Assembly (NCBI RefSeq): GCF_009688945.1
Contig: NZ_AP021874.1
Coordinates: forward strand, 4,960,001-5,024,000
Source of the DNA: Desulfosarcina alkanivorans
GTDB taxonomy: Bacteria > Desulfobacterota > Desulfobacteria > Desulfobacterales > Desulfosarcinaceae
Reading direction: 5' to 3'
DNA: 64,000 nt
Shown here: piece by piece, positions 1-64,000 of the stretch
Layout: every line of letters begins with the position of its first letter
Position numbering within the stretch: the stretch's first letter is position 1
Position numbers and translations under genes: made by a program
The notes under the pieces: model-generated
Databases searched by the model: none
The model's input: only the letters and a program-made list of their open reading frames with translations
What the model was told of the DNA's origin: nothing

Positions 1-2211
1 GACCAGAAGCTGCGTGGTTGCCTCGTTGGTGGAAATGACCGGCACCCCGTCGACAAAATTGGTGACGTCGTTTTTCTCGATAACGATGTCCATGGATATG
101 CGGTTGTCCGGGGTGACGTGAGGTGTCACTTCGAGCAACAGGTCCACGTCCTTGAACTTGACGGAAGATCCGCCGGCCGAATCCCGTTCCAGGTAGCCAA
201 TTTCCTGGCCCTGCTTAATCCTGGCCTTTTTGTTGTTCAGGGTCGCGATTTTCGGTGCCGAGAGGATTTTCCCGTTGCCGTTGGTTTCCAGGGCGGTCAG
301 GGCCGCATCCAGGGTAAAGGGCGTGCCGGCAATTTTCGCATAGTTCAGCTGAAAGCCATTGGTACTCGCCGATGGGTAGTTCATGGCCACGTTGGTCGTA
401 TATTCTGACCCGCCATCATTTATGGTGACCGGGCCGACGCCCAGCTCCCAGGAAAACCCCAATTCTTTGGAGTATGACTCATTGACTTCAACCACCCTGG
501 CTTCGATGATCACCTGAGAGGTGACCTTGTCGATCTGCCTGGTGATTTCCTCCGCCTGGGCAATGATATTCGCCGTGTCGGTGATGATGATCTGATTGTT
601 TTTGCCATCGACGGATACCGAGCCGCGTCCCTTGGTAATGATATTTTTGATGTGGGGGAGGACTTCCGTGCCGGCGTCGGAGTAGCTGATCGGAATATAG
701 CGTGTCTCCAGCGGTTCCAGCGCTTTGATCTGTTCCTTTTCTTTTTGCAGTGCGGCGATTTGTGCTTTGCGGAGATCGTTTTCCTTTTTCAGGGTTGCCA
801 GTGTGGCGATTCTGATAATATCACCTTCGACGATCATGCCGAGCTGGTTCATCCTCAGCACCAGATCCATCACCTGATCCCATGGAACCGGTTTGTCAAG
901 CGTCAGGGTGACCTTGCCGTTCACATCATCATCGATGGCAAAGTTTTTGCCGCTGACCTCCCGGAGGATCCGGAATACATTTTTAATATCCGTTTTATAA
1001 AAATCCAGGGCGATCTTCTCACCCCCGTATTTTCTGGTGCTTTTTTTAAGGACCATGGCCTGGTCGGCGCCAATCGTCACCTCAGGCGATTTCGGGCCGG
1101 GCCGGTCACCCATGGCCGGTTCGTCAGTCAACGGGTCGGCCTGGTCGGGGCTCAGGCCGGAGGCCTGTTTGGCGTATGGCGCCGTTGAAAGGATATCGGC
1201 GGGGCCGATGGTTGCTTCAAGTGCCTTTTTCCAGGCGGGAAGATTGGTTTCGTCGGCGGGCGCCGGTGGAACGGAAGAGGCTTCAAAATGGACCAGCAGC
1301 AATCCGCCAACCTGCTCCGTGTAATACGCGACCGGTTCACGCAGTTCGATAGAGAACATTGAAAAATCTTTCATCGACGGCAACTGGATGGGCATAATCC
1401 GGTTGACGGCGCTTTCAAAACGGGTCGTTATCAACGGGCGCTGTCTGAATTCGGCGATATTGGCATTCATCAGCCGGAGCTCAAGGAGTGTGCCAGAAAT
1501 TTTTTGGAGGTTGTAATCGATCTTGGTCGTTGTTTCGATGGACAGGGTTGATCGTCCGCCGGTTTCACCGAGAAAGTCAATGCGATTGACCCATATCTGG
1601 TCTTCTTTTCCAATCTGGGTGCCGGTTCCCTGATACGTTCCCGAGGGTTGAACAAACGATGTGGGTTCCGGTTGTAATACTTTCGACGGTGTCACTTGCA
1701 CGGCTTCGTCTGACGGGGCTGCAGGCGCGTTGCCGCTGCCTGAAGATCCGGAGGCCGTTTTGGTAAATTTTACGACCAGGGAGGTGCCGTCTTGTACCAC
1801 GTTGTAAGGGGCATCCGAGGCGGTAAGGATTTCGATGCGGGAGGTGTTGTCCTTGTTCTCGATCTGGCCGGCATGAACGGAAATGACAGGGTCGCCGGAA
1901 GACGTTACATCGGTATTCGCAAGGTTCAAACGCGTTTTTGGGAAATAGAGAACGACGCCAAGGGGAAGCGGCTGCCTGACCGAGGTGTAGGTTAACGGCT
2001 CGGTCCCGGCAATCACCACACTGGTGGCATCCGTCTCTTCAGACAATCCGATCGCAGTGATTTCCGTGGATGGGGAAGGATCAATGTCGGCCACACCGGT
2101 TTTGAGACCGGAATCCTGAGTTGCGCATCCTGCAAAGAAAAGGGCAACAGCCATTCCAAGGCAAAAAACGAGTGTCAATTTTTTTGAAACTATGATCCTG
2201 AAGTTGTGCAT
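1..2211 (-). CDS. pilQ: Type IV pilus secretin PilQ (C-terminus cut off by window edge)
   Basis: Outer-membrane secretin through which the type IV pilus leaves the cell. The frame is open from the ATG at 2211 to the left edge, about 737 residues. The N-terminus is a lipoprotein-like signal ending in FFAGC. Next come beta-rich AMIN-like regions (around residues 50-330), an STN/secretin N domain (NVFRILREVSGKNFAIDDD) and an N1-type domain (RYIPISYSDAGTEV). The secretin core starts at VIIEARVVEVNESY and continues through the VKFKDVDLLLEVTPHVT stretch. It is the last gene of pilM-N-O-P-Q and starts one base after the pilP stop codon. The far C-terminus lies outside the window. A lipobox on a secretin is unusual for PilQ of Pseudomonas but fits delta-proteobacterial forms. 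Confidence 0.93.
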   Translation of the reverse strand, partial: MHNFRIIVSKKLTLVFCLGMAVALFFAGCATQDSGLKTGVADIDPSPSTEITAIGLSEETDATSVVIAGTEPLTYTSVRQPLPLGVVLYFPKTRLNLANTDVTSSGDPVISVHAGQIENKDNTSRIEILTASDAPYNVVQDGTSLVVKFTKTASGSSGSGNAPAAPSDEAVQVTPSKVLQPEPTSFVQPSGTYQGTGTQIGKEDQIWVNRIDFLGETGGRSTLSIETTTKIDYNLQKISGTLLELRLMNANIAEFRQRPLITTRFESAVNRIMPIQLPSMKDFSMFSIELREPVAYYTEQVGGLLLVHFEASSVPPAPADETNLPAWKKALEATIGPADILSTAPYAKQASGLSPDQADPLTDEPAMGDRPGPKSPEVTIGADQAMVLKKSTRKYGGEKIALDFYKTDIKNVFRILREVSGKNFAIDDDVNGKVTLTLDKPVPWDQVMDLVLRMNQLGMIVEGDIIRIATLATLKKENDLRKAQIAALQKEKEQIKALEPLETRYIPISYSDAGTEVLPHIKNIITKGRGSVSVDGKNNQIIITDTANIIAQAEEITRQIDKVTSQVIIEARVVEVNESYSKELGFSWELGVGPVTINDGGSEYTTNVAMNYPSASTNGFQLNYAKIAGTPFTLDAALTALETNGNGKILSAPKIATLNNKKARIKQGQEIGYLERDSAGGSSVKFKDVDLLLEVTPHVTPDNRISMDIVIEKNDVTNFVDGVPVISTNEATTQLLV

Positions 2212-2212
2212 A

Positions 2213-2827
2213 TCACTCTCCAGCTGGTTTCTGAAGTTTTATTTCCGTATTTTGAAGAATAAGTTCTCCCATCAGGTTCTCTAATTCTTCTTCAACAATC
2301 ACGCTGTCGGCGTTGATTTGGGTCACAATGCCTGAATTTAAACCGATATAGGTTCCATTTTTAATGATATACCCTTTACCGCTATTATCTTCTACAAGTC
2401 CCCGGTTCCCTGTGGAAGCGCGAATCACGGCTACCAATTTAAGTTGATTGATGCTTACCCGTTCCAAAGGCGTTTGGGGAATTCGTTTTTTCTTTTTCTT
2501 TTTTCCGGCTTGGTCGGCCACCGTCTCTTTCTTGTCGGCTTTAAACAGGGGGGTAAACGGGTTCAGCCGCTCCTTCGGGTTGTAGATTCGCTGGGCGACG
2601 CTTTCAGTTGTTTTTTCTGAACCCTTTGCTTCGGCGCTTTCAGCCGGTGAGCCCGCTGGGGCAGGGTCGCTTTTCTTGTCCGGTTTCGGCAGTTTTTGTA
2701 CAGAAATTTTCTTGCTGATGACAGGCGCTTTGGAGGCCTCTTTTTGATCGCCACAATTCAAAAGAAAGAATGGAATCAGCAGAAACAATAGTACATTATT
2801 TAAAAATCGTTTCAATTGCATTTGCAT
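2213..2827 (-). CDS. pilP: Type IV pilus assembly lipoprotein PilP
   Basis: Inner-membrane lipoprotein that links the PilMNO platform to the PilQ secretin. The protein is 204 residues from the chosen start. It has a short hydrophobic signal with a lipobox (FFLLNC), a charged low-complexity linker, then a C-terminal PilP beta domain containing LVAVIRASTGNRGLVEDNSGKGYIIKNGTYIG (quoted in part: residues LVAVI through GTYIG). An upstream in-frame codon at 2902 would add 25 lysine-rich residues and overlap pilO by about 70 bases. The ATG at 2827 (or the one at 2821) leaves only a few bases after pilO and puts the signal peptide at the N-terminus, so it is preferred. Confidence 0.88.
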   Translation of the reverse strand: MQMQLKRFLNNVLLFLLIPFFLLNCGDQKEASKAPVISKKISVQKLPKPDKKSDPAPAGSPAESAEAKGSEKTTESVAQRIYNPKERLNPFTPLFKADKKETVADQAGKKKKKKRIPQTPLERVSINQLKLVAVIRASTGNRGLVEDNSGKGYIIKNGTYIGLNSGIVTQINADSVIVEEELENLMGELILQNTEIKLQKPAGE

Positions 2828-2831
2828 GGCT

Positions 2832-3485
2832 TTACCGCTTTTTCTTCCTTTTAGACTTTTTTGACTTTCGACTTTTTTTCGTTTTTGTTTCATCAACTTC
2901 AATGAACTTATACGTTACTGCCGTACATTTGGTTTTTAGCGTTTTGCCTTTATCTTCGGGCGACATTCTGATGTTTCGTATGTTGACAATGCGGTTCAAT
3001 CCGGCGACACTTTCAAAAAATGTCGCCACGCCATGATAATCTCCCGTGACTTCCATTGCCACCGGGATTTCTGCGTAAAAATCCTTTTTTACTTCGGCTT
3101 TGGGCTTGAACAGGATGAAATTCAGGCCGGAACTTTTTCCCGCTTTTGAAATGCCGGTCAGCAGGGTCGGGATTTCTTCTTTTTCCGGCAACGCCCGCAT
3201 AACAATCTTAAACTGCTCTTCAGCATCCTGCATCTTTTTTCGATAGGCATTCAACTGTCGTGCATTCTTTTTGGCAACCTCCAACTCCTTGGTAACCTTT
3301 GTCAGATTGGTTTTCAGCCTGTCGATTGTTTTTAATTTAGGAAGATATGAAAAGTAGACGAAGGCAGCGATAAGCAAAATCAACAGACCTGCCCAAATAG
3401 CAATCCGCTGGATTTTGGAGAGCTGCTCTAACTTATCAAAAAAGGGATTGACTTTCTCAATGGGAACCGCTTTGCCCTGCTTCAT
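2832..3485 (-). CDS. pilO: Type IV pilus inner-membrane protein PilO
   Basis: Partner of PilN in the periplasmic alignment ring of the type IV pilus. The 217-residue protein has a short cytoplasmic N-terminus, one membrane segment at about residues 29-49, a coiled coil (KTIDRLKTNLTKVTKELEV and on), and a ferredoxin-like PilO domain (residues about 95-200, with the PVAMEVTGDYHGVATFFESV motif typical of the family). The C-terminus is a strongly basic tail (KKSRKSKKSKRKKKR). It overlaps pilN by four bases (ATGA), indicating translational coupling. Confidence 0.93.
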   Translation of the reverse strand: MKQGKAVPIEKVNPFFDKLEQLSKIQRIAIWAGLLILLIAAFVYFSYLPKLKTIDRLKTNLTKVTKELEVAKKNARQLNAYRKKMQDAEEQFKIVMRALPEKEEIPTLLTGISKAGKSSGLNFILFKPKAEVKKDFYAEIPVAMEVTGDYHGVATFFESVAGLNRIVNIRNIRMSPEDKGKTLKTKCTAVTYKFIEVDETKTKKSRKSKKSKRKKKR

Positions 3486-4060
3486 TTCTTCGAGACCTTT
3501 TCAGGTTGTTTTTTGGGATTCGTTTTCTGAAATCTGATATCAAACTTCTTCAGATTCAACCCTTTTACAGAAGTATCCTGGTTGATTGACAAAAGCTTGA
3601 CATTGTCATATTTCGGAGACGACTCGATCCGGGTCATATACTCAGCGATGGTCGGATTGTCCAAGGCGATGCCAACGACCTTATATTTACCGGCGTTTTC
3701 CTGTATCTCGGTAAGCCACATCTGTTTCTCGACAACGATCCTGGACATGTCGTCAAGAAATTCCACGGGGGCATTTCGAGTAAGATCCAAAGACTTGATG
3801 ACTTCAATCTTTTTGTTCAGAATCTCCAGCTTCTTCTTGATTCCCGCAATCTCTTTGTTGATTTTGTTGTACTTGTCGACCTGAGCCTTGGTATCCGTAA
3901 TTTGTTTGTTCAGCGATGTGATTTTTCCGGATAAAATGAAGTTGAACCAGGCGGCAACAATAACAACCAAGACAAGTGACAACAAAAAGATGGACACCTG
4001 TCGCCTGATATTCTCTTTTTTTCGTGCGGCTCGAAATGGGAGTAAATTAATGCGTATCAT
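3482..4060 (-). CDS. pilN: Type IV pilus inner-membrane protein PilN
   Basis: Bitopic inner-membrane protein whose cytoplasmic N-terminal peptide docks onto PilM. The 192-residue product begins MIRINLLPFR, the conserved PilM-binding INLLP motif. One membrane segment follows (about residues 24-45), then a coiled coil and a PilN ferredoxin-like domain ending in a basic tail. The start codon overlaps the pilM stop by four bases and its own stop overlaps the pilO start, so pilM-N-O form a tightly coupled block. Confidence 0.94.
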   Translation of the reverse strand: MIRINLLPFRAARKKENIRRQVSIFLLSLVLVVIVAAWFNFILSGKITSLNKQITDTKAQVDKYNKINKEIAGIKKKLEILNKKIEVIKSLDLTRNAPVEFLDDMSRIVVEKQMWLTEIQENAGKYKVVGIALDNPTIAEYMTRIESSPKYDNVKLLSINQDTSVKGLNLKKFDIRFQKTNPKKQPEKVSKK

Positions 4061-5115
4061 TTATCATCAACTTTTCTCGTTGCCAGCCCCATGCAGATGG
4101 AGGCCTGGGGGGCGATTCGTTTTAAAAATTCCACATCAAACCGGTTCTCATCTATATTTAACCCTTCAAAGGGATTTATGGTTGCCACTTCCGCCGAGGT
4201 TTCGACAGACAACAACTGTCTGAACTCTTTTATGTTTCCCCCGCCCCCGCTGAGAATTATTTTTTTAATCTGATCGTCGGGATACGTTGAATAAAAGAAA
4301 TCAAGAGCCCGCCTGATTTCCGTGCACCAGTCTGAAACGACTGACGAAACAATGTCGGAAAGATCCCCTGCAGTTATTTTTTCCGACTGCTCACCAAATT
4401 TGATCTGCTCGGCGTCTTCAATGGAACAGTCAATCAACGATGCGATTTTCTGGTTGATTTGCCCGCAGCCGAGTGAAACGTCTCTCATGAAGACTGAGGA
4501 TTTGCCTTTTAAGATATTAAGTGACGTCTTGCTGGCGCCAATATCGATAAGCGCGATGTTTTCACCTTCAGCAGGGGCGTAATTGAATTCGTAAATGTTC
4601 TGAAGTGCAAAGGCGTCTACGTCAATGATGCATGGATTCAATCCCGCCATCTGGGCAAGATTCACGTAATCATTGACCATCTCTTTCTTGGCCGCAACCA
4701 GCAGCACATTCATCTGGTTGGGATTGCTTTCATTCTCTCCCAGGATTTGAAAATCCAAATTTACGTCGGATATATCAAATGGAATATACTGTTCCGCCTC
4801 AAACCCGATCGTCTCCTGAAGCTGCTCTTCCGGCATGGCCTGAACATTGATTTTTTTTACGATAACCGAATAGCCGCCTACGGAAAGAGCAACGTTATGA
4901 CCTTTGATGCCATAGTTTTTAAACATCTGGCGGACGATGTCGGCAACTTGCTCGGCATCTTTAATGGCGCCGTCTTCGATAAGGCCCGGTGCGATATCGA
5001 TGATGCCGAATCGTTCAAGGGTATTCCCTTTTTTCGTTTCGGAAATTTCCGCTGCTTTAATGGATCTGGACCCGATGTCAAGGCCAATGAGTCTGTCTTT
5101 TTTTCCAAAAAACAT
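4057..5115 (-). CDS. pilM: Type IV pilus assembly ATPase-fold protein PilM
   Basis: Actin-like cytoplasmic protein that binds the PilN N-terminal peptide and connects the pilus platform to the cytoplasmic motors. The 352 residues match the family length. The phosphate-1 motif LIGLDIGSRSIKAAE lies at residues 9-23. The SHS2 insert contains GFEAEQYIPFDISDVNLDFQ (in part), and the phosphate-2 and adenosine motifs appear as IALIDIGASKTS and IILSGGGGNIK. It is the first pil gene of the operon, 11 bases downstream of a small XRE-type regulator gene, so the two are probably co-transcribed. Confidence 0.94.
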   Translation of the reverse strand: MFFGKKDRLIGLDIGSRSIKAAEISETKKGNTLERFGIIDIAPGLIEDGAIKDAEQVADIVRQMFKNYGIKGHNVALSVGGYSVIVKKINVQAMPEEQLQETIGFEAEQYIPFDISDVNLDFQILGENESNPNQMNVLLVAAKKEMVNDYVNLAQMAGLNPCIIDVDAFALQNIYEFNYAPAEGENIALIDIGASKTSLNILKGKSSVFMRDVSLGCGQINQKIASLIDCSIEDAEQIKFGEQSEKITAGDLSDIVSSVVSDWCTEIRRALDFFYSTYPDDQIKKIILSGGGGNIKEFRQLLSVETSAEVATINPFEGLNIDENRFDVEFLKRIAPQASICMGLATRKVDDK

Positions 5116-5126
5116 GGTTAGCTCTT

Positions 5127-5333
5127 TTATTCACCAAAGATTTTTTTACTGTCCGAAAGGCTGTACCCGAGAGCCAGCAGTATTTTTCTTTTGGTCTCCA
5201 GCCGGCACGGTTTTCCCTCTTCGATCCGCGTAAGCGTAATGGGAGAGACGTTCGCTTCTCTCGCCAATTCCGATTTGCTCATCAAAAGGGATTCCCTTAT
5301 TTGTTTTAATGAATTCTTCACCATTTGAACCAT
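5127..5333 (-). CDS. Small XRE-type helix-turn-helix protein
   Basis: A 68-residue stand-alone helix-turn-helix protein of the Cro/C1 (XRE) type. The recognition core is MSKSELAREANVSPITLTRIEEG, read here as SELAREANVS then PITLTRIEEG, followed by RKILLALGYSL. It has no effector domain. It lies 11 bases upstream of pilM on the same strand, so it probably belongs to the pilus transcript and may control it. The ATG at 5333 has AGAAG a few bases upstream; ATG at 5324 is an alternative. Its target DNA cannot be told from this window. Confidence 0.8.
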   Translation of the reverse strand: MVQMVKNSLKQIRESLLMSKSELAREANVSPITLTRIEEGKPCRLETKRKILLALGYSLSDSKKIFGE

Positions 5334-5977
5334 CGTCTTCTGGCAATCAAAAAAGTCATTGCAATGTTAGCTTGTCAAAGAGAATACTGGGTTGGATGCT
5401 TTTTCAATCCGTCGCATTAGCCGTCGCCTGATTGTGATTCAAGTCCCAAATAAAAACGTTGTCAAGTAAAATTATATGACTTTTATGCATAATTTTGCTT
5501 ATTTAATCTATATTGTGGTTCTGTATCATTAATTACCGCTATCTTGTATAACGCCGGATTCAACATTTTCTGGTTCATATCGAGGATCTTTTCATCCGAC
5601 ACTTAAGGGTCGTTTTTTTATGGGCAACCGGTCCATGACCCCGGAGCCGAACCTGAATCGGGACCGAGCCCCTGTTTCCCATGAATTCCCGATGCGCAGC
5701 TCCGTGAAACCATGTCTGTTGTCAAAACACACCGGGAGCGGTGGGGCGTTAAACCTGCAGCACATTGACAGGATCCTCAGCTTTATCTATATGGCAAGAC
5801 AATGTTGTCGCTGGTTCACCCTTCAATTCGGCACCACCGGCAGAAACTTTAGTGCGATCTCATTTCCCGGACCAAAAATAATCGAAATGGGACGGGCCAA
5901 CCCTGTAACGCAATGCCAGATGGTGATTCCACGTCGACCCAGTGGCAAATTGCAATTGATAGCGGCAGTGTAACGCG
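5334..5977. other. Divergent intergenic region, AT-rich core
   Basis: About 640 bases separate the leftward pilus operon from the rightward kinase gene. The part from about 5440 to 5580 is clearly AT-rich compared with its surroundings and is the likely promoter zone for one or both directions. TTGACA-like boxes occur on the minus strand near 5375 and 5460, but neither has a convincing -10 at standard spacing. A reading frame at 5620-5973 on the plus strand has no protein-like features and is not called a gene. Confidence 0.5.
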
Positions 5978-7402
5978 ATGAAACCGTCCAATGTCATAGA
6001 ACGGGCCAAACCCTTTCGGCTGGTTAAATATTTTACGTTTACCAGCCTTGTCGTTATTTTTATCGGTACGATCATTCTTTCCGTGCTCAACACCCACTGG
6101 GTCCGTTCGATGCAGTACCAGAAAAGTGAAGATTACGCCCTGCTGCTTATCGAAAACCTGAACCATCAGGTTTTTTTGCAGTTCATTCTTCCCGTGGGGT
6201 TGAAATACGGGAAAATTGAACTGAGAAATCAGGAGCAGTTTGAAAGAATGGACAGTGTTGTCCGCAGTACATTGCACAGTTTCAATATCGAAATGGTCAA
6301 TATTTACAGCAAAAAGGATGTCATTGCCTACAGTTTTTCCTCCGAACTGGTGGGGCTGGAAAATGTCGGGGGGGCTTTCTACAAAAATGCGCTGGACGGC
6401 AAGTCGTCCTCCAAATTGGTTCAAAACGGCGCCTTCTGGGAAATTCTATTAGGGATCCCCAAAGAAATTAAAATTGTCACGTTTGCCCCTTTGAGGGCTG
6501 AAAAACCGTTGTCACCGATTTCCGGTCCGGTATTGGGTGTCGTCGAAATCAGACAGGATCTGTCCAGCGACTACCGGAAAATTTTTAAATTTCAGGTCCT
6601 GGTGATCTGTACCATCAGCATCGTCATGGGGATTTTGCTCCTGACGTTGATATATGTCGTGAAACGGGGCGAGGGGATCATCGAAAAGCGGGCTCTGGAG
6701 CGCATACGGCTGAAGGATCAGCTGGCCAAAGCCAAGCACCTGTCCTCACTGGGGGAAATGGTTGCCGGTGTCTCCCATGAGATCAGAAACCCGCTGGGGA
6801 TTATCAGCAGCTCAGCGGAACTGCTGAAAAAGAAAATGGATCCCCGGGACAGCCTCAATGCAATCGCCGACATCGTTGTGGCGGAGGCACGGCGCCTGAA
6901 CAATATCATTACCGATTTTCTAAACTATGCGCGTCCCAAAAAACCCAACCGAGGCCCCTGCCGCATTGATGAAGTGATCACCAAAAATATCAATTTTCTT
7001 GAGCATCAGATGAACGCGAACGGTTTTACGATCAGGACATGCTTCGCTGACAAGATTCCCGTCATCATGGCTGATGGGGACATGCTTTACCAGGCGTTTC
7101 TCAACCTGCTGATCAACGGCATGCAGGCCATGCCCGGCGGCGGTGCCATTGATGTGACCGTTGAAATCGGCGATGATTCCCTGTGGCTCTACGTCGAAGA
7201 TGAAGGGGACGGCGTCCCTGCGGCGGTGCTGGAAAAAATCTGGGACCCTTTTTTTACCACCAAGGAAAAGGGCACCGGACTGGGACTTGGGATTGTAAAA
7301 AATATTATTGAAGCCCATGATGGAATGATCCGGATTGACAACCAACGGGAAAGCGGGTGCCGGGTTTCTATCAAATTCCCGTTACGCCAGGAGTCAAAAT
7401 AA
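5978..7402 (+). CDS. Membrane sensor histidine kinase
   Basis: Sensor half of a two-component system, 474 residues. Two membrane segments (about residues 19-38 and 206-227) flank a periplasmic sensor region of about 165 residues. The HisKA domain follows with phospho-accepting His267 in GVSHEIRNPLG. The HATPase domain has the N box (FLNLLINGMQAMP), G1 box (VEDEGDGVP), F box (WDPFFTTK) and G2 box (GTGLGLGIV). The stop codon overlaps the response-regulator ATG by one base (TAATG). It lies next to the pilus operon, but it has two membrane segments rather than the six of typical PilS, so a role in pilus control is only possible. Confidence 0.92.
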   Translation: MKPSNVIERAKPFRLVKYFTFTSLVVIFIGTIILSVLNTHWVRSMQYQKSEDYALLLIENLNHQVFLQFILPVGLKYGKIELRNQEQFERMDSVVRSTLHSFNIEMVNIYSKKDVIAYSFSSELVGLENVGGAFYKNALDGKSSSKLVQNGAFWEILLGIPKEIKIVTFAPLRAEKPLSPISGPVLGVVEIRQDLSSDYRKIFKFQVLVICTISIVMGILLLTLIYVVKRGEGIIEKRALERIRLKDQLAKAKHLSSLGEMVAGVSHEIRNPLGIISSSAELLKKKMDPRDSLNAIADIVVAEARRLNNIITDFLNYARPKKPNRGPCRIDEVITKNINFLEHQMNANGFTIRTCFADKIPVIMADGDMLYQAFLNLLINGMQAMPGGGAIDVTVEIGDDSLWLYVEDEGDGVPAAVLEKIWDPFFTTKEKGTGLGLGIVKNIIEAHDGMIRIDNQRESGCRVSIKFPLRQESK

Positions 7403-8796
7403 TGGAAACCATCCTCATTGTTGACGATGAGAAAAATTATACGCTCATCCTTGCAGCGGTTCTGGAAGACGAGGGGTTTGAGACGCTCACGGCCAACAGC
7501 GGCCCCGAGGCGTTGGATATTCTTTCCGATTCCGATGTGGATCTGGTTCTGACGGACATGAAAATGCCGGGTATGGACGGCATCGACCTGCTTGAGCGGG
7601 TTAAGAAGGAAGACGCGGATCTTCCCGTAATCATGATGACCGCGCACGGCACGGTTGAAAAAGCGGTGGAGGCGATGCAGAAAGGCGCCTATAATTACAT
7701 TCTCAAACCTTTCGACAATGAGCAGCTTGTTCTTTATGTCGGCAAGGCGGTTTCCATGTACCGTGTGGTCAAGGAGAACCGCCAGCTCAGGAGTGCGGTC
7801 GAGAGCCGTTACAGCTTCCATAACCTTATCGGTAAAAGCAAAGCCATGCAGGATGTGTTTCAGATTATCCGGAAGGTGGCACCGGCGATGGCGACGGTCC
7901 TCCTTGAGGGGGCCAGCGGGACGGGAAAGGAACTGGTGGCCAATGCCCTGCATTTCAACAGTCCCAGAAAGGATAAACCACTGGTGGCCGTCAATTGCTC
8001 CGCGTTGGCCGAGTCTCTGTTAGAGAGTGAATTGTTCGGTCATGAAAAGGGCGCCTTTACCGGTGCGGTGTCCAGGAAAAAGGGGCGGTTTGAGCTTGCT
8101 GACGGGGGGACGCTGTTTCTGGATGAAATCGGGGAACTCTCCCCAGGCCTTCAGGTGAAACTGCTTCGTGTTTTGCAGGAACGGGTGATCGAACGGGTGG
8201 GAGGGGTCAATCCGATTCCCGTCAATATCCGTTTGATTGCAGCAACCAATAAATCCCTGAAGGCGGAAGTGGCCGAGGGAAATTTCCGGGAAGATCTGTT
8301 TTATCGGCTCAATGTGGTTCCCATCACCTTGCCGTCACTGCGTGAACGCCTGGAAGACATTCGTCCGCTGGTGGGTCATTTTATCAGTAAATACAGCGAC
8401 CAGCGGTATACGGGACCGCCGGTGACCGGAATTGACCGTGACGTGGAGCGGCTGTTTTATGAATACGACTGGCCGGGAAATGTCCGGGAGTTGGAAAATG
8501 TCATCGAACGGGCGGTGGTGATGAGTCCGGAGGAAATTATTCAGGTGTCCGACCTGCCAAAGGATTTTATCGACAATGCCCACAGTACCCTGCACATGGA
8601 TGGTATCCCTGTGGATGCCAGTTTATACGACACCCTGGCGCTGGTGGAAAAGAACATGATCATCCGGGCGCTGAAAAAAGCCAACTATGTGCAGGCCCAC
8701 GCGGCAGACCTGCTGGGCATCGGCAAGAGTGGGCTGAACCAAAAAATAAAGAAGCATAAATTGTTCGAGAAAAAAAAGCCCGGGCCGGCGCAGTAA
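7402..8796 (+). CDS. Sigma-54-dependent NtrC-family response regulator
   Basis: Response regulator of 464 residues, partner of the upstream kinase. The receiver domain has the acidic pair in VDDE and phospho-acceptor Asp52 ([11 protein letters not shown]), with the conserved Lys in LKPF at 102-104. The AAA+ domain has Walker A (GASGTGKE, 170-177), the sigma-54 contact loop GAFTGA (217-222) and Walker B ([11 protein letters not shown]). A Fis-type helix-turn-helix ends the protein ([19 protein letters not shown]). An upstream in-frame codon at 7357 would add 15 residues inside the kinase gene; the ATG at 7402 begins [10 protein letters not shown] directly and is preferred. Its targets are unknown. 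Confidence 0.93.
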
Positions 8797-8865
8797 CTCC
8801 TCGGATATCGGAAAAACGAAGGCGGGGCGTGCCCTTGTCCCCTCCGGCGCAATCGATGATAATTT

Positions 8866-8888
8866 GAGGGGCGTGGCCCCCTATTTTC
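8866..8888. terminator. Possible bidirectional terminator between convergent genes
   Basis: A short GC hairpin (AGGGGC, loop GTG, GCCCCCT) followed on the plus strand by TATTTTCCC. It lies between the convergent response-regulator and TPR genes, where a terminator is expected. The T-run is poor, so the call is tentative. Confidence 0.35.
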
Positions 8889-8922
8889 CCTTCAACATGG
8901 CAGGACTTGCCCGGGTGCCGGT

Positions 8923-9609
8923 TCAGCTGTTTATTTTTTCCCTTACCAGGTCGCCGTACATGGTCTCCGGGAAATCGGCCAACAGCTGCTTGTACAATGC
9001 GGTGCTTTTGGATGGGTCGCCGGTGGTTTCATAAAGCCATGCCAGATTGAAGAGCGCTCCGCTTTTCAGGGTCGGCTCCTGGCCTGCCACAATCATTTCA
9101 AAATATTGAATGGACCGGGGGTATTCATTTTTCAGGGCATGCGCATGGCCCAGGCCGCTCAACACGATGTTTTTCAATGCCGGGGATTGGTCAAAATCAT
9201 CCAATGCCCGCGTGTACATGGCAATTGCAGTATCGGCATCCTGGGCATTATAGCTCATGTCCCCATAGATGATCCGGGCAATTTTCACAGTATTTTTTGA
9301 GCCGTAAGCGTCAAAAATAGCATCGAAATCGGTTTTTACCCGGCCATAGGCTGTTTTCGGATCGGTATCTTTGAGGGCGGCTGAATATTTGGCCACGGCC
9401 TTTTCAACCTGCTCAGAGGCCCGTTTTTCATTTCTGTCGGAAACCTGGCGCACCGTTGCGACAACCAACAGCAGTGCAAGGATGCTTCCCGCACAGATCA
9501 GAATCGTTTTTGAATGGGTTCGTCCGAAGGCAATCAGTTTCCCTGAAAAAGTGATAAACTGATCGGGTTCTTTTAGCAGTTGTTTGCGTGTTGCAGCCCC
9601 TCTGGCCAT
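8923..9609 (-). CDS. Membrane-anchored tetratricopeptide repeat protein
   Basis: A 228-residue protein with a cytoplasmic N-terminus of about 35 residues, one membrane segment (TILICAGSILALLLVVATV) and a long helical region with TPR-like repeats. The repeats are visible as DTAIAMYTRALDDF, YPRSIQYFEMIV and SGALFNLAWLYETTGDPSKS. The architecture (single membrane anchor plus periplasmic TPRs) resembles YfgM/ancillary secretion proteins, but this is only an analogy. Its start codon shares one base with the stop of the upstream PfkB kinase gene, so the two are co-translated. Confidence 0.8.
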   Translation of the reverse strand: MARGAATRKQLLKEPDQFITFSGKLIAFGRTHSKTILICAGSILALLLVVATVRQVSDRNEKRASEQVEKAVAKYSAALKDTDPKTAYGRVKTDFDAIFDAYGSKNTVKIARIIYGDMSYNAQDADTAIAMYTRALDDFDQSPALKNIVLSGLGHAHALKNEYPRSIQYFEMIVAGQEPTLKSGALFNLAWLYETTGDPSKSTALYKQLLADFPETMYGDLVREKINS

Positions 9610-10625
9610 TATTCCTCCAGTTCCTCTTTAATTCGCATCCATCCATCGGCAGGGATGTCGGCACCGACCACCTGACATACCTCATAACCGCACGCCGAAG
9701 CAAGCCGGCCGCTCTTTTCGTGGGGATAACCGTTCACGAGACCATACAAAAACCCCGAAGCCCAAAGATCTCCGGCCCCGGTGGTGTCTACGGCTTGTCC
9801 CGAACCCTGTGCCGGGATGCGGTAAACCTGATCCTTGTTTTGAATGAAACTTCCCCTGGCGCCGATTTTCAGGGCGGCGGTATCCACATGACGAGCCAGT
9901 CGGGCCAGCGCCCGGGCTTCGTCCCGGAGGCCGGTATAGGCCCGTGCTTCGTCTTCATTGGCGATGAGGATATCTACATCGCGCCTGATGATGTCCTCGA
10001 GAAGGGTTTGGGATTGCTCGACCACGGTAAAACTGGCCAGATCGAGAGACACCTTTGCCCCCGCCTTTTTGGCGGCATTTAACGACGCCGCCATCAAATC
10101 CGGATTGAACAGCAGATAGCCCTCCATGTGAACCACGGCGCTGTCGTGAAAGCATTGCGCCGTGATTTCTTCCGGTCGGGTGTCGGCCGATGCCCCCAGG
10201 TAGGTAATCATCGTGCGTTGGGCATCGGGGGTGATGATGGAAAGCACCCGCCCGGTGGGCAGGTCCGATGTCATCAAAAAGGGCTCAACCCCCCGTTCAA
10301 CCAATGCCTTTTCAAAAAACCGCCCCAGATCGTCGTTTCCCCGTTTCCCCACAAAACGGGCACAGCCGTTTAGTTGTCCGACGCCCACCGCCGTATTGCA
10401 CGCCGATCCGCCCGGGACCTCGATGGGCGCCCCAGAGACCTGGTTCAATATCTTTTCCAGCGTCGGCATGTCCACCAGGGTCATGCCGCCTTTTTCCACA
10501 CCGATGCGTCTAACAAAGTCATCGCTTTCGTGAACCAATATGTCCACCAGTGCGGAACCGAGCCCCACGATCCGGGGCGTTTTACCCTGCGGTTTCAAAT
10601 CGACGCCTTTCTTCCCGCCTGTCAC
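9609..10625 (-). CDS. PfkB-family carbohydrate/nucleoside kinase (adenosine kinase-like)
   Basis: Cytoplasmic ribokinase-fold kinase of about 338 residues. Family signatures are the N-terminal VPGGSACNTAVGVGQL (PfkB motif 1) and the C-terminal AVDTTGAGDLWASGFLYG, which carries the catalytic Asp and anion hole. The overall pattern is closest to the adenosine-kinase-like branch of the family; the substrate is not proven. A GTG at 10625 gives a four-base GTGA overlap with the upstream SH3 gene and has AAGG seven bases upstream. Another GTG at 10649 would give a 28-base overlap, so 10625 is preferred. Confidence 0.85.
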   Translation of the reverse strand: MTGGKKGVDLKPQGKTPRIVGLGSALVDILVHESDDFVRRIGVEKGGMTLVDMPTLEKILNQVSGAPIEVPGGSACNTAVGVGQLNGCARFVGKRGNDDLGRFFEKALVERGVEPFLMTSDLPTGRVLSIITPDAQRTMITYLGASADTRPEEITAQCFHDSAVVHMEGYLLFNPDLMAASLNAAKKAGAKVSLDLASFTVVEQSQTLLEDIIRRDVDILIANEDEARAYTGLRDEARALARLARHVDTAALKIGARGSFIQNKDQVYRIPAQGSGQAVDTTGAGDLWASGFLYGLVNGYPHEKSGRLASACGYEVCQVVGADIPADGWMRIKEELEE

Positions 10626-11059
10626 CAGACCAGCCTTCGGTGAATCCACCCCTGATCACCATCCGCGTGGGCGACCTGAAGCCAGTCCCCTTTTTCCCGG
10701 AGCACCTTGAAGGGCACACCTTTGTCCACGGTGAACCGGATGTCGTTATCGGTTCCCGGCCCCGAACGGACGTTGCACCTGTCGTTTTTTACAATTACGG
10801 ATTTGATTTTCGCAAGAAGGGAGTCGTGAATCCACCCGCGATCACCTTCAAAATCTTCGAACAGACACCAGCGGCCTTTTTTGGTGATCACCTTCAGGGG
10901 GTGATATTTTTCCACCTGCCAGATGACCGCATCACTGGTATTCGGCCCGGAACGAATGTTGGCGATGTTGGCCTTCACGCTCAGCCGTTCTGCCTGCGCA
11001 AGGCCTGCACCGGCCACGATCCAGGTGACAGCCAGAAGAATGGGGATGAATTTGTTCAT
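10622..11059 (-). CDS. Exported protein with two bacterial SH3 domains
   Basis: A 145-residue secreted or periplasmic protein. A signal peptide covers about residues 1-23 (MNKFIPILLAVTWIV... AQA). It is followed by two SH3b-type repeats, each with the ANIRSGPNTSD / CNVRSGPGTDND motif and a terminal GWIH. SH3b domains commonly bind peptidoglycan or peptides in the envelope. The start at 11059 is chosen because it puts the signal peptide at the N-terminus; a longer frame to 11128 adds 23 residues without signal character. Confidence 0.82.
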   Translation of the reverse strand: MNKFIPILLAVTWIVAGAGLAQAERLSVKANIANIRSGPNTSDAVIWQVEKYHPLKVITKKGRWCLFEDFEGDRGWIHDSLLAKIKSVIVKNDRCNVRSGPGTDNDIRFTVDKGVPFKVLREKGDWLQVAHADGDQGWIHRRLVW

Positions 11060-11135
11060 TTTCCAAAGTTTGGCAGCGTAAAACGCGCCTGTTTCAGTCG
11101 GGTGCCTGTTTGGCCTGCCGGTCTTCATTCGCCAA

Positions 11136-11825
11136 TCACGGCTTTTTGGTGTTGACCTGAACCAGCAGCTTCTGTGCCAGGCCCCGGCCGAGTACGATTC
11201 GTTTGTAATCCACTCCGATAACCAGCTGCCCCTGTCCTGAATTGGTGATCACGTCCACTTCGTCTCCGACCCGGAGGCCCATGGCCATCAAGCGCGCTCG
11301 CGCCATGGGGCCGCCGTCCAGCCGGGCGATCACCAATCGTTCTCCTCCCGGTGCATCGGAAAGGGGGAGCAGTTTTCTTCGCTGGGACATGCATTGCGAG
11401 CAGATCCCGTACATCTCCATTTTGTGCTGGAGCAGGTGGAACCCATGCCGCTCAGCGGCCTGAACCTGAAGCGCCTCCAGTTGAGGGTCTTCAAATTCGA
11501 CGATTTTTCGACATTTGGTGCAGACCATGTGGTCATGATGCTGCCCCAGATGCAGATGCTCATACAATATATCGCCGTTGTCGAACTGCCGTTTACTGGC
11601 GAAGCCATACTGACACATCAGTTTCAACGTGTCACGGACAAATTCCGGTTCCAGCCGGTGGCCCATGTCGTTGAGTCGTTGGATCATCTGGGCCGAGGAG
11701 ACGTGCCCATCGATCTGCATAAACGCTTCCATGACCGCAAACCGGTTTTCGAAGTCTGTGATCTGATCCTGTTTGAACAGTTTGCAGAACTGTTCCTTTT
11801 CCTGCTTGTGCAATGTCTGCAGCAT
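11136..11825 (-). CDS. Fur-family regulator fused to a C-terminal FeoA domain
   Basis: A 229-residue protein with two parts. Residues 1 to about 150 are a Fur-type metal-dependent repressor: a winged helix, the HHDHMVCTKCRKIVEF motif (His plus C102xxC105) and a second zinc pair C142xxC145. Residues about 153-227 are a FeoA/SH3-like domain (PLSDAPGGERLVIARLD..., ARARLMAMGLRVGDEV, and VVLGRGLAQKL-like end). Ordinary Fur proteins end near residue 150, so the FeoA part is a true extension. The start at 11825 is preferred; an upstream frame to 12041 runs back into fmdB and is not protein-like. It probably senses Fe(II) or Zn(II). No feoB lies nearby. Confidence 0.88.
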   Translation of the reverse strand: MLQTLHKQEKEQFCKLFKQDQITDFENRFAVMEAFMQIDGHVSSAQMIQRLNDMGHRLEPEFVRDTLKLMCQYGFASKRQFDNGDILYEHLHLGQHHDHMVCTKCRKIVEFEDPQLEALQVQAAERHGFHLLQHKMEMYGICSQCMSQRRKLLPLSDAPGGERLVIARLDGGPMARARLMAMGLRVGDEVDVITNSGQGQLVIGVDYKRIVLGRGLAQKLLVQVNTKKP

Positions 11826-11884
11826 GGGGGTGACCTTAGCGATGCAATGGAAAGACAGCCAAAACGGAAGCCAGGTTGGTGGCC

Positions 11885-12136
11885 CTATGCCGGCCCGGGG
11901 ATGGTGTAGGTGGTGCAAGAGCCAGAACTGCAGGTTCGTGTCTGGGTGCTGGCGCCGGAACCGGAGGGCTGCCCGGAACCGCCACCCGTGATCGTGTGAT
12001 TGGTGGAGGACAGGATTCGTTCCAGGTTGCCGGATCCACATTTGGGGCAGGCCAATTCCACCTCCTCCTGCTTGTTCATCACCAAAATTTCCAGGAATTC
12101 GTCACAGTCCAGACATTTGAATTCGAATATGGGCAT
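11885..12136 (-). CDS. FmdB-type zinc-ribbon protein
   Basis: An 83-residue protein beginning MPIFEFKCLDCDEFLEIL, with a zinc ribbon made by CLDC and CPKC, the FmdB/CxxC-CxxC regulatory family signature. The C-terminal half is a Gly/Ser/Thr-rich tail containing two extra cysteines (CSSGSC). A good ribosome site (AAGGAGAT) precedes the ATG. It lies between recN and the Fur-FeoA gene. The biochemical role of the family is not established. Confidence 0.85.
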   Translation of the reverse strand: MPIFEFKCLDCDEFLEILVMNKQEEVELACPKCGSGNLERILSSTNHTITGGGSGQPSGSGASTQTRTCSSGSCTTYTIPGPA

Positions 12137-12182
12137 CTTGATCTCCTTATGAAAAAATTTTGCAAAAACTGGCCATCATCCG

Positions 12183-13907
12183 CTAATTGTCAAGCGCGGG
12201 ATGTTCTCCGTCATTGGCCATCAGGGCGCGGGCGTGTTCAAGGGCCGTCGGGGTGATCCTTTCCCCGCCCAGCATGCGAGCGATTTCATGGACCCGTTCC
12301 TGTGGGTCCATCCGACGGATGGTGGTGGTGGTTCGGCCGTCCTTAACCTGTTTTTGTATATAGTGGTGGCAATTGCCGAAACGCGCAATCTGGGGCAGGT
12401 GGGTGATACAGATCAGCTGGTGTTTTTTTGAGAGCGCTTTCAGCTTTTTCCCTACCACGTCGGCCACGGCGCCGCCAATGCCCGCATCCACTTCATCGAA
12501 AATAACCGTAGCCACCGCATCGGATTGCGCCAGGATCGCTTTGAGCGCCAGCACCACCCGGGAGAGTTCGCCACCCGATGCGATGGATGCAAGGGGTTTT
12601 AGCGTTTCTCCCACATTGGGGGCGATCATGAACGCTGCCTGGTCAATCCCCGTGGCCGACAGCAGGCACCCGTCCACACAACGCCACGGGGACTGATGTT
12701 CATCGCAGGGCGGTTGGTCAATACGGACACTGAACCGGGTCCCGGCCATCATGAGCCCATCCAATTCTGTTTCGACGCATTGGGCGAATTCCGTGGCCAC
12801 CTGTTTCCGTTTTTCAGACAGTCGACGGGCCTGCTCTGCCACCCGGCCGAAAATATCGCTCAATTGGGCTTCGCTGCGCTGAATATCCTCATCCAGATTG
12901 CTGATGGCACAAAGTTCCGCTTCAATGGCATCACGCTTTTCAAAAAGCGCCTCCATGGACCCCCCGTATTTGCGAATCAGGCGGTTGATCAGATCCAGGC
13001 GGGATTCCACCGAATCCAACCGGTCGGCTTCGGTGTCCAGCGTTCCCAGGTAGGACCGCAACGTTTGGGTGACATCTTCGAGGCCGAAAAGGTGGTCGGA
13101 AAGTTCCTGCACGCCGGCCAGCAGTCCATCGTCAAGATCCGCTGCCTTTTCCAGGTTTTTGCGCACTTCACCCAACTGCTCCAGTATGGCGCCGTCGGCA
13201 CCGTGAAGGGCCTGGATGGCGTCATATACAGACCGCTGGAGAAATTCGGCGTTTTTGAGGCGCAGACGCTCTTTTTCCAGTGATTCGTCTTCACCCGGCA
13301 GGATACCCGCATCGGCGATCTCCGCAGCCTGGTACCGGAGCAGATCCATCTCCTTTTCCTGGTTTCTTTTTTTCGTTTTGAGGGCGTCAAGCGCCAGGGT
13401 CAGCGGAACCATTTTTTCATACTGGGCGGCCAGTTCCCGGACCTGTGGGGAAAGGCCGCCAAAACGGTCCAGTATGGCGAGGTGGGTATCTTCCTTCAGC
13501 AGGCCCTGGTGGGCATGCTGGCCGGATATGCTGGCCAGGTCCACGGTGATGGCGGCCAGCATCTGCATGGTGGCCATCCGGTCGTTGATGTAGATGCGAT
13601 GGCGGTTATTGGCGGCGATGACCCTGCGCACCAGCAGGCCATCGTTGATGTCATAGCCGTTTTCCGCCATGATGGCTTCGGCCGCGGATGCTTCAGGGAC
13701 GTCGAACCAGGCGGACAATTCGGCACTGTCATAGCCGTCCCGGATCATTTTGGCGCTGGCCCTGGATCCCAACAGCAGGTTCACGGCCTGGATAATGATC
13801 GATTTTCCGGCGCCGGTCTCGCCGCTCAGGATGGTCAATCCATCTTCGAAGCGGATGTTCAGATCTTCGATAATGGCAAAATTTTTTATTAACAGCTCTT
13901 TAAGCAT
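12183..13907 (-). CDS. recN: DNA repair protein RecN
   Basis: SMC-like ATPase for double-strand-break repair, 574 residues, close to the usual length. Walker A is GETGAGKS at residues 29-36. Long coiled coils fill the middle. The ABC signature SGGELSRVVLALK and Walker B IFDEVDAGIGG lie near the C-terminus, followed by the conserved ITHLPQIA H-loop. The ATG at 13907 begins MLKELLIKNFAIIEDL, the standard RecN N-terminus, with GGAG six bases upstream. A longer frame to 14123 has an N-terminal extension without family character. Confidence 0.95.
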   Translation of the reverse strand: MLKELLIKNFAIIEDLNIRFEDGLTILSGETGAGKSIIIQAVNLLLGSRASAKMIRDGYDSAELSAWFDVPEASAAEAIMAENGYDINDGLLVRRVIAANNRHRIYINDRMATMQMLAAITVDLASISGQHAHQGLLKEDTHLAILDRFGGLSPQVRELAAQYEKMVPLTLALDALKTKKRNQEKEMDLLRYQAAEIADAGILPGEDESLEKERLRLKNAEFLQRSVYDAIQALHGADGAILEQLGEVRKNLEKAADLDDGLLAGVQELSDHLFGLEDVTQTLRSYLGTLDTEADRLDSVESRLDLINRLIRKYGGSMEALFEKRDAIEAELCAISNLDEDIQRSEAQLSDIFGRVAEQARRLSEKRKQVATEFAQCVETELDGLMMAGTRFSVRIDQPPCDEHQSPWRCVDGCLLSATGIDQAAFMIAPNVGETLKPLASIASGGELSRVVLALKAILAQSDAVATVIFDEVDAGIGGAVADVVGKKLKALSKKHQLICITHLPQIARFGNCHHYIQKQVKDGRTTTTIRRMDPQERVHEIARMLGGERITPTALEHARALMANDGEHPALDN

Positions 13908-13986
13908 AGTGCACTCCACCGCATGGTCGCAGCCATCATAAAAAAGGCGACCGGGGGAATCAAGCATTATCGTAACGGATGATGGG

Positions 13987-15558
13987 TCAGGAGGGCGGTT
14001 CTTCCGGATACCCGGTGATGGCACGAATTTTTTTATAGAGCGGCTTGAGGCGGCGATACATCCGCTTGTACACCTCATGGTAAAGCGCATTGTAAAGTCG
14101 GTGGGTTGACGGGTCCGGTTCAAAGCGATCGCCGGGTCGGGTCATGGCTTTTACGGCCGTTTCGAAGTCAGGGTGAAGGCCCAGCCCGACGGCCGTGTCG
14201 ATGGCCGCGCCCAGGCCGGAGGTTTCGTAAAGGTGGGGCCGGACCGTGGGCAGACCGAACACGTCGGCCGTCAGCTGCAGGGCCAGGTCGCTCTGGCTTC
14301 CTCCCCCGGAGACCCGCAGACCGGTGATGGGGGTGCGGCTTCGCCGTTCAATGCGTTCTTTGCCTTCGCGCAGGGCATAGGCCAGTCCCTCTAAAATCGA
14401 CCGGTACACGTGGGCCCGGGTGTGGACGTCGCCGAAGCCGATGATGGCGCCCTTGGCTTCTGGCCCGGGCGTGCGGATGCCCGGTGTCCAGAAGGGCTGA
14501 AGCATGAGGCCCATGGATCCGGGAGGGACATCCTTGATCAGGTCGTCGAATAAATTCTCGGCGGCCACACCGGTTTTTTCGGCCGCCTGCTGCTCCGGGA
14601 AACCGAACTCTTCCTTGAACCAGTTGACCATCCAGAAGCCACGGAACACCTGGACCTCAACGGTATGGTTCCCGGGAACGGCGCTGGGATAGGCCGGCAG
14701 CAGCGGGATGGGTTCGATGTAGCGGCGGTGGGTGACGTTGATGGTGGCCGTTGTGCCGTAGCTCAGGCACCCCACCGACGGGTCGAGACTGCCCGAGCCG
14801 ATCACTTCGCAGGCCTTGTCCGCCGCCGCGGCAATTACCGGCAGTCCTTCCGGGATGCCGGTTTCCCGGGCAGCACGACGGCTCACGGTCCCGAGGACCT
14901 GGCCGGGTGCCGTCAACTGCGGAAGTTGATCCGGGTCAACCGGCACGCAGCGCCATTTCCAGTCCCAGGACCGGGCCCACCGCAGTCGTTTGTAGTCAAA
15001 GGGCAGATATCCCACCTGACTGCCGACGGAATCCACATACTCGCCGGTCAGGCGGAAATTGAGATAGCCGGACAGCAACAGGAACTTGTGGGTCTGGGCC
15101 CAGACCCTCGGCTGGTTTCTGGCGATCCAGTTGGCTTCGGTTTCCGACTGGATATAAGCCAGGGTGCCGGCAAGTCCGGTCGCCTTGAAGAACAGGCCCC
15201 ACAGGCCTCCCAAGGGCGGCATACCGTGGCATTTGCGCTGGTCCAGCCAGAGGATGGCCGGCCGCAAGGGGCGGCCATGCCTGTCCACGTTGACCACCGT
15301 GCCGCGCTGGGTGGTCAGGGAGACGCCGGCGATGCGGGACCGTTCAATGCCACGGGCGTTGAAAATTTTCCGGCAAGCATTGCACAGGGCGTTCCAAAAG
15401 ACCGTGGGGTCCTGCTCGGCCCAGCCGGGGTGTGCCGAAAAATAAGGCGTGAACAGCACCTGTTCCCGGGCGATCAGATTCCCGCCGGCGTCAAAGATCA
15501 GTGCCTTGAGGCTTTGGGTGCCGTTGTCGATGGAGAGCAAAAGGTCTCGTTCAGCCAT
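13987..15558 (-). CDS. FGGY-family carbohydrate kinase (glycerol kinase-like)
   Basis: Cytoplasmic sugar/polyol kinase of 523 residues. The N-terminal FGGY domain starts [18 protein letters not shown] and includes [11 protein letters not shown] and AILWLDQRK. The C-terminal domain has the ATP-binding [22 protein letters not shown] motif and [16 protein letters not shown]. It lies 11 bases downstream of a glycerol-3-phosphate dehydrogenase gene and under a FadR-type regulator, which suggests it phosphorylates glycerol or a related polyol. The motifs alone do not fix the substrate. Start at 15558 (MAERDLLLS). Confidence 0.85.
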
Positions 15559-15569
15559 TTTTCTCGATT

Positions 15570-17198
15570 TCAGGCAACATGCCGGTGGATCCGTCGGCCC
15601 AGCCGATAGAAAAAGGATTTCACCCGCCCCCGGGATGCCGCATGGCGGCCGGGCAGGCCATGGGCGAACCGCCATTGGTCGCGGTAATCCCGGATTTCTT
15701 TTTTCCAGCGGGCGGCGTCCCAGTCCAGTACCGGCTCGCATAGATGCCGGATGCGTTCCAGATGGGCCCGCCCGCCCTCCTGCGTCACCAGACCTATCCG
15801 GACGCGCCGGAGGAGAAGATCCGGCAGGTGACGGATCTTTTCGCGGGCGGCACCGTGTACAAGCTCCGACCATCTGTTTCGCGTACCCGGAATCACCGCA
15901 AGGTCCGATGGCGAGGCCGTCCTTGCAAGGGTTGCGGCCGCGTTGCCATAGCGCCCGAAAAGGGTTTCCCAGGTCGGACCGGAAACGGGTGCCGGCAGGG
16001 CCGGCTGGTTTTCGAATGGACGAAATACCGGAGATGTGTCCTCGACAGCGACCGCGATGGGTAAAAACGGCCTGGCCGCTTTCAGCGCATCCAGCGCCAG
16101 CTTTCGAAACGTGGTCAGTTTGCCCCCGGTGATGGTCACCAGACCCCTGTCCACCCACATCACATGCTTCCTGGATTCTTCCGACGGGCCGCAGGCGCCC
16201 TCGCTGAGCACCGGCCGTACGCCGGCCATGGTCGCCAGGCAATCCCTTGCCGACACGTCCAGCGCCGGAAAAAGCGCATGCAGGCCGTCCAGCAGGTAAG
16301 AGACTTCCTCCTCCGTAATGCGAGGTTCGAAGGAGAGGCTTTCCCCATGGTCCAGATCGGTGGTGCCCGCCAACACGGCGCCTTCCCAGGGTACGATGAA
16401 GACGGCCCGCCCATCGGTCGGATGAATGGTGCTGATGGCCTGATTCACCGGGAGCACATGGGACGGGAAGATCAGGTGGCTGCCACGCAAGGGACGAAGA
16501 CGGCGGTTTTTTTGCGGACATGGGTGAAGTCGCTCGGCCCAGCAGCCGGTGGCGTTGATGACCGCCGTCGTGGAAAGGGTTTGCGTCTGGTGGGAGTGGA
16601 CATCTTCGAGGGTCACACCGTTGACCCGGCCTCCTTCATCCCGGCCCACGGCAGCCACGCGGGTGTAGTTGAGGGCCGTGCCGCCATCGGCCATGCCTTC
16701 AAAAATCAGACGGAGTACGAGCCGGGCATCATCGACCTGGGCATCGAAAAACCGGAACCCGCCGATCAACCCTTTCCGGTCGATGTGGGGCGCCAGTTTG
16801 ATGAATGCGTCTGTATCGATATAGGCATGCCGGCGTCGTTTGGCGATCAGATCATAGATGGACAGGCCGGCCTCCAGGGTCCAACGGCCCGGCCCCCGAT
16901 CTTTGTACACCGGAACCAGAAACCCCATGGGCAATACTAGGCCCCTGGCATCGTTGAGCAGTCGCTCCCGTTCGCGAACGGCATCCCGTGTCAGGAAAAT
17001 TCGGCCTTCTTTCAGGTAGCGAAGGCCACCGTGGATCAGCTTGGATGAACGGCTGGAGGTTCCCCATGCAAAATCCTGCTGTTCCAGCAGCAGTGTTTTC
17101 AGCCCCATGTGGACCGCCTTGCGGAAAACGCCGGCACCGGTGATGCCGCCGCCGATGATGATCACGTCCCAGCTGTTGTCCAGATCCATCATGGTCAT
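15570..17198 (-). CDS. glpD: FAD-dependent glycerol-3-phosphate dehydrogenase
   Basis: Membrane-associated flavoenzyme oxidising glycerol-3-phosphate to dihydroxyacetone phosphate and passing electrons to quinone. The protein is 542 residues. The dinucleotide-binding motif [15 protein letters not shown] lies near the N-terminus, followed by the GlpD pattern [18 protein letters not shown]. The later motifs [29 protein letters not shown] and [14 protein letters not shown] are all present. The start overlaps the upstream regulator stop by four bases (ATGA); an ATG nine bases downstream is an alternative. A fatty-acid-type regulator in the same operon suggests use of glycerol from lipids. Confidence 0.92.
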
Positions 17199-17896
17199 GC
17201 ACCGTCAAGGGTTTTCCACAGGGCGACGCTTTGATTCATGGCCGCCATTACCACGGCCTCCACCCGGCGGCCGCCGGCCGGTATCGCCGAACTGAGGTTG
17301 CGGTAATAGTTACGGGATGCCGCCCTTGCTTCCGGAATTGCATAGTAGGCCGTCGCGAGGCTGTCGAACATGGTGGAAAAATCGTTGAGCATTAATTTGT
17401 AGATGGGATTCCCTGACTTGGTGGCCATGAAAAGCTGAAGCTGCCAGTCAAAATCCACAAATGCATCGATGTCGTCATCCAGCCTTTCGGCATTTTCCAG
17501 AAATGCCTGGACCTCATCAGGGGCCTGGTCCACGGCCAGTGCGGCGATAACAGGCAGCAGGCGGCTTCTGACCTCCATCAGATGGATGACAAACCCTGCC
17601 GGAAGGGTATCGATGTATTTGGCCAGGGTGCCCAGCAGTCCCATCCCGCCTTTTTCCCAGTAATCGTTGATCCGTGTCGGTTTGCCATGGGCAATGGTCA
17701 GCCAGCCTTCTGTGGCCAGCCGGTGGAGGGTTTCACGAAGGGGGGGCCTGGCCACACCGATGGATTCCGCCAGATGACGTTCATTGGGAAGATGGGTGCC
17801 CGGTGGATAGGAGCCGTTCAGGATGCCGGTAATAATTCGGTGCTCAACCAACCGGGCCGGTCGGGAGGGGGGTATGGCCGGGGACGTTACCTTCAT
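17195..17896 (-). CDS. GntR-family FadR-type transcriptional regulator
   Basis: A 233-residue regulator. The N-terminal winged helix contains YPPGTHLPNERHLAESIGV and PLRETLHRLATEGWLTI. The linker and C-terminal domain resemble enterobacterial FadR closely: GWLTIAHGKPTRINDYWE and NPIYKLMLNDF ... PEAR parallel the E. coli FadR sequences remembered for these regions. E. coli FadR binds long-chain acyl-CoA and controls fatty-acid degradation and synthesis. Here it heads an operon with glpD and an FGGY kinase. A GGAGG site precedes the ATG, and an inverted repeat lies 18 bases upstream. Acyl-CoA sensing is inferred from similarity only. Confidence 0.88.
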   Translation of the reverse strand: MKVTSPAIPPSRPARLVEHRIITGILNGSYPPGTHLPNERHLAESIGVARPPLRETLHRLATEGWLTIAHGKPTRINDYWEKGGMGLLGTLAKYIDTLPAGFVIHLMEVRSRLLPVIAALAVDQAPDEVQAFLENAERLDDDIDAFVDFDWQLQLFMATKSGNPIYKLMLNDFSTMFDSLATAYYAIPEARAASRNYYRNLSSAIPAGGRRVEAVVMAAMNQSVALWKTLDGA

Positions 17897-17913
17897 GATG
17901 GCCTCCTTGAATT

Positions 17914-17937
17914 AACTGGTAAGAGGTCATACCAGTT
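17914..17937. promoter_or_regulatory. FadR-like operator upstream of the fadR-type gene
   Basis: Perfect inverted repeat AACTGGTA-N8-TACCAGTT, ending 18 bases before the regulator start codon. The arms AACTGGT/ACCAGTT are those of the E. coli FadR site (AACTGGTCNGACCTGTT-like), but the spacing differs. Inside it, GGTCATACC also fits the GT-N3-AC core of FadR-subfamily sites. It is probably the autoregulatory operator. Confidence 0.6.
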
Positions 17938-18014
17938 GCCCTTGCGCGCTGTCAACCCCGCCGGTCATCACCGAAGGTCTGCCGGCCTGCAGGTCCCGGG
18001 CCAGGTATTTCGGG

Positions 18015-18042
18015 TTGAACTTTGGCAATCAGGTGCTATACT
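18015..18042 (+). promoter_or_regulatory. Candidate sigma-70 promoter of prkA
   Basis: TTGAAC at 18015-18020 and TATACT at 18037-18042 with a 16-base spacer, pointing at prkA. The predicted leader is about 300 bases. Confidence 0.5.
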
Positions 18043-18350
18043 CAATTAGTGGCAATGGAATTCTCATTCTGATGCACCCGCAGCAACAGTCGGCTTTTTT
18101 TCCTCGCTCACCTTGTGTTGTGCCTCCTTCCATTGCATCCGGGCCCTTGCCGGCGAAGCACCCGGTTCCCGGGTCATGCCGATTCCTGTCAGAAACTCGT
18201 CCTGCGCAGAAATCCTCTCTGATAGCGGACCTGGAAGCCAAACGGTAACGTCTCATCACCATTCTCCTGTTGCGGTTGAAACAACAGGCGGAAGCGATTA
18301 ACCGGTTTCACCATCTCCTGTAGTGGTCATTTAAAACATAGGGGGACACC

Positions 18351-20411
18351 ATGACCAAAAAGAATTCGTCGGCGCTTCACCAGCATCTGGTCCAGGTCAA
18401 GGAGGGAAAACGCTGTTTTGAGAACGCCTTTCAGGGCGTGGCCCGAATGATTCTGGAAAGCGACATCACCAAGGTGGTGGTCAACGGTAAGACCACCTAC
18501 GATTTCAGTATCTTCAGAACCGGAAAAAAACACATCATCGGCATGTATGACGAGATCAACAGCTTTGTCTCCTACGTCAAGGATGCGGCCGAAAACGGGT
18601 CGTCCAAGGAGATGGCCTTTGTCCTGGTGGGGGAGCCGGGAAACGGAAAGACGTTTCTGGTGGATTTTGTCTGCAACAAGTACAGGGAATTTTTGTCCCA
18701 GGAAACCAACCGCAAATATTCCTTTCGATTCACCGGACTGGACAGGATCGGCGGGTATGGAAAAATCACCGCCATTGAATCCCAGACCTATGAGGATCCG
18801 ATGATCCTCGGGATGAACATCACCGATGAAGCGGACAAAAACCGTGAATTTTTATCCCGGGAAATCGGATTTTCGGATAACGAGATCGACACTCTGTGGG
18901 TGGACTACCGTCCCCTGGGGGCATGCAGCGCCTTCATCTGGAATGACATCAGGAACTTTACCAACGGCGATCTGGCACAGATGCTCGAGTTCATCCAGAT
19001 CATTCCCGTTCCCATGACCGAGAGCCTGGGCACGGTCACCGGCAAGTACCCGGCAAAGGATAAGATCACTTCCTCGGCGGTGGACCTTCTGGGCGAGGAG
19101 TCCATCCAGCGACTGCTGCACATCACGGAGACCAACAATCCCTACCGGTTTGATCTGCGGCGGGGCGCGCTGGCGCGGGTGGCCGGCGGCGGCGTTCATT
19201 TTTCCGATGAAATATTCAAAAACAAGAAGGATCTGGTTCAGGTCTATTTGGGGGTGATTCAGAACCGGAATATCGAAATCGACGGCTACAAATGGCCCAT
19301 CGACACCCTGATTATTGCCACCAGCAACAACTCCGAGTTCAACCGGTTTCTGGCGGAAAAGGAAGAAGCTCCCATTGTCGACCGCTGCCGCATCTGTTAC
19401 GTCTCACACAATACCAACTACAAGCTGCAAAAAGACCTGACCATATATGCCATCGGCAACGAGACGCGCACCACGCTCAACCGCGAATACCTGCACCAGG
19501 ACCCCAACCTGAACCATGCCGCCTCGGTTGCGGTGGTGCTCAGCCGGCTGGCCCGGACGGAAAAGCTCACCCCCATCGAGACCATGAAGCTGGCCGCCGG
19601 TGAAGTGGCCGGAGAGAAGAGCATCAAAACGCTGGCCGAGGTCATCGACACGCTCAATCAGAATCCGGACATCACCAAACGATTCGGTCAGAAAGGCCTG
19701 GGGCAGCGCAACCTGGGGCGGGCCATGCAACTGCTCATCGAAAGCTCGGAAACCAACGAAGGCAAGTGCATGTTTGCCTACGATATTTTCAAGGCGCTCG
19801 ATCGTATCATCCTGGACTATGTGACCGATGCCAATGACCGTGCCAAGTACCTGGACGACATGAAGACCGCCAAGGGGCTCTACCGTGAGCGCATCATGAC
19901 GGAGATGTTCAATGCCTACATGGATGAACCCCTGGCCATTCGCAAGGACGTGATGAACTACGTGAACATGATTATCGGCATCGATGCCGAAAACCTGGGG
20001 CCGGACAAGATGTGGAAATACAAAGACCCCCAGACGGGCGAGCTCCGGGCCCTGAAGATCGACGAACGCTATATCAACAGCGTGGAGGAGCGTCTGGGAC
20101 TGAAGACAACGGAACAGCGGGAGACCTTCAGGACGTCGATCCGCAAAATATACGGCCAGAAGATATCCGTGGATCCGGATTACGATTTCATGGACAATCT
20201 GGAGCTGGTCAAAGCCGTCACCGACGTTCGGTTGAAATCGGATATCGCCGGCGCAGGAAGCCTCATCGGCGCCCTGGCCAACCGGACCAACGAAGAGAAC
20301 CAGAAACTGTACGACCGTATGGTCGACACCATGCTCAACAAGCTGGGGTACTGCCAGACCTGTGCGCAGAAGACGATCGAGTATTTTTGCACCCAGGAGG
20401 ATGAGAATTAA
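18351..20411 (+). CDS. prkA: Serine protein kinase PrkA
   Basis: Cytoplasmic Ser/Thr protein kinase with an N-terminal AAA+ ATPase part (686 residues; YeaG in E. coli). Walker A is GEPGNGKT at residues 94-101. The PrkA core shows RFTGLDRIGGYGKI, SRFLAEKEEAPIVDRC-like (NRFLAEKEEAPIVDR) and YHDPNLNH-type motifs. The C-terminal kinase-related domain includes MFNAYMDEPLAIRKDVMNYVN and DPDYDFMDN. It heads a locus with yeaH- and spoVR-type genes, the arrangement known from yeaG-yeaH-ycgB, where the products act in stress and starvation responses. A repeat element and a small membrane-protein gene separate it from yeaH. Confidence 0.94.
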   Translation: MTKKNSSALHQHLVQVKEGKRCFENAFQGVARMILESDITKVVVNGKTTYDFSIFRTGKKHIIGMYDEINSFVSYVKDAAENGSSKEMAFVLVGEPGNGKTFLVDFVCNKYREFLSQETNRKYSFRFTGLDRIGGYGKITAIESQTYEDPMILGMNITDEADKNREFLSREIGFSDNEIDTLWVDYRPLGACSAFIWNDIRNFTNGDLAQMLEFIQIIPVPMTESLGTVTGKYPAKDKITSSAVDLLGEESIQRLLHITETNNPYRFDLRRGALARVAGGGVHFSDEIFKNKKDLVQVYLGVIQNRNIEIDGYKWPIDTLIIATSNNSEFNRFLAEKEEAPIVDRCRICYVSHNTNYKLQKDLTIYAIGNETRTTLNREYLHQDPNLNHAASVAVVLSRLARTEKLTPIETMKLAAGEVAGEKSIKTLAEVIDTLNQNPDITKRFGQKGLGQRNLGRAMQLLIESSETNEGKCMFAYDIFKALDRIILDYVTDANDRAKYLDDMKTAKGLYRERIMTEMFNAYMDEPLAIRKDVMNYVNMIIGIDAENLGPDKMWKYKDPQTGELRALKIDERYINSVEERLGLKTTEQRETFRTSIRKIYGQKISVDPDYDFMDNLELVKAVTDVRLKSDIAGAGSLIGALANRTNEENQKLYDRMVDTMLNKLGYCQTCAQKTIEYFCTQEDEN

Positions 20412-20424
20412 TCGGAGGAGACTC

Positions 20425-20547
20425 AAAAATGCCTTCTGGCCCAATCTCTGCGTTGGCGTTTGCTCCCAAATCCTCGACATACTTCAAGTATGCCTGCGGG
20501 TTGGAAGCAAACGCCGCCTTGGCCTTGAACCAGAATCCTATTTTTTA
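20425..20547. repeat. Palindromic intergenic repeat (ERIC/MITE-like)
   Basis: About 120 bases forming one long imperfect hairpin centred on 20485. The matching arms are TTCTGG (20434) with CCAGAA (20530), GGCGTTTGCT (20455-20464) with AGCAAACGCC (20506-20515), and a central CATACTT-C-AAGTATG (20478-20492). It begins and ends with A- and T-rich segments. It encodes no transposase and looks like a non-autonomous dispersed repeat. It sits directly after the prkA stop. Confidence 0.7.
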
Positions 20548-20581
20548 TGACCAACATCAAAAAGGATTGTAACAATTTAAA

Positions 20582-20806
20582 ATGCTTAACTCTAACATAG
20601 AATGGATCCTTATTTACGGGCTTTGTGCTATTGTTGCTGTCCTTTTTTGGATGATTTTAACAGGTTGGGTACGTGGTTATAAGTCAGATAATTGGACTCC
20701 TTTTGAAAAGGCACTTACTCTTTTGGCCCTGCTTCTTGGAAACCTGCAATACTGGCAATTATTCATAGCAAACATTGGTGAAACGACTGATGCGCCAAAA
20801 ACTTGA
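20582..20806 (+). CDS. Small membrane protein of unknown function, AT-rich
   Basis: A 74-residue protein with two hydrophobic segments (about residues 8-28 and 44-60) joined by a short polar loop (RGYKSDNWTPFEK). I do not recognise a family. The gene is clearly more AT-rich than its neighbours and lies between the palindromic repeat and yeaH, overlapping the yeaH start by 17 bases. It could be a recently acquired gene or an orphan frame; the membrane pattern and lack of an alternative gene favour a real product. Confidence 0.5.
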   Translation: MLNSNIEWILIYGLCAIVAVLFWMILTGWVRGYKSDNWTPFEKALTLLALLLGNLQYWQLFIANIGETTDAPKT

Positions 20807-22184
20807 AAAACTATACTCCGAACTTAAAAAAGCCGGCCTTACGCCCGAGCAGGAAGCAAAAATCCTGCTGGAAGTCAACGACGACCGGACGCATGATCTG
20901 CCGGTTATCGGGGGAAACATGGCGGTGGTCGCCACCGGCGACGGCGAGATCCGTCTGCTCAACCTGTATGATTACCATGATCTGATGACCCTGCAGGCCA
21001 TGAGCCAGCCGAAAGGATCCTATGTCAGCCATATCCGCTCCATCGATGAACTGCTCGAAAAGGACCGCCAGCGGGAGAAGGACGGCTTCCCCCGCAAAAT
21101 CCGGGTGGGCAAAATGATCAAGCCCGGCAAGGGCGGCAAGGGCAAGGTGGTGGTGGTGCCCACGACCGTGGAGGAAAAATTCATCCATGATCCCAACTTT
21201 GCCGAACAGGAAGAGAGCCAGGGACAGGGCGGCAGCGGTGATGGCGAAGAGGGTGAGGTGATCGGCGAACAGCCGGTGCGGGACCCGGATCAGGCCGGCG
21301 CCGGAGGGCCCGGCGAAGGAGAGGGCGGTCAGCACGAAATAGAGTCCTCGGCATACGACCTGGGAAAAATCCTCACCGAACAATTTGAGCTGCCCAACCT
21401 TCAGGACAAGGGGAAAAAGCGCTCATTGACCCGGTATACCTACGATATGACCGACCGAAACCGCGGTTTCGGCCAGGTTCTGGATAAAAAAGCCACCTTG
21501 AAGGAGATTGTCGAAACCAACATCCATCTGGGCAACCTCCCCGATGCGAGTGAAATCGATTCGACCCGGTTCATTATTTCCCCCAAAGACCGGATTTATC
21601 GGATCCTGTCCAAAGAAAAGGATTTCGAATCCCAGGCCGTGGTCTTTTTTCTTCGGGACTACTCCGGGTCCATGGCCGGCAAGGCCACCGATCTGGTGGT
21701 CACCCAGCATGTCCTCATATACAGCTGGCTGCTCTATCAGTACGCCAACCAGGTGGAGTCCCGGTTTATCCTTCACGATACCGAAGCCAAGGAGGTCGAG
21801 AATTTTTATACCTACTACAACTCCAAGGTCGCCGGCGGCACCCAGGTGTTTTCCGCCTACGAGTTGGTGAACCGGATCGTGAAAGAGGAAAATCTGGCTG
21901 CTGACTACAACATCTATGTTTTCCATGGCACCGATGGCGACGATTGGGACACGGAGGGAAAGAAAGCCATCCCGGCCCTGAAAGAGATGCTGGGTTACAC
22001 CAGCCGGGTGGGCGTGACGATTGCCGAGCATGCCGGCAGTTCTCAAAACCATACGGAAGTCGAACGGTATCTTAAAAAATCAGGCATTCTTGAAAAAAAT
22101 CCCAAGCTCATTCGTCTGGACATCATCGACGAAAGCACCGATGAGCCCCGCCTTATTGAAGGCATCAAACGGTTGATCTCCTGA
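20790..22184 (+). CDS. yeaH: YeaH/YhbH-family protein (DUF444)
   Basis: A 464-residue protein of the YeaH/YhbH family, partner of PrkA-type kinases. The N-terminal part includes MRQKLEKLYSELKKAGLTPE and the conserved VGKMIKPGKGGKGKVVVVPT-like stretch. A low-complexity Gly/Glu/Gln linker follows. The C-terminal half is a von Willebrand A-like domain with DYSGSMAGKATD (MIDAS-type DxSxS) and GTDGDDWD. The ATG at 20790 is preferred; GTG and TTG codons up to 20775 are alternatives. It follows prkA after the repeat and the small membrane gene, and precedes spoVR. Confidence 0.9.
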   Translation: MRQKLEKLYSELKKAGLTPEQEAKILLEVNDDRTHDLPVIGGNMAVVATGDGEIRLLNLYDYHDLMTLQAMSQPKGSYVSHIRSIDELLEKDRQREKDGFPRKIRVGKMIKPGKGGKGKVVVVPTTVEEKFIHDPNFAEQEESQGQGGSGDGEEGEVIGEQPVRDPDQAGAGGPGEGEGGQHEIESSAYDLGKILTEQFELPNLQDKGKKRSLTRYTYDMTDRNRGFGQVLDKKATLKEIVETNIHLGNLPDASEIDSTRFIISPKDRIYRILSKEKDFESQAVVFFLRDYSGSMAGKATDLVVTQHVLIYSWLLYQYANQVESRFILHDTEAKEVENFYTYYNSKVAGGTQVFSAYELVNRIVKEENLAADYNIYVFHGTDGDDWDTEGKKAIPALKEMLGYTSRVGVTIAEHAGSSQNHTEVERYLKKSGILEKNPKLIRLDIIDESTDEPRLIEGIKRLIS

Positions 22185-22347
22185 ATGCCGCACCGCAAAC
22201 GCCCTGTGCGCCCACTATCGGCGGGGGACGGTGGCGTGGCTTTTCGCTTCAGCCGCCACAGGCGGCATACTCGCCCTCCCCGAGCCTGTGCGACCGGCAG
22301 CGTTTTAAAGACAGGCGCCGGATTCGAGGGCGGAAACGGCAGGATCT

Positions 22348-24000
22348 ATGGAACTGATTGACCAGCATACCAAGACGATCATGGAAGGCTGTAAATTGCG
22401 GGCCCGAGACGCCGGTTTGCGTTTCGAAGATGAAAGCCTGGAGTATATCGTCACCAACCGGGATCTCATCGAACTTTCTCCCAAGGTGATGATCCCCACC
22501 CTCTACGATTATTGGGTGCACGACGTGGATGTGCTCAAGGAGAAGGGCAAGTATGAGCTGTATCCGGGCAATCCATACGAAACGGTAATCAATACCCGGC
22601 CGGCCATATCGTTTTACAACGACAACAACCCGGACTGGCTCAACGTGATGATTTTTTACCATGTCATCGGACATATCGATTTTTTTCAGAATAATCTGTA
22701 TTTTCGCCATACGTGGGAATACGACTTCAATGGTGAAGCCCTGTCCGATAAACGCACGATCGCCAAGCTTCGCACCGAGCGGGGACGCTGGGTGGACTAT
22801 GTGATCGAATTTACACGGGGCATCGACAATCTGGTCGGCTACCACAATCTCCTGTCCAGGATGTTTTCGGTACCCGACAGCGGCATTTCAGACAAGTTGA
22901 ATTATTATTTCGACGTATACCTGCAGGATATCGCCAAGATTAACGTCAGTGCCTATATCAAAGAACTGGAACGCTACAATACGAGCCTGAAGGACGATCC
23001 GGTCATGGGCGAGCAGGCTTTTTTTTCGCGAATCGACCAGCGTCATCCGGAATTTGGCAGCCTGTTCAAAAAGCATCTGGCCTCAAAAAAGCAAAAACCC
23101 CGGGATCTGCTGGAATTCATCATCGAACACTCCAAAATGCTTCGCCGGGAAGAGAACCAGTGGATGCTGATGGTGATCCAGATTATTCGAAAAACCGCTT
23201 TGTTTCTCCAGCCCCAGATCCGTACCAAAATCATGAACGAAGGCTGGGCTTCCTACTGGCACGAAACCCTTTTCATGAATGACGATCGCATCAAGGGGCA
23301 CGAGGTTGATTTTGCCCGGGTCAATGCAGGGGTTACGGCCATGCCCCGTGTGGGGCTGAACCCATACGCCCTGGGGATGCGCCTTTTCTACTTTCTGGAG
23401 GAGCTGGCTGAAAAAGGTCGGATCTCATGGGAATACCAGCATGAGGCGGATGCCGGCCGGCGCCAGGCATACAATGCCAAAACCGGCAAGGGTCGGGACT
23501 ATATTTTCAAGGTGCGCCAAAATTTTTCGGACTTTACCTTTATCCACAGTTTTGTCGATCAGGACTTCGTCACCGCGAACAATCTATTCGTGGCCGGTAA
23601 ACGGCTCAATGAAAAAAAAATGGTATGGGAATATTACGTGAAAAGCCGGAATGCCGGCCAATACCGGGATATGCTCATGGGGTCCTTGTACCATCCGCCG
23701 CACATTGAAGTCGATTTGGAGAAAACCGAAGACAATTCCCTTTACCTGACCCACCGGTTTGAAGGCAAACCGCTGTTGGCCGAATATATCCCCAATACCA
23801 TGCTGGGGATTGAATACCTGTGGGGTGGTCCGGTGCAACTGGAAACCATGGAGGTGGCCGCAAGGCCGCGGGAGCCAAGAACGCCCGCCATTCCCGGGTT
23901 TTCAGCGCCGAAGACCGACGCAGTCAAACCGCGGGAAATAAAGTGGCAGCGGGTGCTTTACACCATGAAAGAGCGAAAACTGAGTAAAAAGATCCTCTAA
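22348..24000 (+). CDS. spoVR: SpoVR-family protein
   Basis: A 550-residue cytoplasmic protein of the SpoVR (YcgB) family. Typical stretches are MIFYHVIGHIDFFQNN, VGYHNL, WMLMVIQIIRKTALFLQPQ, IMNEGWASYWHETLF and HEVDFARVNAGVT. The C-terminus has the NLFVAGKRLNEKKMVWEYYVKSR region. The family is genetically linked to PrkA and YeaH in many bacteria; its biochemical activity is unknown. It lies in the same orientation as yeaH, 163 bases downstream. Confidence 0.93.
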   Translation: MELIDQHTKTIMEGCKLRARDAGLRFEDESLEYIVTNRDLIELSPKVMIPTLYDYWVHDVDVLKEKGKYELYPGNPYETVINTRPAISFYNDNNPDWLNVMIFYHVIGHIDFFQNNLYFRHTWEYDFNGEALSDKRTIAKLRTERGRWVDYVIEFTRGIDNLVGYHNLLSRMFSVPDSGISDKLNYYFDVYLQDIAKINVSAYIKELERYNTSLKDDPVMGEQAFFSRIDQRHPEFGSLFKKHLASKKQKPRDLLEFIIEHSKMLRREENQWMLMVIQIIRKTALFLQPQIRTKIMNEGWASYWHETLFMNDDRIKGHEVDFARVNAGVTAMPRVGLNPYALGMRLFYFLEELAEKGRISWEYQHEADAGRRQAYNAKTGKGRDYIFKVRQNFSDFTFIHSFVDQDFVTANNLFVAGKRLNEKKMVWEYYVKSRNAGQYRDMLMGSLYHPPHIEVDLEKTEDNSLYLTHRFEGKPLLAEYIPNTMLGIEYLWGGPVQLETMEVAARPREPRTPAIPGFSAPKTDAVKPREIKWQRVLYTMKERKLSKKIL

Positions 24001-24047
24001 TTGGCCCGATCGGGGCTGAACCAACCGGGGGTCGGAGAAGGCAGTCT

Positions 24048-26336
24048 ATGGAAAACATCAAAAAGGCCATGAGGCATATCGATACTGGCACCGCCGGGGC
24101 AACCCGCCGCAAGCCCATCCCTTTTTCGGATTTTCTGCAAGTCGTGCTGGATACCCCCGTTGCTACGATTCGTAACGTTTTCCAGGTGTTTCACGATCTG
24201 TTCAAGGCGCATGTGGGCGAAGGGGTGGATGAATATCCCAACGACCCCGAATCCATCCAATACGTGAGCTATGACTGCAGCCGGCTGTTTGTTGAAGGAT
24301 CGGACCATCCCTTTTTTGCGGACCGCCTTTTTGCCAACCGGCTGGTCAATCATGTCGAAGCCCTTCGAAGTGGTGCCCAGCAGAATAAGATTTATATTTT
24401 TGACGGTCCCCATGGCTGCGGGAAAAGCACCTTTTTAAACAATTTGTTGAAACGTTTCGAAGAGTACGCCAATACGGACGCGGGTAAACGTTACGAAACC
24501 ATATGGCGCCTGGACCGGCGACAACTGGAGCACGAGGGGGACAACGAGACCGCCTCCATCCTGGAGAGTCTTTTCCGGATGCAGCAACATCCTGACAAAA
24601 AACAGTTCGAAAAGGTTCGCACCATGGCCCTGCCCGAGGCGGACGGCCAATTTGTGGAGGTGCCCTGCCCCTGTCATGACAATCCGCTGTTGTTGGTCCC
24701 CAAATCCCGGAGGCGGCAATTTCTCGATGATCTGTTCGAAAACAACGAATTTAAATACACCCTTTTTACCGACAAGGCATTCGAATGGATTTTCCACGAG
24801 GAGCCGTGCACCATTTGCGGATCGCTATACGATGCACTGCTCGCCCGATTGAAGAGTCCGGCAAAAGTGTTTGAAATGGTCCATGCCGTTCCCTACACCT
24901 TTAACCGCCGTTTGGGCAGGGGCGTCAGTGTGTTCTCCCCCGGAGATCGCCCGGTCAAGGAGATCATTCAAACCAACGAATACCTCCAGCGCTTGATCAA
25001 TCGACTTTTTTCCGACAGCAATCAGGTTCGCTACATATACTCCCGGTACGCCAAGACCAACAACGGCATCTATGCCCTGATGGACATCAAGTCCCACAAC
25101 ATCGAGCGCCTCATCGAGCTTCACAATATTATCAGCGAGGGGATACACAAGGTCGAGGATATCGAGGAGAACGTCAACTCCCTGTTCCTGGCCCTGATGA
25201 ACCCGGAAGACAAAAAGAACATCAAGGACATCCAGTCGTTCTCCGACCGCATCGTCTATATCAATATTCCTTACGTCCTGGACCTGAACACGGAGGTCGA
25301 GATTTACCGCAATATTTTCGGGGCGCATATCGATGGCACATTTCTGCCCCGGGTGCTGCACAATTTTGCCCGGGTTATCATCTCTTCGCGCTTGAGCCTT
25401 CGTTCCGAGGCCATGCTCGAGTGGATCCCGGAACCGGAGAAATACAGCCGCTATTGCGATAAGAACCTGCAATTGCTCAAGATGGAAATCTTTACCGGTC
25501 ATATCCCCGGATGGCTGTCCGAGGAAGACCGCAAGGCGCTCACCGCCAAACGCAGGCGGCGGATCATCGGTGAATCTGACAATGAAGGCCGGCAGGGTAT
25601 TTCGGGGCGCGATTCCATAAAAATATTCAACACCTTTTATACCACCTACGCCAAATCGGGCGAACTGATCGATATGGCCATGCTGTGCAAGTTCTTTCAC
25701 GGGCAGAAAGACCTCAAAGCCTCCATCCCGGAAGGTTTTCTCAATTCCCTGCTGCTGATGTACGATTTTTCCATCCTCCAGGAGGTCAAGGAGTCCCTGT
25801 ATTACTACAATGAAGAACAGATCCACCGGGAAATTCTGCATTATATGTTTGCCGTCAATTTCGAGCCGGAGGCCACGGAGGTCTGCAATTTTACCGGCGA
25901 GAAGGTCCACATCACCGAAGAACTTCTGGATGGATTCGAGCGCCGCGTGCTCGGGGAAAAGGTCGAAAAAATCAAATTGCTCAATTTCAGGAAAGACACG
26001 CAGAAAGAATACACCACCCGGACCCTGACCCAGGAAATCATGGTGGCCGGCACGCCGCCCACGCAAACCCGTCTGTTTGAATCGTTGAAAGAACGGTACG
26101 TATACAACCTCAAGGAAAAAGTGTTCGACCCATTCCTGGAAAACGAAAATTTCCGCCGGGCCATCAAGGATTACGCCCAGGAGGATTTTAAGACCTATGA
26201 TAAAAAGATCCGCGATGATGTCACCTTTTTGATGGACAACCTCATGAAACGATACCGGTATACGGAGCAAGGGGCCAAGGCGGTCTGCATATACGTCATC
26301 GACAATGACCTGGCCGGCAAGTTCACCAAGCCGTGA
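24048..26336 (+). CDS. Second PrkA-like ATPase/kinase with a zinc-finger insert
   Basis: A 762-residue protein related to the PrkA family but divergent and longer. Walker A is GPHGCGKST at residues 120-128. An insert after the P-loop carries a putative zinc site: CPCH at 207-210 and CTIC at 254-257. Later parts have PrkA-like features such as YSRYAKTNNGIYALMDIKSHN, VYINIPYVLDLNTEVEIY and a basic KRRRRIIGESDNEGRQGISGRDS-type segment (in part). It follows spoVR by 47 bases and is evidently part of the same locus, giving two PrkA-type proteins. It may phosphorylate or remodel partners of the YeaH/SpoVR system, but substrates are unknown. Confidence 0.82.
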   Translation: MENIKKAMRHIDTGTAGATRRKPIPFSDFLQVVLDTPVATIRNVFQVFHDLFKAHVGEGVDEYPNDPESIQYVSYDCSRLFVEGSDHPFFADRLFANRLVNHVEALRSGAQQNKIYIFDGPHGCGKSTFLNNLLKRFEEYANTDAGKRYETIWRLDRRQLEHEGDNETASILESLFRMQQHPDKKQFEKVRTMALPEADGQFVEVPCPCHDNPLLLVPKSRRRQFLDDLFENNEFKYTLFTDKAFEWIFHEEPCTICGSLYDALLARLKSPAKVFEMVHAVPYTFNRRLGRGVSVFSPGDRPVKEIIQTNEYLQRLINRLFSDSNQVRYIYSRYAKTNNGIYALMDIKSHNIERLIELHNIISEGIHKVEDIEENVNSLFLALMNPEDKKNIKDIQSFSDRIVYINIPYVLDLNTEVEIYRNIFGAHIDGTFLPRVLHNFARVIISSRLSLRSEAMLEWIPEPEKYSRYCDKNLQLLKMEIFTGHIPGWLSEEDRKALTAKRRRRIIGESDNEGRQGISGRDSIKIFNTFYTTYAKSGELIDMAMLCKFFHGQKDLKASIPEGFLNSLLLMYDFSILQEVKESLYYYNEEQIHREILHYMFAVNFEPEATEVCNFTGEKVHITEELLDGFERRVLGEKVEKIKLLNFRKDTQKEYTTRTLTQEIMVAGTPPTQTRLFESLKERYVYNLKEKVFDPFLENENFRRAIKDYAQEDFKTYDKKIRDDVTFLMDNLMKRYRYTEQGAKAVCIYVIDNDLAGKFTKP

Positions 26337-26426
26337 CCAGCGCCTTGTTTTCTGGCAGGGTCCCGGTCCATCGTGTCTTCGGAAAGGGCTCAACCGGATT
26401 CAACTTCTTACCTTCAGGGGCGGTCC

Positions 26427-27044
26427 ATGAAAGAAGGCCATGTCCGTTTTTTGTCCGGTGATTGCAAAATGGAAGGGTTGTATCACCCCGGCCACCCCAC
26501 CACGGCTGCGGTCATTACCCACCCCCACCCCCTTTATGGCGGCGATATGTACAATCCGGTGGTCGAGGCCATTGCCACCGCGTATCAGAAGATCGGATTT
26601 GCCACGCTCCGGTTTAATTTCAGAGGAACCGGAAAAAGTACCGGCACCCACGACCAGGGCCTCGGCGAAAAGACCGATGTGGTCGCAGCGGTGGCCTTCT
26701 TGAAAGCCGATGGCTTCCGGGAGATTCACCTGTCCGGGTACTCTTTCGGCGCTTGGGTGAACGCCATGGCCGTCCAGGCAGGGTTGTCGGTGCAGGGGTT
26801 CACCATGGTGGCCCCACCGGTGGCGTTTATCAATTTCAAGGACGGGCTTCGTCTGCCGATGCTGTCGGCGGTAGTCGCCGGCAGCCGCGATGAATTTGCC
26901 CCGCCGGACCTGATTCACCCCTGTTTGGGACAGTGGAATCCCGATGCCCGCCTGGACATCATCGACGGCGCGGACCACTTTTTTTTCGGATTTTTGGATG
27001 AGGTGGTCCGCAGACTGGTCCAGCATACCCGTCCAATCCCATAG
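26427..27044 (+). CDS. Alpha/beta hydrolase
   Basis: A 205-residue soluble alpha/beta hydrolase. The oxyanion region THPHPLYGGDM is followed by RFNFRGTGKSTG and the nucleophile elbow GYSFG (Ser in GxSxG). An acid in SRDEFAPP and a His in DGADHFFFG complete a plausible triad. It resembles small CocE/DUF-type acyl esterases or dienelactone-hydrolase relatives; the substrate is unknown. The ATG at 26427 follows AGGGGCGG and begins MKEGHVRF; an upstream codon at 26373 would add 18 residues. Confidence 0.82.
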   Translation: MKEGHVRFLSGDCKMEGLYHPGHPTTAAVITHPHPLYGGDMYNPVVEAIATAYQKIGFATLRFNFRGTGKSTGTHDQGLGEKTDVVAAVAFLKADGFREIHLSGYSFGAWVNAMAVQAGLSVQGFTMVAPPVAFINFKDGLRLPMLSAVVAGSRDEFAPPDLIHPCLGQWNPDARLDIIDGADHFFFGFLDEVVRRLVQHTRPIP

Positions 27045-27080
27045 CCGGCCGTTCACCCATGTCATTCATCGACTGCCTGC

Positions 27081-27109
27081 TTGACATCAAACCCGTCGTT
27101 GCATACAAT
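27081..27109 (+). promoter_or_regulatory. Strong candidate sigma-70 promoter
   Basis: TTGACA at 27081-27086 and TACAAT at 27104-27109 with a 17-base spacer. It points to the cytidylate-kinase-like gene at 27338 and predicts a leader of about 220 bases. Confidence 0.65.
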
Positions 27110-27337
27110 TTTTGTAGCAACCGTTGAGTCGCCCGGTGCCTATACGGGAAACTATCTCCTTTCGCCTGCCCCATTCTTCCCGACGTTCCACGTTCCAACC
27201 GCTTGTTTGACGAATGCGCCTTCGACCATCTGTAACGCTCCTGATTCGGTTCCCGTGGCCCATCACTGCCGCCGCTGCGCCGATGCCATCGGGCAAATTG
27301 AGGGCTGGCCTTTAACCCGCAACCACAAGGAGGCGCC

Positions 27338-27991
27338 ATGAAAGCCATTCATCAACTCATTGAAGAGCAAGTGCGACGGTGGGAGATTCTTAAAAGGGAA
27401 ACGCGTGAGGCCAAACCCATTCCGGTGATTACCGTGTCCAGGGAACCGGGCAGTGGGGGTAAATTTGTGGCCAGGGCCGTGGCCGAACAGTTAGGCCTGG
27501 ATATCTTTCACCAGGAGATCATTAACGCCATGGCCGAAAATGCCGATGCCAGCACCCGCGTTATCCGGACGCTGGATGAAAGAGGGCTGTCCATGATCGA
27601 AGACTGGGTGTCGGCCGCCATCAGTGATCGGCATTTGTGGCCGGATGAGGTCTCCCGGGTTCTGATGCAGGTCATTGGAACGATCGGCCGGCATGGACGT
27701 GCGGTTATCGTGGGACGGGGGGCCAATTTTGTCCTGCCGCCTGAAAACCGGTTCCGGGTCAGGATCATTGCCCCTTTTGAAATGCGTGTGAATTGTGTGG
27801 CGGAAGCCTATGGCGTATCCAAAAAGGAGGCCAAACGACACGTGCTGCGTACCGAATCAGACCGTCAGGCCTTTATCAGGAAGTATTTTCACAGCGACAT
27901 CGCCGACCCGGCCAACTACGATATGGTGTTGAATGCAGGATCGCTCTCCGTTGAATCGGCTGCCGCTGCGATATGCAGCGCGGTCGGTTGA
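27338..27991 (+). CDS. Cytidylate kinase-like family protein
   Basis: A 217-residue P-loop protein of the cytidylate-kinase-like family. A phosphate-binding motif SREPGSGGKFVARAVAEQLG lies near residue 34, followed by LDIFHQEIINAMAE. GRGANFVLP and RVRIIAPFEMRV match the nucleotide kinase fold. An AAGGAGG site precedes the ATG. It is a distinct family from the Cmk that supplies dCTP precursors; the substrate is not known. It is monocistronic as far as the window shows. Confidence 0.82.
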   Translation: MKAIHQLIEEQVRRWEILKRETREAKPIPVITVSREPGSGGKFVARAVAEQLGLDIFHQEIINAMAENADASTRVIRTLDERGLSMIEDWVSAAISDRHLWPDEVSRVLMQVIGTIGRHGRAVIVGRGANFVLPPENRFRVRIIAPFEMRVNCVAEAYGVSKKEAKRHVLRTESDRQAFIRKYFHSDIADPANYDMVLNAGSLSVESAAAAICSAVG

Positions 27992-28305
27992 TCGAGACAA
28001 CTGCAGAATAAAACGGTTGATGATCGGACGCTTCAATAATTTATCGATTGCAGGGACTGCCAGCGGTTTCGAACGGTCCGTTGAAGGCCCTCGCGCCATG
28101 GATCCGCAGTCGTTGACCGCCCGCCTGGAAGATCGTGACCGGCCAGGGGGTGGTTGACGGGAGCGGTCGCACGAACGGCGCCGTCAGATCCGGCAGCTGA
28201 AAAAGCGGGACCGGGAGGTAAACGTCCATGTACGCGCCCCTGCCGCACCGAAGCGGTGGGGCCGGTTCCCGTCGTCACCGGTCAACTGGACCGGCTCCGC
28301 GCCCG
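27992..28305. other. Intergenic region between convergent genes
   Basis: About 310 GC-rich bases between the kinase-like gene and the convergent EamA transporter gene. Several short overlapping frames exist. One at 28041-28229 on the minus strand (62 residues, MDVYLPVPLFQLPDLTAP at its start) has somewhat protein-like composition and could be a gene remnant. No clear terminator was found. Confidence 0.35.
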
Positions 28306-29226
28306 CTAATGAAGGGAGCCGGATGGTCCTTCAGGTTTGACCACCAGTCCGTAAAGCTGGGATAACAGCATCCCCGAAAACATCAGACCGCACCCCATCA
28401 AGCCCCTTCCGGACATCACTTCTCCTAAAATCAGCCATCCGCCCACGGCGGCGAACACCGCTTCCAGGCAAAGCAGGATGGCGGCATGGGCGGGGTGGGC
28501 GTGACGTTGGGCCACCACCTGGAGGGTATAGGCCACCCCTACGGAAAGGGCGCCGCCATAGATGATGGGCAGCGCCGCGGCGGCAATATCCCCCACGGCG
28601 GCGGTTTCGAAAACCACGGCGGTAACCAGGCTGGCCATGGCACAGACCATGAATTGTACGAACGCCAGCCGCAGGGAATCGGTTTTGGGAGAGAGCCAGC
28701 CGATCAAATGGATATGGCAGGCCCAGAGCACGGCCCCGATTAATTCCAGCAGATCCCCGAAGGCGATGGTGAAGTCTTCGTTGACGCTGAGCAGGTACAT
28801 GCCGGCGGCTGCCAACAGGGCGCCGCCCCAAGTGCCCGGGTTGGTGCGCTGGCCCCAGAGCAGCCCCATGATGGGTACGATCACCACATACAGGCCGGTG
28901 ATGAATCCCGCCTTTCCGGCGGTGGTGTAGACCAGTCCCACCTGCTGGAGCGAGGCGCCGGAGAAGATGGCCAGTCCGGCCAGGCTGCCGTAGGCAAGCA
29001 GGCGTGTATTCTGGATGGGGCGGATGCCGTCCGTTTTTGCGGGTTGATCGTTCCGGCTGCGATAGATAAAGGGAACCAGTACCAAGGCACCGAGTAAAAA
29101 GCGGATGCCGTTGAAGGTGAACGGCCCCACGTGATCCATGCCCATGCGCTGGGCCACGAAGGCGAACCCCCAGATGGTCGCGCTGAGCAGGAACAGGAGG
29201 TCGGATTTCAGGTGCCGGGCCTGCAT
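28306..29226 (-). CDS. DMT-superfamily (EamA) transporter
   Basis: Inner-membrane permease of 306 residues with about ten hydrophobic segments and two EamA repeats. The N-terminal repeat has SATIWGFAFVAQRMGM and FNGIRFLLGALVLVPF; the second has ALWACHIHLIGWLSP and ILLCLEAVFAAVGGWLILGE. The EamA family exports metabolites such as amino acids; the substrate is unknown. Its ATG directly follows the stop of the upstream Cys-rich gene (TAAATG), so the two are co-expressed. Confidence 0.9.
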   Translation of the reverse strand: MQARHLKSDLLFLLSATIWGFAFVAQRMGMDHVGPFTFNGIRFLLGALVLVPFIYRSRNDQPAKTDGIRPIQNTRLLAYGSLAGLAIFSGASLQQVGLVYTTAGKAGFITGLYVVIVPIMGLLWGQRTNPGTWGGALLAAAGMYLLSVNEDFTIAFGDLLELIGAVLWACHIHLIGWLSPKTDSLRLAFVQFMVCAMASLVTAVVFETAAVGDIAAAALPIIYGGALSVGVAYTLQVVAQRHAHPAHAAILLCLEAVFAAVGGWLILGEVMSGRGLMGCGLMFSGMLLSQLYGLVVKPEGPSGSLH

Positions 29227-29451
29227 TTACTGGTTTCCGAACCCGTTCTGGCCGCCGCAGTCCGGGCACTGCCAGGTAATGCCGTTGCAGGACATGCCCC
29301 ATACATTTTCATACATGCACTCCTGGCAGATCATGAATCCGCAACGGCAGCGCCAGCAGAAGGGAACTTCTTTTCCACAGCAATGACAGATCTGCGGGCC
29401 TTTGTGCCGCCGGCGAGACCGGCGAAGCGGTCGGGTTGGGGTGTCGTTCAT
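29227..29451 (-). CDS. Small cysteine-rich zinc-binding protein
   Basis: A 74-residue basic protein with at least eleven cysteines: CHCC, CWRCRC, CQEC and CPDC arranged as paired zinc-ribbon or RING-like knuckles. The N-terminus is arginine-rich (RPLRRSRRRHKG). I do not recognise a named family. It is immediately upstream of the EamA transporter gene with no gap, so it belongs to that transcript. Confidence 0.7.
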   Translation of the reverse strand: MNDTPTRPLRRSRRRHKGPQICHCCGKEVPFCWRCRCGFMICQECMYENVWGMSCNGITWQCPDCGGQNGFGNQ

Positions 29452-29553
29452 GGCGTATCGGAAACCGGCTGAAGTCTTGTTGTTTTAGGTGGTTAATGCT
29501 ACCATACAGCGCCAACGGGTCAAAGCGATACTAACTAATGCAGGAGCAACCTT

Positions 29554-32259
29554 GTGTCAACGCAAATTGAGCTGAACCGGGAAGAGGAATTCCCGACGCT
29601 GTACCTGATCGACGGCAGTGCATACATTTACCGGGCTTACCATGCCGTGCGGGGGTTGTCCAACAGCACCGGCCTTGCCACCAATGCCACCTTCGGATTC
29701 ACCCGTATGCTGATCAAGCTGATGCAGGATCGGGCCCCCGGTTACGTGGCCATGTTTTTCGATGCCAAGGGCCCCACCTTCCGCCATGAGCGCTATGCAT
29801 CCTACAAGGCCAACCGGCCGCCCATGCCCGAAGATTTGGTCGAACAGCTGCCCTGGATCCGCAAAGTGACCGAGGCGTTCAATATTCCCGTTTTTGAACA
29901 GGCCGGATTCGAGGCCGATGATCTGATCGGCAGCCTGGCCCGCCGTGCCGAAAAAAACGGGTTTCGTGTGGTCATGGTCACCGGGGATAAAGATTTCATG
30001 CAGCTGGTCACCGATCGCTGCACCATCTGGGACCCTATGAAAGACAAGCGTATCGATCCGGCAGCCATCCGCGAGGACTTCGACCTGGAGGCCACGCAGA
30101 TGATTGACGTGATGGGGCTGTCCGGTGACACGGCGGACAATATTCCCGGTGTTCCCGGTATCGGCCAGAAAACGGCCGTCCGGCTGATCCAGACATTTGG
30201 CAGCATGGATGGGGTTTACGCCGGCATCGAGAGCATTACTGCCAAGAAGCAGAAAGAAAAACTGCTGCAGTTCAAGGATCAGGCCATGCTCAGCCGCGAA
30301 CTGGTCACCATTGACCGGAACGCGCCGGTTGACTTCGATCCGGATCATCTGAAACGCAAAAAACCCGATGATGAAGCGCTCACCCGGCTTTTTGCCGAAC
30401 TGGAATTCAGGCAGTTGCAGAAGACCTATGCGTCGCAGGGTGAGTCCGTGGCGCGCCGTTACGCGGCAATCATGGATAAAGCGGCCCTGGATGAACTGGT
30501 GGCCCGCCTGGAGCGCGCCGACCGGTTTGCTCTGGATACGGAAACCACCTCACAGGATCCCATGCAGGCGCGTCTGGTGGGGCTCTCTTTTTCACTGGTC
30601 CCTGCCCAAGCTTGGTACATCCCAACGGGGCACAACTACCTGGGTGCGCCGGAGCAGCTGTCCCTGGATGTGGTGCTGGATCGGTTGAGACCGGTGCTGG
30701 CCGACCCGGCAATCGAAAAGATCGGTCAGAACATCAAGTATGACTGGATGGTGCTGCGACGTCATGGCGTGGAACTGGCCGGTGTCGATTTCGATACCAT
30801 GGTGGCGTCTTACCTGATCGACCCCGGCAAACGGGCCCACGGCCTGGACCAGATCGCCCTGGATTACCTGGGCCACAAAAACATCAGCTTTGCGGAAGTG
30901 GCAGGCAAGGGGAAGGCTGCCGTGACCTTCGACCAGGTGACCATCGACAAGGCGATCCCCTATGCCTGTGAGGATGCCGACATTACCCTGGCCGCCCACG
31001 ATGTTTTTGTTCCGCTGCTCGAAGCGCGCGGGCTGACCGATCTGATGAAACGGGTGGAGATGCCCCTGCTGCCGGTTTTGCTGGGCATGGAAATGACCGG
31101 TGTCTGTGTGGACCGGGACCGGCTCCATGATCTTTCCAAATCCTTTGCCGGTCAGCTGAATACTCTGGAGCGGCAGATCTACGACATGGCCGGTGAGACC
31201 TTCAATGTCAACTCTTCCCAGCAGTTGGGCCATATTCTGTTTGAAAAGCTCAACCTGCCGGTGCAGAAGAAAACCAAGAAAAAAACCGGATATTCCACCG
31301 ACGTGGAGGTGCTCACGAAGCTGGCCCGCAGCCATGAACTGCCGGCCCTCGTGCTTCGCCACCGTACCCTGGCCAAGCTGAAGTCTACCTACGCCGATGC
31401 CCTGCTGGACATGATCCATGCGGAAACCGGGCGCATCCACACCTCCTTTAACCAGACCGTGGCCGCCACCGGCCGATTGAGCAGCAGCGACCCCAACCTG
31501 CAGAACATCCCCATCCGCACCGAAGAGGGCCGGGAGATTCGTAAAGCCTTCGTTCCCCGGGAGGGCTGGACCTTTCTTTCAGCCGACTACTCCCAGATCG
31601 AACTGCGGATTCTGGCGCACTGCTCCGAGGATTCGATCCTCATCCAGGCCTTCAAGGACGACGAGGATATTCATACCCGGACCGCCACAGAGGTTTTTCA
31701 GGTTTTTCCCCAGATGATCAACGACGACCTCCGGCGGCAGGCCAAGGCCATCAACTTCGGCATCATATACGGAATGAGCGCTTACGGCCTGGCCCGGGAA
31801 CTGGAAATCAGCAACAAGATGGCCCAGACTTATATCGATCATTATTTTGCCCGCTATCAGGGCGTCAAATCGTTTATCGAAAACACCATCGAAGCGGCCC
31901 GCGACACCCGCCGGACCAGCACCCTGCTGGGTCGTCTCCGGCAGTTGCCCGATATCGCCAGCACCAACCGCAATGTGCGCCAGTTTGCCGAGCGCACCGC
32001 CATCAACACGCCCATTCAGGGCACTGCCGCGGATCTGATCAAGCTGGCCATGATCAACGTTGATCGGGCGTTGCGCCAAAAACGCATGCAAACCACCATG
32101 CTGCTGTCCGTTCACGATGAAATGATTTTCGAAGTCCCCCCCGATGAGATGGACGATGCCAAAGCCCTGGTCCGGGAGGAGATGGAGCATGTGTGGGAAC
32201 TGGCCGTTCCCCTGAAGGTCAACGTGGCCTGCGGACAGAACTGGGCCGAGGCGCATTGA
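29554..32259 (+). CDS. polA: DNA polymerase I
   Basis: Replication and repair polymerase, 901 residues, with all three domains. The 5'-3' exonuclease begins LYLIDGSAYIYRAYHAVRGL. The 3'-5' exonuclease keeps its acidic residues (FALDTETTS, NIKYDWMVL, ACEDADIT), so proofreading should be active. The polymerase motifs are SADYSQIELRILAH (A), RRQAKAINFGIIYGMS (B) and LLSVHDEMIFEVP (C). The start is a GTG at 29554 after AGGAG. It runs into sppA with a short gap. Confidence 0.96.
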   Translation: MSTQIELNREEEFPTLYLIDGSAYIYRAYHAVRGLSNSTGLATNATFGFTRMLIKLMQDRAPGYVAMFFDAKGPTFRHERYASYKANRPPMPEDLVEQLPWIRKVTEAFNIPVFEQAGFEADDLIGSLARRAEKNGFRVVMVTGDKDFMQLVTDRCTIWDPMKDKRIDPAAIREDFDLEATQMIDVMGLSGDTADNIPGVPGIGQKTAVRLIQTFGSMDGVYAGIESITAKKQKEKLLQFKDQAMLSRELVTIDRNAPVDFDPDHLKRKKPDDEALTRLFAELEFRQLQKTYASQGESVARRYAAIMDKAALDELVARLERADRFALDTETTSQDPMQARLVGLSFSLVPAQAWYIPTGHNYLGAPEQLSLDVVLDRLRPVLADPAIEKIGQNIKYDWMVLRRHGVELAGVDFDTMVASYLIDPGKRAHGLDQIALDYLGHKNISFAEVAGKGKAAVTFDQVTIDKAIPYACEDADITLAAHDVFVPLLEARGLTDLMKRVEMPLLPVLLGMEMTGVCVDRDRLHDLSKSFAGQLNTLERQIYDMAGETFNVNSSQQLGHILFEKLNLPVQKKTKKKTGYSTDVEVLTKLARSHELPALVLRHRTLAKLKSTYADALLDMIHAETGRIHTSFNQTVAATGRLSSSDPNLQNIPIRTEEGREIRKAFVPREGWTFLSADYSQIELRILAHCSEDSILIQAFKDDEDIHTRTATEVFQVFPQMINDDLRRQAKAINFGIIYGMSAYGLARELEISNKMAQTYIDHYFARYQGVKSFIENTIEAARDTRRTSTLLGRLRQLPDIASTNRNVRQFAERTAINTPIQGTAADLIKLAMINVDRALRQKRMQTTMLLSVHDEMIFEVPPDEMDDAKALVREEMEHVWELAVPLKVNVACGQNWAEAH

Positions 32260-32329
32260 GAATGAATTGCTCATCCCGTCGACGCTTTGCCCTTTCGGTC
32301 GGCACGGAAAAGAGGATTGGAGCGCTGTC

Positions 32330-33319
32330 ATGAGGAAATCGGCAGGGATGCTGGCGTTTGTGCTGCTCATCATGTTTTTGCCGGGCTGTTCCGGCCCCCG
32401 GATCACTTTGTTTTCCGATGCATCCGATCCGCTCCAGGAGGTCATCCTGGACGGCACGGCCGACGACAAGATCCTGGTGATCCCCATCACCGGCGTGATC
32501 AGCGATGCCCCCAAAAGCAGGATCATGCGGACCATGCCGGGTATGGTGCAGGAGGTCGTCTCCCACCTGCGGCTGGCGGAAACGGACGATCGCGTCAAGG
32601 CGGTGCTGCTAAAGATCGATACCCCCGGCGGCACCACCACGGCCAGCGACATTCTTTATCACGAGATTGTTTCCTTCAAACAGCGCACCGGCAAAAAGGT
32701 GGTGGTCTGCATGATGAACCTGGCCACCTCCGGGGGGTACTACGTGTCCCTGCCGGCCGATGTGATCATGGCCCACCCCACGACGGTGACCGGTTCCGTC
32801 GGTGTGATCCTGATGCGGCCCGAGGTGTCGGGGTTCATGGAAAAGATCGGCATTGGCGTGCAGGTGAATAAATCCGGTGAGAACAAGGACATGGGGTCGC
32901 CGTTTCGGCCCACCACCCCTGAGGAGGAAAACCTGCTGCAGGAACTGGCCGATGCATTGGGCCGGCGGTTCGTCGATCTGGTCAGACAGCACCGGGGCCT
33001 GGACGGACAGCGCCTGGCCGCCGTTGCCGATGCCCGGGTGTTCCTGGCCGATGCCGCCGTCAGCGCGGGCCTGGTCGACAAGATCGGCTATCTTTCCGAT
33101 GCCGTCGACGAGGCCAAATCGATCGCCGCGCTCGATGCCGATGCCCGGGTGGTGGTCTACCGCCGAACCCACTATCCCGACGACAATCTATACAACACCC
33201 TGACCAGCGGCGCCCGGTCCGCGCCAACACCGCTGATGGACCTGGGCCCCTTCTCCGACCTGATGGCCCTGGATGCCGGCTTTTACTACCTCTGGCCCCA
33301 GGCATTGGGCTCGCCCTGA
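32330..33319 (+). CDS. sppA: Signal peptide peptidase SppA, lipoprotein form
   Basis: Membrane-bound S49 serine peptidase that degrades cleaved signal peptides; 329 residues. The N-terminus is a lipoprotein signal with lipobox LPGC (Cys20). The family motif VVVCMMNLATSGGYYVSLPA places the likely nucleophile at Ser134 and VNKSGENKDMGSP places the general-base Lys at 186, the Lys-Ser dyad of S49 peptidases. It is a single-domain (short) SppA. The start at 32330 is preferred over an upstream codon at 32267 because it begins with the signal peptide. Confidence 0.88.
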   Translation: MRKSAGMLAFVLLIMFLPGCSGPRITLFSDASDPLQEVILDGTADDKILVIPITGVISDAPKSRIMRTMPGMVQEVVSHLRLAETDDRVKAVLLKIDTPGGTTTASDILYHEIVSFKQRTGKKVVVCMMNLATSGGYYVSLPADVIMAHPTTVTGSVGVILMRPEVSGFMEKIGIGVQVNKSGENKDMGSPFRPTTPEEENLLQELADALGRRFVDLVRQHRGLDGQRLAAVADARVFLADAAVSAGLVDKIGYLSDAVDEAKSIAALDADARVVVYRRTHYPDDNLYNTLTSGARSAPTPLMDLGPFSDLMALDAGFYYLWPQALGSP

Positions 33320-33402
33320 TCCATTGTTCGAACGCGTCCTAAAGATGCCGCTGCAGCGGCCGATATCCGTTTTACAGGATAACATAAAAGGAGGCGTTTA
33401 GA

Positions 33403-34212
33403 ATGAACCCTATCGCAAATCAGCAATCGTTCGCCCCGTTCTCCCGCGGGGCCTTCGCCGGCGGCAGAAGCTTCCAGGCGGAGCAGACCCGTGTCGGCAC
33501 CGTGTCCATGGCCCAGAATACGGACCTTACCATCACGACCGACGAGGGTGACACGGTTACCATCAGCCTGGCCTCGGCCATGGAGGCCACTGCCGGAATC
33601 TACCGCAGCCGTTCATACGAAGGTGGCCGCGCGGCATCATCCCAGACCGCATTTTTCGAATTCTCCGGCAACCGGAACATGACTGTTGCAGTGGATGGAA
33701 CTCTCAACGAAGGGGAACTGGAGGACATCCGGGAGGCCGTGAGCGCCATCGGTTCCATGATCGATGACTTTATGAACGGCGACCTCCAGGAGATGGCCGA
33801 AGACGGTGAACTGTTGAAGGAACTGGACACCATTTCCAGCCTGGAAGCAGCCTTTTCCTATGAACGGCAGGTCATGCATGGCCAGCAGGAAAAGGTCGAC
33901 ATAAGCGGTTCCGCACCGGGAAAGGGGCGCCATGCCCGTCGCCATGGCCAGGGACGGCTCCAGCGCCTGTTGGACCGCATCGACCGGATGACCGACGACA
34001 TGGCCGAACAGGTCAAGGGGTTCCGCGGCCGGCGCAGGCAGCTTGCCACGTCGGTCGAGGATCTTTTCGGCCGATATCGCAGCGGTGAAGCCGGCAACGC
34101 GGCCGGAGACGAATTGGGCCGTGATGTGATCCGGACCATGCAGTCGGCCTTTGTCCAGAAAATACAGACACTGAACGAATCGGCCAGTTTCAACCTGACC
34201 TACACGAGGTGA
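33403..34212 (+). CDS. Conserved-looking hypothetical protein
   Basis: A 269-residue protein that I do not recognise. No signal peptide or membrane segment is visible. The N-terminal third is polar and Gly/Ser/Ala-rich, followed by a beta-like region (TDLTITTDEGDTVTISLAS). An acidic helical middle (LNEGELEDIREAVSAIGSM) leads to a basic helical segment (GRHARRHGQGRLQRLLDRI) and a C-terminus ending FNLTYTR. A strong AAAGGAGG site precedes the ATG, so it is translated. The pattern suggests a structural or secreted-surface protein, without firm basis. Confidence 0.7.
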   Translation: MNPIANQQSFAPFSRGAFAGGRSFQAEQTRVGTVSMAQNTDLTITTDEGDTVTISLASAMEATAGIYRSRSYEGGRAASSQTAFFEFSGNRNMTVAVDGTLNEGELEDIREAVSAIGSMIDDFMNGDLQEMAEDGELLKELDTISSLEAAFSYERQVMHGQQEKVDISGSAPGKGRHARRHGQGRLQRLLDRIDRMTDDMAEQVKGFRGRRRQLATSVEDLFGRYRSGEAGNAAGDELGRDVIRTMQSAFVQKIQTLNESASFNLTYTR

Positions 34213-34249
34213 CCGGGACGCGACAACCAATTCTATCGGGGGGCGTCGA

Positions 34250-34444
34250 TCAAGGCGCCTCCCTGTCACGGTCGTCTGCTGTTTCCGGCGCGGCCGACTG
34301 CTTCACGGTTTCATCCACCGCCCGGTAGATGGACTTGAAGGCCTCCGGAAAGCCCGTCGGTGATACCCTCCCCGTCTCAATGAACTTCACCACGATTTCC
34401 TTGGAGGCCCTAAGAATCTGCTCGTCCTGATTGGTTTTTCTCAT
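34250..34444 (-). CDS. Small hypothetical protein
   Basis: A 64-residue protein with a helical core, EQILRASKEIVVKFIETGRV then SPTGFPEAFKSIYRAVDETV, and an acidic tail. It has no signal or metal motif. The start region and codon use look coding, and small proteins of this pattern are familiar from sulfate reducers, but no function is known. It is convergent with the 33403 gene and divergent from queF. Confidence 0.65.
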   Translation of the reverse strand: MRKTNQDEQILRASKEIVVKFIETGRVSPTGFPEAFKSIYRAVDETVKQSAAPETADDRDREAP

Positions 34445-34570
34445 CTATATTCGCCTTGTATGAACAAATTATTAAATATATTCAACTGTTAACAGGAAAG
34501 TGCCTGGAAGTCAACCAGGGCTTCGGGATCGGGTGGCCTGCCCCCCGAAAGGCCGGGGACAGCAGAACGT

Positions 34571-34599
34571 TTGACACGCTTTGCACGATCCTCTAATAA
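34571..34599 (+). promoter_or_regulatory. Near-consensus sigma-70 promoter of queF
   Basis: TTGACA (34571-34576), 17-base spacer, TAATAA (34594-34599). The start codon of queF is 32 bases further on, so the leader is only about 25 bases; a preQ1 riboswitch is therefore unlikely in this transcript. Confidence 0.75.
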
Positions 34600-34630
34600 A
34601 GAGCCCAACAGAAAACCACCGGAGAGACCC

Positions 34631-35035
34631 ATGAAATCATATGACCATACCGTTCGTTACACGGTGGACAAGCCGGATATCGTCACGACCGATGTGCTTG
34701 ATCCCATCGAATACCATTATCAGGGCAAGCGGGATATCGTCATCACCATCGCTCAACCTGAATTTACCTCGGTCTGTCCCATGACCGGACTGCCGGATTT
34801 CGGCACCATCAACATCCGCTATACGCCCGACCAGTTTATCGTTGAACTGAAGTCGTTGAAATATTACCTGCTTCAATATCGCAACGTGGGGATGTTTTAC
34901 GAACATGTGTCCAACCGTATCCTCGACGATTTGGTGCTGGTTCTCAAACCCAAGATGATGGAAGTGACCGGGCAATTCACATCACGGGGCGGCTTGACCA
35001 CCAACGTTTGCGCCCGATACGAGGCCGCTTCATGA
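34631..35035 (+). CDS. queF: NADPH-dependent 7-cyano-7-deazaguanine reductase QueF
   Basis: Reduces preQ0 to preQ1 in queuosine tRNA modification. The 134 residues match the short (YkvM-type) QueF. The catalytic motif [15 protein letters not shown] places Cys49 and Asp56, and [14 protein letters not shown] is the family's substrate loop with the conserved E/S. The ATG at 34631 follows GGAGAG; an upstream codon at 34571 lies within the promoter and is rejected. The stop overlaps the next gene by four bases. Confidence 0.94.
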
Positions 35036-35964
35036 TTGCTGTTTCCGGGCTTAAAACAAAACTGCTGTTGTTGCTTGTGCCCATTCTGGTCTGCGGATGC
35101 GGTACCTCCACGTCCTACCGGCCGGCTGACCAGAAGACCATTCGCGATTTTACCGGCGGCAGCGGTTACCGTAAAACAGTCGGCGTGATGGCCCTTTTAA
35201 ATACCACCCGCTTTACCAGTGATCAGGTGGCCTTGCCGTTTATGACCGTGTTCCTGTCCAGCATGGAATCGACCGCTTCCGGTGCGTTGCTGGACGTGCC
35301 GGGTAAAGCCGGGGCACCGCCTTTTTTATGGAATCCGCCTCGACTTGCCAACGGGGACCTGGATGTTTTCACCCTCTCCGGGCTGGTCCGGGCGGAAGGC
35401 ATGAACGCTGTGGTCAGTCCCTTGCTGCTTGATATCCGGGTCCGAAAGCGGGACACGGGGTTCTGGATTTTCAAGGATGTGGCCTACAGCCTGCAGATTC
35501 AAACCGCTGCCGCAATATATGATGGCATTACCGGTGCCCGGCTGGCCCTGGGGATTTTGACCGATGAAGTCGATATCGACGAGTACGAAGCGGGGTTGAT
35601 TCGAGAGGGGCAGGAACTCCAGGTGCCCGATCTGGTTGAAGTCGCCGAGGAGATGGGCGAAGCGCTGGGTGAACGGATGGGTGATGCCATCAGCGATAGC
35701 AGTTGGCGCGCGTCTGTACATTCGATTGAAGACGGGGCCTGTATTATTCAGGTCGGCGCCGAGGCGGGCATCCAGGCCGGAGACCGGTTCACGGTGCTGG
35801 ATGGCAGCCGTGTGCTGACCGGCCTGGACGGGCAGCGTTATATCGTACCGGGTGCAAAAATAGGCGATATCTCCATCGGCCGGGTGGGCCCGAGGCAGGC
35901 GGCGGGCGTCACCGAAACCGGAGCGGTTCCCCCGGTCGGCAGTATCCTGGTTCCGGGTCAATAG
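35032..35964 (+). CDS. Predicted lipoprotein
   Basis: A 310-residue exported lipoprotein: a signal peptide with lipobox VCGC near residues 20-23, then a CsgG/FlgT-like arrangement ([21 protein letters not shown]; later [17 protein letters not shown]). The C-terminal part with IQAGDRF resembles the C-terminal domain of FlgT-type proteins, but no flagellar genes are near. It overlaps the queF stop by four bases (ATGA), suggesting coupling. The function is unknown. Confidence 0.75.
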
Positions 35965-36222
35965 ATGACGGGTTCGTAAAAAAACGATATCCGCGTTACG
36001 GGTCATCCCTCGTCACTGCGGGGCACCGCCGGTACATTGCCTGAGGCTCCCGCGACAGCGGTATTCCCGGGATGGACCATCAATGTTCGCCGTAAGGATC
36101 TCCAGCGGTTTTACATTCGATCGCTCGATCTCGCTTTCGCGGCCCGCAGGCCTTGATATCGGCTATCTTAAGAGGGGCTCCAACCGAGCGTGTGTCTCTC
36201 GCCGGGCCTGTGGTCTCCGGGG
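35965..36222. other. Intergenic region between convergent genes
   Basis: A GC-rich 258-base stretch between the lipoprotein gene and dusB. It contains a TTCGTAAAAAAACGA-type small palindrome and a longer GC-rich segment with the look of an intergenic repeat remnant, but no copy was recognised elsewhere in the window. Confidence 0.3.
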
Positions 36223-37200
36223 TCAGTTCTCCGTGCAGGCTGAAATCGAATCCGCGTATCGCCGAATCAGGTCGGCGGCCTCCTGTTCCGAGGCGATAAA
36301 ACGGATCGCGTTGCGGAACTGGCCGGCGTTGCGCATGCCTTTTACAAACCAGCACAGGCGACTGCGCATCATGCGGCAGGCCGTTTTTTCCCCGAGGTAG
36401 TGCACCGAATCCCGCAGGTAGCCGAGCATCATGTCGATGCGTCGGCCATCATTCATTGCGGTCGCCGGCAGGCCCCGGGCTGCCGCCAGGATCTCAGCGA
36501 AGATCATGGGATTTCCGATGGCGGCCCTCCCCACCATCACCCCGTCGCAGCCGGTTTCATGCCGCATGCGCAGGGCGTCCGCCGGTGTGGTTACATCCCC
36601 GTTGCCAATGACGGGAAGTTTCAGGACTTTTTTGATCGCCCGGATGACCGACCAGTCCGCCTCTCCCCGAAATCCCTGTGTGGCCGTGCGCGGATGAACG
36701 GTGATGGCATCGACACCACAATCCTGGGCCAGCCGTGCAATTTCCATGGCCTGCTTGCCGGTCGGCTCCCATCCGGTCCGGATTTTGATCGTCAGCGGGA
36801 TGGTTATCGCCTGACGAACCGATTCGAGAATCCGGCGGGCCAGCACCGGGTCTTTCATCAGGGCTGAACCCGAGTTGCTTTTCAGGATTTTTTTGACCGA
36901 GCAGCCGAAATTGATGTCCACGATGTCGGCACCGGAATCCTGAACAATCCGGGCCGCATCGGCCATGATCTGTGGATCGGAACCGAAAATCTGCACCGAG
37001 AGGGGCTTTTCATCAGGGATGCTGTCCAGCAGCGTCACGGTTTTTCCGGAGCCATACACCAGACCGTTGGAACTGATCATTTCCGAGCAGACCAGGCCGC
37101 AGCCGGCGCTTTTGGCCAGCAGTCGCATGGGCAGGTTGGTGATGCCCGCAAGTGGCGCCAGAACGGTGAAATTACTGGTTTCAACGGTTCCGATTTTCAT
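36223..37200 (-). CDS. dusB: tRNA-dihydrouridine synthase (Dus family)
   Basis: FMN-dependent enzyme that reduces uridines in the tRNA D-loop, 325 residues. The family pattern is complete: VLAPLAGITNLPMRLLA at the N-terminus, VDINFGCSVKKILKSNSGSALM (catalytic Cys region), TIKIRTGWEP, AITVHPRTATQGFRGEADW, PVIGNGDVTTPADA and GCDGVMVGRAAIGNPMIF. It is closest to the DusB type. It overlaps the upstream DUF1848 gene by four bases. Confidence 0.93.
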   Translation of the reverse strand: MKIGTVETSNFTVLAPLAGITNLPMRLLAKSAGCGLVCSEMISSNGLVYGSGKTVTLLDSIPDEKPLSVQIFGSDPQIMADAARIVQDSGADIVDINFGCSVKKILKSNSGSALMKDPVLARRILESVRQAITIPLTIKIRTGWEPTGKQAMEIARLAQDCGVDAITVHPRTATQGFRGEADWSVIRAIKKVLKLPVIGNGDVTTPADALRMRHETGCDGVMVGRAAIGNPMIFAEILAAARGLPATAMNDGRRIDMMLGYLRDSVHYLGEKTACRMMRSRLCWFVKGMRNAGQFRNAIRFIASEQEAADLIRRYADSISACTEN

Positions 37201-38081
37201 TCGACGCGCCTCCCGTCGCAGGCGGGGTTGGCATAACAGAACAGGCAGTTATGGCGGCAGGGGTGAAGGCTGTAAGACCCGACATCCACGGAAACGGTGC
37301 AGCCGCAACCCGCCGATTTTCGCTGGCCGGAATCCTGTCGAAGGGATACCCTGCCGCCGTGAACCGCCATGATCCGCCGTCCCGAAATACATGCCCCGGC
37401 GCTGACGGCAGATTTTTGGGGAAGTTGCTCCAGGGTGTCTTTTTCACAACACAGGGTCAGTTGGATGCCCAATGGGCGCAGGGTCTGTTCCATGTTTTCG
37501 AGAATCCTCACGCGTTCGGCCGGTGACGGTTCAACAAAGGTCAGTCTGTCGCGGACTCGCCGCTCAATTTTGCGATAGTGATCCATGAAACTGGTGGTGC
37601 AGGTGCCGATCCCGCATTTTCCGGCGCTGGCGGCAATGGTTTCAAAATCATCGAGATTGGTTTCGATACTGCCCCCCTGCCGGGTGAAGTGGCAGATGGG
37701 GTCGAAGCGCCACTGGACCGACGCGGCGCCAAACCGGCGGCAAAGCTGTCGGAGCTGATCCAGTCGCCCGTCGAGTGCCGGAACCTCCGGTTCGAGGTCC
37801 GGGGATCGTGAATTGACGGTGAAATTGAAAAACAGGTGGTACCCCATGGCCTGGAGCCGCTCTCCGTATCCGTTTTCCAGGAAGGGCCCGAAGTTTTTGG
37901 ACCAGAACACCATGGTGTGAATCCTTTTCGGTGTGACGGCCACCTGCCTGACTTTTCGGTTGAATGGATTGACCACCTCGACAACCCCGCGGGATACCCG
38001 GTCCATGAACCAGGGCATATAAAACGCGGGAATGTCCGTGCGCCTCGATACGGACAGGATTTGCTTCGGTTCGTGTTTCAT
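37197..38081 (-). CDS. DUF1848-family protein with C-terminal cysteine cluster
   Basis: A 294-residue protein of the DUF1848 family. The N-terminus ILSVSRRTDIPAFYMPWF and the VFWSKNFGPF motif are characteristic. The C-terminus has a cysteine cluster (CGCTVSVDVGSY..., HPCRHNCLFCYANP) consistent with an iron-sulfur cluster; the CxxxCxxC part resembles a radical-SAM-type arrangement but its position is C-terminal. Its function is unknown. Its stop overlaps the dusB start by four bases (ATGA), which suggests a shared transcript and perhaps a tRNA-related role. Confidence 0.85.
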   Translation of the reverse strand: MKHEPKQILSVSRRTDIPAFYMPWFMDRVSRGVVEVVNPFNRKVRQVAVTPKRIHTMVFWSKNFGPFLENGYGERLQAMGYHLFFNFTVNSRSPDLEPEVPALDGRLDQLRQLCRRFGAASVQWRFDPICHFTRQGGSIETNLDDFETIAASAGKCGIGTCTTSFMDHYRKIERRVRDRLTFVEPSPAERVRILENMEQTLRPLGIQLTLCCEKDTLEQLPQKSAVSAGACISGRRIMAVHGGRVSLRQDSGQRKSAGCGCTVSVDVGSYSLHPCRHNCLFCYANPACDGRRVE

Positions 38082-38102
38082 TGTCGACCAAAGGGTGAAG
38101 GC

Positions 38103-38444
38103 TTATCGCTTCAACTTGTCGGCCAGGCTGATGACCGTGGCCTTGCCGTCGGCAGGGGGTGAGACCGACTCTGGGCCGTTTTCGGGGCGTTCATTCCCGT
38201 CCGGAACGGTTTCCGGGCAGACAATCCGCTCCAGGCGCATGCGTTTGCCGTTCATGGTAAACTCGTCACCCATGATATACCGATCCCGCAAAATCCAAGT
38301 GACCACCTGCAGCGGAACCTGAAGCATCAGCAACTTCACATGATACCAATCCGGTTTGTTGTCGGGAAGAATCTCTTCAACTCGGGCAAACCCCAGGGGT
38401 TGATCTTCAAAATGGATCAATACGATGTCGTTTTCTTTCGCCAT
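38103..38444 (-). CDS. Hypothetical protein
   Basis: A 113-residue protein starting MAKENDIVLIHFEDQPLGFARVEEI, with an SH3-like or CarD-like beta-barrel look (short strands, GFARV, DWYHVKLLML), followed by a disordered Pro/Glu-rich tail. I recognise no family. It lies 21 bases upstream of the DUF1848 gene on the same strand, so it may head the DUF1848-dusB operon. Confidence 0.65.
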   Translation of the reverse strand: MAKENDIVLIHFEDQPLGFARVEEILPDNKPDWYHVKLLMLQVPLQVVTWILRDRYIMGDEFTMNGKRMRLERIVCPETVPDGNERPENGPESVSPPADGKATVISLADKLKR

Positions 38445-38848
38445 TTAGCCATCCTCATATCGTCAGCTCCAACGATCAGCTGCGTCTCTTGTGGATACGG
38501 GTATCTTAAACTTGTGACCCCGTCATTGAATGTCAAATGAAGGCATGCGGCAGGTTTAGGAATGAAAACCGATCCCGGCCTTCGGGTGTCCTTTGGCAAC
38601 GGACATTTGCCTTAAAGATTGGATTCGTGACGGCAAATGGGCCGTCATGACTTCAATAGTCCCACCATACCTGTCTTGGGGCTCTTGTATAGGGGGCCCG
38701 GGAAGCGCTGTCAACTCGGGAAAGGCACGCCCGCCAAAACCATTGACCAGAAAAAGCATATGCCCTAAAATTAAACTGCCATGCACTGCTAAGATGTCGC
38801 CCTGTTCTTTTTTCCACTGTCTTTTCCAACGACCAAGGAGACCGACCG
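38445..38848. other. Divergent intergenic region
   Basis: About 400 bases between two divergently transcribed genes. The right part holds a candidate promoter for the lactonase-like gene at 38743-38771. A frame at 38593-38901 is not protein-like and overlaps the gene start. Nothing else could be supported. Confidence 0.4.
38743..38771 (+). promoter_or_regulatory. Candidate sigma-70 promoter
   Basis: TTGACC, 17-base spacer, TAAAAT. It points to the metallo-beta-lactamase-fold gene at 38849, giving a leader of about 70 bases. Confidence 0.6.
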
Positions 38849-39595
38849 ATGACAACATACCGCATTCATCCCATCGTTATGGGTACCAAGCAGTTCGATA
38901 AGGGCATGATGACATATCAACACGATTACGGAACGCCCTATACCATTCCCATATACTGCTGGTACCTGGAAGGAGGGGAGCGCACCATCATCGTGGATAC
39001 CGGCGAGATGCACCCGGTGCAATCCAGCGATCGCGAGCGGGCCATCGGCGGGCCGATTTATACCTTCGAAACCGGGCTGGCCCGGCACGGCCTGGCGCCG
39101 GAGCAAATCGATACGGTCATCCACACCCACCTGCACAACGATCATTGTGAAAACGACTACAAATGCACCCATGCCGAATTTTTCGTCCACCCGAAAGAAA
39201 TGGCACGCATTCACGATCCTCACCCCCTGGATTTCAGGTACGTGGAAGATTATATCGAAGAGGTGGAAGAAAGGGGTCAGATCCGACTGGTGGAAGGCGG
39301 TGAACAGATTGCCGATGGCATCCGGGTCCTGCATACGCCCGCCCACACCGAAGGGGGGTTGACCGTAATGGTGGAGACGGCTGACGGCACGGCGGCCATC
39401 ACCGGTTTTTGCGTGATCAACGAGAATTTTTTTCCACCGCAGCAGATCCGGGCCATGGAAATGGCGGTGGTGCCTCCCGGTACCCATGTGAACGCCTATG
39501 ACGCCTACGATATCATGTTGCGGATCAAAAAAGAGGCCGATATCCTTTTGCCCCTGCATGAACCGGCCTTCGCCGACGGAAAACCGATACCCTGA
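38849..39595 (+). CDS. Metallo-beta-lactamase-fold hydrolase, lactonase-like
   Basis: A 248-residue soluble metallohydrolase. The metal site is HTHLHNDHC (His94, His96, Asp98, His99 of the HxHxDH motif), preceded by IIVDTGEMHP. Later HTPAHTEGG and the C-terminal PLHEPAF supply further His ligands. The pattern resembles N-acyl homoserine lactonases and related MBL-fold lactonases; the substrate is not established. A GGAGA-type site precedes the ATG. A FadR-box-like sequence overlaps its stop codon. Confidence 0.82.
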   Translation: MTTYRIHPIVMGTKQFDKGMMTYQHDYGTPYTIPIYCWYLEGGERTIIVDTGEMHPVQSSDRERAIGGPIYTFETGLARHGLAPEQIDTVIHTHLHNDHCENDYKCTHAEFFVHPKEMARIHDPHPLDFRYVEDYIEEVEERGQIRLVEGGEQIADGIRVLHTPAHTEGGLTVMVETADGTAAITGFCVINENFFPPQQIRAMEMAVVPPGTHVNAYDAYDIMLRIKKEADILLPLHEPAFADGKPIP

Positions 39596-39610
39596 CTGAA
39601 TATTCATTCA
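39593..39610. promoter_or_regulatory. FadR(TetR)-type box, distal copy
   Basis: TGACTGA-ATAT-TCATTCA, 13 of 14 arm positions matching the TGAATGA-N4-TCATTCA pattern. It overlaps the stop codon of the upstream gene, about 330 bases before the fadN promoter. Confidence 0.45.
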
Positions 39611-39776
39611 TCAATTTTAAAAAATGGAATCCTGGCTGTCCAACGGTTCCGTCCGCTGGACACGAGTTGACTTGCCTGGCCATCGTCGATGGTTTTGAAA
39701 GAGGGCCGCTTCTGTAACCCCGGTCATACGCGGGCGATGCAACCCGATGGGTTGCCGGACGCCCAATTGGGGATAA

Positions 39777-39794
39777 TGAATTTTTATTCATTCG
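39777..39794. promoter_or_regulatory. FadR(TetR)-type box, weak middle copy
   Basis: TGAATTT-TTAT-TCATTCG matches 11 of 14 arm positions of TGAATGA-N4-TCATTCA. A perfect AATGAAT-N4-ATTCATT palindrome lies in the same place. Confidence 0.35.
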
Positions 39795-39920
39795 TCTGAT
39801 TCCGACCCCGTTCCTCTTTGCAGAATTGGAAATATGATGGTCAAGGCACCATTTATTGACCTGTCCTACTGATATAACACCATTTCATTTGCGACCGGCG
39901 AGATTGGTGTCGTTTTGGGG

Positions 39921-39949
39921 TTGACAGCCGCTTTCTTCCTCTGATAAAT
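39921..39949 (+). promoter_or_regulatory. Candidate sigma-70 promoter of fadNA
   Basis: TTGACA at 39921-39926 and ATAAAT at 39944-39949 (17-base spacer; GATAAA with 16 is equivalent). The best FadR-type box begins at the last base of the -10, so a bound repressor would block the promoter. Confidence 0.65.
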
Positions 39950-39966
39950 GAATGAGCGTTCATTCA
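39949..39966. promoter_or_regulatory. FadR(TetR)-type operator of the fadNA operon
   Basis: TGAATGA-GCGT-TCATTCA, a perfect palindrome extended by one base on each side. It matches the known Bacillus subtilis FadR box pattern TGAATGA-N4-TCATTCA at every arm position. It sits just downstream of the -10, the usual place for a repressor site. Confidence 0.7.
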
Positions 39967-40235
39967 TAATCGGTTTCAGTTTCGCTTCCCCTTGTCCGGA
40001 TTCATCGAGGCCTTGGTAATTAACAAAGTCCATAACTGTATCCAGAATCCAGCATTGTGTCCGGGATCTTGTGTGAACCGGGCAGGGGAGAGCGAATCCC
40101 GGGTCGTCTCCGGTGCCGGCCATTATGTGGCAAAACCGGTCTCAGGCGGCGCCGGAGACCACCCCCAATTTGACGTATGCGTTCAACGTGGTAAACGACC
40201 TAAACAGGTGCAACTTAAAATTGCAGGAGGGTATT

Positions 40236-42644
40236 ATGACCAGGAAAATCAGGAAGGCTGCGGTCATCGGTAGTGGCGTGATGGGCGGCGGCATCGCCGC
40301 GCTTCTGGCCAGTGCCGGTGTGAAGACGCTGCTGCTGGACATCGTTCCGTTTGATCTGAAAGAAGAAGAAAAGAGCGACCCGGTGGCCCGAAACAGAATC
40401 GCCAAGGCTGGCTTGGATACGGTGCTCATGTCCCGACCGGCATTGCTCATGCATCCCACGGACGCGGATTTGCTCAGCATCGGCAACCTGGAAGACGATT
40501 TTGACAAGTTGGCCGAATGTGACTGGATCGTTGAAGTGGTGGTCGAGAACCTGAAGATCAAACAGGATCTGCTCAAGCGCATCGAACCGGTCAGAAAACC
40601 CGGTTCCATCGTTTCTTCCAACACCTCCGGCATTCCGCTGAAGAGTATGAGCGAGGGATTGAGCGACGAGTTCAAGCAGCATTTTCTGGGCACCCATTTT
40701 TTTAATCCGGTCCGTTATATGAAATTGCTGGAAATCATTCCTGGTGAAGACACCCTTTCCGACGTGCTTGCTTTCATGGCGGATTACGGCGAGCGGGTTC
40801 TGGGAAAAGGCATCGTCTGGGCCAAGGACACGCCCAACTTCGTGGGCAACCGCATCGGCGTCCAGGGCATGGTCAAAACCATGCAGCTGATGCTCGAAGA
40901 CGGTTTGACCATCCCCGAAGTGGATGCCCTTTTCGGACCGGCCATGGGCCGCCCGAAAACCGCCATGTTCAAGACCGCCGACCTGGTGGGCCTGGATACA
41001 CTTTTTCACGTGGCCAAAAACACCTACGACCTGGTTGCCGACGACGAGGCCCGGGACGATTTCGTCATGCCTGCCTTCGTGGGCAAGATGATCGAGGAAA
41101 AGATGCTCGGGAAAAAGACCAACGTCGGTTTTTACAAGACCGATCTGACCCCGGAATGGAAAAAAATCCGTACGGTCATCGATCCGGCCACCCTTACCCA
41201 TGCCGAATATGGCAAGGTGGAACTGCCCTGCCTGGCTGCCGCAAAGGCTGCCAAATCCCTGCCGGAAAAGATGAAAGCCGTTGTATACGGTGACGACAAG
41301 GGTGCCCAATTCGCATGGAAGGCCATTGCATCCAACCTGATTTACGCGGCCAATCGGATCCCGGAAATTTCCGACACCATCGTGGAGATCGACAACGCCA
41401 TGCGCTGGGGCTTCAACTTCGAGATGGGGCCCTTTCAAACCTGGGACGCCATCGGCGTGAAGAAATCCGTCGAAAAAATGGAATCCGATGGAATGCCCGT
41501 TCCCGAATCCGTCAAAGCCATGCTGGCGGCCGGCAACGACAGTTTCTACAAACTGGAAAACGGCAAACTCTATTTTTACGATCTGGCCTCCGGCAGCTAC
41601 CAGGCGGTCAAGATCAGCGATAATATCATCTCCCTGGCCGGACTCAAGGCTGACGATAAGACCGTTAAAACGTGTAAATCAGCCTCCCTGGTGGACATCG
41701 GCGACGATGTTTTCTGCCTGGAATTTCACACCAAGATGAATGCCCTCAACGGTGAAATTGTCGACTTCATGGCCGAAACTCTGGATTACGTGGATGCCAA
41801 CGGAACCGGTCTGGTGATCGGCAACCAGGCTGGCGGCATGCCCGGCGCATTCTCCGCCGGCGCGGACCTGGCTTTCATGGCCGGACTGGCCAAAGCCGGA
41901 AAATATGCCGAAATCGACGCGTTTCTCAAAAAAGGCCAGAGCGGTATGCAGAAGGTTCGCTATGCCAGTTTTCCGGTGGTGGCAGCGCCCTATGGCCTGA
42001 CTCTGGGCGGCGGTTGTGAGGTCTGCCTGGGTGCGGCGGACAAGATTGTCGCCCACAGCGAACTCTACATGGGACTGGTTGAAATCGGTGTGGGCCTGCT
42101 GCCCGGCGGCGGCGGATGCCTGAACCTGTGGCGCAAGATGACCTGCAGCATTCCCGGACCGGTGACCGATGTGGATCTGGCCAAATTTTTTATTCCCACC
42201 TTCATGGCCATCGCCATGGCCAAGGTTTCCATGTCCGCCGCCGAAGCGCGGGCCAATGGATTCCTCGGCCCCCGGGATCGCATCGTGTTCAACCGGGATT
42301 ACCTCATCGGCGAAGCCAAGAAAGAGGTTCTCAAGATGGTTGACGAGGGCTACGCACCGCCGGTCAAACGGCCCATCAAGGTTTTCGGCGCGGCGGCCCA
42401 GGGCATGATCGATGCCGAGCTGTTCAACATGCAGTCGGCCAAATATGTCAGCGAATACGACGTGTTCCTGGCCAAACGGATCGCCTATGTCATCAGCGGC
42501 GGCGATGTGCGTACCAACAGCGCCATTGACGAAGAGATTATCCTCAACCTGGAAAGAGAGGCGTTCATCGATTTCTGGAAACAGGAAAAGACCGTTGCCC
42601 GGGTCGATCACATGCTGACCACCGGCAAGCCCTTGAGAAACTAA
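40236..42644 (+). CDS. fadN: 3-hydroxyacyl-CoA dehydrogenase / enoyl-CoA hydratase (FadN-type)
   Basis: Beta-oxidation enzyme of 802 residues with the dehydrogenase first and the hydratase second, the FadN arrangement and length (not the FadB order). The NAD site GSGVMGGGIAALLASAG is at residues 12-28. The dehydrogenase core has SNTSGIPLKSMSEGL and GTHFFNPVRYMKLLEI. The hydratase-like part has GAFSAGADLAFMAG and LGGGCEVCLGA then MGLVEIGVGLLPGGGG with the conserved catalytic Glu. An AGGAGGG site precedes the ATG at 40236; a longer frame to 40113 has no family character. It is coupled to fadA downstream. Confidence 0.93.
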   Translation: MTRKIRKAAVIGSGVMGGGIAALLASAGVKTLLLDIVPFDLKEEEKSDPVARNRIAKAGLDTVLMSRPALLMHPTDADLLSIGNLEDDFDKLAECDWIVEVVVENLKIKQDLLKRIEPVRKPGSIVSSNTSGIPLKSMSEGLSDEFKQHFLGTHFFNPVRYMKLLEIIPGEDTLSDVLAFMADYGERVLGKGIVWAKDTPNFVGNRIGVQGMVKTMQLMLEDGLTIPEVDALFGPAMGRPKTAMFKTADLVGLDTLFHVAKNTYDLVADDEARDDFVMPAFVGKMIEEKMLGKKTNVGFYKTDLTPEWKKIRTVIDPATLTHAEYGKVELPCLAAAKAAKSLPEKMKAVVYGDDKGAQFAWKAIASNLIYAANRIPEISDTIVEIDNAMRWGFNFEMGPFQTWDAIGVKKSVEKMESDGMPVPESVKAMLAAGNDSFYKLENGKLYFYDLASGSYQAVKISDNIISLAGLKADDKTVKTCKSASLVDIGDDVFCLEFHTKMNALNGEIVDFMAETLDYVDANGTGLVIGNQAGGMPGAFSAGADLAFMAGLAKAGKYAEIDAFLKKGQSGMQKVRYASFPVVAAPYGLTLGGGCEVCLGAADKIVAHSELYMGLVEIGVGLLPGGGGCLNLWRKMTCSIPGPVTDVDLAKFFIPTFMAIAMAKVSMSAAEARANGFLGPRDRIVFNRDYLIGEAKKEVLKMVDEGYAPPVKRPIKVFGAAAQGMIDAELFNMQSAKYVSEYDVFLAKRIAYVISGGDVRTNSAIDEEIILNLEREAFIDFWKQEKTVARVDHMLTTGKPLRN

Positions 42645-42680
42645 TCGATCCGATTGCCTTATCGTAAAGGAGGAATACCC

Positions 42681-43865
42681 ATGAGAGATGCATATATCGT
42701 AACGTCCGTCAGGACCCCCGGCTGCCGCAGAGGCAAAGGGGCCCTGAAAGATACCCGGCCGGAAGACCTGCTCTCCTTCATCATGAAGGCCGCCGTCGAA
42801 AAAACCGGAAAGATAGAACCCAAAGACTTTGACGATGTCATGATCGGCTGCTCTTTCCCCGAGGCGGAACAGGGGTTGAACATCGGTCGACTGGCCACCC
42901 AGATCGCCGGTTTCCCGGTCACCGTGTCCGGTGCGACGGTCAACCGGTTCTGCTCCTCGGGACTGGAAGCCATCGCCCTGTCATCATTGCGGGTCATGGC
43001 CGGCTGGTCCGAAATGACCATGGGGGGCGGCGTCGAATCCATGACCTATGTGCCCATGGGCGGCAACCTGCCCCGCCCTCATCCCGAACATTCACGGGCC
43101 CACGCCGACCTGTACGCGTCCATGGGCATCACGGCCGAAAATGTGGCCAACCGGTACAATATAACCCGTGAAGACCAGGATGCCTTTGCCTACGAATCTC
43201 AGATGAAGGCCGTCAAGGCCCAGAAAGAAGGGCTGTATACCGAGATCGTGCCCACACCGGCCGCCAAGTATGTACTTCAGGACAACGGCACCTACAAGAA
43301 GGAAACCTTTCTCCAGGATTTCGATGACGGCGTCCGGGCCACGACGACCAAAGAGGGGCTGGCCAAGCTGCGTGCCGTGTTTGCCGTCAACGGGTCGGTC
43401 ACCGCCGGCAACTCCTCCCAGACGACTGACGGCGCAGCCGCAACCATCATTGCCAGCGAAGAAGCGGTCAAAAAATATGGACTGAAACCCATTGCCAAGC
43501 TGAAGATGTACACCACTGTAGGCTGTGAGCCGGACGAAATGGGAGTGGGGCCCCGCTATGCCATTCCCAAACTGCTGGACCTGGCCGGAATGAAACCCAG
43601 CGATATCGGCTTGTGGGAAATCAACGAAGCCTTTGCCTCCCAGGCCCTGTACTGTATCCGGGAACTGGGCCTCGTTGACAGCATGGACAAAATCAACATC
43701 AACGGCGGCGCCATCGCCCTGGGACATCCCCTGGGCTGCACCGGCGCCAAACTTTGCGCCACCCTGCTGGCCAACATGCAGCGCAAAGGCGTGAAATACG
43801 GTGTCGAATCCATGTGCATCGGCGGCGGCATGGGGGCCGCAGCCCTGTTCGAACTGTGCGACTAA
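42681..43865 (+). CDS. fadA: Acetyl-CoA acyltransferase (3-ketoacyl-CoA thiolase, FadA)
   Basis: Thiolase of 394 residues completing the beta-oxidation spiral. Catalytic Cys91 lies in NRFCSSGLEAIALSSLRVMAG (in part); the His is in GGAIALGHPLGCTGAK and the second Cys in CIGGGMGAA. The start at 42681 follows a strong AAAGGAGG, 37 bases after fadN; a codon at 42654 is less likely. A terminator follows 40 bases after the stop, which ends the operon. Confidence 0.94.
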   Translation: MRDAYIVTSVRTPGCRRGKGALKDTRPEDLLSFIMKAAVEKTGKIEPKDFDDVMIGCSFPEAEQGLNIGRLATQIAGFPVTVSGATVNRFCSSGLEAIALSSLRVMAGWSEMTMGGGVESMTYVPMGGNLPRPHPEHSRAHADLYASMGITAENVANRYNITREDQDAFAYESQMKAVKAQKEGLYTEIVPTPAAKYVLQDNGTYKKETFLQDFDDGVRATTTKEGLAKLRAVFAVNGSVTAGNSSQTTDGAAATIIASEEAVKKYGLKPIAKLKMYTTVGCEPDEMGVGPRYAIPKLLDLAGMKPSDIGLWEINEAFASQALYCIRELGLVDSMDKININGGAIALGHPLGCTGAKLCATLLANMQRKGVKYGVESMCIGGGMGAAALFELCD

Positions 43866-43903
43866 GCCTTCGGTGAGATCGGCAGGTTGACCGACACCAA
43901 TTT

Positions 43904-43932
43904 AAAAGGCCGCCAATCCTGGCGGCCTTTTT
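43904..43932 (+). terminator. Intrinsic terminator of the fadNA operon
   Basis: AAAAGGCCGCC, loop AATCCT, GGCGGCCTTTTT: a strong GC hairpin followed by a T-run, about 40 bases after the fadA stop. Confidence 0.85.
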
Positions 43933-43940
43933 CTTAGGGT

Positions 43941-43969
43941 TTGCATCTTTTGGGGCCCTATGCTAAAGG
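43941..43969 (+). promoter_or_regulatory. Weak candidate promoter for the DAHP synthase leader
   Basis: TTGCAT, 17-base spacer, TAAAGG. The match is poor, but the position is right: transcription would start about 25 bases before the leader-peptide ATG. Confidence 0.35.
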
Positions 43970-44001
43970 TTCAGGTATCCAATGAAAAGGTAACCGCAGC
44001 C

Positions 44002-44082
44002 ATGCACAAAACGGCAGTCACCCGCGCAACTTATTTCGGCTTTTATTTTTATTATAGCCGAGGTGCGCCTGTGGTCTGCTGA
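44002..44082 (+). CDS. Phe/Tyr-rich leader peptide of the aroG-type attenuator
   Basis: A 26-codon frame, ATG to TGA, too short for normal gene calling. Residues 11-18 are YFGFYFYY: seven of eight are Tyr or Phe (four Tyr, three Phe). Such runs in front of aromatic biosynthesis genes are the hallmark of amino-acid attenuators. Its stop lies 24 bases before the terminator hairpin. AAGG about 11 bases upstream is a plausible ribosome site. The downstream gene makes the first committed step to Phe, Tyr and Trp, so ribosome stalling at these codons would report Tyr/Phe-tRNA charging. Confidence 0.8.
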   Translation: MHKTAVTRATYFGFYFYYSRGAPVVC

Positions 44083-44119
44083 CCCCCGATAGCAAGGATT
44101 AAGCAAGAAGCCGCAGGCG
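44066..44119 (+). promoter_or_regulatory. Predicted antiterminator of the attenuator
   Basis: CGCCTGTGG (44066-44074, within the last codons of the leader) can pair over nine bases (one G-U) with CCGCAGGCG (44111-44119), the 5' arm of the terminator. CCGCAG at 43994-43999 can in turn pair with CTGTGG (44069-44074). These are the 1:2, 2:3 and 3:4 alternatives of a classical attenuator. Confidence 0.65.
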
Positions 44120-44145
44120 AAACCGCCTGCGGCTTCTTTGTTTTC
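44105..44145 (+). terminator. Attenuator terminator upstream of DAHP synthase
   Basis: A perfect 13-bp stem, GAAGCCGCAGGCG with CGCCTGCGGCTTC and a four-base loop, extended by A-T pairs and followed by TTTGTTTTC. It lies 45 bases before the DAHP synthase ATG, so it ends transcription before the gene unless the antiterminator forms. Confidence 0.8.
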
Positions 44146-44189
44146 GGATGACAGTAAAAAACAATTTTTTACCGGAAAGGAGAACCAGC

Positions 44190-45281
44190 ATGGAAAAGAC
44201 GTATGATATTCGCGTGGAAAAGTTCGATCCTCTCATTTCACCAGACCGGTTGAAAGAACAGCTTCCATTGAATGACATGGCTCACCGGACGGTCGTGGAG
44301 GGGCGTCGGGCCATCTCCAATATCCTGGAGGGAAGGGACTCCCGGCTGCTGGTGATCGCCGGCCCCTGCTCCATCCATGACGAACGGGCGGCCCTGGATT
44401 ATGCCCGCCGGCTCAAAGCGCTGAGTGAAACCGTTGCCGATACCATGCTGCTGGTGATGCGGGTGTACTTTGAAAAGCCGCGCACCAATGTGGGCTGGAA
44501 AGGATTGATCAACGATCCCTGGCTGAACGGCAGTTATGACATCAATGCCGGGCTTCAGCGGGCACGAAGCCTGTTGCTTAAGATCACGGAAATGGGGCTG
44601 CCCACCGCCACCGAGATGCTCGACCCCATCGTCCCCCAGTACATTGCCGGACTGGTCTGCTGGGCGGCTATCGGTGCACGCACCACCGAATCCCAGACCC
44701 ACCGGGAGATGGCCAGCGGCCTTTCCATGCCCGTGGGGTTCAAGAACTGCACCGACGGGGATCTGTCCACGGCCATCAACGCCATGATCGCCGCTGCCTC
44801 GCCCCAGCATTTCCTGGGCATCGATCCGCAAGGCCAGACCTGCATCGTCACCACCACCGGAAACCCGCACGCCCACATCGTGCTGCGCGGCGGATCCAGG
44901 CCCAACTACGATACCGTCAGCATCAACGAAGCGCGGGCATTGCTCGAGGCCAGGGAACTCAACAGGGCGATCCTGGTGGACTGCTCCCACGACAATTCGA
45001 GGAAGAATCACAGCCTTCAGGGAGCGGTGTGGCAGGATGTGATCAACCAGCGCATCGACGGTAACGGGAGCATCATCGGAATGATGCTGGAAAGCAACCT
45101 GAAGGCGGGAAATCAGAAGAACACGGGTGATCTGGAAACCATGGAATACGGGGTCTCCATTACCGATGCGTGCGTCGACTGGGAGGCTACCGAGCGGCTG
45201 ATCGTTTCCGCTCACGAGCAGCTGGGCAGTCTCGGCGAATCCGGTTTGAACGATGGGTCACGCCGGTACAGGGTAGGGTAA
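44190..45281 (+). CDS. aroG: 3-deoxy-7-phosphoheptulonate (DAHP) synthase, class I alpha
   Basis: First enzyme of the shikimate pathway, joining phosphoenolpyruvate and erythrose-4-phosphate; 363 residues, the AroF/G/H type. Core motifs are VIAGPCSIHD, MRVYFEKPRTNVGWKGLINDP, PTATEMLDPI, ESQTHREMASGL, PVGFKNCTDGDL, VLRGGSRPNYD and ILVDCSHDNSRK. The catalytic-metal Cys in AGPCS and the later His and Glu are all present. The ATG at 44190 follows AAAGGAG. The Phe/Tyr leader suggests a Tyr/Phe-responsive isoenzyme, though allosteric type cannot be read from sequence. Confidence 0.93.
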   Translation: MEKTYDIRVEKFDPLISPDRLKEQLPLNDMAHRTVVEGRRAISNILEGRDSRLLVIAGPCSIHDERAALDYARRLKALSETVADTMLLVMRVYFEKPRTNVGWKGLINDPWLNGSYDINAGLQRARSLLLKITEMGLPTATEMLDPIVPQYIAGLVCWAAIGARTTESQTHREMASGLSMPVGFKNCTDGDLSTAINAMIAAASPQHFLGIDPQGQTCIVTTTGNPHAHIVLRGGSRPNYDTVSINEARALLEARELNRAILVDCSHDNSRKNHSLQGAVWQDVINQRIDGNGSIIGMMLESNLKAGNQKNTGDLETMEYGVSITDACVDWEATERLIVSAHEQLGSLGESGLNDGSRRYRVG

Positions 45282-45652
45282 TCGCTTGCTGAGGGGGTTT
45301 TCTGAAGAAGCGGTGCGCCGGTTGCCGGCATCCGTGCGCATGCACGGCACCGGGAGTGGACAAGCCGGAGCGGCCGCCTGCGAATTGGGTCGCTATTCCT
45401 GAGATGGGTAAGACCCGGCTGCTATGGTCCTTCGGCATGCCTCAACAGGTTCAGATAGCCTGTCGACCAGTTCCGCGGTTTCATTCGGCAAATTTTGCTT
45501 TTTGAGCCGCGTAACGATTGCGGCCATCTGCTCTACGTTCTCCCTGAGTTCTTGGTCGTCCGTGTTGAAACGATCGATGATGGCGTTTACCTGCTTCGGT
45601 TGTCCGGATTGCCTGTCATGATCATTTTATCCTTTGGGCCAACGGCCAGCGG
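45282..45652. other. Intergenic region with a possible gene remnant
   Basis: About 370 bases between convergent genes. On the minus strand, 45393-45626 is an open frame of 77 codons with coding-like composition (AIIDRFNTDDQELRENVEQM near its start) but no ATG, GTG or TTG near its upstream end, so it may be a truncated remnant. No terminator could be supported. Confidence 0.3.
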
Positions 45653-46099
45653 TTATTGCAGAGGGTAGTCGTAGGTCGGTTCAGCGCTTGTTCGATAATA
45701 CACCGCTTTTAGATTTTGCATCCAAATTGTGCCACCACCCTGATCCACGTAGTGAAAACTGAGCCGATAGGCTGTCCCATCCATGTCAACGTAGCGGATG
45801 TGGACGCTTGTGCCATTCTTCGCCGGGGCACTGTCAAGCTTGTCGATTGTATAGGCGCCAGCGCCCCCTTCCCCCCAACCGAAGGTGATCGTCCGGTTGG
45901 AAAATTGAAGAAACCGATCCAGGTAATTGGGGTGGGTGGTGGTCCAGACCCCATGCAAGTCGGCTATGGAGACCGGGTTAAAATGCCGTTCTTTATCTGG
46001 GGCCAGAAGCCAGTATATCAATACGATTGTGATAATAAGCAGCATGAAGTCGCGAATCGTATTGATCAGTGTGCATTTTTTGGAGGGGGTTTGCTTCAT
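45653..46099 (-). CDS. Membrane-anchored hypothetical protein
   Basis: A 148-residue protein with one membrane segment at about residues 17-33 (DFMLLIITIVLIYWLLA) and a soluble domain of roughly 110 residues outside, rich in beta strands (SIADLHGVWTTTHPNYLDRF, IRYVDMDGTAYRLSFHYVD). I recognise no family; the DLHGVWTT part resembles small lipocalin-like or copper-resistance-type ligand folds only vaguely. It lies just downstream of the HD-GYP gene. Confidence 0.7.
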   Translation of the reverse strand: MKQTPSKKCTLINTIRDFMLLIITIVLIYWLLAPDKERHFNPVSIADLHGVWTTTHPNYLDRFLQFSNRTITFGWGEGGAGAYTIDKLDSAPAKNGTSVHIRYVDMDGTAYRLSFHYVDQGGGTIWMQNLKAVYYRTSAEPTYDYPLQ

Positions 46100-46133
46100 A
46101 TTTTCTTTGGTGCTGTCCAGCCGACAAACGGTT

Positions 46134-48200
46134 TTATGCTGCCAGCTCGGACTTTTTTTCGATCAATTCCATAAACGCCTCCACCACGGTGGGATCAAGC
46201 TGACGTCCGGCTTCGGATTTTAAAATGGAGAGGACGCGTTTCAGATCCATGCCCGTTCGATAGGGCCGGTCCGATGTCATTGAGTCGAATATGTCGGCGA
46301 CGGCAAGGATGCGTGCCTCCAGTGTAATAGCATCGCCAGACAGGCCGTCGGGATACCCCTTTCCGTCCCAGTGTTCGTGGTGCTGACGGATCATGGGAAT
46401 GATCGACTTGAATGCTTGGATGGGTGTGAGAATATTGCCCCCGATGACCGGGTGCGACTTGATGATGTCGAACTCTTTACCCGTCAATCGGCCTGGTTTG
46501 TTCAGAATTCCCGACGAGATGCCGATTTTACCGATGTCGTGCAGCAGGGCGGCCTGTTCCAAGCGGTCGATTCTTTTCCGAGGTAACCCCATGTGGCGGC
46601 CAATGTCCATGGATATCTGCATGACCCGGGCCGAATGGCCGGCCGTCCATGGCGACTTGGCATCCACGGTGCGGGCCAGGGCCTGTATGGAACCGATGGT
46701 TAACCGCCGAAGTTCTAAAATCAGGTTGACATTTGACCAGGCCACGGCCAGATGGTCGGCGATCTGACGAACCAACGAAAAGGTCTCTTCATCGGTACAA
46801 TCTCCCGAGCTGCAACTAACGGACAGCAGGGCAAACAGCTTTCCCGTAATATAGACGGGAAAGAAGACAACCGTTCCGGCTGGTGAGAGAAAGTCAGCCG
46901 GCAGATAATGGGAAATTTCTGTGGGGTCATCCACGATCACCCACGGCCGATCCCTGTGAAATCGGCTTAGATGTTTTTCAGAAACATGGAGGGGCTGGCT
47001 GGTCAGAACAAAGTCAGGCGTCGCCCGATGACCCACAAATATCCGTGCGTCTTCTGGGTCATCAGCATTGACGCGGGTGATGCCAACCCGTCTGAGGCTG
47101 AAATCTTTCAGTAGGCGTTCAATTGACAGACCGGCAATGTGGTCGAAGTCCTTGCCTGACAAGGTTGCGTGATCAATTTCCGCTCGTGTTGCCAAAAAAC
47201 GGAATTGCCGTCCCAACTGGCCGGACATGGTGTTGAAGCTTTGCGCCAGTTCCTGGAACTCATCACGGCTGGAGACATGTACGCGGTGATCGAAATCTTT
47301 ATCTGCTATTCGCCGTGCACCATTTTTAAGGGAATCGATGGGTTCCAGGGAACGGCGAAGGTTGAAAAGGCTCATTGCTACAACCATCAACAGGGCCAGA
47401 ACCGCAACCAGGATGAAAATGAGCTTGAAGCGGGCAATGGGGGCCAGCACATGGGCTTCCGGTTGAAGCACGGACAGGGACCAGCTGTCGCTACCGAATT
47501 TGGGTTTGAGAAATAGGGACCAGTTGGCGACAAACCAGTCGGAACCTGACAGGTGCATCCTGACCTGCTGTCCTGCCATCTGCGTGTTAAGCACCTCAGA
47601 CGGTGAGGGCCAATTGAACGAGCGATACAGAGGCAGACCGGATTCGGTTGCCACTGCGAATTCAGATAGGGGCGGCAGGTTGTTTCCCTTTTCGATGCCC
47701 CACAGATAGTTGCCTCGTATCGTTCCCATGAGGATCACCGGCGCACCGCTTCCGGCATCAACGTAGCGGACAAGAGTAATGTCGGTGTTGCCGTCTCTGG
47801 AGACAACCAACAGGGACTTGCCGCTATTCAGGTGGGCCTGTTCCGCTGGACTGAATTCGATGATGGGAATCGGATCGCCCAATATGGCTTCGTAATGGCC
47901 GTCGGGAAGCCGCCGGCCGACGGCGATGAACTTTTCCCGTTGCGGGACACTATCTGTGCGGGTACGAAGATCAACCAGTTTCAACTCGTCTTCGCAGAAC
48001 ATGAGGTGCTCGTAAATCGAGAGCCCGTGACTTTTAGCGGCCCGGCGGAGACGCTGGTCGGCCTGTGCCTTTAACTGGTCGCTAACCTGATAGAGGGAGA
48101 GGACGGCCAGGAGGATTACGGGAATCATGGCACAGGCGATGAAAGTGGCAAAAATCCGCCTTGCCAGCCTGCTGTTGAAACCATTGAATTCCAATTTCAT
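46134..48200 (-). CDS. HD-GYP cyclic-di-GMP phosphodiesterase with sensor, HAMP and GAF domains
   Basis: A 688-residue signalling protein. Domains in order: a membrane segment (about residues 17-37), a large periplasmic sensor region, a second membrane segment near 262-284, a HAMP linker (RRSLEPIDSLKNGARRIA), a GAF-like domain and a C-terminal HD-GYP domain. The last shows the HD pair in LLHDIGKIG, the HH region (IRQHHEHWDGKGYPDG) and ADIFDSMTSDRPYR. HD-GYP enzymes hydrolyse cyclic di-GMP. It lies 24 bases from a pseudopilin gene on the same strand, which suggests control of surface or secretion functions. Confidence 0.92.
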   Translation of the reverse strand: MKLEFNGFNSRLARRIFATFIACAMIPVILLAVLSLYQVSDQLKAQADQRLRRAAKSHGLSIYEHLMFCEDELKLVDLRTRTDSVPQREKFIAVGRRLPDGHYEAILGDPIPIIEFSPAEQAHLNSGKSLLVVSRDGNTDITLVRYVDAGSGAPVILMGTIRGNYLWGIEKGNNLPPLSEFAVATESGLPLYRSFNWPSPSEVLNTQMAGQQVRMHLSGSDWFVANWSLFLKPKFGSDSWSLSVLQPEAHVLAPIARFKLIFILVAVLALLMVVAMSLFNLRRSLEPIDSLKNGARRIADKDFDHRVHVSSRDEFQELAQSFNTMSGQLGRQFRFLATRAEIDHATLSGKDFDHIAGLSIERLLKDFSLRRVGITRVNADDPEDARIFVGHRATPDFVLTSQPLHVSEKHLSRFHRDRPWVIVDDPTEISHYLPADFLSPAGTVVFFPVYITGKLFALLSVSCSSGDCTDEETFSLVRQIADHLAVAWSNVNLILELRRLTIGSIQALARTVDAKSPWTAGHSARVMQISMDIGRHMGLPRKRIDRLEQAALLHDIGKIGISSGILNKPGRLTGKEFDIIKSHPVIGGNILTPIQAFKSIIPMIRQHHEHWDGKGYPDGLSGDAITLEARILAVADIFDSMTSDRPYRTGMDLKRVLSILKSEAGRQLDPTVVEAFMELIEKKSELAA

Positions 48201-48224
48201 CGGTTGCCTGCCTGTTCCAGGAGA

Positions 48225-48758
48225 TCAAATATCGGAGACTTTGCCATAAAAACCGCCGTTATAGGCCCGTACAATATCGTCCCGGCTGGCCTTGGCGGTA
48301 AACGGCGATGTACTCGCGCCATCCTTGCCCATGCTGTATAAGTCAAAATCCGTGTTGACCGGTACCATGAAGTGGTCCTTGCGCTGCTTTCCTTTTCCTG
48401 TGACATCCCCACCATCGATCCTGAGATACGCATAGGGATTGCCCCACGGATCACGGAAGTTGTCCAGGCCAACCTGGGCCAGCGTGTCCGGCAGGGCGCT
48501 ATTATTGCTGAAGAAATTGAAGATGGCCGTTTCGATGGTTTTCATGTCGGAGATGGCGACAACCACGCGGGCCCTTTCCCGGTAGCCGATGTAAAAGGGC
48601 GTGGCGATGGCGGACAGCACACCGATGATGCACACGGATACCATCACTTCGATCAGGGTGAATCCGAGGATGTTCGCTTTTGGGACGGTGCGGTAGCCTT
48701 TCTTGGTGTGCTCCCAAGTTGACCGGTTGGCTGATGCTATGGAAGTGCGAATTGCCAT
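48225..48758 (-). CDS. Type II secretion-like pseudopilin (GspG family)
   Basis: A 177-residue prepilin-like protein. The leader peptide of 32 residues ends in Gly32, followed by FTLIEVMVSVCIIGVLSAIATP with Glu at position +5, the prepilin peptidase site and methylation signature. The C-terminal part has DPWGNPYAYL and the SMGKDGAS motif typical of GspG-type major pseudopilins. The leader is long for the class. No other type II secretion genes lie nearby; a companion HD-GYP gene follows immediately. Confidence 0.85.
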   Translation of the reverse strand: MAIRTSIASANRSTWEHTKKGYRTVPKANILGFTLIEVMVSVCIIGVLSAIATPFYIGYRERARVVVAISDMKTIETAIFNFFSNNSALPDTLAQVGLDNFRDPWGNPYAYLRIDGGDVTGKGKQRKDHFMVPVNTDFDLYSMGKDGASTSPFTAKASRDDIVRAYNGGFYGKVSDI

Positions 48759-49005
48759 CGTGTAATATTTGCTATGCTACCGGCTGCCTTCTGAACCAAC
48801 AGGTATCACATTTCAAGACCATATTAAAGTATCGGCCATAATAGCTAACTCCTAAAGTCGGGTGTTGTTTGGGCCCAGATAAGCGGTCTCTCGATAGCGT
48901 TGAAACGGTAACCCGTTTGAGGCCGGCGACGGGTGGGTTGCATACAGGGGAGGGGAAGTGGTGACAGACCATTCAGTTTAGGTGAGGTCCTCCCACGCTG
49001 TCCGG

Positions 49006-49419
49006 CTATTTTATAACCTTGACACTAACAAAGTTGGGACGAACGGTGATGATTTCCAACCAGATGCCGGCCACTTCGAAGCCGTTACCTGCCTGGGGGA
49101 GGCTGATTTTGAAGGGGTAGGGGTACTGCCGGTCGATTTCGGGTATGATCACGCCAAAGAGGATGTGGTCGTTTTGGCGGCCTCTGAAAAAAAAGGTGCG
49201 GTCACCGATGGTTCTGCCGAGGTTTCGCTCAAGGACATACTTGTCTGTCGAGAGCAGGGATCCGGTGCCTTCGGATTTTGGCAGCGTCATTTTTCGCCCC
49301 CAATAGGTGTCCGGCGCCACATTGCCGGCCGCCAGATAAATCATCGATATCGTGAAGATGATTCCCACGACCCCAAAGAAGAGGATGACAACCCATTTGT
49401 GGGAAAAGGACTGTTCCAT
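49006..49419 (-). CDS. Membrane-anchored hypothetical protein
   Basis: A 137-residue protein with one membrane segment (about residues 9-30, WVVILFFGVVGIIFTISMIYLAAG) and a soluble C-terminal domain (GRTIGDRTFFFRGRQNDHI, FGVIIPEIDRQYPYPF). No family recognised. The ATG at 49419 follows AGGAGCCGCC; a codon at 49440 is an alternative. A promoter with an internal inverted repeat lies just upstream. Confidence 0.7.
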   Translation of the reverse strand: MEQSFSHKWVVILFFGVVGIIFTISMIYLAAGNVAPDTYWGRKMTLPKSEGTGSLLSTDKYVLERNLGRTIGDRTFFFRGRQNDHILFGVIIPEIDRQYPYPFKISLPQAGNGFEVAGIWLEIITVRPNFVSVKVIK

Positions 49420-49465
49420 GGCGGCTCCTGTCGATCGCAACCGTTCAAAATAACCGTTACGTATA

Positions 49466-49495
49466 AATGTACATAAAAAAGTACATAGCCGTCAA
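49466..49495 (-). promoter_or_regulatory. Promoter with an inverted repeat in its spacer
   Basis: Minus-strand -35 TTGACG (plus 49490-49495) and -10 TACATT (plus 49466-49471) with an 18-base spacer, upstream of the 49419 gene. ATGTAC-N8-GTACAT (49467-49486) lies across the spacer, where a repressor or activator could act. Confidence 0.45.
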
Positions 49496-49680
49496 CAGGA
49501 AAGCGCAATAAAAATATCTGCCCAGCAGGTCGGCTGCGCTTTTTGTTTGATTCCCATCCGTTTTCAGCGCGACAAACCTTGTTAGTCGGTTGGCGCGCAG
49601 GTATGCCTTCCGACCGGCGGGACCTCCGGCGTGACGGTGCGGGAATAAAAAACAGGTCCGAAATGGCGTGTGGCGGTCAG

Positions 49681-50316
49681 CTATACGAAAAGTTTTTGCA
49701 TGCCGGACCAGGCGAACAGGCAGGAGAATACAATCAGGAAGATGGCGCAGGTGCCGATCAGAATTCGGTATCCTCGGTCGGAGAGCAGGCGTCGGCCTTT
49801 CCAGATGGCGGTCGACACCGCTGCATACCAGAACAGGTCCCCCAGGATGTGGCCGGTGAAAAAGGCCACCACGCCCATGGTGCCCGCCTTCATGCTGTGG
49901 AGGATGTAGCCCAGGCCGATGGTGGCCCACCAGATGCTCCAGTAGGGATTGACCAGGCTCATGAGGATGCCGGACAGGATCAGGCTCCTTCCTCCCAAAC
50001 CGCTGCCATCGGTAACCAGGGTCATGGCCGGCAGGGATTTCAGCATGCCCACACCCATCCACAGAAGGACGGCAGACCCGGCCAGGGCGATGAAAATAAA
50101 CACCGGTTCCAATGTCAGCAGCGGTGCCAGGCCCATGAGCAGGGCCACCACCAGGGCCAGTTCCAGAAGGGCATGGCCGGCGATGAGCAGCGGGCCGGTC
50201 ATCAGGCCGCGCCGGGAACTCTCGCTGATGGTCACGGTCAGCAGGGGGCCGGGCATGATGGCCCCGGAAAGGGCCACCATGAACGAGGTTGCAAACAGGG
50301 TGATAAACAGGGTCAT
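49681..50316 (-). CDS. LysE-family amino-acid exporter
   Basis: A 211-residue permease with about six hydrophobic segments and the LysE/RhtB signature IMPGPLLTVTISES near the N-terminus, and SLVNPYWSIWWATIG. It would export amino acids or related metabolites. The start at 50316 overlaps the DUF4126 stop by four bases (ATGA). A longer frame extends upstream to 50973 but lacks family character. Confidence 0.85.
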   Translation of the reverse strand: MTLFITLFATSFMVALSGAIMPGPLLTVTISESSRRGLMTGPLLIAGHALLELALVVALLMGLAPLLTLEPVFIFIALAGSAVLLWMGVGMLKSLPAMTLVTDGSGLGGRSLILSGILMSLVNPYWSIWWATIGLGYILHSMKAGTMGVVAFFTGHILGDLFWYAAVSTAIWKGRRLLSDRGYRILIGTCAIFLIVFSCLFAWSGMQKLFV

Positions 50317-50966
50317 TCGGTTATACCCGAATCCTCTCTGTTCAATGGCGGCGAGGCTTGTCTCGGAGTGAACAGCGCCTTGATTTTTGCGGCCAGCATC
50401 TTGATGCCGCGCCACAATTTGGGCAACAGCCAGATCATCAGCAGGATGAAAATGGCCATCAGCACGAAAAACAGCCAGGGGTGGTTGACCGCCGCCCAGA
50501 TACCGCCGATCACCATGATATCCTCCACGATGGAGGCGGTCCAGTTGGTGAGGGGTTCGGGGGAGGTGTTGATCAGCAGCCGGGAACCGGCTTTCATGCC
50601 GTGGGTGCCGGCTGCCAGGGTGCCGCCTAAAAGGGCGGCCGCCAGGCTCACCGCGGGGTTCAACTCGCCCACGGCACCGGCGGCCAGCAACGCACCTGCC
50701 GGAATCCGGATAAAGGTATGGATCGTATCCCAGCCGGTATCCACGCCGGGCATTTTGTCCGCGATGAACTCCACGGCAAACATCAGGCAGGCGGCGCTGA
50801 TGACGATCGGATTGGCCAGCACCTGCAGGTCCGGCGGCAGGGTCATGTTGCCGGTTACGCTCAATATCCCCAGGGTGGCGATGGCCGCATAGAGGTTGAT
50901 TCCGGCAGCCCAGGCCGCCCCCATGGTCAGGGCGATGATACGGGTGATCTCGTTGACTTGTTCCAT
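50313..50966 (-). CDS. DUF4126-family membrane protein
   Basis: A 217-residue membrane protein with about five hydrophobic segments, including IALTMGAAWAAGINLYAAIA and VEFIADKMPGVDTGWDTIH, the DUF4126 signature. Its function is unknown. It is translationally coupled to the downstream LysE-type exporter, so the two may work together. Confidence 0.82.
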   Translation of the reverse strand: MEQVNEITRIIALTMGAAWAAGINLYAAIATLGILSVTGNMTLPPDLQVLANPIVISAACLMFAVEFIADKMPGVDTGWDTIHTFIRIPAGALLAAGAVGELNPAVSLAAALLGGTLAAGTHGMKAGSRLLINTSPEPLTNWTASIVEDIMVIGGIWAAVNHPWLFFVLMAIFILLMIWLLPKLWRGIKMLAAKIKALFTPRQASPPLNREDSGITE

Positions 50967-50999
50967 GCTCCATAACCTCCGAAGGTGTCAGCCGTTTTT

Positions 51000-52334
51000 C
51001 TAAACATCCACAAGCAGCCGGTTGGCAGGGGACCGTTCCAGTTCAGACCGCAGGGCCGCCAGGGTTTCGGACAGGGTTTCCGCCTCCGGCAGATGGGCCA
51101 GCGGGCGGCCGTTTTGGCCCACATCATCCAGGGCGGCAACGACGCTGTTGACCGTCAGGAGCCCGATATCCCGGGCGGGTTGAATGGCCTTGTCATCGTC
51201 TCCATTCCGGTCGATCCGTACCAGAACCTTACCTCTTACCAGAAGATCGGACAGGTTGTCCACCAGCGCCGGGGAAAGCGCCAGTTCGTCGGCAATCTGG
51301 GTGGTCGTCTGGGCCGGCTTGCCCTGGTGAAACAAACGGACCACATGGCGGCAGACGGTCAGTGCCAGGAGCCTGCTGTGGGCGATGCTCAATTCCAGGC
51401 CGTCGGTCGTTTCATCCACATGGTCCGAATGCTGATAGGCGTGGGAAATCTCCGCGCCAATCAGAACGATCAACCAGCTGATCTGCAGCCACAGCAGGAA
51501 CAGGGGCAGGGCGGCGAAGCTGCCGTAGATGGCATTGTACTTGGCCACGATGATCTGAAAATAAATATAGGCAGCCTGGACGGCCTGGTAGGTGCTGCCG
51601 GCGATGACGCCGGCCAGCAGGGCGCCGTCGAAGCGTACCCGGGTGTTGGGCATGATCATGTAGGTCAGGGTGAACAGCACCCAGATCAGGGTGTAGGGCA
51701 GCAGTTTGAGGCCCACGTAAATCGCCGGGCCCACCATTTGCAGAAGTTCGAACCGGCCGGAGATGGCCGATACCTGGGACGTGATGAAGACCGTGACGCT
51801 GCCGGACATAATCATCAGCACCGGGCAGATGAGCATGATGGTCAGGTAGTCGCTCAGTTTTCGGATGAAGGTCCGCGAACGAACTCCCCAGATGTGGTTG
51901 AAGGCATTTTCGATATTCCCGAGCACCTTGATCACTGCCCAGAAGAGGACGACGATGCCGATGCCGGCGATCATGCCGCCTTTGGTGTTGTCGAGCATGT
52001 TCTGGGCGAAGCCGATGACCTGCGCGACCACTTCCTGCTGGGCGGAAAATTTGTCCAGCAGTTCCTGCTGGAGTCGTCGTTCGAACCCGAATCCTTTGGC
52101 GATGCCAAACGCCATGGCGGCAACCGGTACCAGGGACAGCAGCGTGAAAAAAGTCAGCGCCGACGCGCGCAAAGGACCCTGGTGCCGGGCAAACCCCTGG
52201 ACCGATAGAATCAGGGTTCGCACCAGCCGGATCAGCAGCCAGCCGACGGCCGATCGCTCACTGCGACGGGCGTGCCAGATGGTGCTCTTGAACAATCCGA
52301 CGGGGCGGGTCAACAGCGTCCTGAATTTTTCCAT
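51000..52334 (-). CDS. YihY/virulence factor BrkB-type membrane protein with C-terminal winged helix
   Basis: A 444-residue protein. The N-terminal part has six or so membrane segments of the YihY/BrkB (formerly RNase BN-related) family, starting LRASALTFFTLLSLVPVAAMAFGIA and including the SFAALPLFLLWLQISW motif. The cytoplasmic C-terminal part, about residues 325-444, is a predicted winged-helix (TTTQIADELALSPALVDNLSDLLV). The family's transport or lipid role is not settled. Confidence 0.85.
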   Translation of the reverse strand: MEKFRTLLTRPVGLFKSTIWHARRSERSAVGWLLIRLVRTLILSVQGFARHQGPLRASALTFFTLLSLVPVAAMAFGIAKGFGFERRLQQELLDKFSAQQEVVAQVIGFAQNMLDNTKGGMIAGIGIVVLFWAVIKVLGNIENAFNHIWGVRSRTFIRKLSDYLTIMLICPVLMIMSGSVTVFITSQVSAISGRFELLQMVGPAIYVGLKLLPYTLIWVLFTLTYMIMPNTRVRFDGALLAGVIAGSTYQAVQAAYIYFQIIVAKYNAIYGSFAALPLFLLWLQISWLIVLIGAEISHAYQHSDHVDETTDGLELSIAHSRLLALTVCRHVVRLFHQGKPAQTTTQIADELALSPALVDNLSDLLVRGKVLVRIDRNGDDDKAIQPARDIGLLTVNSVVAALDDVGQNGRPLAHLPEAETLSETLAALRSELERSPANRLLVDV

Positions 52335-52380
52335 AATGGCCTGCCCGGTATGGGTTGATTGGATGACCGTTGAATACGGT

Positions 52381-54063
52381 TTATCGAGTCAACTGGCGGT
52401 ATTTGATGCGGTGGGGCTGGTCGGCCGCGACACCCAGACGCTTTTTGCGGTCTTTTTCATAGTCGGAATAGTTGCCCTCGAACCAGACTACCCGGCTGTC
52501 GCCTTCGAAGGCCAGCATGTGGGTGGCGATGCGATCCAGAAACCAGCGGTCATGGCTGACGACCACGGCGCACCCGCCGAAATTTTCCAGGGCCTCTTCC
52601 AGCGCCCGCATGGTATTGACATCCAGATCATTGGTGGGTTCGTCCAGCAGCAGCACATTGGCTCCGGATTTGAGCATGCGGGCCAGGTGCACCCGGTTGC
52701 GCTCCCCGCCGGATAGCATTCCCACCTTTTTCTGCTGATCGCTGCCGGAAAAATTGAAACGGGCCACGTAAGCCCGGGAGTTGACCTGCCGATCGCCCAG
52801 TTCGATGGTGTCCTGTCCGTCCGACACCATTTCCCAGATGTTTTTATCCGGGTCCAGCATGTCACGACTCTGGTCCACGTAGGCCAGGCTCACGGTCTCG
52901 CCGACGGTGATCGACCCGCTGTCCGGCTGATCCTGCCCGGTGATCATGCGAAACAGGGTGGTCTTGCCCGCTCCGTTGGGGCCGACCACTCCCACGATGC
53001 CGCCGGGGGGCAGTGAAAATTCCATGTTTTCCGCCAGCAGTTTCTCGGCGTACCCCTTGGTCACCCCGTCGGCCTGGATCACCACGTTTCCCAGCCGGGG
53101 GCCGGGGGGGATATAGATTTCCAATTCCTTGGCCATCCGTTCGCTTTCCTGTCCCAGCAGTTTTTCGTAAGAGGTGATGCGTGCCTTGGATTTGGCCCGG
53201 CGGCCCTTGGGGGCCATGCGGATCCACTCCAGTTCCCGTTTGAGTGTTTTCTGGCGGTCGCTTTCGGATTTTTCTTCGTTGGCCAGGCGGTTCTGTTTCT
53301 GTTCCAGCCAGGAGCTGTAGTTGCCCTTCCAGGGAATGCCGTGACCCCGGTCCAGTTCCAGGATCCAGCCGGCCACATTGTCGAGGAAGTACCGGTCATG
53401 GGTGACGGCGATGATGGTGCCGGCATATTGCTTCAGGTGCTGCTCCAGCCAGGCCACCGATTCGGCATCCAGGTGGTTGGTGGGTTCGTCGAGCAGCAGG
53501 ATGTCCGGTTTCTTCAACAGCAGGCGGCAAAGGGCCACCCGGCGCCGCTCACCGCCGGAGATGACATTCACCGGCGTGTCACCGGGAGGGCAGCGCAGGG
53601 CATCCATGGCCATTTCCAGCCGGGCGTCAAGATCCCACGCGTCCAGGGCGTCAAGCTTTTCCTGGACTTCTCCCTGCCGCTGGATGAGCTTGTCCATCTC
53701 ATCATCGGACATGGGTTCGGCGAAGCGTTCATTGATCCGGTTGAATTCCTCGACCAGGTCAACCTCGTCCTGGACGCCCTCCTGGACGATTTCCCGGATG
53801 GTCTTGGATTCGTCGACCAGCGGTTCCTGCTCCAGGTAGCCGACGGAGTAGCCCTTGGAAAGGATGGCTTCCCCGTTGAATTCCGTGTCCACACCGGCCA
53901 TGATTTTAAGCAGGGTGCTTTTTCCCGAACCGTTCAGGCCCAGAACGCCGATTTTGGCACCGTAAAAATAACTCAGGGAGATATCTTTGATTACCGGCTT
54001 TTTGTCATGGAATTTGCTGACGCGCATCATGGAATAAATTACTTTATTGGGATCGGTGCTCAT
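52381..54063 (-). CDS. ettA: ABC-F ATPase EttA (energy-dependent translational throttle)
   Basis: Cytoplasmic ABC-F protein of 560 residues with two ATPase domains and no membrane part. The first has Walker A GLNGSGKST and signature VISGGERRRVALC with LLLDEPTNHLD; the second has GPNGAGKTT, LSGGERNRVHLA and LLLDEPTNDLD. The arm and linker have the EttA pattern (LDALDAWDLDARLEMAMDAL; WIRMAPKGRRAKSKARITSYE, in part). It gates the ribosome according to the ATP/ADP ratio in E. coli. Confidence 0.93.
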   Translation of the reverse strand: MSTDPNKVIYSMMRVSKFHDKKPVIKDISLSYFYGAKIGVLGLNGSGKSTLLKIMAGVDTEFNGEAILSKGYSVGYLEQEPLVDESKTIREIVQEGVQDEVDLVEEFNRINERFAEPMSDDEMDKLIQRQGEVQEKLDALDAWDLDARLEMAMDALRCPPGDTPVNVISGGERRRVALCRLLLKKPDILLLDEPTNHLDAESVAWLEQHLKQYAGTIIAVTHDRYFLDNVAGWILELDRGHGIPWKGNYSSWLEQKQNRLANEEKSESDRQKTLKRELEWIRMAPKGRRAKSKARITSYEKLLGQESERMAKELEIYIPPGPRLGNVVIQADGVTKGYAEKLLAENMEFSLPPGGIVGVVGPNGAGKTTLFRMITGQDQPDSGSITVGETVSLAYVDQSRDMLDPDKNIWEMVSDGQDTIELGDRQVNSRAYVARFNFSGSDQQKKVGMLSGGERNRVHLARMLKSGANVLLLDEPTNDLDVNTMRALEEALENFGGCAVVVSHDRWFLDRIATHMLAFEGDSRVVWFEGNYSDYEKDRKKRLGVAADQPHRIKYRQLTR

Positions 54064-54200
54064 CGATCATTCCTTTGTGAATTGGGTTCTGTCGGGTAAA
54101 GATGAATAGTCAGTCCGCCATTTTAGCACATTTTTTGCTGGTTTGAATACGGATTTTGCACCGGAAAAAATGGGGGCGGTCAGCGGGATGGGATGGCCCG

Positions 54201-54243
54201 TAAAAAAAGCGCCGGGCCCGCAAACGACAACGGACCCGACGCT
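54201..54243 (-). terminator. Intrinsic terminator of the corrinoid methyltransferase operon
   Basis: Minus strand: AGCGTCGGGTCCG, ten-base loop, CGGGCCCGGCGCT, then seven Ts. All 13 stem positions pair (two G-U). It lies 29 bases past the stop of the 54273 gene. Confidence 0.85.
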
Positions 54244-54272
54244 GGTTTTATCTGCTTTGAAAACAGTGCTTT

Positions 54273-55070
54273 TTACCCTTCGAACATCCCGGCCCGGAAG
54301 GCCTTGAGGTAGTTCATGCAGAAGTTGTCCTTGCCGGCCAGGGCCTCGGCGGCGATGATGTTGGCCATCATGCGCTGGTCCAGCGGGTTGATGATCGCCC
54401 CGTCCAGCCCCTTGGCAATGGCCATGGTCATGAAGGTCTGGTTCATGAACTTGCGCGCCGGCAGGCCGTAGCTGATGTTGCTCAGCCCGCAGGCCGTGTG
54501 AATGCCCGGATAGGTTGCGACGATTTTTTCGATGGTGTTGATGAATTCCACCCCGAAGGTGCCGTCCACCGACAGCGGCTGCACCAGCGGGTCCACGAAG
54601 ATGTTCTCCACCTTGACGTTGTTCTTCAAAAGCCCGCCCACCAGCTCATCGGCGATGCGCATGCGGTCGCCCACCGTCTGGGGCATGCCCGCGTCGCTCA
54701 TGCACAGGGCGATGACCTTCATGTCCGTATCGGCGACGATGGGCATGAGTTTGTCGTAGCGCTCCTTCTCCAGTGAGATGGAGTTGATCATGGGGGTGCC
54801 CTGGTGTACGGACAGGGCCGCTTCGATGGCGACAGGATCCGGGCTGTCGATGGCGCAGGGCCTGTCGGTGACCTGCTGTACGGTCTCGACCAGCCAGCGG
54901 AGGTATTCGGGCTCCTTGCCCACGAAGATGCCGGCGTTGACGTCGATATAGTCGGCCCCGGCGTCGGCCTGGTCCGTGGCCACCTGCTGGATGGCCGCGG
55001 CATCCTGGGTTTCGATGGCCGCCTTGATCGCCTTGCGGCTGGCGTTGATCAGTTCTCCGATGATGATCAT
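54273..55070 (-). CDS. Methyltetrahydrofolate:corrinoid methyltransferase (DHPS-like, MtvA/MtrH-type)
   Basis: A 265-residue TIM-barrel protein of the dihydropteroate-synthase-like pterin-binding family: MIIIGELINASRKAIKAAI, DYIDVNAGIFVGKEPEYLRW, CAIDSPDPVAIEAAL and HTACGLSNISYGLPARKFMN. It would transfer the methyl group from a methylated corrinoid protein to tetrahydrofolate. The ATG at 55070 (GGAG upstream) is preferred over one at 55097. It is the last gene of the mttB-mttC-type operon. Confidence 0.87.
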   Translation of the reverse strand: MIIIGELINASRKAIKAAIETQDAAAIQQVATDQADAGADYIDVNAGIFVGKEPEYLRWLVETVQQVTDRPCAIDSPDPVAIEAALSVHQGTPMINSISLEKERYDKLMPIVADTDMKVIALCMSDAGMPQTVGDRMRIADELVGGLLKNNVKVENIFVDPLVQPLSVDGTFGVEFINTIEKIVATYPGIHTACGLSNISYGLPARKFMNQTFMTMAIAKGLDGAIINPLDQRMMANIIAAEALAGKDNFCMNYLKAFRAGMFEG

Positions 55071-55155
55071 GGTATCTGCTCCGGGTTCTGGGTTCAATTG
55101 ATCGCGGCTGGAAGCCGCTCCTATCGGTCTTCTGCCTTCAGCCTGAAGCCTGCGG

Positions 55156-55779
55156 TTACGCCACCAGCTGCTTGACCAGCTTGACCGCCCCCGGGGCGTC
55201 GGCGCTGTATCCGTCGGCGCCGATCTGGTCGGCGAAGGCCTGGGTCACCGGGGCGCCCCCGATGATGGTCCGGGTCGCCATGCCGGCCTCTTTCACCGCC
55301 TTGACCGTGCTCTCCATGGACGGCATGGTGGTGGTCAGCAGGGCCGACAGGGCGATCACGTCGGCCTTCTTTTCCGCCGCCGTTTTGACGAAGGCCTCGC
55401 TGTCCACGTCCACCCCCAGGTCCACCACCTCGAACCCGGCGCCTTCCATCATCATGGCCACCAGGTTCTTGCCGATGTCGTGCAGGTCGCCCTTGACCGT
55501 GCCGATGACCACGACCCCCTTGCTCTGGCCCTGGCCCTCGGCCAGGTGGGGCTTGAGCAGCCCCAGGCCGGCCTTCATGGCCTGGGCCGCCATGAGCATT
55601 TCGGGCACGAACAGTTCGCCGGCGGAAAAGCGCTCGCCCACCTCGTCCATGGCGCTGATCAGCCCGTCGTTGAGAATGCTGTCGATGGCCGTGCCGGCGT
55701 CGATTTCCGCCTGGGTTTTGGCCGTTACCGTGGCCTCGTCAAAGGCCAGTACTGCGTTGAAAATGTCCTGGGTGGTCAT
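55156..55779 (-). CDS. Corrinoid protein (MttC/MtbC-type B12-binding)
   Basis: A 207-residue two-domain corrinoid shuttle protein. The helical N-terminal cap contains SAGELFVPEMLMAAQAMKAGL. The B12-binding domain has GDLHDIGKN with Asp98, His100 (lower cobalt ligand) and Gly103, then VSDGGV-type SALLTTTMPSM and GGAPVT. It accepts the methyl group from MttB and hands it to the methyltransferase encoded downstream. A GGAGGATCC-type site precedes the ATG. Confidence 0.92.
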   Translation of the reverse strand: MTTQDIFNAVLAFDEATVTAKTQAEIDAGTAIDSILNDGLISAMDEVGERFSAGELFVPEMLMAAQAMKAGLGLLKPHLAEGQGQSKGVVVIGTVKGDLHDIGKNLVAMMMEGAGFEVVDLGVDVDSEAFVKTAAEKKADVIALSALLTTTMPSMESTVKAVKEAGMATRTIIGGAPVTQAFADQIGADGYSADAPGAVKLVKQLVA

Positions 55780-55915
55780 AATGGATCCTCCTGCTGAATG
55801 TGATGGATTTAACTATAATCAGACCATTGCTGTATTAGTGCGACCATATAATATTTCAATTAAAAAAGTTGAAGCTTGTATTGAGGCCGACCCATAGGTC
55901 AACTGATGGTTGCCG
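55780..55915. other. Gap between mttB-type and corrinoid protein genes
   Basis: A 136-base gap, AT-rich in its centre. No promoter could be fixed; the genes are assumed to be one operon because a strong terminator follows the last gene and none is visible here. Confidence 0.3.
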
Positions 55916-57343
55916 TCAAGGATTATTCTTGCGTTTGGCGATGTAGGCCGACAACGCCGTCTCCACATCCAGATCGATGGGTGGCTTTTCATAGGCGGCC
56001 AGTCGCTGGCTGAGTTTTTCGGTGGCTGCCTGATCAATTCGTTTGGCCCCGGCAGCCTTCCAGCCGGCATGATTCTGCCGGTTGAAAAAGTCGGTCATGT
56101 AAAATTCCGTGCGGCACAGTTGGAATGTTTTGGGCTGGGTCAGGTACTGGCCGCCGATGCCAACGGCTTTTATCATTTCCACGTCGATGGCCGCTTCGGA
56201 ACAATCCATGGGTTGGATCAGTTTGCGGATGATACTGCACATCTCTTCGTCCATCAGAAATTTTTCATAACTCATGGCAATGTATGCGCCCAGGATGCCT
56301 GCCGAGTGCAGTATGAAATTAACCCCGCTGCGGGCGGCGGTAGACAGGGCCAGGGCGGACTCCCCCGCCGCCTGTCCGTCCGGGAAGTGGGCATCGGTCA
56401 GGCCGCCCCCGCTGCGGCTGGGAAGTTTATAGAACCTTGCCATCTGTGCCGTTGCGGAAACCACCATGGACAGTTCCGGGCAGCCGATGGCCAGTCCGCC
56501 GGTGCGCATGTCCATGGCGGACGATGTGGATCCATAGATTACCGGCGTGCCGGGATTGACGAGTTGCGCCAGGGTGATGCCCGCCAGGATCTCTGCGTTC
56601 TGCAGGGCCAGCACCCCGGAAAGGGTCACCGGTCCGGAGGAACCGGCCATGATCAGCGAGGCGATGACGCAGGCCTGGTTCGCCCGGGCCAGTTCGATCA
56701 GGGACCCGGCCATCTCATCGGAAAACTGAAGCGGCGACAGGGAATTGATCAGGGACACGCAGACCGGCCCCGCAGCGGCCAGTTTGTCCGGACCGCCCCA
56801 GAGAATGGAGGCCATCTCGATGCAGTCCCGGGCACCCTGCCTGGATACCGGGCTGCCCATAAAAGGTTTGTCGCATAAAACAATACTGGAGAACATCATG
56901 TCCAGGTGGGCGGTTTCGGGCGATACATCACCGGGTTCGATCATCATGAACCCGTTCATGTCGATACTCGTGGAGGTTTGGACCAGTTTGCAGAAATTAT
57001 CATAGTCCGTCATGGTGGCCTCCCGCTGGCCGCCGTCGGGCAGGGCAATGAAAGGGGCGCCATAGCCGGGCACAAAAACGAAATCATCCTCTCCGACAGC
57101 CACACTTTTTTCTGGGTTCCGGGCCGTCACCATGAATCTCGAAGGGGCGGTTTCGAGCGCTTTTCGAACCTGCGCTTCGGTCATGAAAACGGTTTTTCCA
57201 TCTATCCGGAATCCGTTGGCGGCGAAGATTTCCAAGGCTTCAGGCTCATTGAACGCCACCCCCACATCGGACAGCAATTCCATGGATGCATCATGAACCC
57301 GGGTCATCTGGGCCGTGGTGAACGTCTGCATTCGGTCATACAT
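55916..57343 (-). CDS. MttB-family corrinoid methyltransferase, non-pyrrolysine type
   Basis: A 475-residue TIM-barrel methyltransferase of the trimethylamine:corrinoid MttB superfamily. It reads straight through with no in-frame amber codon, so it lacks pyrrolysine and is of the kind that includes glycine betaine and other quaternary-amine methyltransferases. Motifs include MTDYDNFCKLVQTSTSID, GPVTLSGVLALQNAEILAGI, PVIYGSTSSAMDMRTGGLAIG and FHDQGQAA-like SALALSTAARS. Which methylated amine it uses cannot be told from sequence. A good AAGGAGA site precedes the ATG. It heads the operon under a divergent sigma-54 activator. Confidence 0.9.
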   Translation of the reverse strand: MYDRMQTFTTAQMTRVHDASMELLSDVGVAFNEPEALEIFAANGFRIDGKTVFMTEAQVRKALETAPSRFMVTARNPEKSVAVGEDDFVFVPGYGAPFIALPDGGQREATMTDYDNFCKLVQTSTSIDMNGFMMIEPGDVSPETAHLDMMFSSIVLCDKPFMGSPVSRQGARDCIEMASILWGGPDKLAAAGPVCVSLINSLSPLQFSDEMAGSLIELARANQACVIASLIMAGSSGPVTLSGVLALQNAEILAGITLAQLVNPGTPVIYGSTSSAMDMRTGGLAIGCPELSMVVSATAQMARFYKLPSRSGGGLTDAHFPDGQAAGESALALSTAARSGVNFILHSAGILGAYIAMSYEKFLMDEEMCSIIRKLIQPMDCSEAAIDVEMIKAVGIGGQYLTQPKTFQLCRTEFYMTDFFNRQNHAGWKAAGAKRIDQAATEKLSQRLAAYEKPPIDLDVETALSAYIAKRKNNP

Positions 57344-57507
57344 GTTCCAGTCTCCTTCTTGTTGTGGTCAATGGCGACAGGTGGTTTTGTTTTTCGTCGC
57401 TGCCGACCGGCATCACCGCTTGCCTTCCCTTTAAACCGAAGGGGCAGGCCCGGAAGCAGCCGGTGACGAGTAGAAAGACCGTCCACGGGGTACTTGGACC
57501 GGATTCA

Positions 57508-57524
57508 AAGCAGGTTGTATGCCA
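57508..57524 (-). promoter_or_regulatory. Candidate sigma-54 promoter of the methyltransferase operon
   Basis: Minus-strand TGGCATACAACCTGCTT. The GG (-24) and GC (-12) are exactly ten bases apart and TGGCA and TGC are consensus. It lies about 165 bases upstream of the mttB-type start codon. Confidence 0.6.
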
Positions 57525-57704
57525 TCGGATATTCCTGTCCTCATCGTGGCAGCCGGGTTTTCCTGCCAGTGTGGTGGCTTTGGTGATTCAACCATCCAAC
57601 ATTTTGAAATGTAAGGTGTATTGAGTTTGCGCCAGAATGAGGCCGAGGCGATGACAGGTGCAGGCGTGGGGATGGCATGTCAGCATGGACGGATAAAACG
57701 ACAA

Positions 57705-57739
57705 AAAATATTACACAATATTTTGAAAAAATGTTTTCA
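57705..57739. promoter_or_regulatory. Adjacent palindromes, putative activator-binding sites
   Basis: AAAATATT-ACAC-AATATTTT (57705-57724) abuts TGAAAA-AATG-TTTTCA (57724-57739). They lie about 180-215 bases upstream of the sigma-54 promoter, a normal place for an enhancer site, and the second overlaps the -35 of the activator gene's own candidate promoter. Confidence 0.5.
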
Positions 57740-57763
57740 TCGACCAAAAATTTTACATATATT
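57734..57763 (+). promoter_or_regulatory. Candidate promoter of the sigma-54 activator gene
   Basis: TTTTCA (57734-57739), 18-base spacer, TATATT (57758-57763). The first palindrome arm overlaps the -35, which would allow autorepression. Confidence 0.4.
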
Positions 57764-57811
57764 CAATTGTGATGATTCACTTCCCATAACGACCATCCAT
57801 GGAGGCCCACC

Positions 57812-59332
57812 TTGCCCGATCTGCCCGCAAATCGATCCCTTCAGCCGGAAATCGGCCATATGGACTTCTTGCCGGTCTTCGATGCCTTTGATGAAGGTGT
57901 CATCGTGACGGATACGGACGGCCGCATTCTTTTCTACAACGAATCCCAGGCGGCGATTGACGATCTTCGACCGGGAAACGTGATCGGGAAACAGATCGCG
58001 GAGGTCTATCAGCTGGATTGGCACGACAGCATGATATTCAGGTGCATGGAAGCCAACGCCCCCATCCTCGGCAGGCTGTTTTTTTACCGGACCTGCAAGG
58101 GGAAACTGGCCAATACCATCCACAGTGTCTTTCCGCTGCATGTCAACCACGCGCTGGTGGGGGCCATCTGCTTCGTCAAAAATTACAACCTGCTGGAAAA
58201 GGTCCTGTCCGGCGTTTCCAGCCTGTCCCCGCCCGCCCACCCGGAAATGGCCAACGGCACCCGCTACCGCTTTACCGATATCGTGGGGGCGGATGAGCGT
58301 TTTCTGCAGGCCCTGACCATGGCCCGGCTCGCTGCGGAGAGCCGTTCGCCGGTAATGCTTTTCGGTGAGACCGGTTCGGGCAAAGAGATGTTCGCCCAGG
58401 GCATTCACAATTACAGCCCGCGAAAAGAAAAGCCCTTTGTGGGCATCAATTGTGCGGCGATTCCGGACACGCTCTTGGAAGGCATGCTTTTCGGAACGGT
58501 AAAAGGGGCCTTCACCGGAGCCATGGACAAGATGGGACTTTTCGAGCAGGCCAACGGCGGCACCCTGTTTCTGGATGAGATCAATTCCATGCCCATTGCC
58601 CTCCAGGCCAAGCTGCTGCGGGTTCTCCAGGAAAAAAAAATCCGGCGTGTCGGGGCATCCGGTGAGGTGCCCATCGCCGTGAAGATCATCAGTTCGGTGA
58701 ACATTCCGGCCCACCAGGCCATCCGGGAACGGCAATTGCGCATGGACCTTTTTTATCGTCTGGCCGTGGTTTACATCGCGATCCCCCCCCTCCGCGACCA
58801 GCCCGCAGGCGTCGATACCCTGACCCGCCATTTCATTTACAAGAACAATCTGGCCCTGAACAAAAAGGTACAGGGGGTCAGCGAGCCGGTCATGGATTTT
58901 TTTCGAAGTTATCACTGGCCGGGGAACGTCCGCGAACTCGAACACCTGATCGAGGGGGCCATGAACACCATCGGGCCGGACACGATCCTGCGCACCGCTC
59001 ACCTGCCGCCGCATCTGCTCCTCCATCAGATTCGCGATGAAGATCCGCCATTGCATGTATTGCCCTTAGATGGGTCTGCCAATAAAATGGCTGGGGCCAC
59101 CGGCCGTTCCGGTGTCGGCCTGACCGCTCCCGGCAGCGGGGTCCGGGACCTTCGCCTTCAGCGTCAGGGGCAGGAAGCGAAGCTGATCGATGACGCCCTG
59201 ACGGCTGCCGGCGGTAATGTGTCCCAGGCTGCCAGGATGTTGAATGTATCGCGTCAACTGGTGCACTACAAGATGCGCAAATATGGACTGGTCCGGGATC
59301 GGTACCGGGGAAAAAACAGGACGCCCCGATAA
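57812..59332 (+). CDS. Sigma-54 activator with PAS sensor domain
   Basis: A 506-residue enhancer-binding protein. Domains in order: a PAS-type sensor (residues about 20-125, with GVIVTDTDGRILFYNESQAAIDD in part), an AAA+ domain with Walker A GETGSGKE (185-192) and the sigma-54 loop GAFTGA (232-237), Walker B LFLDEINSM, and a Fis-type helix-turn-helix near the end (VSQAARMLNVSRQLVHYKM). It starts at TTG 57812 after GGAGG; ATG 57860 is the alternative. It faces the methyltransferase operon and very likely controls it. The PAS signal is unknown. Confidence 0.9.
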   Translation: MPDLPANRSLQPEIGHMDFLPVFDAFDEGVIVTDTDGRILFYNESQAAIDDLRPGNVIGKQIAEVYQLDWHDSMIFRCMEANAPILGRLFFYRTCKGKLANTIHSVFPLHVNHALVGAICFVKNYNLLEKVLSGVSSLSPPAHPEMANGTRYRFTDIVGADERFLQALTMARLAAESRSPVMLFGETGSGKEMFAQGIHNYSPRKEKPFVGINCAAIPDTLLEGMLFGTVKGAFTGAMDKMGLFEQANGGTLFLDEINSMPIALQAKLLRVLQEKKIRRVGASGEVPIAVKIISSVNIPAHQAIRERQLRMDLFYRLAVVYIAIPPLRDQPAGVDTLTRHFIYKNNLALNKKVQGVSEPVMDFFRSYHWPGNVRELEHLIEGAMNTIGPDTILRTAHLPPHLLLHQIRDEDPPLHVLPLDGSANKMAGATGRSGVGLTAPGSGVRDLRLQRQGQEAKLIDDALTAAGGNVSQAARMLNVSRQLVHYKMRKYGLVRDRYRGKNRTPR

Positions 59333-59357
59333 AGCCCGGCCATGTCGGTGGGCACGA

Positions 59358-60323
59358 TTACCGGGACGCGCCCATTGAGCCGCTTTCAAGGGTCAGGGTG
59401 TCCAGGTACAGGGTTCGCGGGGCAGGCAGGCTGACGGCAAATAGATGGAACCCGGTGATCTGTTTCAGATCCATTTTACGACCCGAGGGCGCATCCTCCA
59501 CATCTTTCAGGGGGACGCGGATTCGGTTCCATCCTTCCTGTATGAGATAGGACCGGTTGAATCGGTCATGGTAACGGTACCCGGAGACATCATGGCGGTG
59601 ATCGTGGATTTTACAGGTCAGGCGAACCGGTTCGGTGTCCGGGTTGAACACGCTGAAGGAGATCCACGCCCATCCCAGCCAGTTGCCGGGGAAATAGCGC
59701 AGTGCCGGGCCGGAATATTTGTCCGTGTTGAGATCCATACGCAGCGACGCCCGGCCGGAATGGGCGAGCGTATGATCGATGGTCAGACCCGTATGGCCGG
59801 ACCATCGATCCCTTTCAAAAGGGGTTTCGAAATCGGCAAGAACCGGGAAATCCCGCCGCGCGGCCCACTCGTCCACCAAGGCCCGGGCGACCGGAATCAG
59901 GGTGATCAGGAGAAGCCCGAGGGTGGCTGCCTGGAATATCCGGCGCCGGCGTCGATTCACAAAGGCGCGTTTGGGAAAAAGAAAGAACAGGGCCAGAAGG
60001 CAACCGACTGCATTTCGACCCATATCTCCCCATGCGGGATAACGACCGCACAGCCCCTGTACAACCTCCACGGACCCACCCACCGCAAAGCAGCACAGCA
60101 GCACCACGACGGCCTGTTGACCGAATGATGCAGCGGCCAGCCACGGCCAGTTGCCTATCAGCAGCAGTGCCCAGACGGCAAATGCCGCGATGTGCCCCAG
60201 GTCCCAGGTGTGTTTGAAAGATCGGGAATCAACCAGGTCGGGCCCGCCGACAAACAAGAAGACCACGCAAATAACGGCAACAAGCAGCAGGCCTTTTTGC
60301 TTGAGCGTGGAGGCGGGGGGCAT
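59358..60323 (-). CDS. VanZ-like membrane protein with C-terminal carbohydrate-binding-like domain
   Basis: A 321-residue protein. The N-terminal part has about four membrane segments with the VanZ-like pattern HTWDLGHIAAFAVWALLL. The C-terminal domain of about 150 residues (ADFETPFERDRWSGHTGLTID, SGRASLRMDLNT, GFHLFAVSLPAPRTLYLDTLTL in part) is beta-rich, resembling a carbohydrate-binding module. It begins two bases after the OleA-like gene stop, so they are co-expressed. Its role is unknown. Confidence 0.72.
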   Translation of the reverse strand: MPPASTLKQKGLLLVAVICVVFLFVGGPDLVDSRSFKHTWDLGHIAAFAVWALLLIGNWPWLAAASFGQQAVVVLLCCFAVGGSVEVVQGLCGRYPAWGDMGRNAVGCLLALFFLFPKRAFVNRRRRRIFQAATLGLLLITLIPVARALVDEWAARRDFPVLADFETPFERDRWSGHTGLTIDHTLAHSGRASLRMDLNTDKYSGPALRYFPGNWLGWAWISFSVFNPDTEPVRLTCKIHDHRHDVSGYRYHDRFNRSYLIQEGWNRIRVPLKDVEDAPSGRKMDLKQITGFHLFAVSLPAPRTLYLDTLTLESGSMGASR

Positions 60324-60325
60324 GC

Positions 60326-61354
60326 CTACCAGGTCAGGCTCATCATCGAGCAGTTCAGGCCGCTGCCGATGCCCATGAGCGCCACGTGATGGCCGGGATG
60401 AAGGCGGCCGGATTCGGCGGCCTGGCTCAAGGTGATGGGCACGGCCGCCGGACCGATGTTGCCCAGGGTGGGAAAGTTGAGATGGTGCTTTTCCGGGGTC
60501 AGGCCCAGTTTTTCGTTGAGCACGTCCATATTCCGCTGGCTCACCTGGTGGGGCATGTAGGCGTCGATTTCGGCATCGCTCCAGCGGTTCAGGGTGCTGG
60601 TGGCCAGGTCCCAGGTTTTTTTTGCCAGTTCCACGCCGAAGATGAGCACCTTGGAGGCATCGGCGGTCATCCGGTCCCGCTGGCCCAGGCAGAGGCGGCA
60701 GTGGCGGGTGGCGGCCCGGGTCACCGCGCCGTTGGCCCGATGACCGGATGTGGCCAGGTCCCGCCGGCACAGGATCATGGCCACCGCTCCGGAACCCAGG
60801 GTGAGGGTGGCGAACTGGTCCCGGAAGGATTCCGGACCGGCATCCGGTTTTTGCAGCCGTTGGATGGTGGCCTCCACCACTTCCCTGGAGTTCTCCCCGT
60901 CAACGATGAGGCCGTAGTCGATCAGTCCGGCATCGATCATCATGCCCACACTGGCCATGCCGTTGACGAAACCCAGGCAGGCATTGCCCATATCGTAGTT
61001 GATGCAGTGGTCGGCCAGTCCCAGGTTGCCGTGCACCAGACTGGCCACGGACGGCTCGATGTAGTCCTTGGAAACCGAGGTGCTGATCAGGCAGCCGATG
61101 GCCTCCCGGGGGATGCCCGTTTTCTCCAGCACCTTTTCGGCTGCCAGGGTGGCCACGTCGCTGGCCTGTTGGCCGGCATCCCAGAAGCGCCGTTCGCGGA
61201 TGCCGGTGAGCCCTTCGATGAGCCCTGGCTTGATGCCCATGCGCTGCATCGGGCCGGAAAGCTGTGCTTCGATTTCGGCGGAGGTGATCACGGTGGCGGG
61301 CAGCACACATTCCACCGCTTCGATAGCGACATTGTTGAAAAACAGCGGTTTCAT
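60326..61354 (-). CDS. OleA-like thiolase-superfamily condensing enzyme
   Basis: A 342-residue ketosynthase-III-fold enzyme. It has the FabH triad Cys126 (DMGNACLGF), His269 (MPHQVSQRN) and Asn299 (TLGNIGPAAVP), plus Glu100 (SKDYIEPS), the extra residue typical of OleA. Long stretches such as STSVSKDYIEPSVASLVHGN and IGSGLNCSM parallel OleA, which joins two acyl-CoAs head to head into a beta-keto acid for long-chain olefins or ketones. OleB and OleD were not recognised nearby. The ATG at 61354 (AAAGGGA upstream) is preferred over longer frames. Confidence 0.85.
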   Translation of the reverse strand: MKPLFFNNVAIEAVECVLPATVITSAEIEAQLSGPMQRMGIKPGLIEGLTGIRERRFWDAGQQASDVATLAAEKVLEKTGIPREAIGCLISTSVSKDYIEPSVASLVHGNLGLADHCINYDMGNACLGFVNGMASVGMMIDAGLIDYGLIVDGENSREVVEATIQRLQKPDAGPESFRDQFATLTLGSGAVAMILCRRDLATSGHRANGAVTRAATRHCRLCLGQRDRMTADASKVLIFGVELAKKTWDLATSTLNRWSDAEIDAYMPHQVSQRNMDVLNEKLGLTPEKHHLNFPTLGNIGPAAVPITLSQAAESGRLHPGHHVALMGIGSGLNCSMMSLTW

Positions 61355-61606
61355 GATTTCCCTTTCCATGCGATAGCAATTCGCGGGCAGGCGACGCCTG
61401 CGGAGCCTTTTTCCTGTTCCCATACCATGGTTGATGCCGCCGGAAAATACCCAAGGCCATAATTTGCCATGGGTGTGAAGAATCCGCCGCAACGATACGA
61501 ATGCACGGAGATATCGCCGGGGCCTTTAATTCGGGGCGAAAATGGGATAAAAATTCTTTTAGGTTTGTCGTTGCCCTAACCCGACAGCATCCGGTGGACG
61601 CCTATC

Positions 61607-62500
61607 ATGAACCGTTTAGAAAGCCTTCCGTATCTCCAGCCGGTGGCCCCTCGTATCTATCTGGCCGCCGGGCCCGCCAATGGACGGTTTCCCCATTGCA
61701 ATGGTTTTCTGCTGCTCGGAGACCGGGCCGTGCCGATCGAATTCGTGAGATCGATGGCCGGAGGCGCATCGACACCCTGATTGTCAGTCACTCCCATCCC
61801 GATCACATTTTGTCCTGGCATGTGCTCGACGATCGGCAATTGGTTCTACCGGCCCAGACACCGTCGTCGGTGGGCGATCTGCGATTGCTCGGGCTGCGAT
61901 TCGTGGAGGCGCGGCAGGATGCGCACTATACTGCACGCAGGTGGCGGAGCGGCGGCTGGGGATCCGGCCCCTGCGCCGGCCGGACCGCCGATTCGATGCC
62001 GGCGATGTGCTGGATTTTGGCGCCATTCAACTCCTGGCGATTCATGCGCCGGGCCACCTGGACGATCATTATTGTTTTCTGGAAACGAAGACGGGAACGC
62101 TCTTTTCCATCGATATCGATTTCACCGGGTTCGGTCCCTGGTACGGCAGCCCGGAAGGCGATATCAACCGGTTTCGCGAGAGTGTGACGATGCTTCGCAG
62201 CCTGACCTTCTACCTGATCTGCGCATCCCATAAAACGCCCATCCCCCGGGCCGATGCCGATGATTATTTCGACCGATACCTGAATGCCTTTGACCGGCAG
62301 AAAATGGCGGTTTTTGACCTGTGCCGGCAGAGGGGATGGATTTAGAGGCGATGGTGCGAAACTCCCCCTTCTACCGAAACCGGATGGCTGACGGGACCCT
62401 CCAGCGCATTTTCGAAACCCAGATGATCCGCAAGAATCTGGCGAAGCTGGCCAATGAGCATCGTATCGTCCGGGGAAAAGGCCGCTATCGCGCCGCCTGA
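61607..62500 (+). pseudogene. Metallo-beta-lactamase-fold hydrolase, multiply frameshifted
   Basis: One MBL-fold protein is spread over several frames. It starts MNRLESLPYLQPVAPRIYL near 61607. Near 61740 it shifts frame and loses part of the normal VLIDTG strand. The metal motif HSHPDH follows at about 61794. It shifts again near 61935 to reach DVLDFGAIQLLAIHAPGHL and DIDFTGFGPW, and a third time near 62333 at a GGGG run to continue GMDLEAMVRNSPFYRNRM, ending at 62500. Either a decayed gene or sequence errors. The metal-binding residues remain, so the function may have been intact recently. Confidence 0.65.
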
Positions 62501-62515
62501 TCCGGATTGACGGAA

Positions 62516-63098
62516 CTACCGCCGCAACGCGCTGTCCATGTCCCCGGCCAGTTTGCGGGCGGCGGCGCGGGCATCTTCTCCCAGGGCTTCCGGGGGCGGT
62601 GCAGAAGGGGATGACGGTCTGGTTCACGACCCGGGCCTTGCAAAAATTGCTCATCCGCCGGAAGACCGTCTGGATAACATCGGCGTTTCCTTCCACCGGA
62701 CCGGCGCAGGTCACCAGCAGGGCGGTGGGTTTGCCGGCGATGAGAGAGCGGTGGCGGGGGGTCCCGAAACCGGCGACCAGACACACGTGGCGATCGATGA
62801 GCGCCTTCATCTGGGCAGGAAAGTCCCAGCAATAGAGCGGGCTGCTGTAAATCAAGGCATCGGCGGCCATCATGCGTTCGAATACGGCATTGGCGTCATC
62901 CTCCTGCACGCAGCCGGGCCGATCCGTTTTTTTCCGGCAGACCTCGCATCCCTGGCAGCCGCTGACCTTCATGGCGGGAACGACCAGCCGTGTCACCTGA
63001 TGCCCATGCCTGGCGACCCGTTCCTTTTCCACCATATCCAGCACCCTAGCCGTGTTGCTCTTTTCACGGGGGCTGCCCAGCAGGGTCAGGACATTCAT
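62516..63098 (-). CDS. Flavodoxin-like NAD(P)H oxidoreductase, frameshifted near its C-terminus
   Basis: Flavin-dependent reductase of the flavodoxin-like fold, about 190 residues if the frame is restored. The N-terminus MNVLTLLGSPREKSNTARV has the FMN phosphate site; a cysteine cluster (VSGCQGCEVCRKK) suggests an iron-sulfur or redox-active site as in FMN/Fe-S reductases. Later YSSPLYCWDFPAQMKALIDR is the family signature. A shift at the five-G run 62592-62596 (plus strand) is needed to read EALGEDARAAARKLAGDMDS and stop at 62516. Its start overlaps the ligase stop by four bases. Confidence 0.7.
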
Positions 63099-64000
63099 GC
63101 ATTTTCTCCCCCGTAAAGGGCCTTCACCGCCGCCCGGTCGATGCGGCCGTCGGTTTCCGGCAGGGATTCCACGAACTGCACGTATTGGGGCTTTTTGAAA
63201 CGGGCGATGCGCCCACCGACAAAGTCGATCAGCTCCTTTTCGGTGAGTTGCATGTTGGCTTTCAACACACAGACCGCTTTGATGCCTTCTTTCCATCTGG
63301 GATCCGGAACACCGAACACCATGGTCCGTTCGACCGCCGGGTGGTCGAGAATGACTTTTTCCACCTCGGCCGGATAGACGTTTTCGCCGCCGGGCTTAAT
63401 CAGCTCTTTTTCCGGTTTGCGGCCGGCGTACCACAGGAAGCCGTCTTCGTCGAAGCGGCCCAGGTCGCCGGTGTGATGCCGCCCGTTGCGGAAGGTGTGG
63501 GCATTGTCTTCCTCCAGATGCCAATAGCCTTTGAACACCATGGGGCCCTTGAGGGTGATTTCACCGACCTGACCCGTCGCCACGGGATTGTCAGCGTCAT
63601 CTACCAGGGCCACCAGGCCCATGGGAATGGGGCGGCCGGCGGAACCGGGCCGGTCATCATAACGGCCCATGGTGGTGAGGCAGGAGGTCTCCGTCTGACC
63701 GTACATGTTGTAGAAACAACCCCCGGTCGTCCGCTGGTATCGTTCGATGGTTTCCGGTCCATCCAGTCCCATGACCGCCCTCAGGGACGTAATGTCGTCC
63801 CCGGATTTTTGCTGAGCGTCGAGGATGGCGCCCAGAATCGGTGAAAAATCGAATAACACGGACACTTTTTCAGACTGGATCAGGGAGACGGCCCGTTCAG
63901 CGTCAAACCGGCTCATATTGACGTTCAGGGCGCCGGCGTGAAAGGCGTTGACGGCCATGAACAGGCCGGCCACGTGGAACAGGGGCAGCAGGTTCAAATG
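63095..64000 (-). CDS. AMP-dependent acyl-CoA ligase (N-terminus beyond window)
   Basis: Acyl-adenylate-forming ligase whose first half lies past the right edge; about 300 residues are visible. It shows LPLFHVAGLFMAV, the MYGQTETSCLTTMG motif, HTGDLGRFDEDGFLWYAGRKPEKELIKPGGENVYPAEVE-type (read as HTGDLG then GRKPEKELIKPGGENV) and the C-terminal subdomain. The usual catalytic Lys position in the A10 region reads DGRIDRAAVK: the canonical GK is GR, so the lysine is replaced by arginine. Start not in window. Confidence 0.82.
   Translation of the reverse strand, partial: HLNLLPLFHVAGLFMAVNAFHAGALNVNMSRFDAERAVSLIQSEKVSVLFDFSPILGAILDAQQKSGDDITSLRAVMGLDGPETIERYQRTTGGCFYNMYGQTETSCLTTMGRYDDRPGSAGRPIPMGLVALVDDADNPVATGQVGEITLKGPMVFKGYWHLEEDNAHTFRNGRHHTGDLGRFDEDGFLWYAGRKPEKELIKPGGENVYPAEVEKVILDHPAVERTMVFGVPDPRWKEGIKAVCVLKANMQLTEKELIDFVGGRIARFKKPQYVQFVESLPETDGRIDRAAVKALYGGENA

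Follow-up and report, generated by a model that had tools for sequence, protein, structure and literature searches.

A putative phenylalanine/tyrosine attenuator before the DAHP synthase gene of Desulfosarcina alkanivorans and related aromatic leaders across its phylum

In the enteric bacterium Escherichia coli, the pheL leader reads phenylalanine. The element described here, which precedes the DAHP synthase gene aroF of Desulfosarcina alkanivorans, has in common with E. coli pheL-pheA (RF01859) a Phe-rich leader peptide, an alternative antiterminator and terminator, and the pathway served; the pheA gene of D. alkanivorans has such an element too. Unlike E. coli pheL, the D. alkanivorans family would read Phe and Tyr, plus Trp in 25 of 54 relatives, and the Rfam Phe_leader model (RF01859) scores only 18.1 bits at the aroF site, below its cut-off of 55. 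Desulfovibrio vulgaris belongs to the same phylum as D. alkanivorans. A putative attenuator in front of its aroA'>aroB'>pheA>aroF>tyrA genes comes from the Merino database, as cited in Table 7 of PMC1173090. This prediction concerns the gene that opens the alternative aromatic pathway, and our covariance model R1 (below) also places the present family there; it is listed as a predicted attenuator only, the text of PMC1173090 names no leader peptide, and the gene concerned is of a type other than AroF.

Attenuation of a DAHP synthase gene has itself been described. In Corynebacterium glutamicum, aroR-aroF is reported to be attenuated via a Phe-Tyr-Phe leader (Neshat et al. 2014, as set out in PMC11802643; also PMC4046766). 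The element proposed here would likewise be a ribosome-mediated attenuator with Phe and Tyr codons before a DAHP synthase gene, but C. glutamicum is an actinobacterium and aroR has three regulatory codons against seven here; the two are likened by arrangement, not by sequence homology. In Acholeplasma, the uORFC-13-1 motif before aroF has a short ORF with at least one Phe codon and a terminator, and attenuation was proposed (PMC8632094, which also recounts an earlier hypothesis that E. coli aroF is attenuated). A short Phe-codon ORF and a terminator before a DAHP synthase gene are common to both elements, whose structures differ. An initial sequence-only reading of our locus had known of no described Phe/Tyr attenuator for this gene in this group. 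That statement stands in the open-access literature searched, where the database prediction in PMC1173090 is the one exception to a lack of described aromatic attenuators in this phylum; the attenuator is nevertheless not a first for the gene, because C. glutamicum aroR-aroF has the same arrangement. Thus the mechanism is textbook, and it is the phylum-wide family that appears to be undescribed, within the same literature.

We examined the locus in a window of 64,000 nucleotides (contig NZ_AP021874.1, positions 4,960,001 to 5,024,000 of the forward strand), from a genome of 7.32 Mb in a single contig. Judged from its sequence and from modelled RNA folds, the region before aroF very probably acts as a ribosome-mediated transcription attenuator, through which the availability of charged tRNA-Phe and tRNA-Tyr governs aroF expression. 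Its features, in window coordinates, are given below; the terminator-like hairpin of the upstream gene, both ribosome binding sites and the limits of the leader ORF (ATG 44002-44004, TGA 44080-44082) were read directly from the letters.

43904..43932, + strand: terminator-like hairpin and T run of the upstream thiolase gene, which ends at 43865
43938..43972, + strand: putative and tentative promoter for the leader RNA, TTTGCATCTTT...CCCTATGCTAAAGG, with a similar sequence in L083, a relative of the same genus
43985..43990, + strand: AAAAGG, candidate ribosome binding site of the leader, also in L083
44002..44082, + strand: leader ORF of 26 aa, MHKTAVTRATYFGFYFYYSRGAPVVC, stop TGA, kept in 57 of 62 same-order AroF genomes
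44012..44028, + strand: segment 1, pairing with 44064-44081 (stem 1:2, anti-antiterminator), from the pair map and covariation
44032..44055, + strand: regulatory codons YFGFYFYY, leader residues 11-18, a conserved aromatic run biased to TTT and TAT
44066..44074, + strand: segment 2, 5' arm of the antiterminator, CGCCTGTGG, within the last leader codons, from 2:3 covariation
44107..44144, + strand: segments 3 and 4, a 13-bp intrinsic terminator with T tract, from sequence, fold and terminator scan
44111..44119, + strand: segment 3 proper, CCGCAGGCG, from the pair map
44174..44182, + strand: GGAAAGGAG, ribosome binding site of aroF
44190..45281, + strand: aroF, class-I DAHP synthase (3-deoxy-7-phosphoheptulonate synthase), 363 aa, from TIGR00034

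The sequence-only reading had described a 26-codon leader with YFGFYFYY at residues 11-18 and a TGA stop, and a perfect 13-bp terminator with a T-run 45 bases ahead of the DAHP synthase gene's start ATG. Both descriptions proved exact on checking, and the identity of the gene was confirmed by a score of 474 bits against TIGR00034 aroFGH (cut-off 173). The terminator reads GAAGCCGCAGGCG-AAAC-CGCCTGCGGCTTC at 44107-44136, with 13 perfect pairs when checked base by base, followed by TTTGTTTT to 44144, and 45 nt separate the end of its T tract from the aroF ATG at 44190. The complementarity claimed between a leader segment and the 5' arm of the terminator is also present: CGCCTGTGG (44066-44074) and CCGCAGGCG (44111-44119) form 9 bp including one G-U, the antiterminator 2:3. 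A further stem that was absent from the initial reading, 1:2, pairs 44012-44041 with 44056-44081 and encloses most of the leader ORF. The fold of the leader stretch has a stability z-score of -6.1, with none of 200 shuffles equally stable, and the terminator at 44107-44144 was the sole terminator-like site reported by a scan of 43860-44260. The arrangement of leader and terminator is far beyond chance. In many relatives (L086, L089, L090, L093, L100 and L103 among others), a second G+C-rich terminator-like hairpin lies after the attenuator terminator and before aroF; this hairpin is absent in the window.

The leader is widely kept in the order. AroF was sought in 194 same-order genomes and had a substantial match in 62, 57 of which carry the leader and terminator element at aroF. 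A typical relative has an ORF ~25 codons long that contains a dense Phe/Tyr(/Trp) run and mostly ends in GLPGVR-stop or a variant, and then a G+C-rich hairpin and T run typically 14-30 nt after the ORF; nearly all relatives having the leader have the intrinsic terminator. The leader of the nearest relative, L083, whose enzyme is 87% identical, reads MCKEAVTSATYFGFYFYFSRGAPVVC. Among the five exceptions (G141, G103, G173, G110 and G024), G173 has just a 54% paralogue of AroF, and the aroF genes of G110 and G024 lie directly behind apparent aroB and aroC. AroF copies lacking a leader of their own include several inside an operon, for instance behind aroB, where further second copies also lie (these gene names were assigned by eye). 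Named enzyme relatives that have the leader are recorded as Deltaproteobacteria and Desulfobacteraceae. No comparable conserved leader was found at AroF homologues in gammaproteobacteria, cyanobacteria and others; two AroF-homologue loci of Chloroflexi/Dehalococcoidia have possible leaders.

The alternative stems are kept together with the leader. In relatives, stem 1:2 joins a GGCAGA-like sequence before the aromatic run to a TCTGCC-like sequence after it, and in many it also joins the start-codon region to the Arg-stop codons; stem 2:3 joins the downstream arm of 1:2 to the 5' arm of the terminator. When the arms of different species were exchanged in a duplex test, native pairs were more stable than cross pairs for both 1:2 (-23.7 vs -18.3 kcal/mol, z -12.6) and 2:3 (-23.4 vs -20.9 kcal/mol, z -6.4), and in neither case was any of 5000 permutations as good. 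The non-partner control 1:3 gave z -0.5, while controls against pre-gene sequence gave z -0.2 for segment 1, -1.4 for segment 2 and -3.3 for segment 3; because this last non-partner control reached z -3.3, part of the 2:3 signal may come from shared composition. Column counts in a structure-blind alignment of 34 sequences agreed in direction: 84% of cells were paired for 1:2 (sliding gave at most 45%) and its double changes numbered 11 vs 3.1 in shuffles, and 94% for 2:3 (at most 50% when slid) with 8 double changes vs 2.4, although these covariation figures are not strict probabilities, because the species are related. RNAalifold on a MAFFT alignment returned the terminator only, since mutually exclusive stems cannot share one consensus, and counts on the named structures were used in its place. 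The comparison with relatives, in which the aromatic leader and terminator recur at the frequency given above and both alternative stems covary, thus supports the initial proposal of a Phe/Tyr attenuator.

The codons of the run carry a signal of their own. In 54 leaders there are 244 Tyr, 143 Phe and 25 Trp regulatory codons, and relatives freely exchange F, Y and W for one another in the run. TAT makes up 79% of Tyr codons and TTT 85% of Phe codons in the leaders, vs 42% and 49% within the aroF coding sequences (Fisher P 3e-17 and 2e-11, codons counted as independent), a preference that would be expected for an unstructured run. Within the D. alkanivorans genome the codons match the gene: Phe and Tyr at aroF and pheA, Trp at a second DAHP synthase gene (RWFWWW), and Tyr only at an accessory tyrS. 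We also considered that Trp-less leaders might be confined to genomes with a separate Trp-leader DAHP synthase, and found no clear relation; in G010, G112 and G168, for example, the AroF leader contains Trp codons and the second enzyme has a Trp leader too.

The locus has the parts of trp-, phe- and his-type attenuators, namely a codon-rich leader ORF, an intrinsic terminator, pairings 2:3 and 1:2, and a stall geometry that fits an attenuator, with only the last regulatory codon borderline. We infer a transcript that starts before the leader, a leader that is translated and a response to amino acids, as follows. A ribosome translating the 26-codon leader would trail RNA polymerase. With Phe- or Tyr-tRNA in short supply, it would stall in codons 11-18, disrupting or masking segment 1 and leaving segment 2 free; segment 2 (44066-44074) would then pair with segment 3 (44111-44119) once that was transcribed, pre-empting the terminator, and aroF would be transcribed. 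If both tRNAs were charged, the ribosome would reach the TGA (44080) and cover segment 2, so that 3:4 would form and transcription would stop before aroF. With an untranslated leader, stem 1:2 should hold segment 2, again giving termination.

Folds in which the ribosome footprint was masked, its edges taken from an assumed standard footprint, are in keeping with most of these steps. With segment 2 free and the transcript ending after segment 3, the antiterminator had a probability of 0.98-1.00; with the ribosome at the TGA, it could not form. The same roles for a stalled ribosome, which frees segment 2, and for one at the stop, which covers it, had been put forward in the sequence-only reading, and they agree with both the coordinates and these folds. 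Once segment 4 was made, the terminator was favoured over the antiterminator at equilibrium in every state, so the switch must be decided kinetically, as happens in known attenuators. What should follow without translation is less clear, because RNA that stops at segment 3, folded with an untranslated leader, prefers 2:3 to 1:2.

The same hairpin could do no more than terminate transcription or mark where a small RNA ends, with aroF read from its own promoter after the terminator and the leader ORF fortuitous. In favour of such an account, a promoter scan within the window found no consensus promoter ahead of the leader. The region at 43938-43972 is tentative because it has no consensus sigma-70 match; TTGACA-type sites do occur upstream of the leader in several relatives. 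The scan found no consensus promoter between the terminator and aroF either, however, and the upstream gene has its own predicted terminator (43904-43932), which separates the aroF leader from transcription upstream. Moreover, a simple terminator leaves unexplained the order-wide leader frame, the aromatic run and the covarying stems 1:2 and 2:3, and we regard this explanation as very improbable.

An arrest peptide of the TnaC kind would use the same leader differently: within the ribosome tunnel, the conserved C-terminus of the nascent peptide, GLPGVR-stop in most relatives, would bind a free amino acid and arrest release. The C-terminal residues are indeed conserved in both AroF and pheA leaders, but they differ where the pairing is kept (GAPVVC here, and LPKVR, LPVLF and GPPRVR), and the free interchange of F, Y and W in the run is what codon sensing would lead one to expect. 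Since the C-terminal codons form segment 2 and pair with segment 1, RNA pairing explains the conservation of the peptide, and an arrest peptide has very little to recommend it. Terminator and antiterminator geometry alone would fit equally a T-box, a riboswitch or a protein-dependent antiterminator that a short ORF overlaps by chance. Yet no Rfam family, T-box (RF00230) and riboswitches included, matched at gathering score within the window, permissive Rfam matches at the site were far below their cut-offs, and conservation falls on an ORF with codons specific to the pathway rather than on an aptamer; we give this explanation almost no credence.

The covariance model R1, built from relatives and this site, gave only two strong matches in the 7.3-Mb genome, at 88 and 93 bits: the aroF site and a site before the chorismate mutase-prephenate dehydratase gene (pheA), whose leader is MTRFTTGRYFYFYCFFSKGLPGAR. 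The next best match, at 24 bits, is the reverse strand of the aroF-leader terminator. G189, a relative of the same genus, has the pheA site as well (97 bits). In D. alkanivorans, aroF and pheA lie apart, each with its own attenuator; in G043, and apparently in G010, G117 and G168, pheA lies closely behind leader and aroF on the same strand, where one attenuator may serve both genes.

Over 395 genomes of the phylum, the R1 matches listed at E ~1e-4 or better came from 123 genomes; in negative controls, 29 genomes mostly of other phyla, the best match had 29 bits (E 0.006). A tally of 241 of the 395 at E<=0.1 was rejected as inflated, because control genomes reach E 0.006, mostly with terminator-only matches. 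The genes behind ~90 further R1 sites include AroF, Bacillus-type DAHP synthase, ADH synthase (archaeal-type, TIGR01949), 3-dehydroquinate synthase II and shikimate kinase, together with a branched-chain-type ABC solute-binding protein, an aminotransferase, an ADP-forming acyl-CoA ligase and MBL-fold proteins. ADH-synthase sites fall in genomes without AroF in the same-order examples that could be checked (such as G003, G020, G023, G045 and G053). In D. alkanivorans, a Trp-rich leader (MDLTMIGKRWFWWWRTTVGCACRIPVA) and terminator precede the second, Bacillus-type DAHP synthase gene (L153, G000:C1 ~872300-872600, + strand), which is not in a trp operon, and Trp leaders also precede many relatives of this enzyme. 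Tyr-rich leaders with terminators precede accessory tyrS genes (L159, G000:C1:6987511-6987662, + strand, LTHGVTQKRYYCGYCLYPLPRGAPHPT; L324 in G173, VTHPNSCFYYYRYANYPTARGVPDLV). A tyrS leader does not hold as an order-wide feature: a check of 30 tyrS loci in the order showed it solely at the D. alkanivorans accessory copy, and the same-genus G173 copy has it too.

We think it likely that one homologous family, with mixed Phe/Tyr and often Trp codons and a leader largely inside its own 1:2 hairpin, runs much of aromatic amino acid synthesis across the phylum. It would act before three first-step enzymes (AroF, Bacillus-type DAHP synthase and archaeal-type ADH synthase), DHQ synthase II, shikimate kinase, pheA and a predicted transporter, with its codons tuned to the gene. 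That the same element precedes different pathway-starting enzymes suggests that regulation tracks the pathway step, not the enzyme family. Regulation of aromatic amino acid synthesis in this phylum is seemingly little recorded, and the attenuator family could become an Rfam family and serve annotation. Leader codons state which amino acids are sensed and therefore give a direct functional label for the downstream gene, as with the Tyr-rich leader at accessory tyrS or a Phe-rich leader, from which a phenylalanine transporter is predicted.

Leaders rich in Phe, with almost no Tyr or Trp, were seen before the branched-chain-type ABC solute-binding protein (L177, L183, L224, L226, L256, L259, L266, L270, L276 and L280), which is therefore predicted to belong to a phenylalanine (or aryl acid) uptake system. 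Aromatic leaders also stand before an ADP-forming acyl-CoA synthetase (L188, L191), which might take part in making aromatic amino acids from arylacetates. At L233 (G277:C21) and L253 (G205:C66), two serial aromatic attenuators precede an ORF of 56-62 aa ending ...MEIEYAMARPS or ...MELEYALARPV; this ORF had no NCBIfam match and looks like a precursor peptide gene. At L282 (G493:C14), a leader-like ORF with the run LIKVLVLVVVVL lies before an acetolactate synthase-like gene and is a probable branched-chain attenuator.
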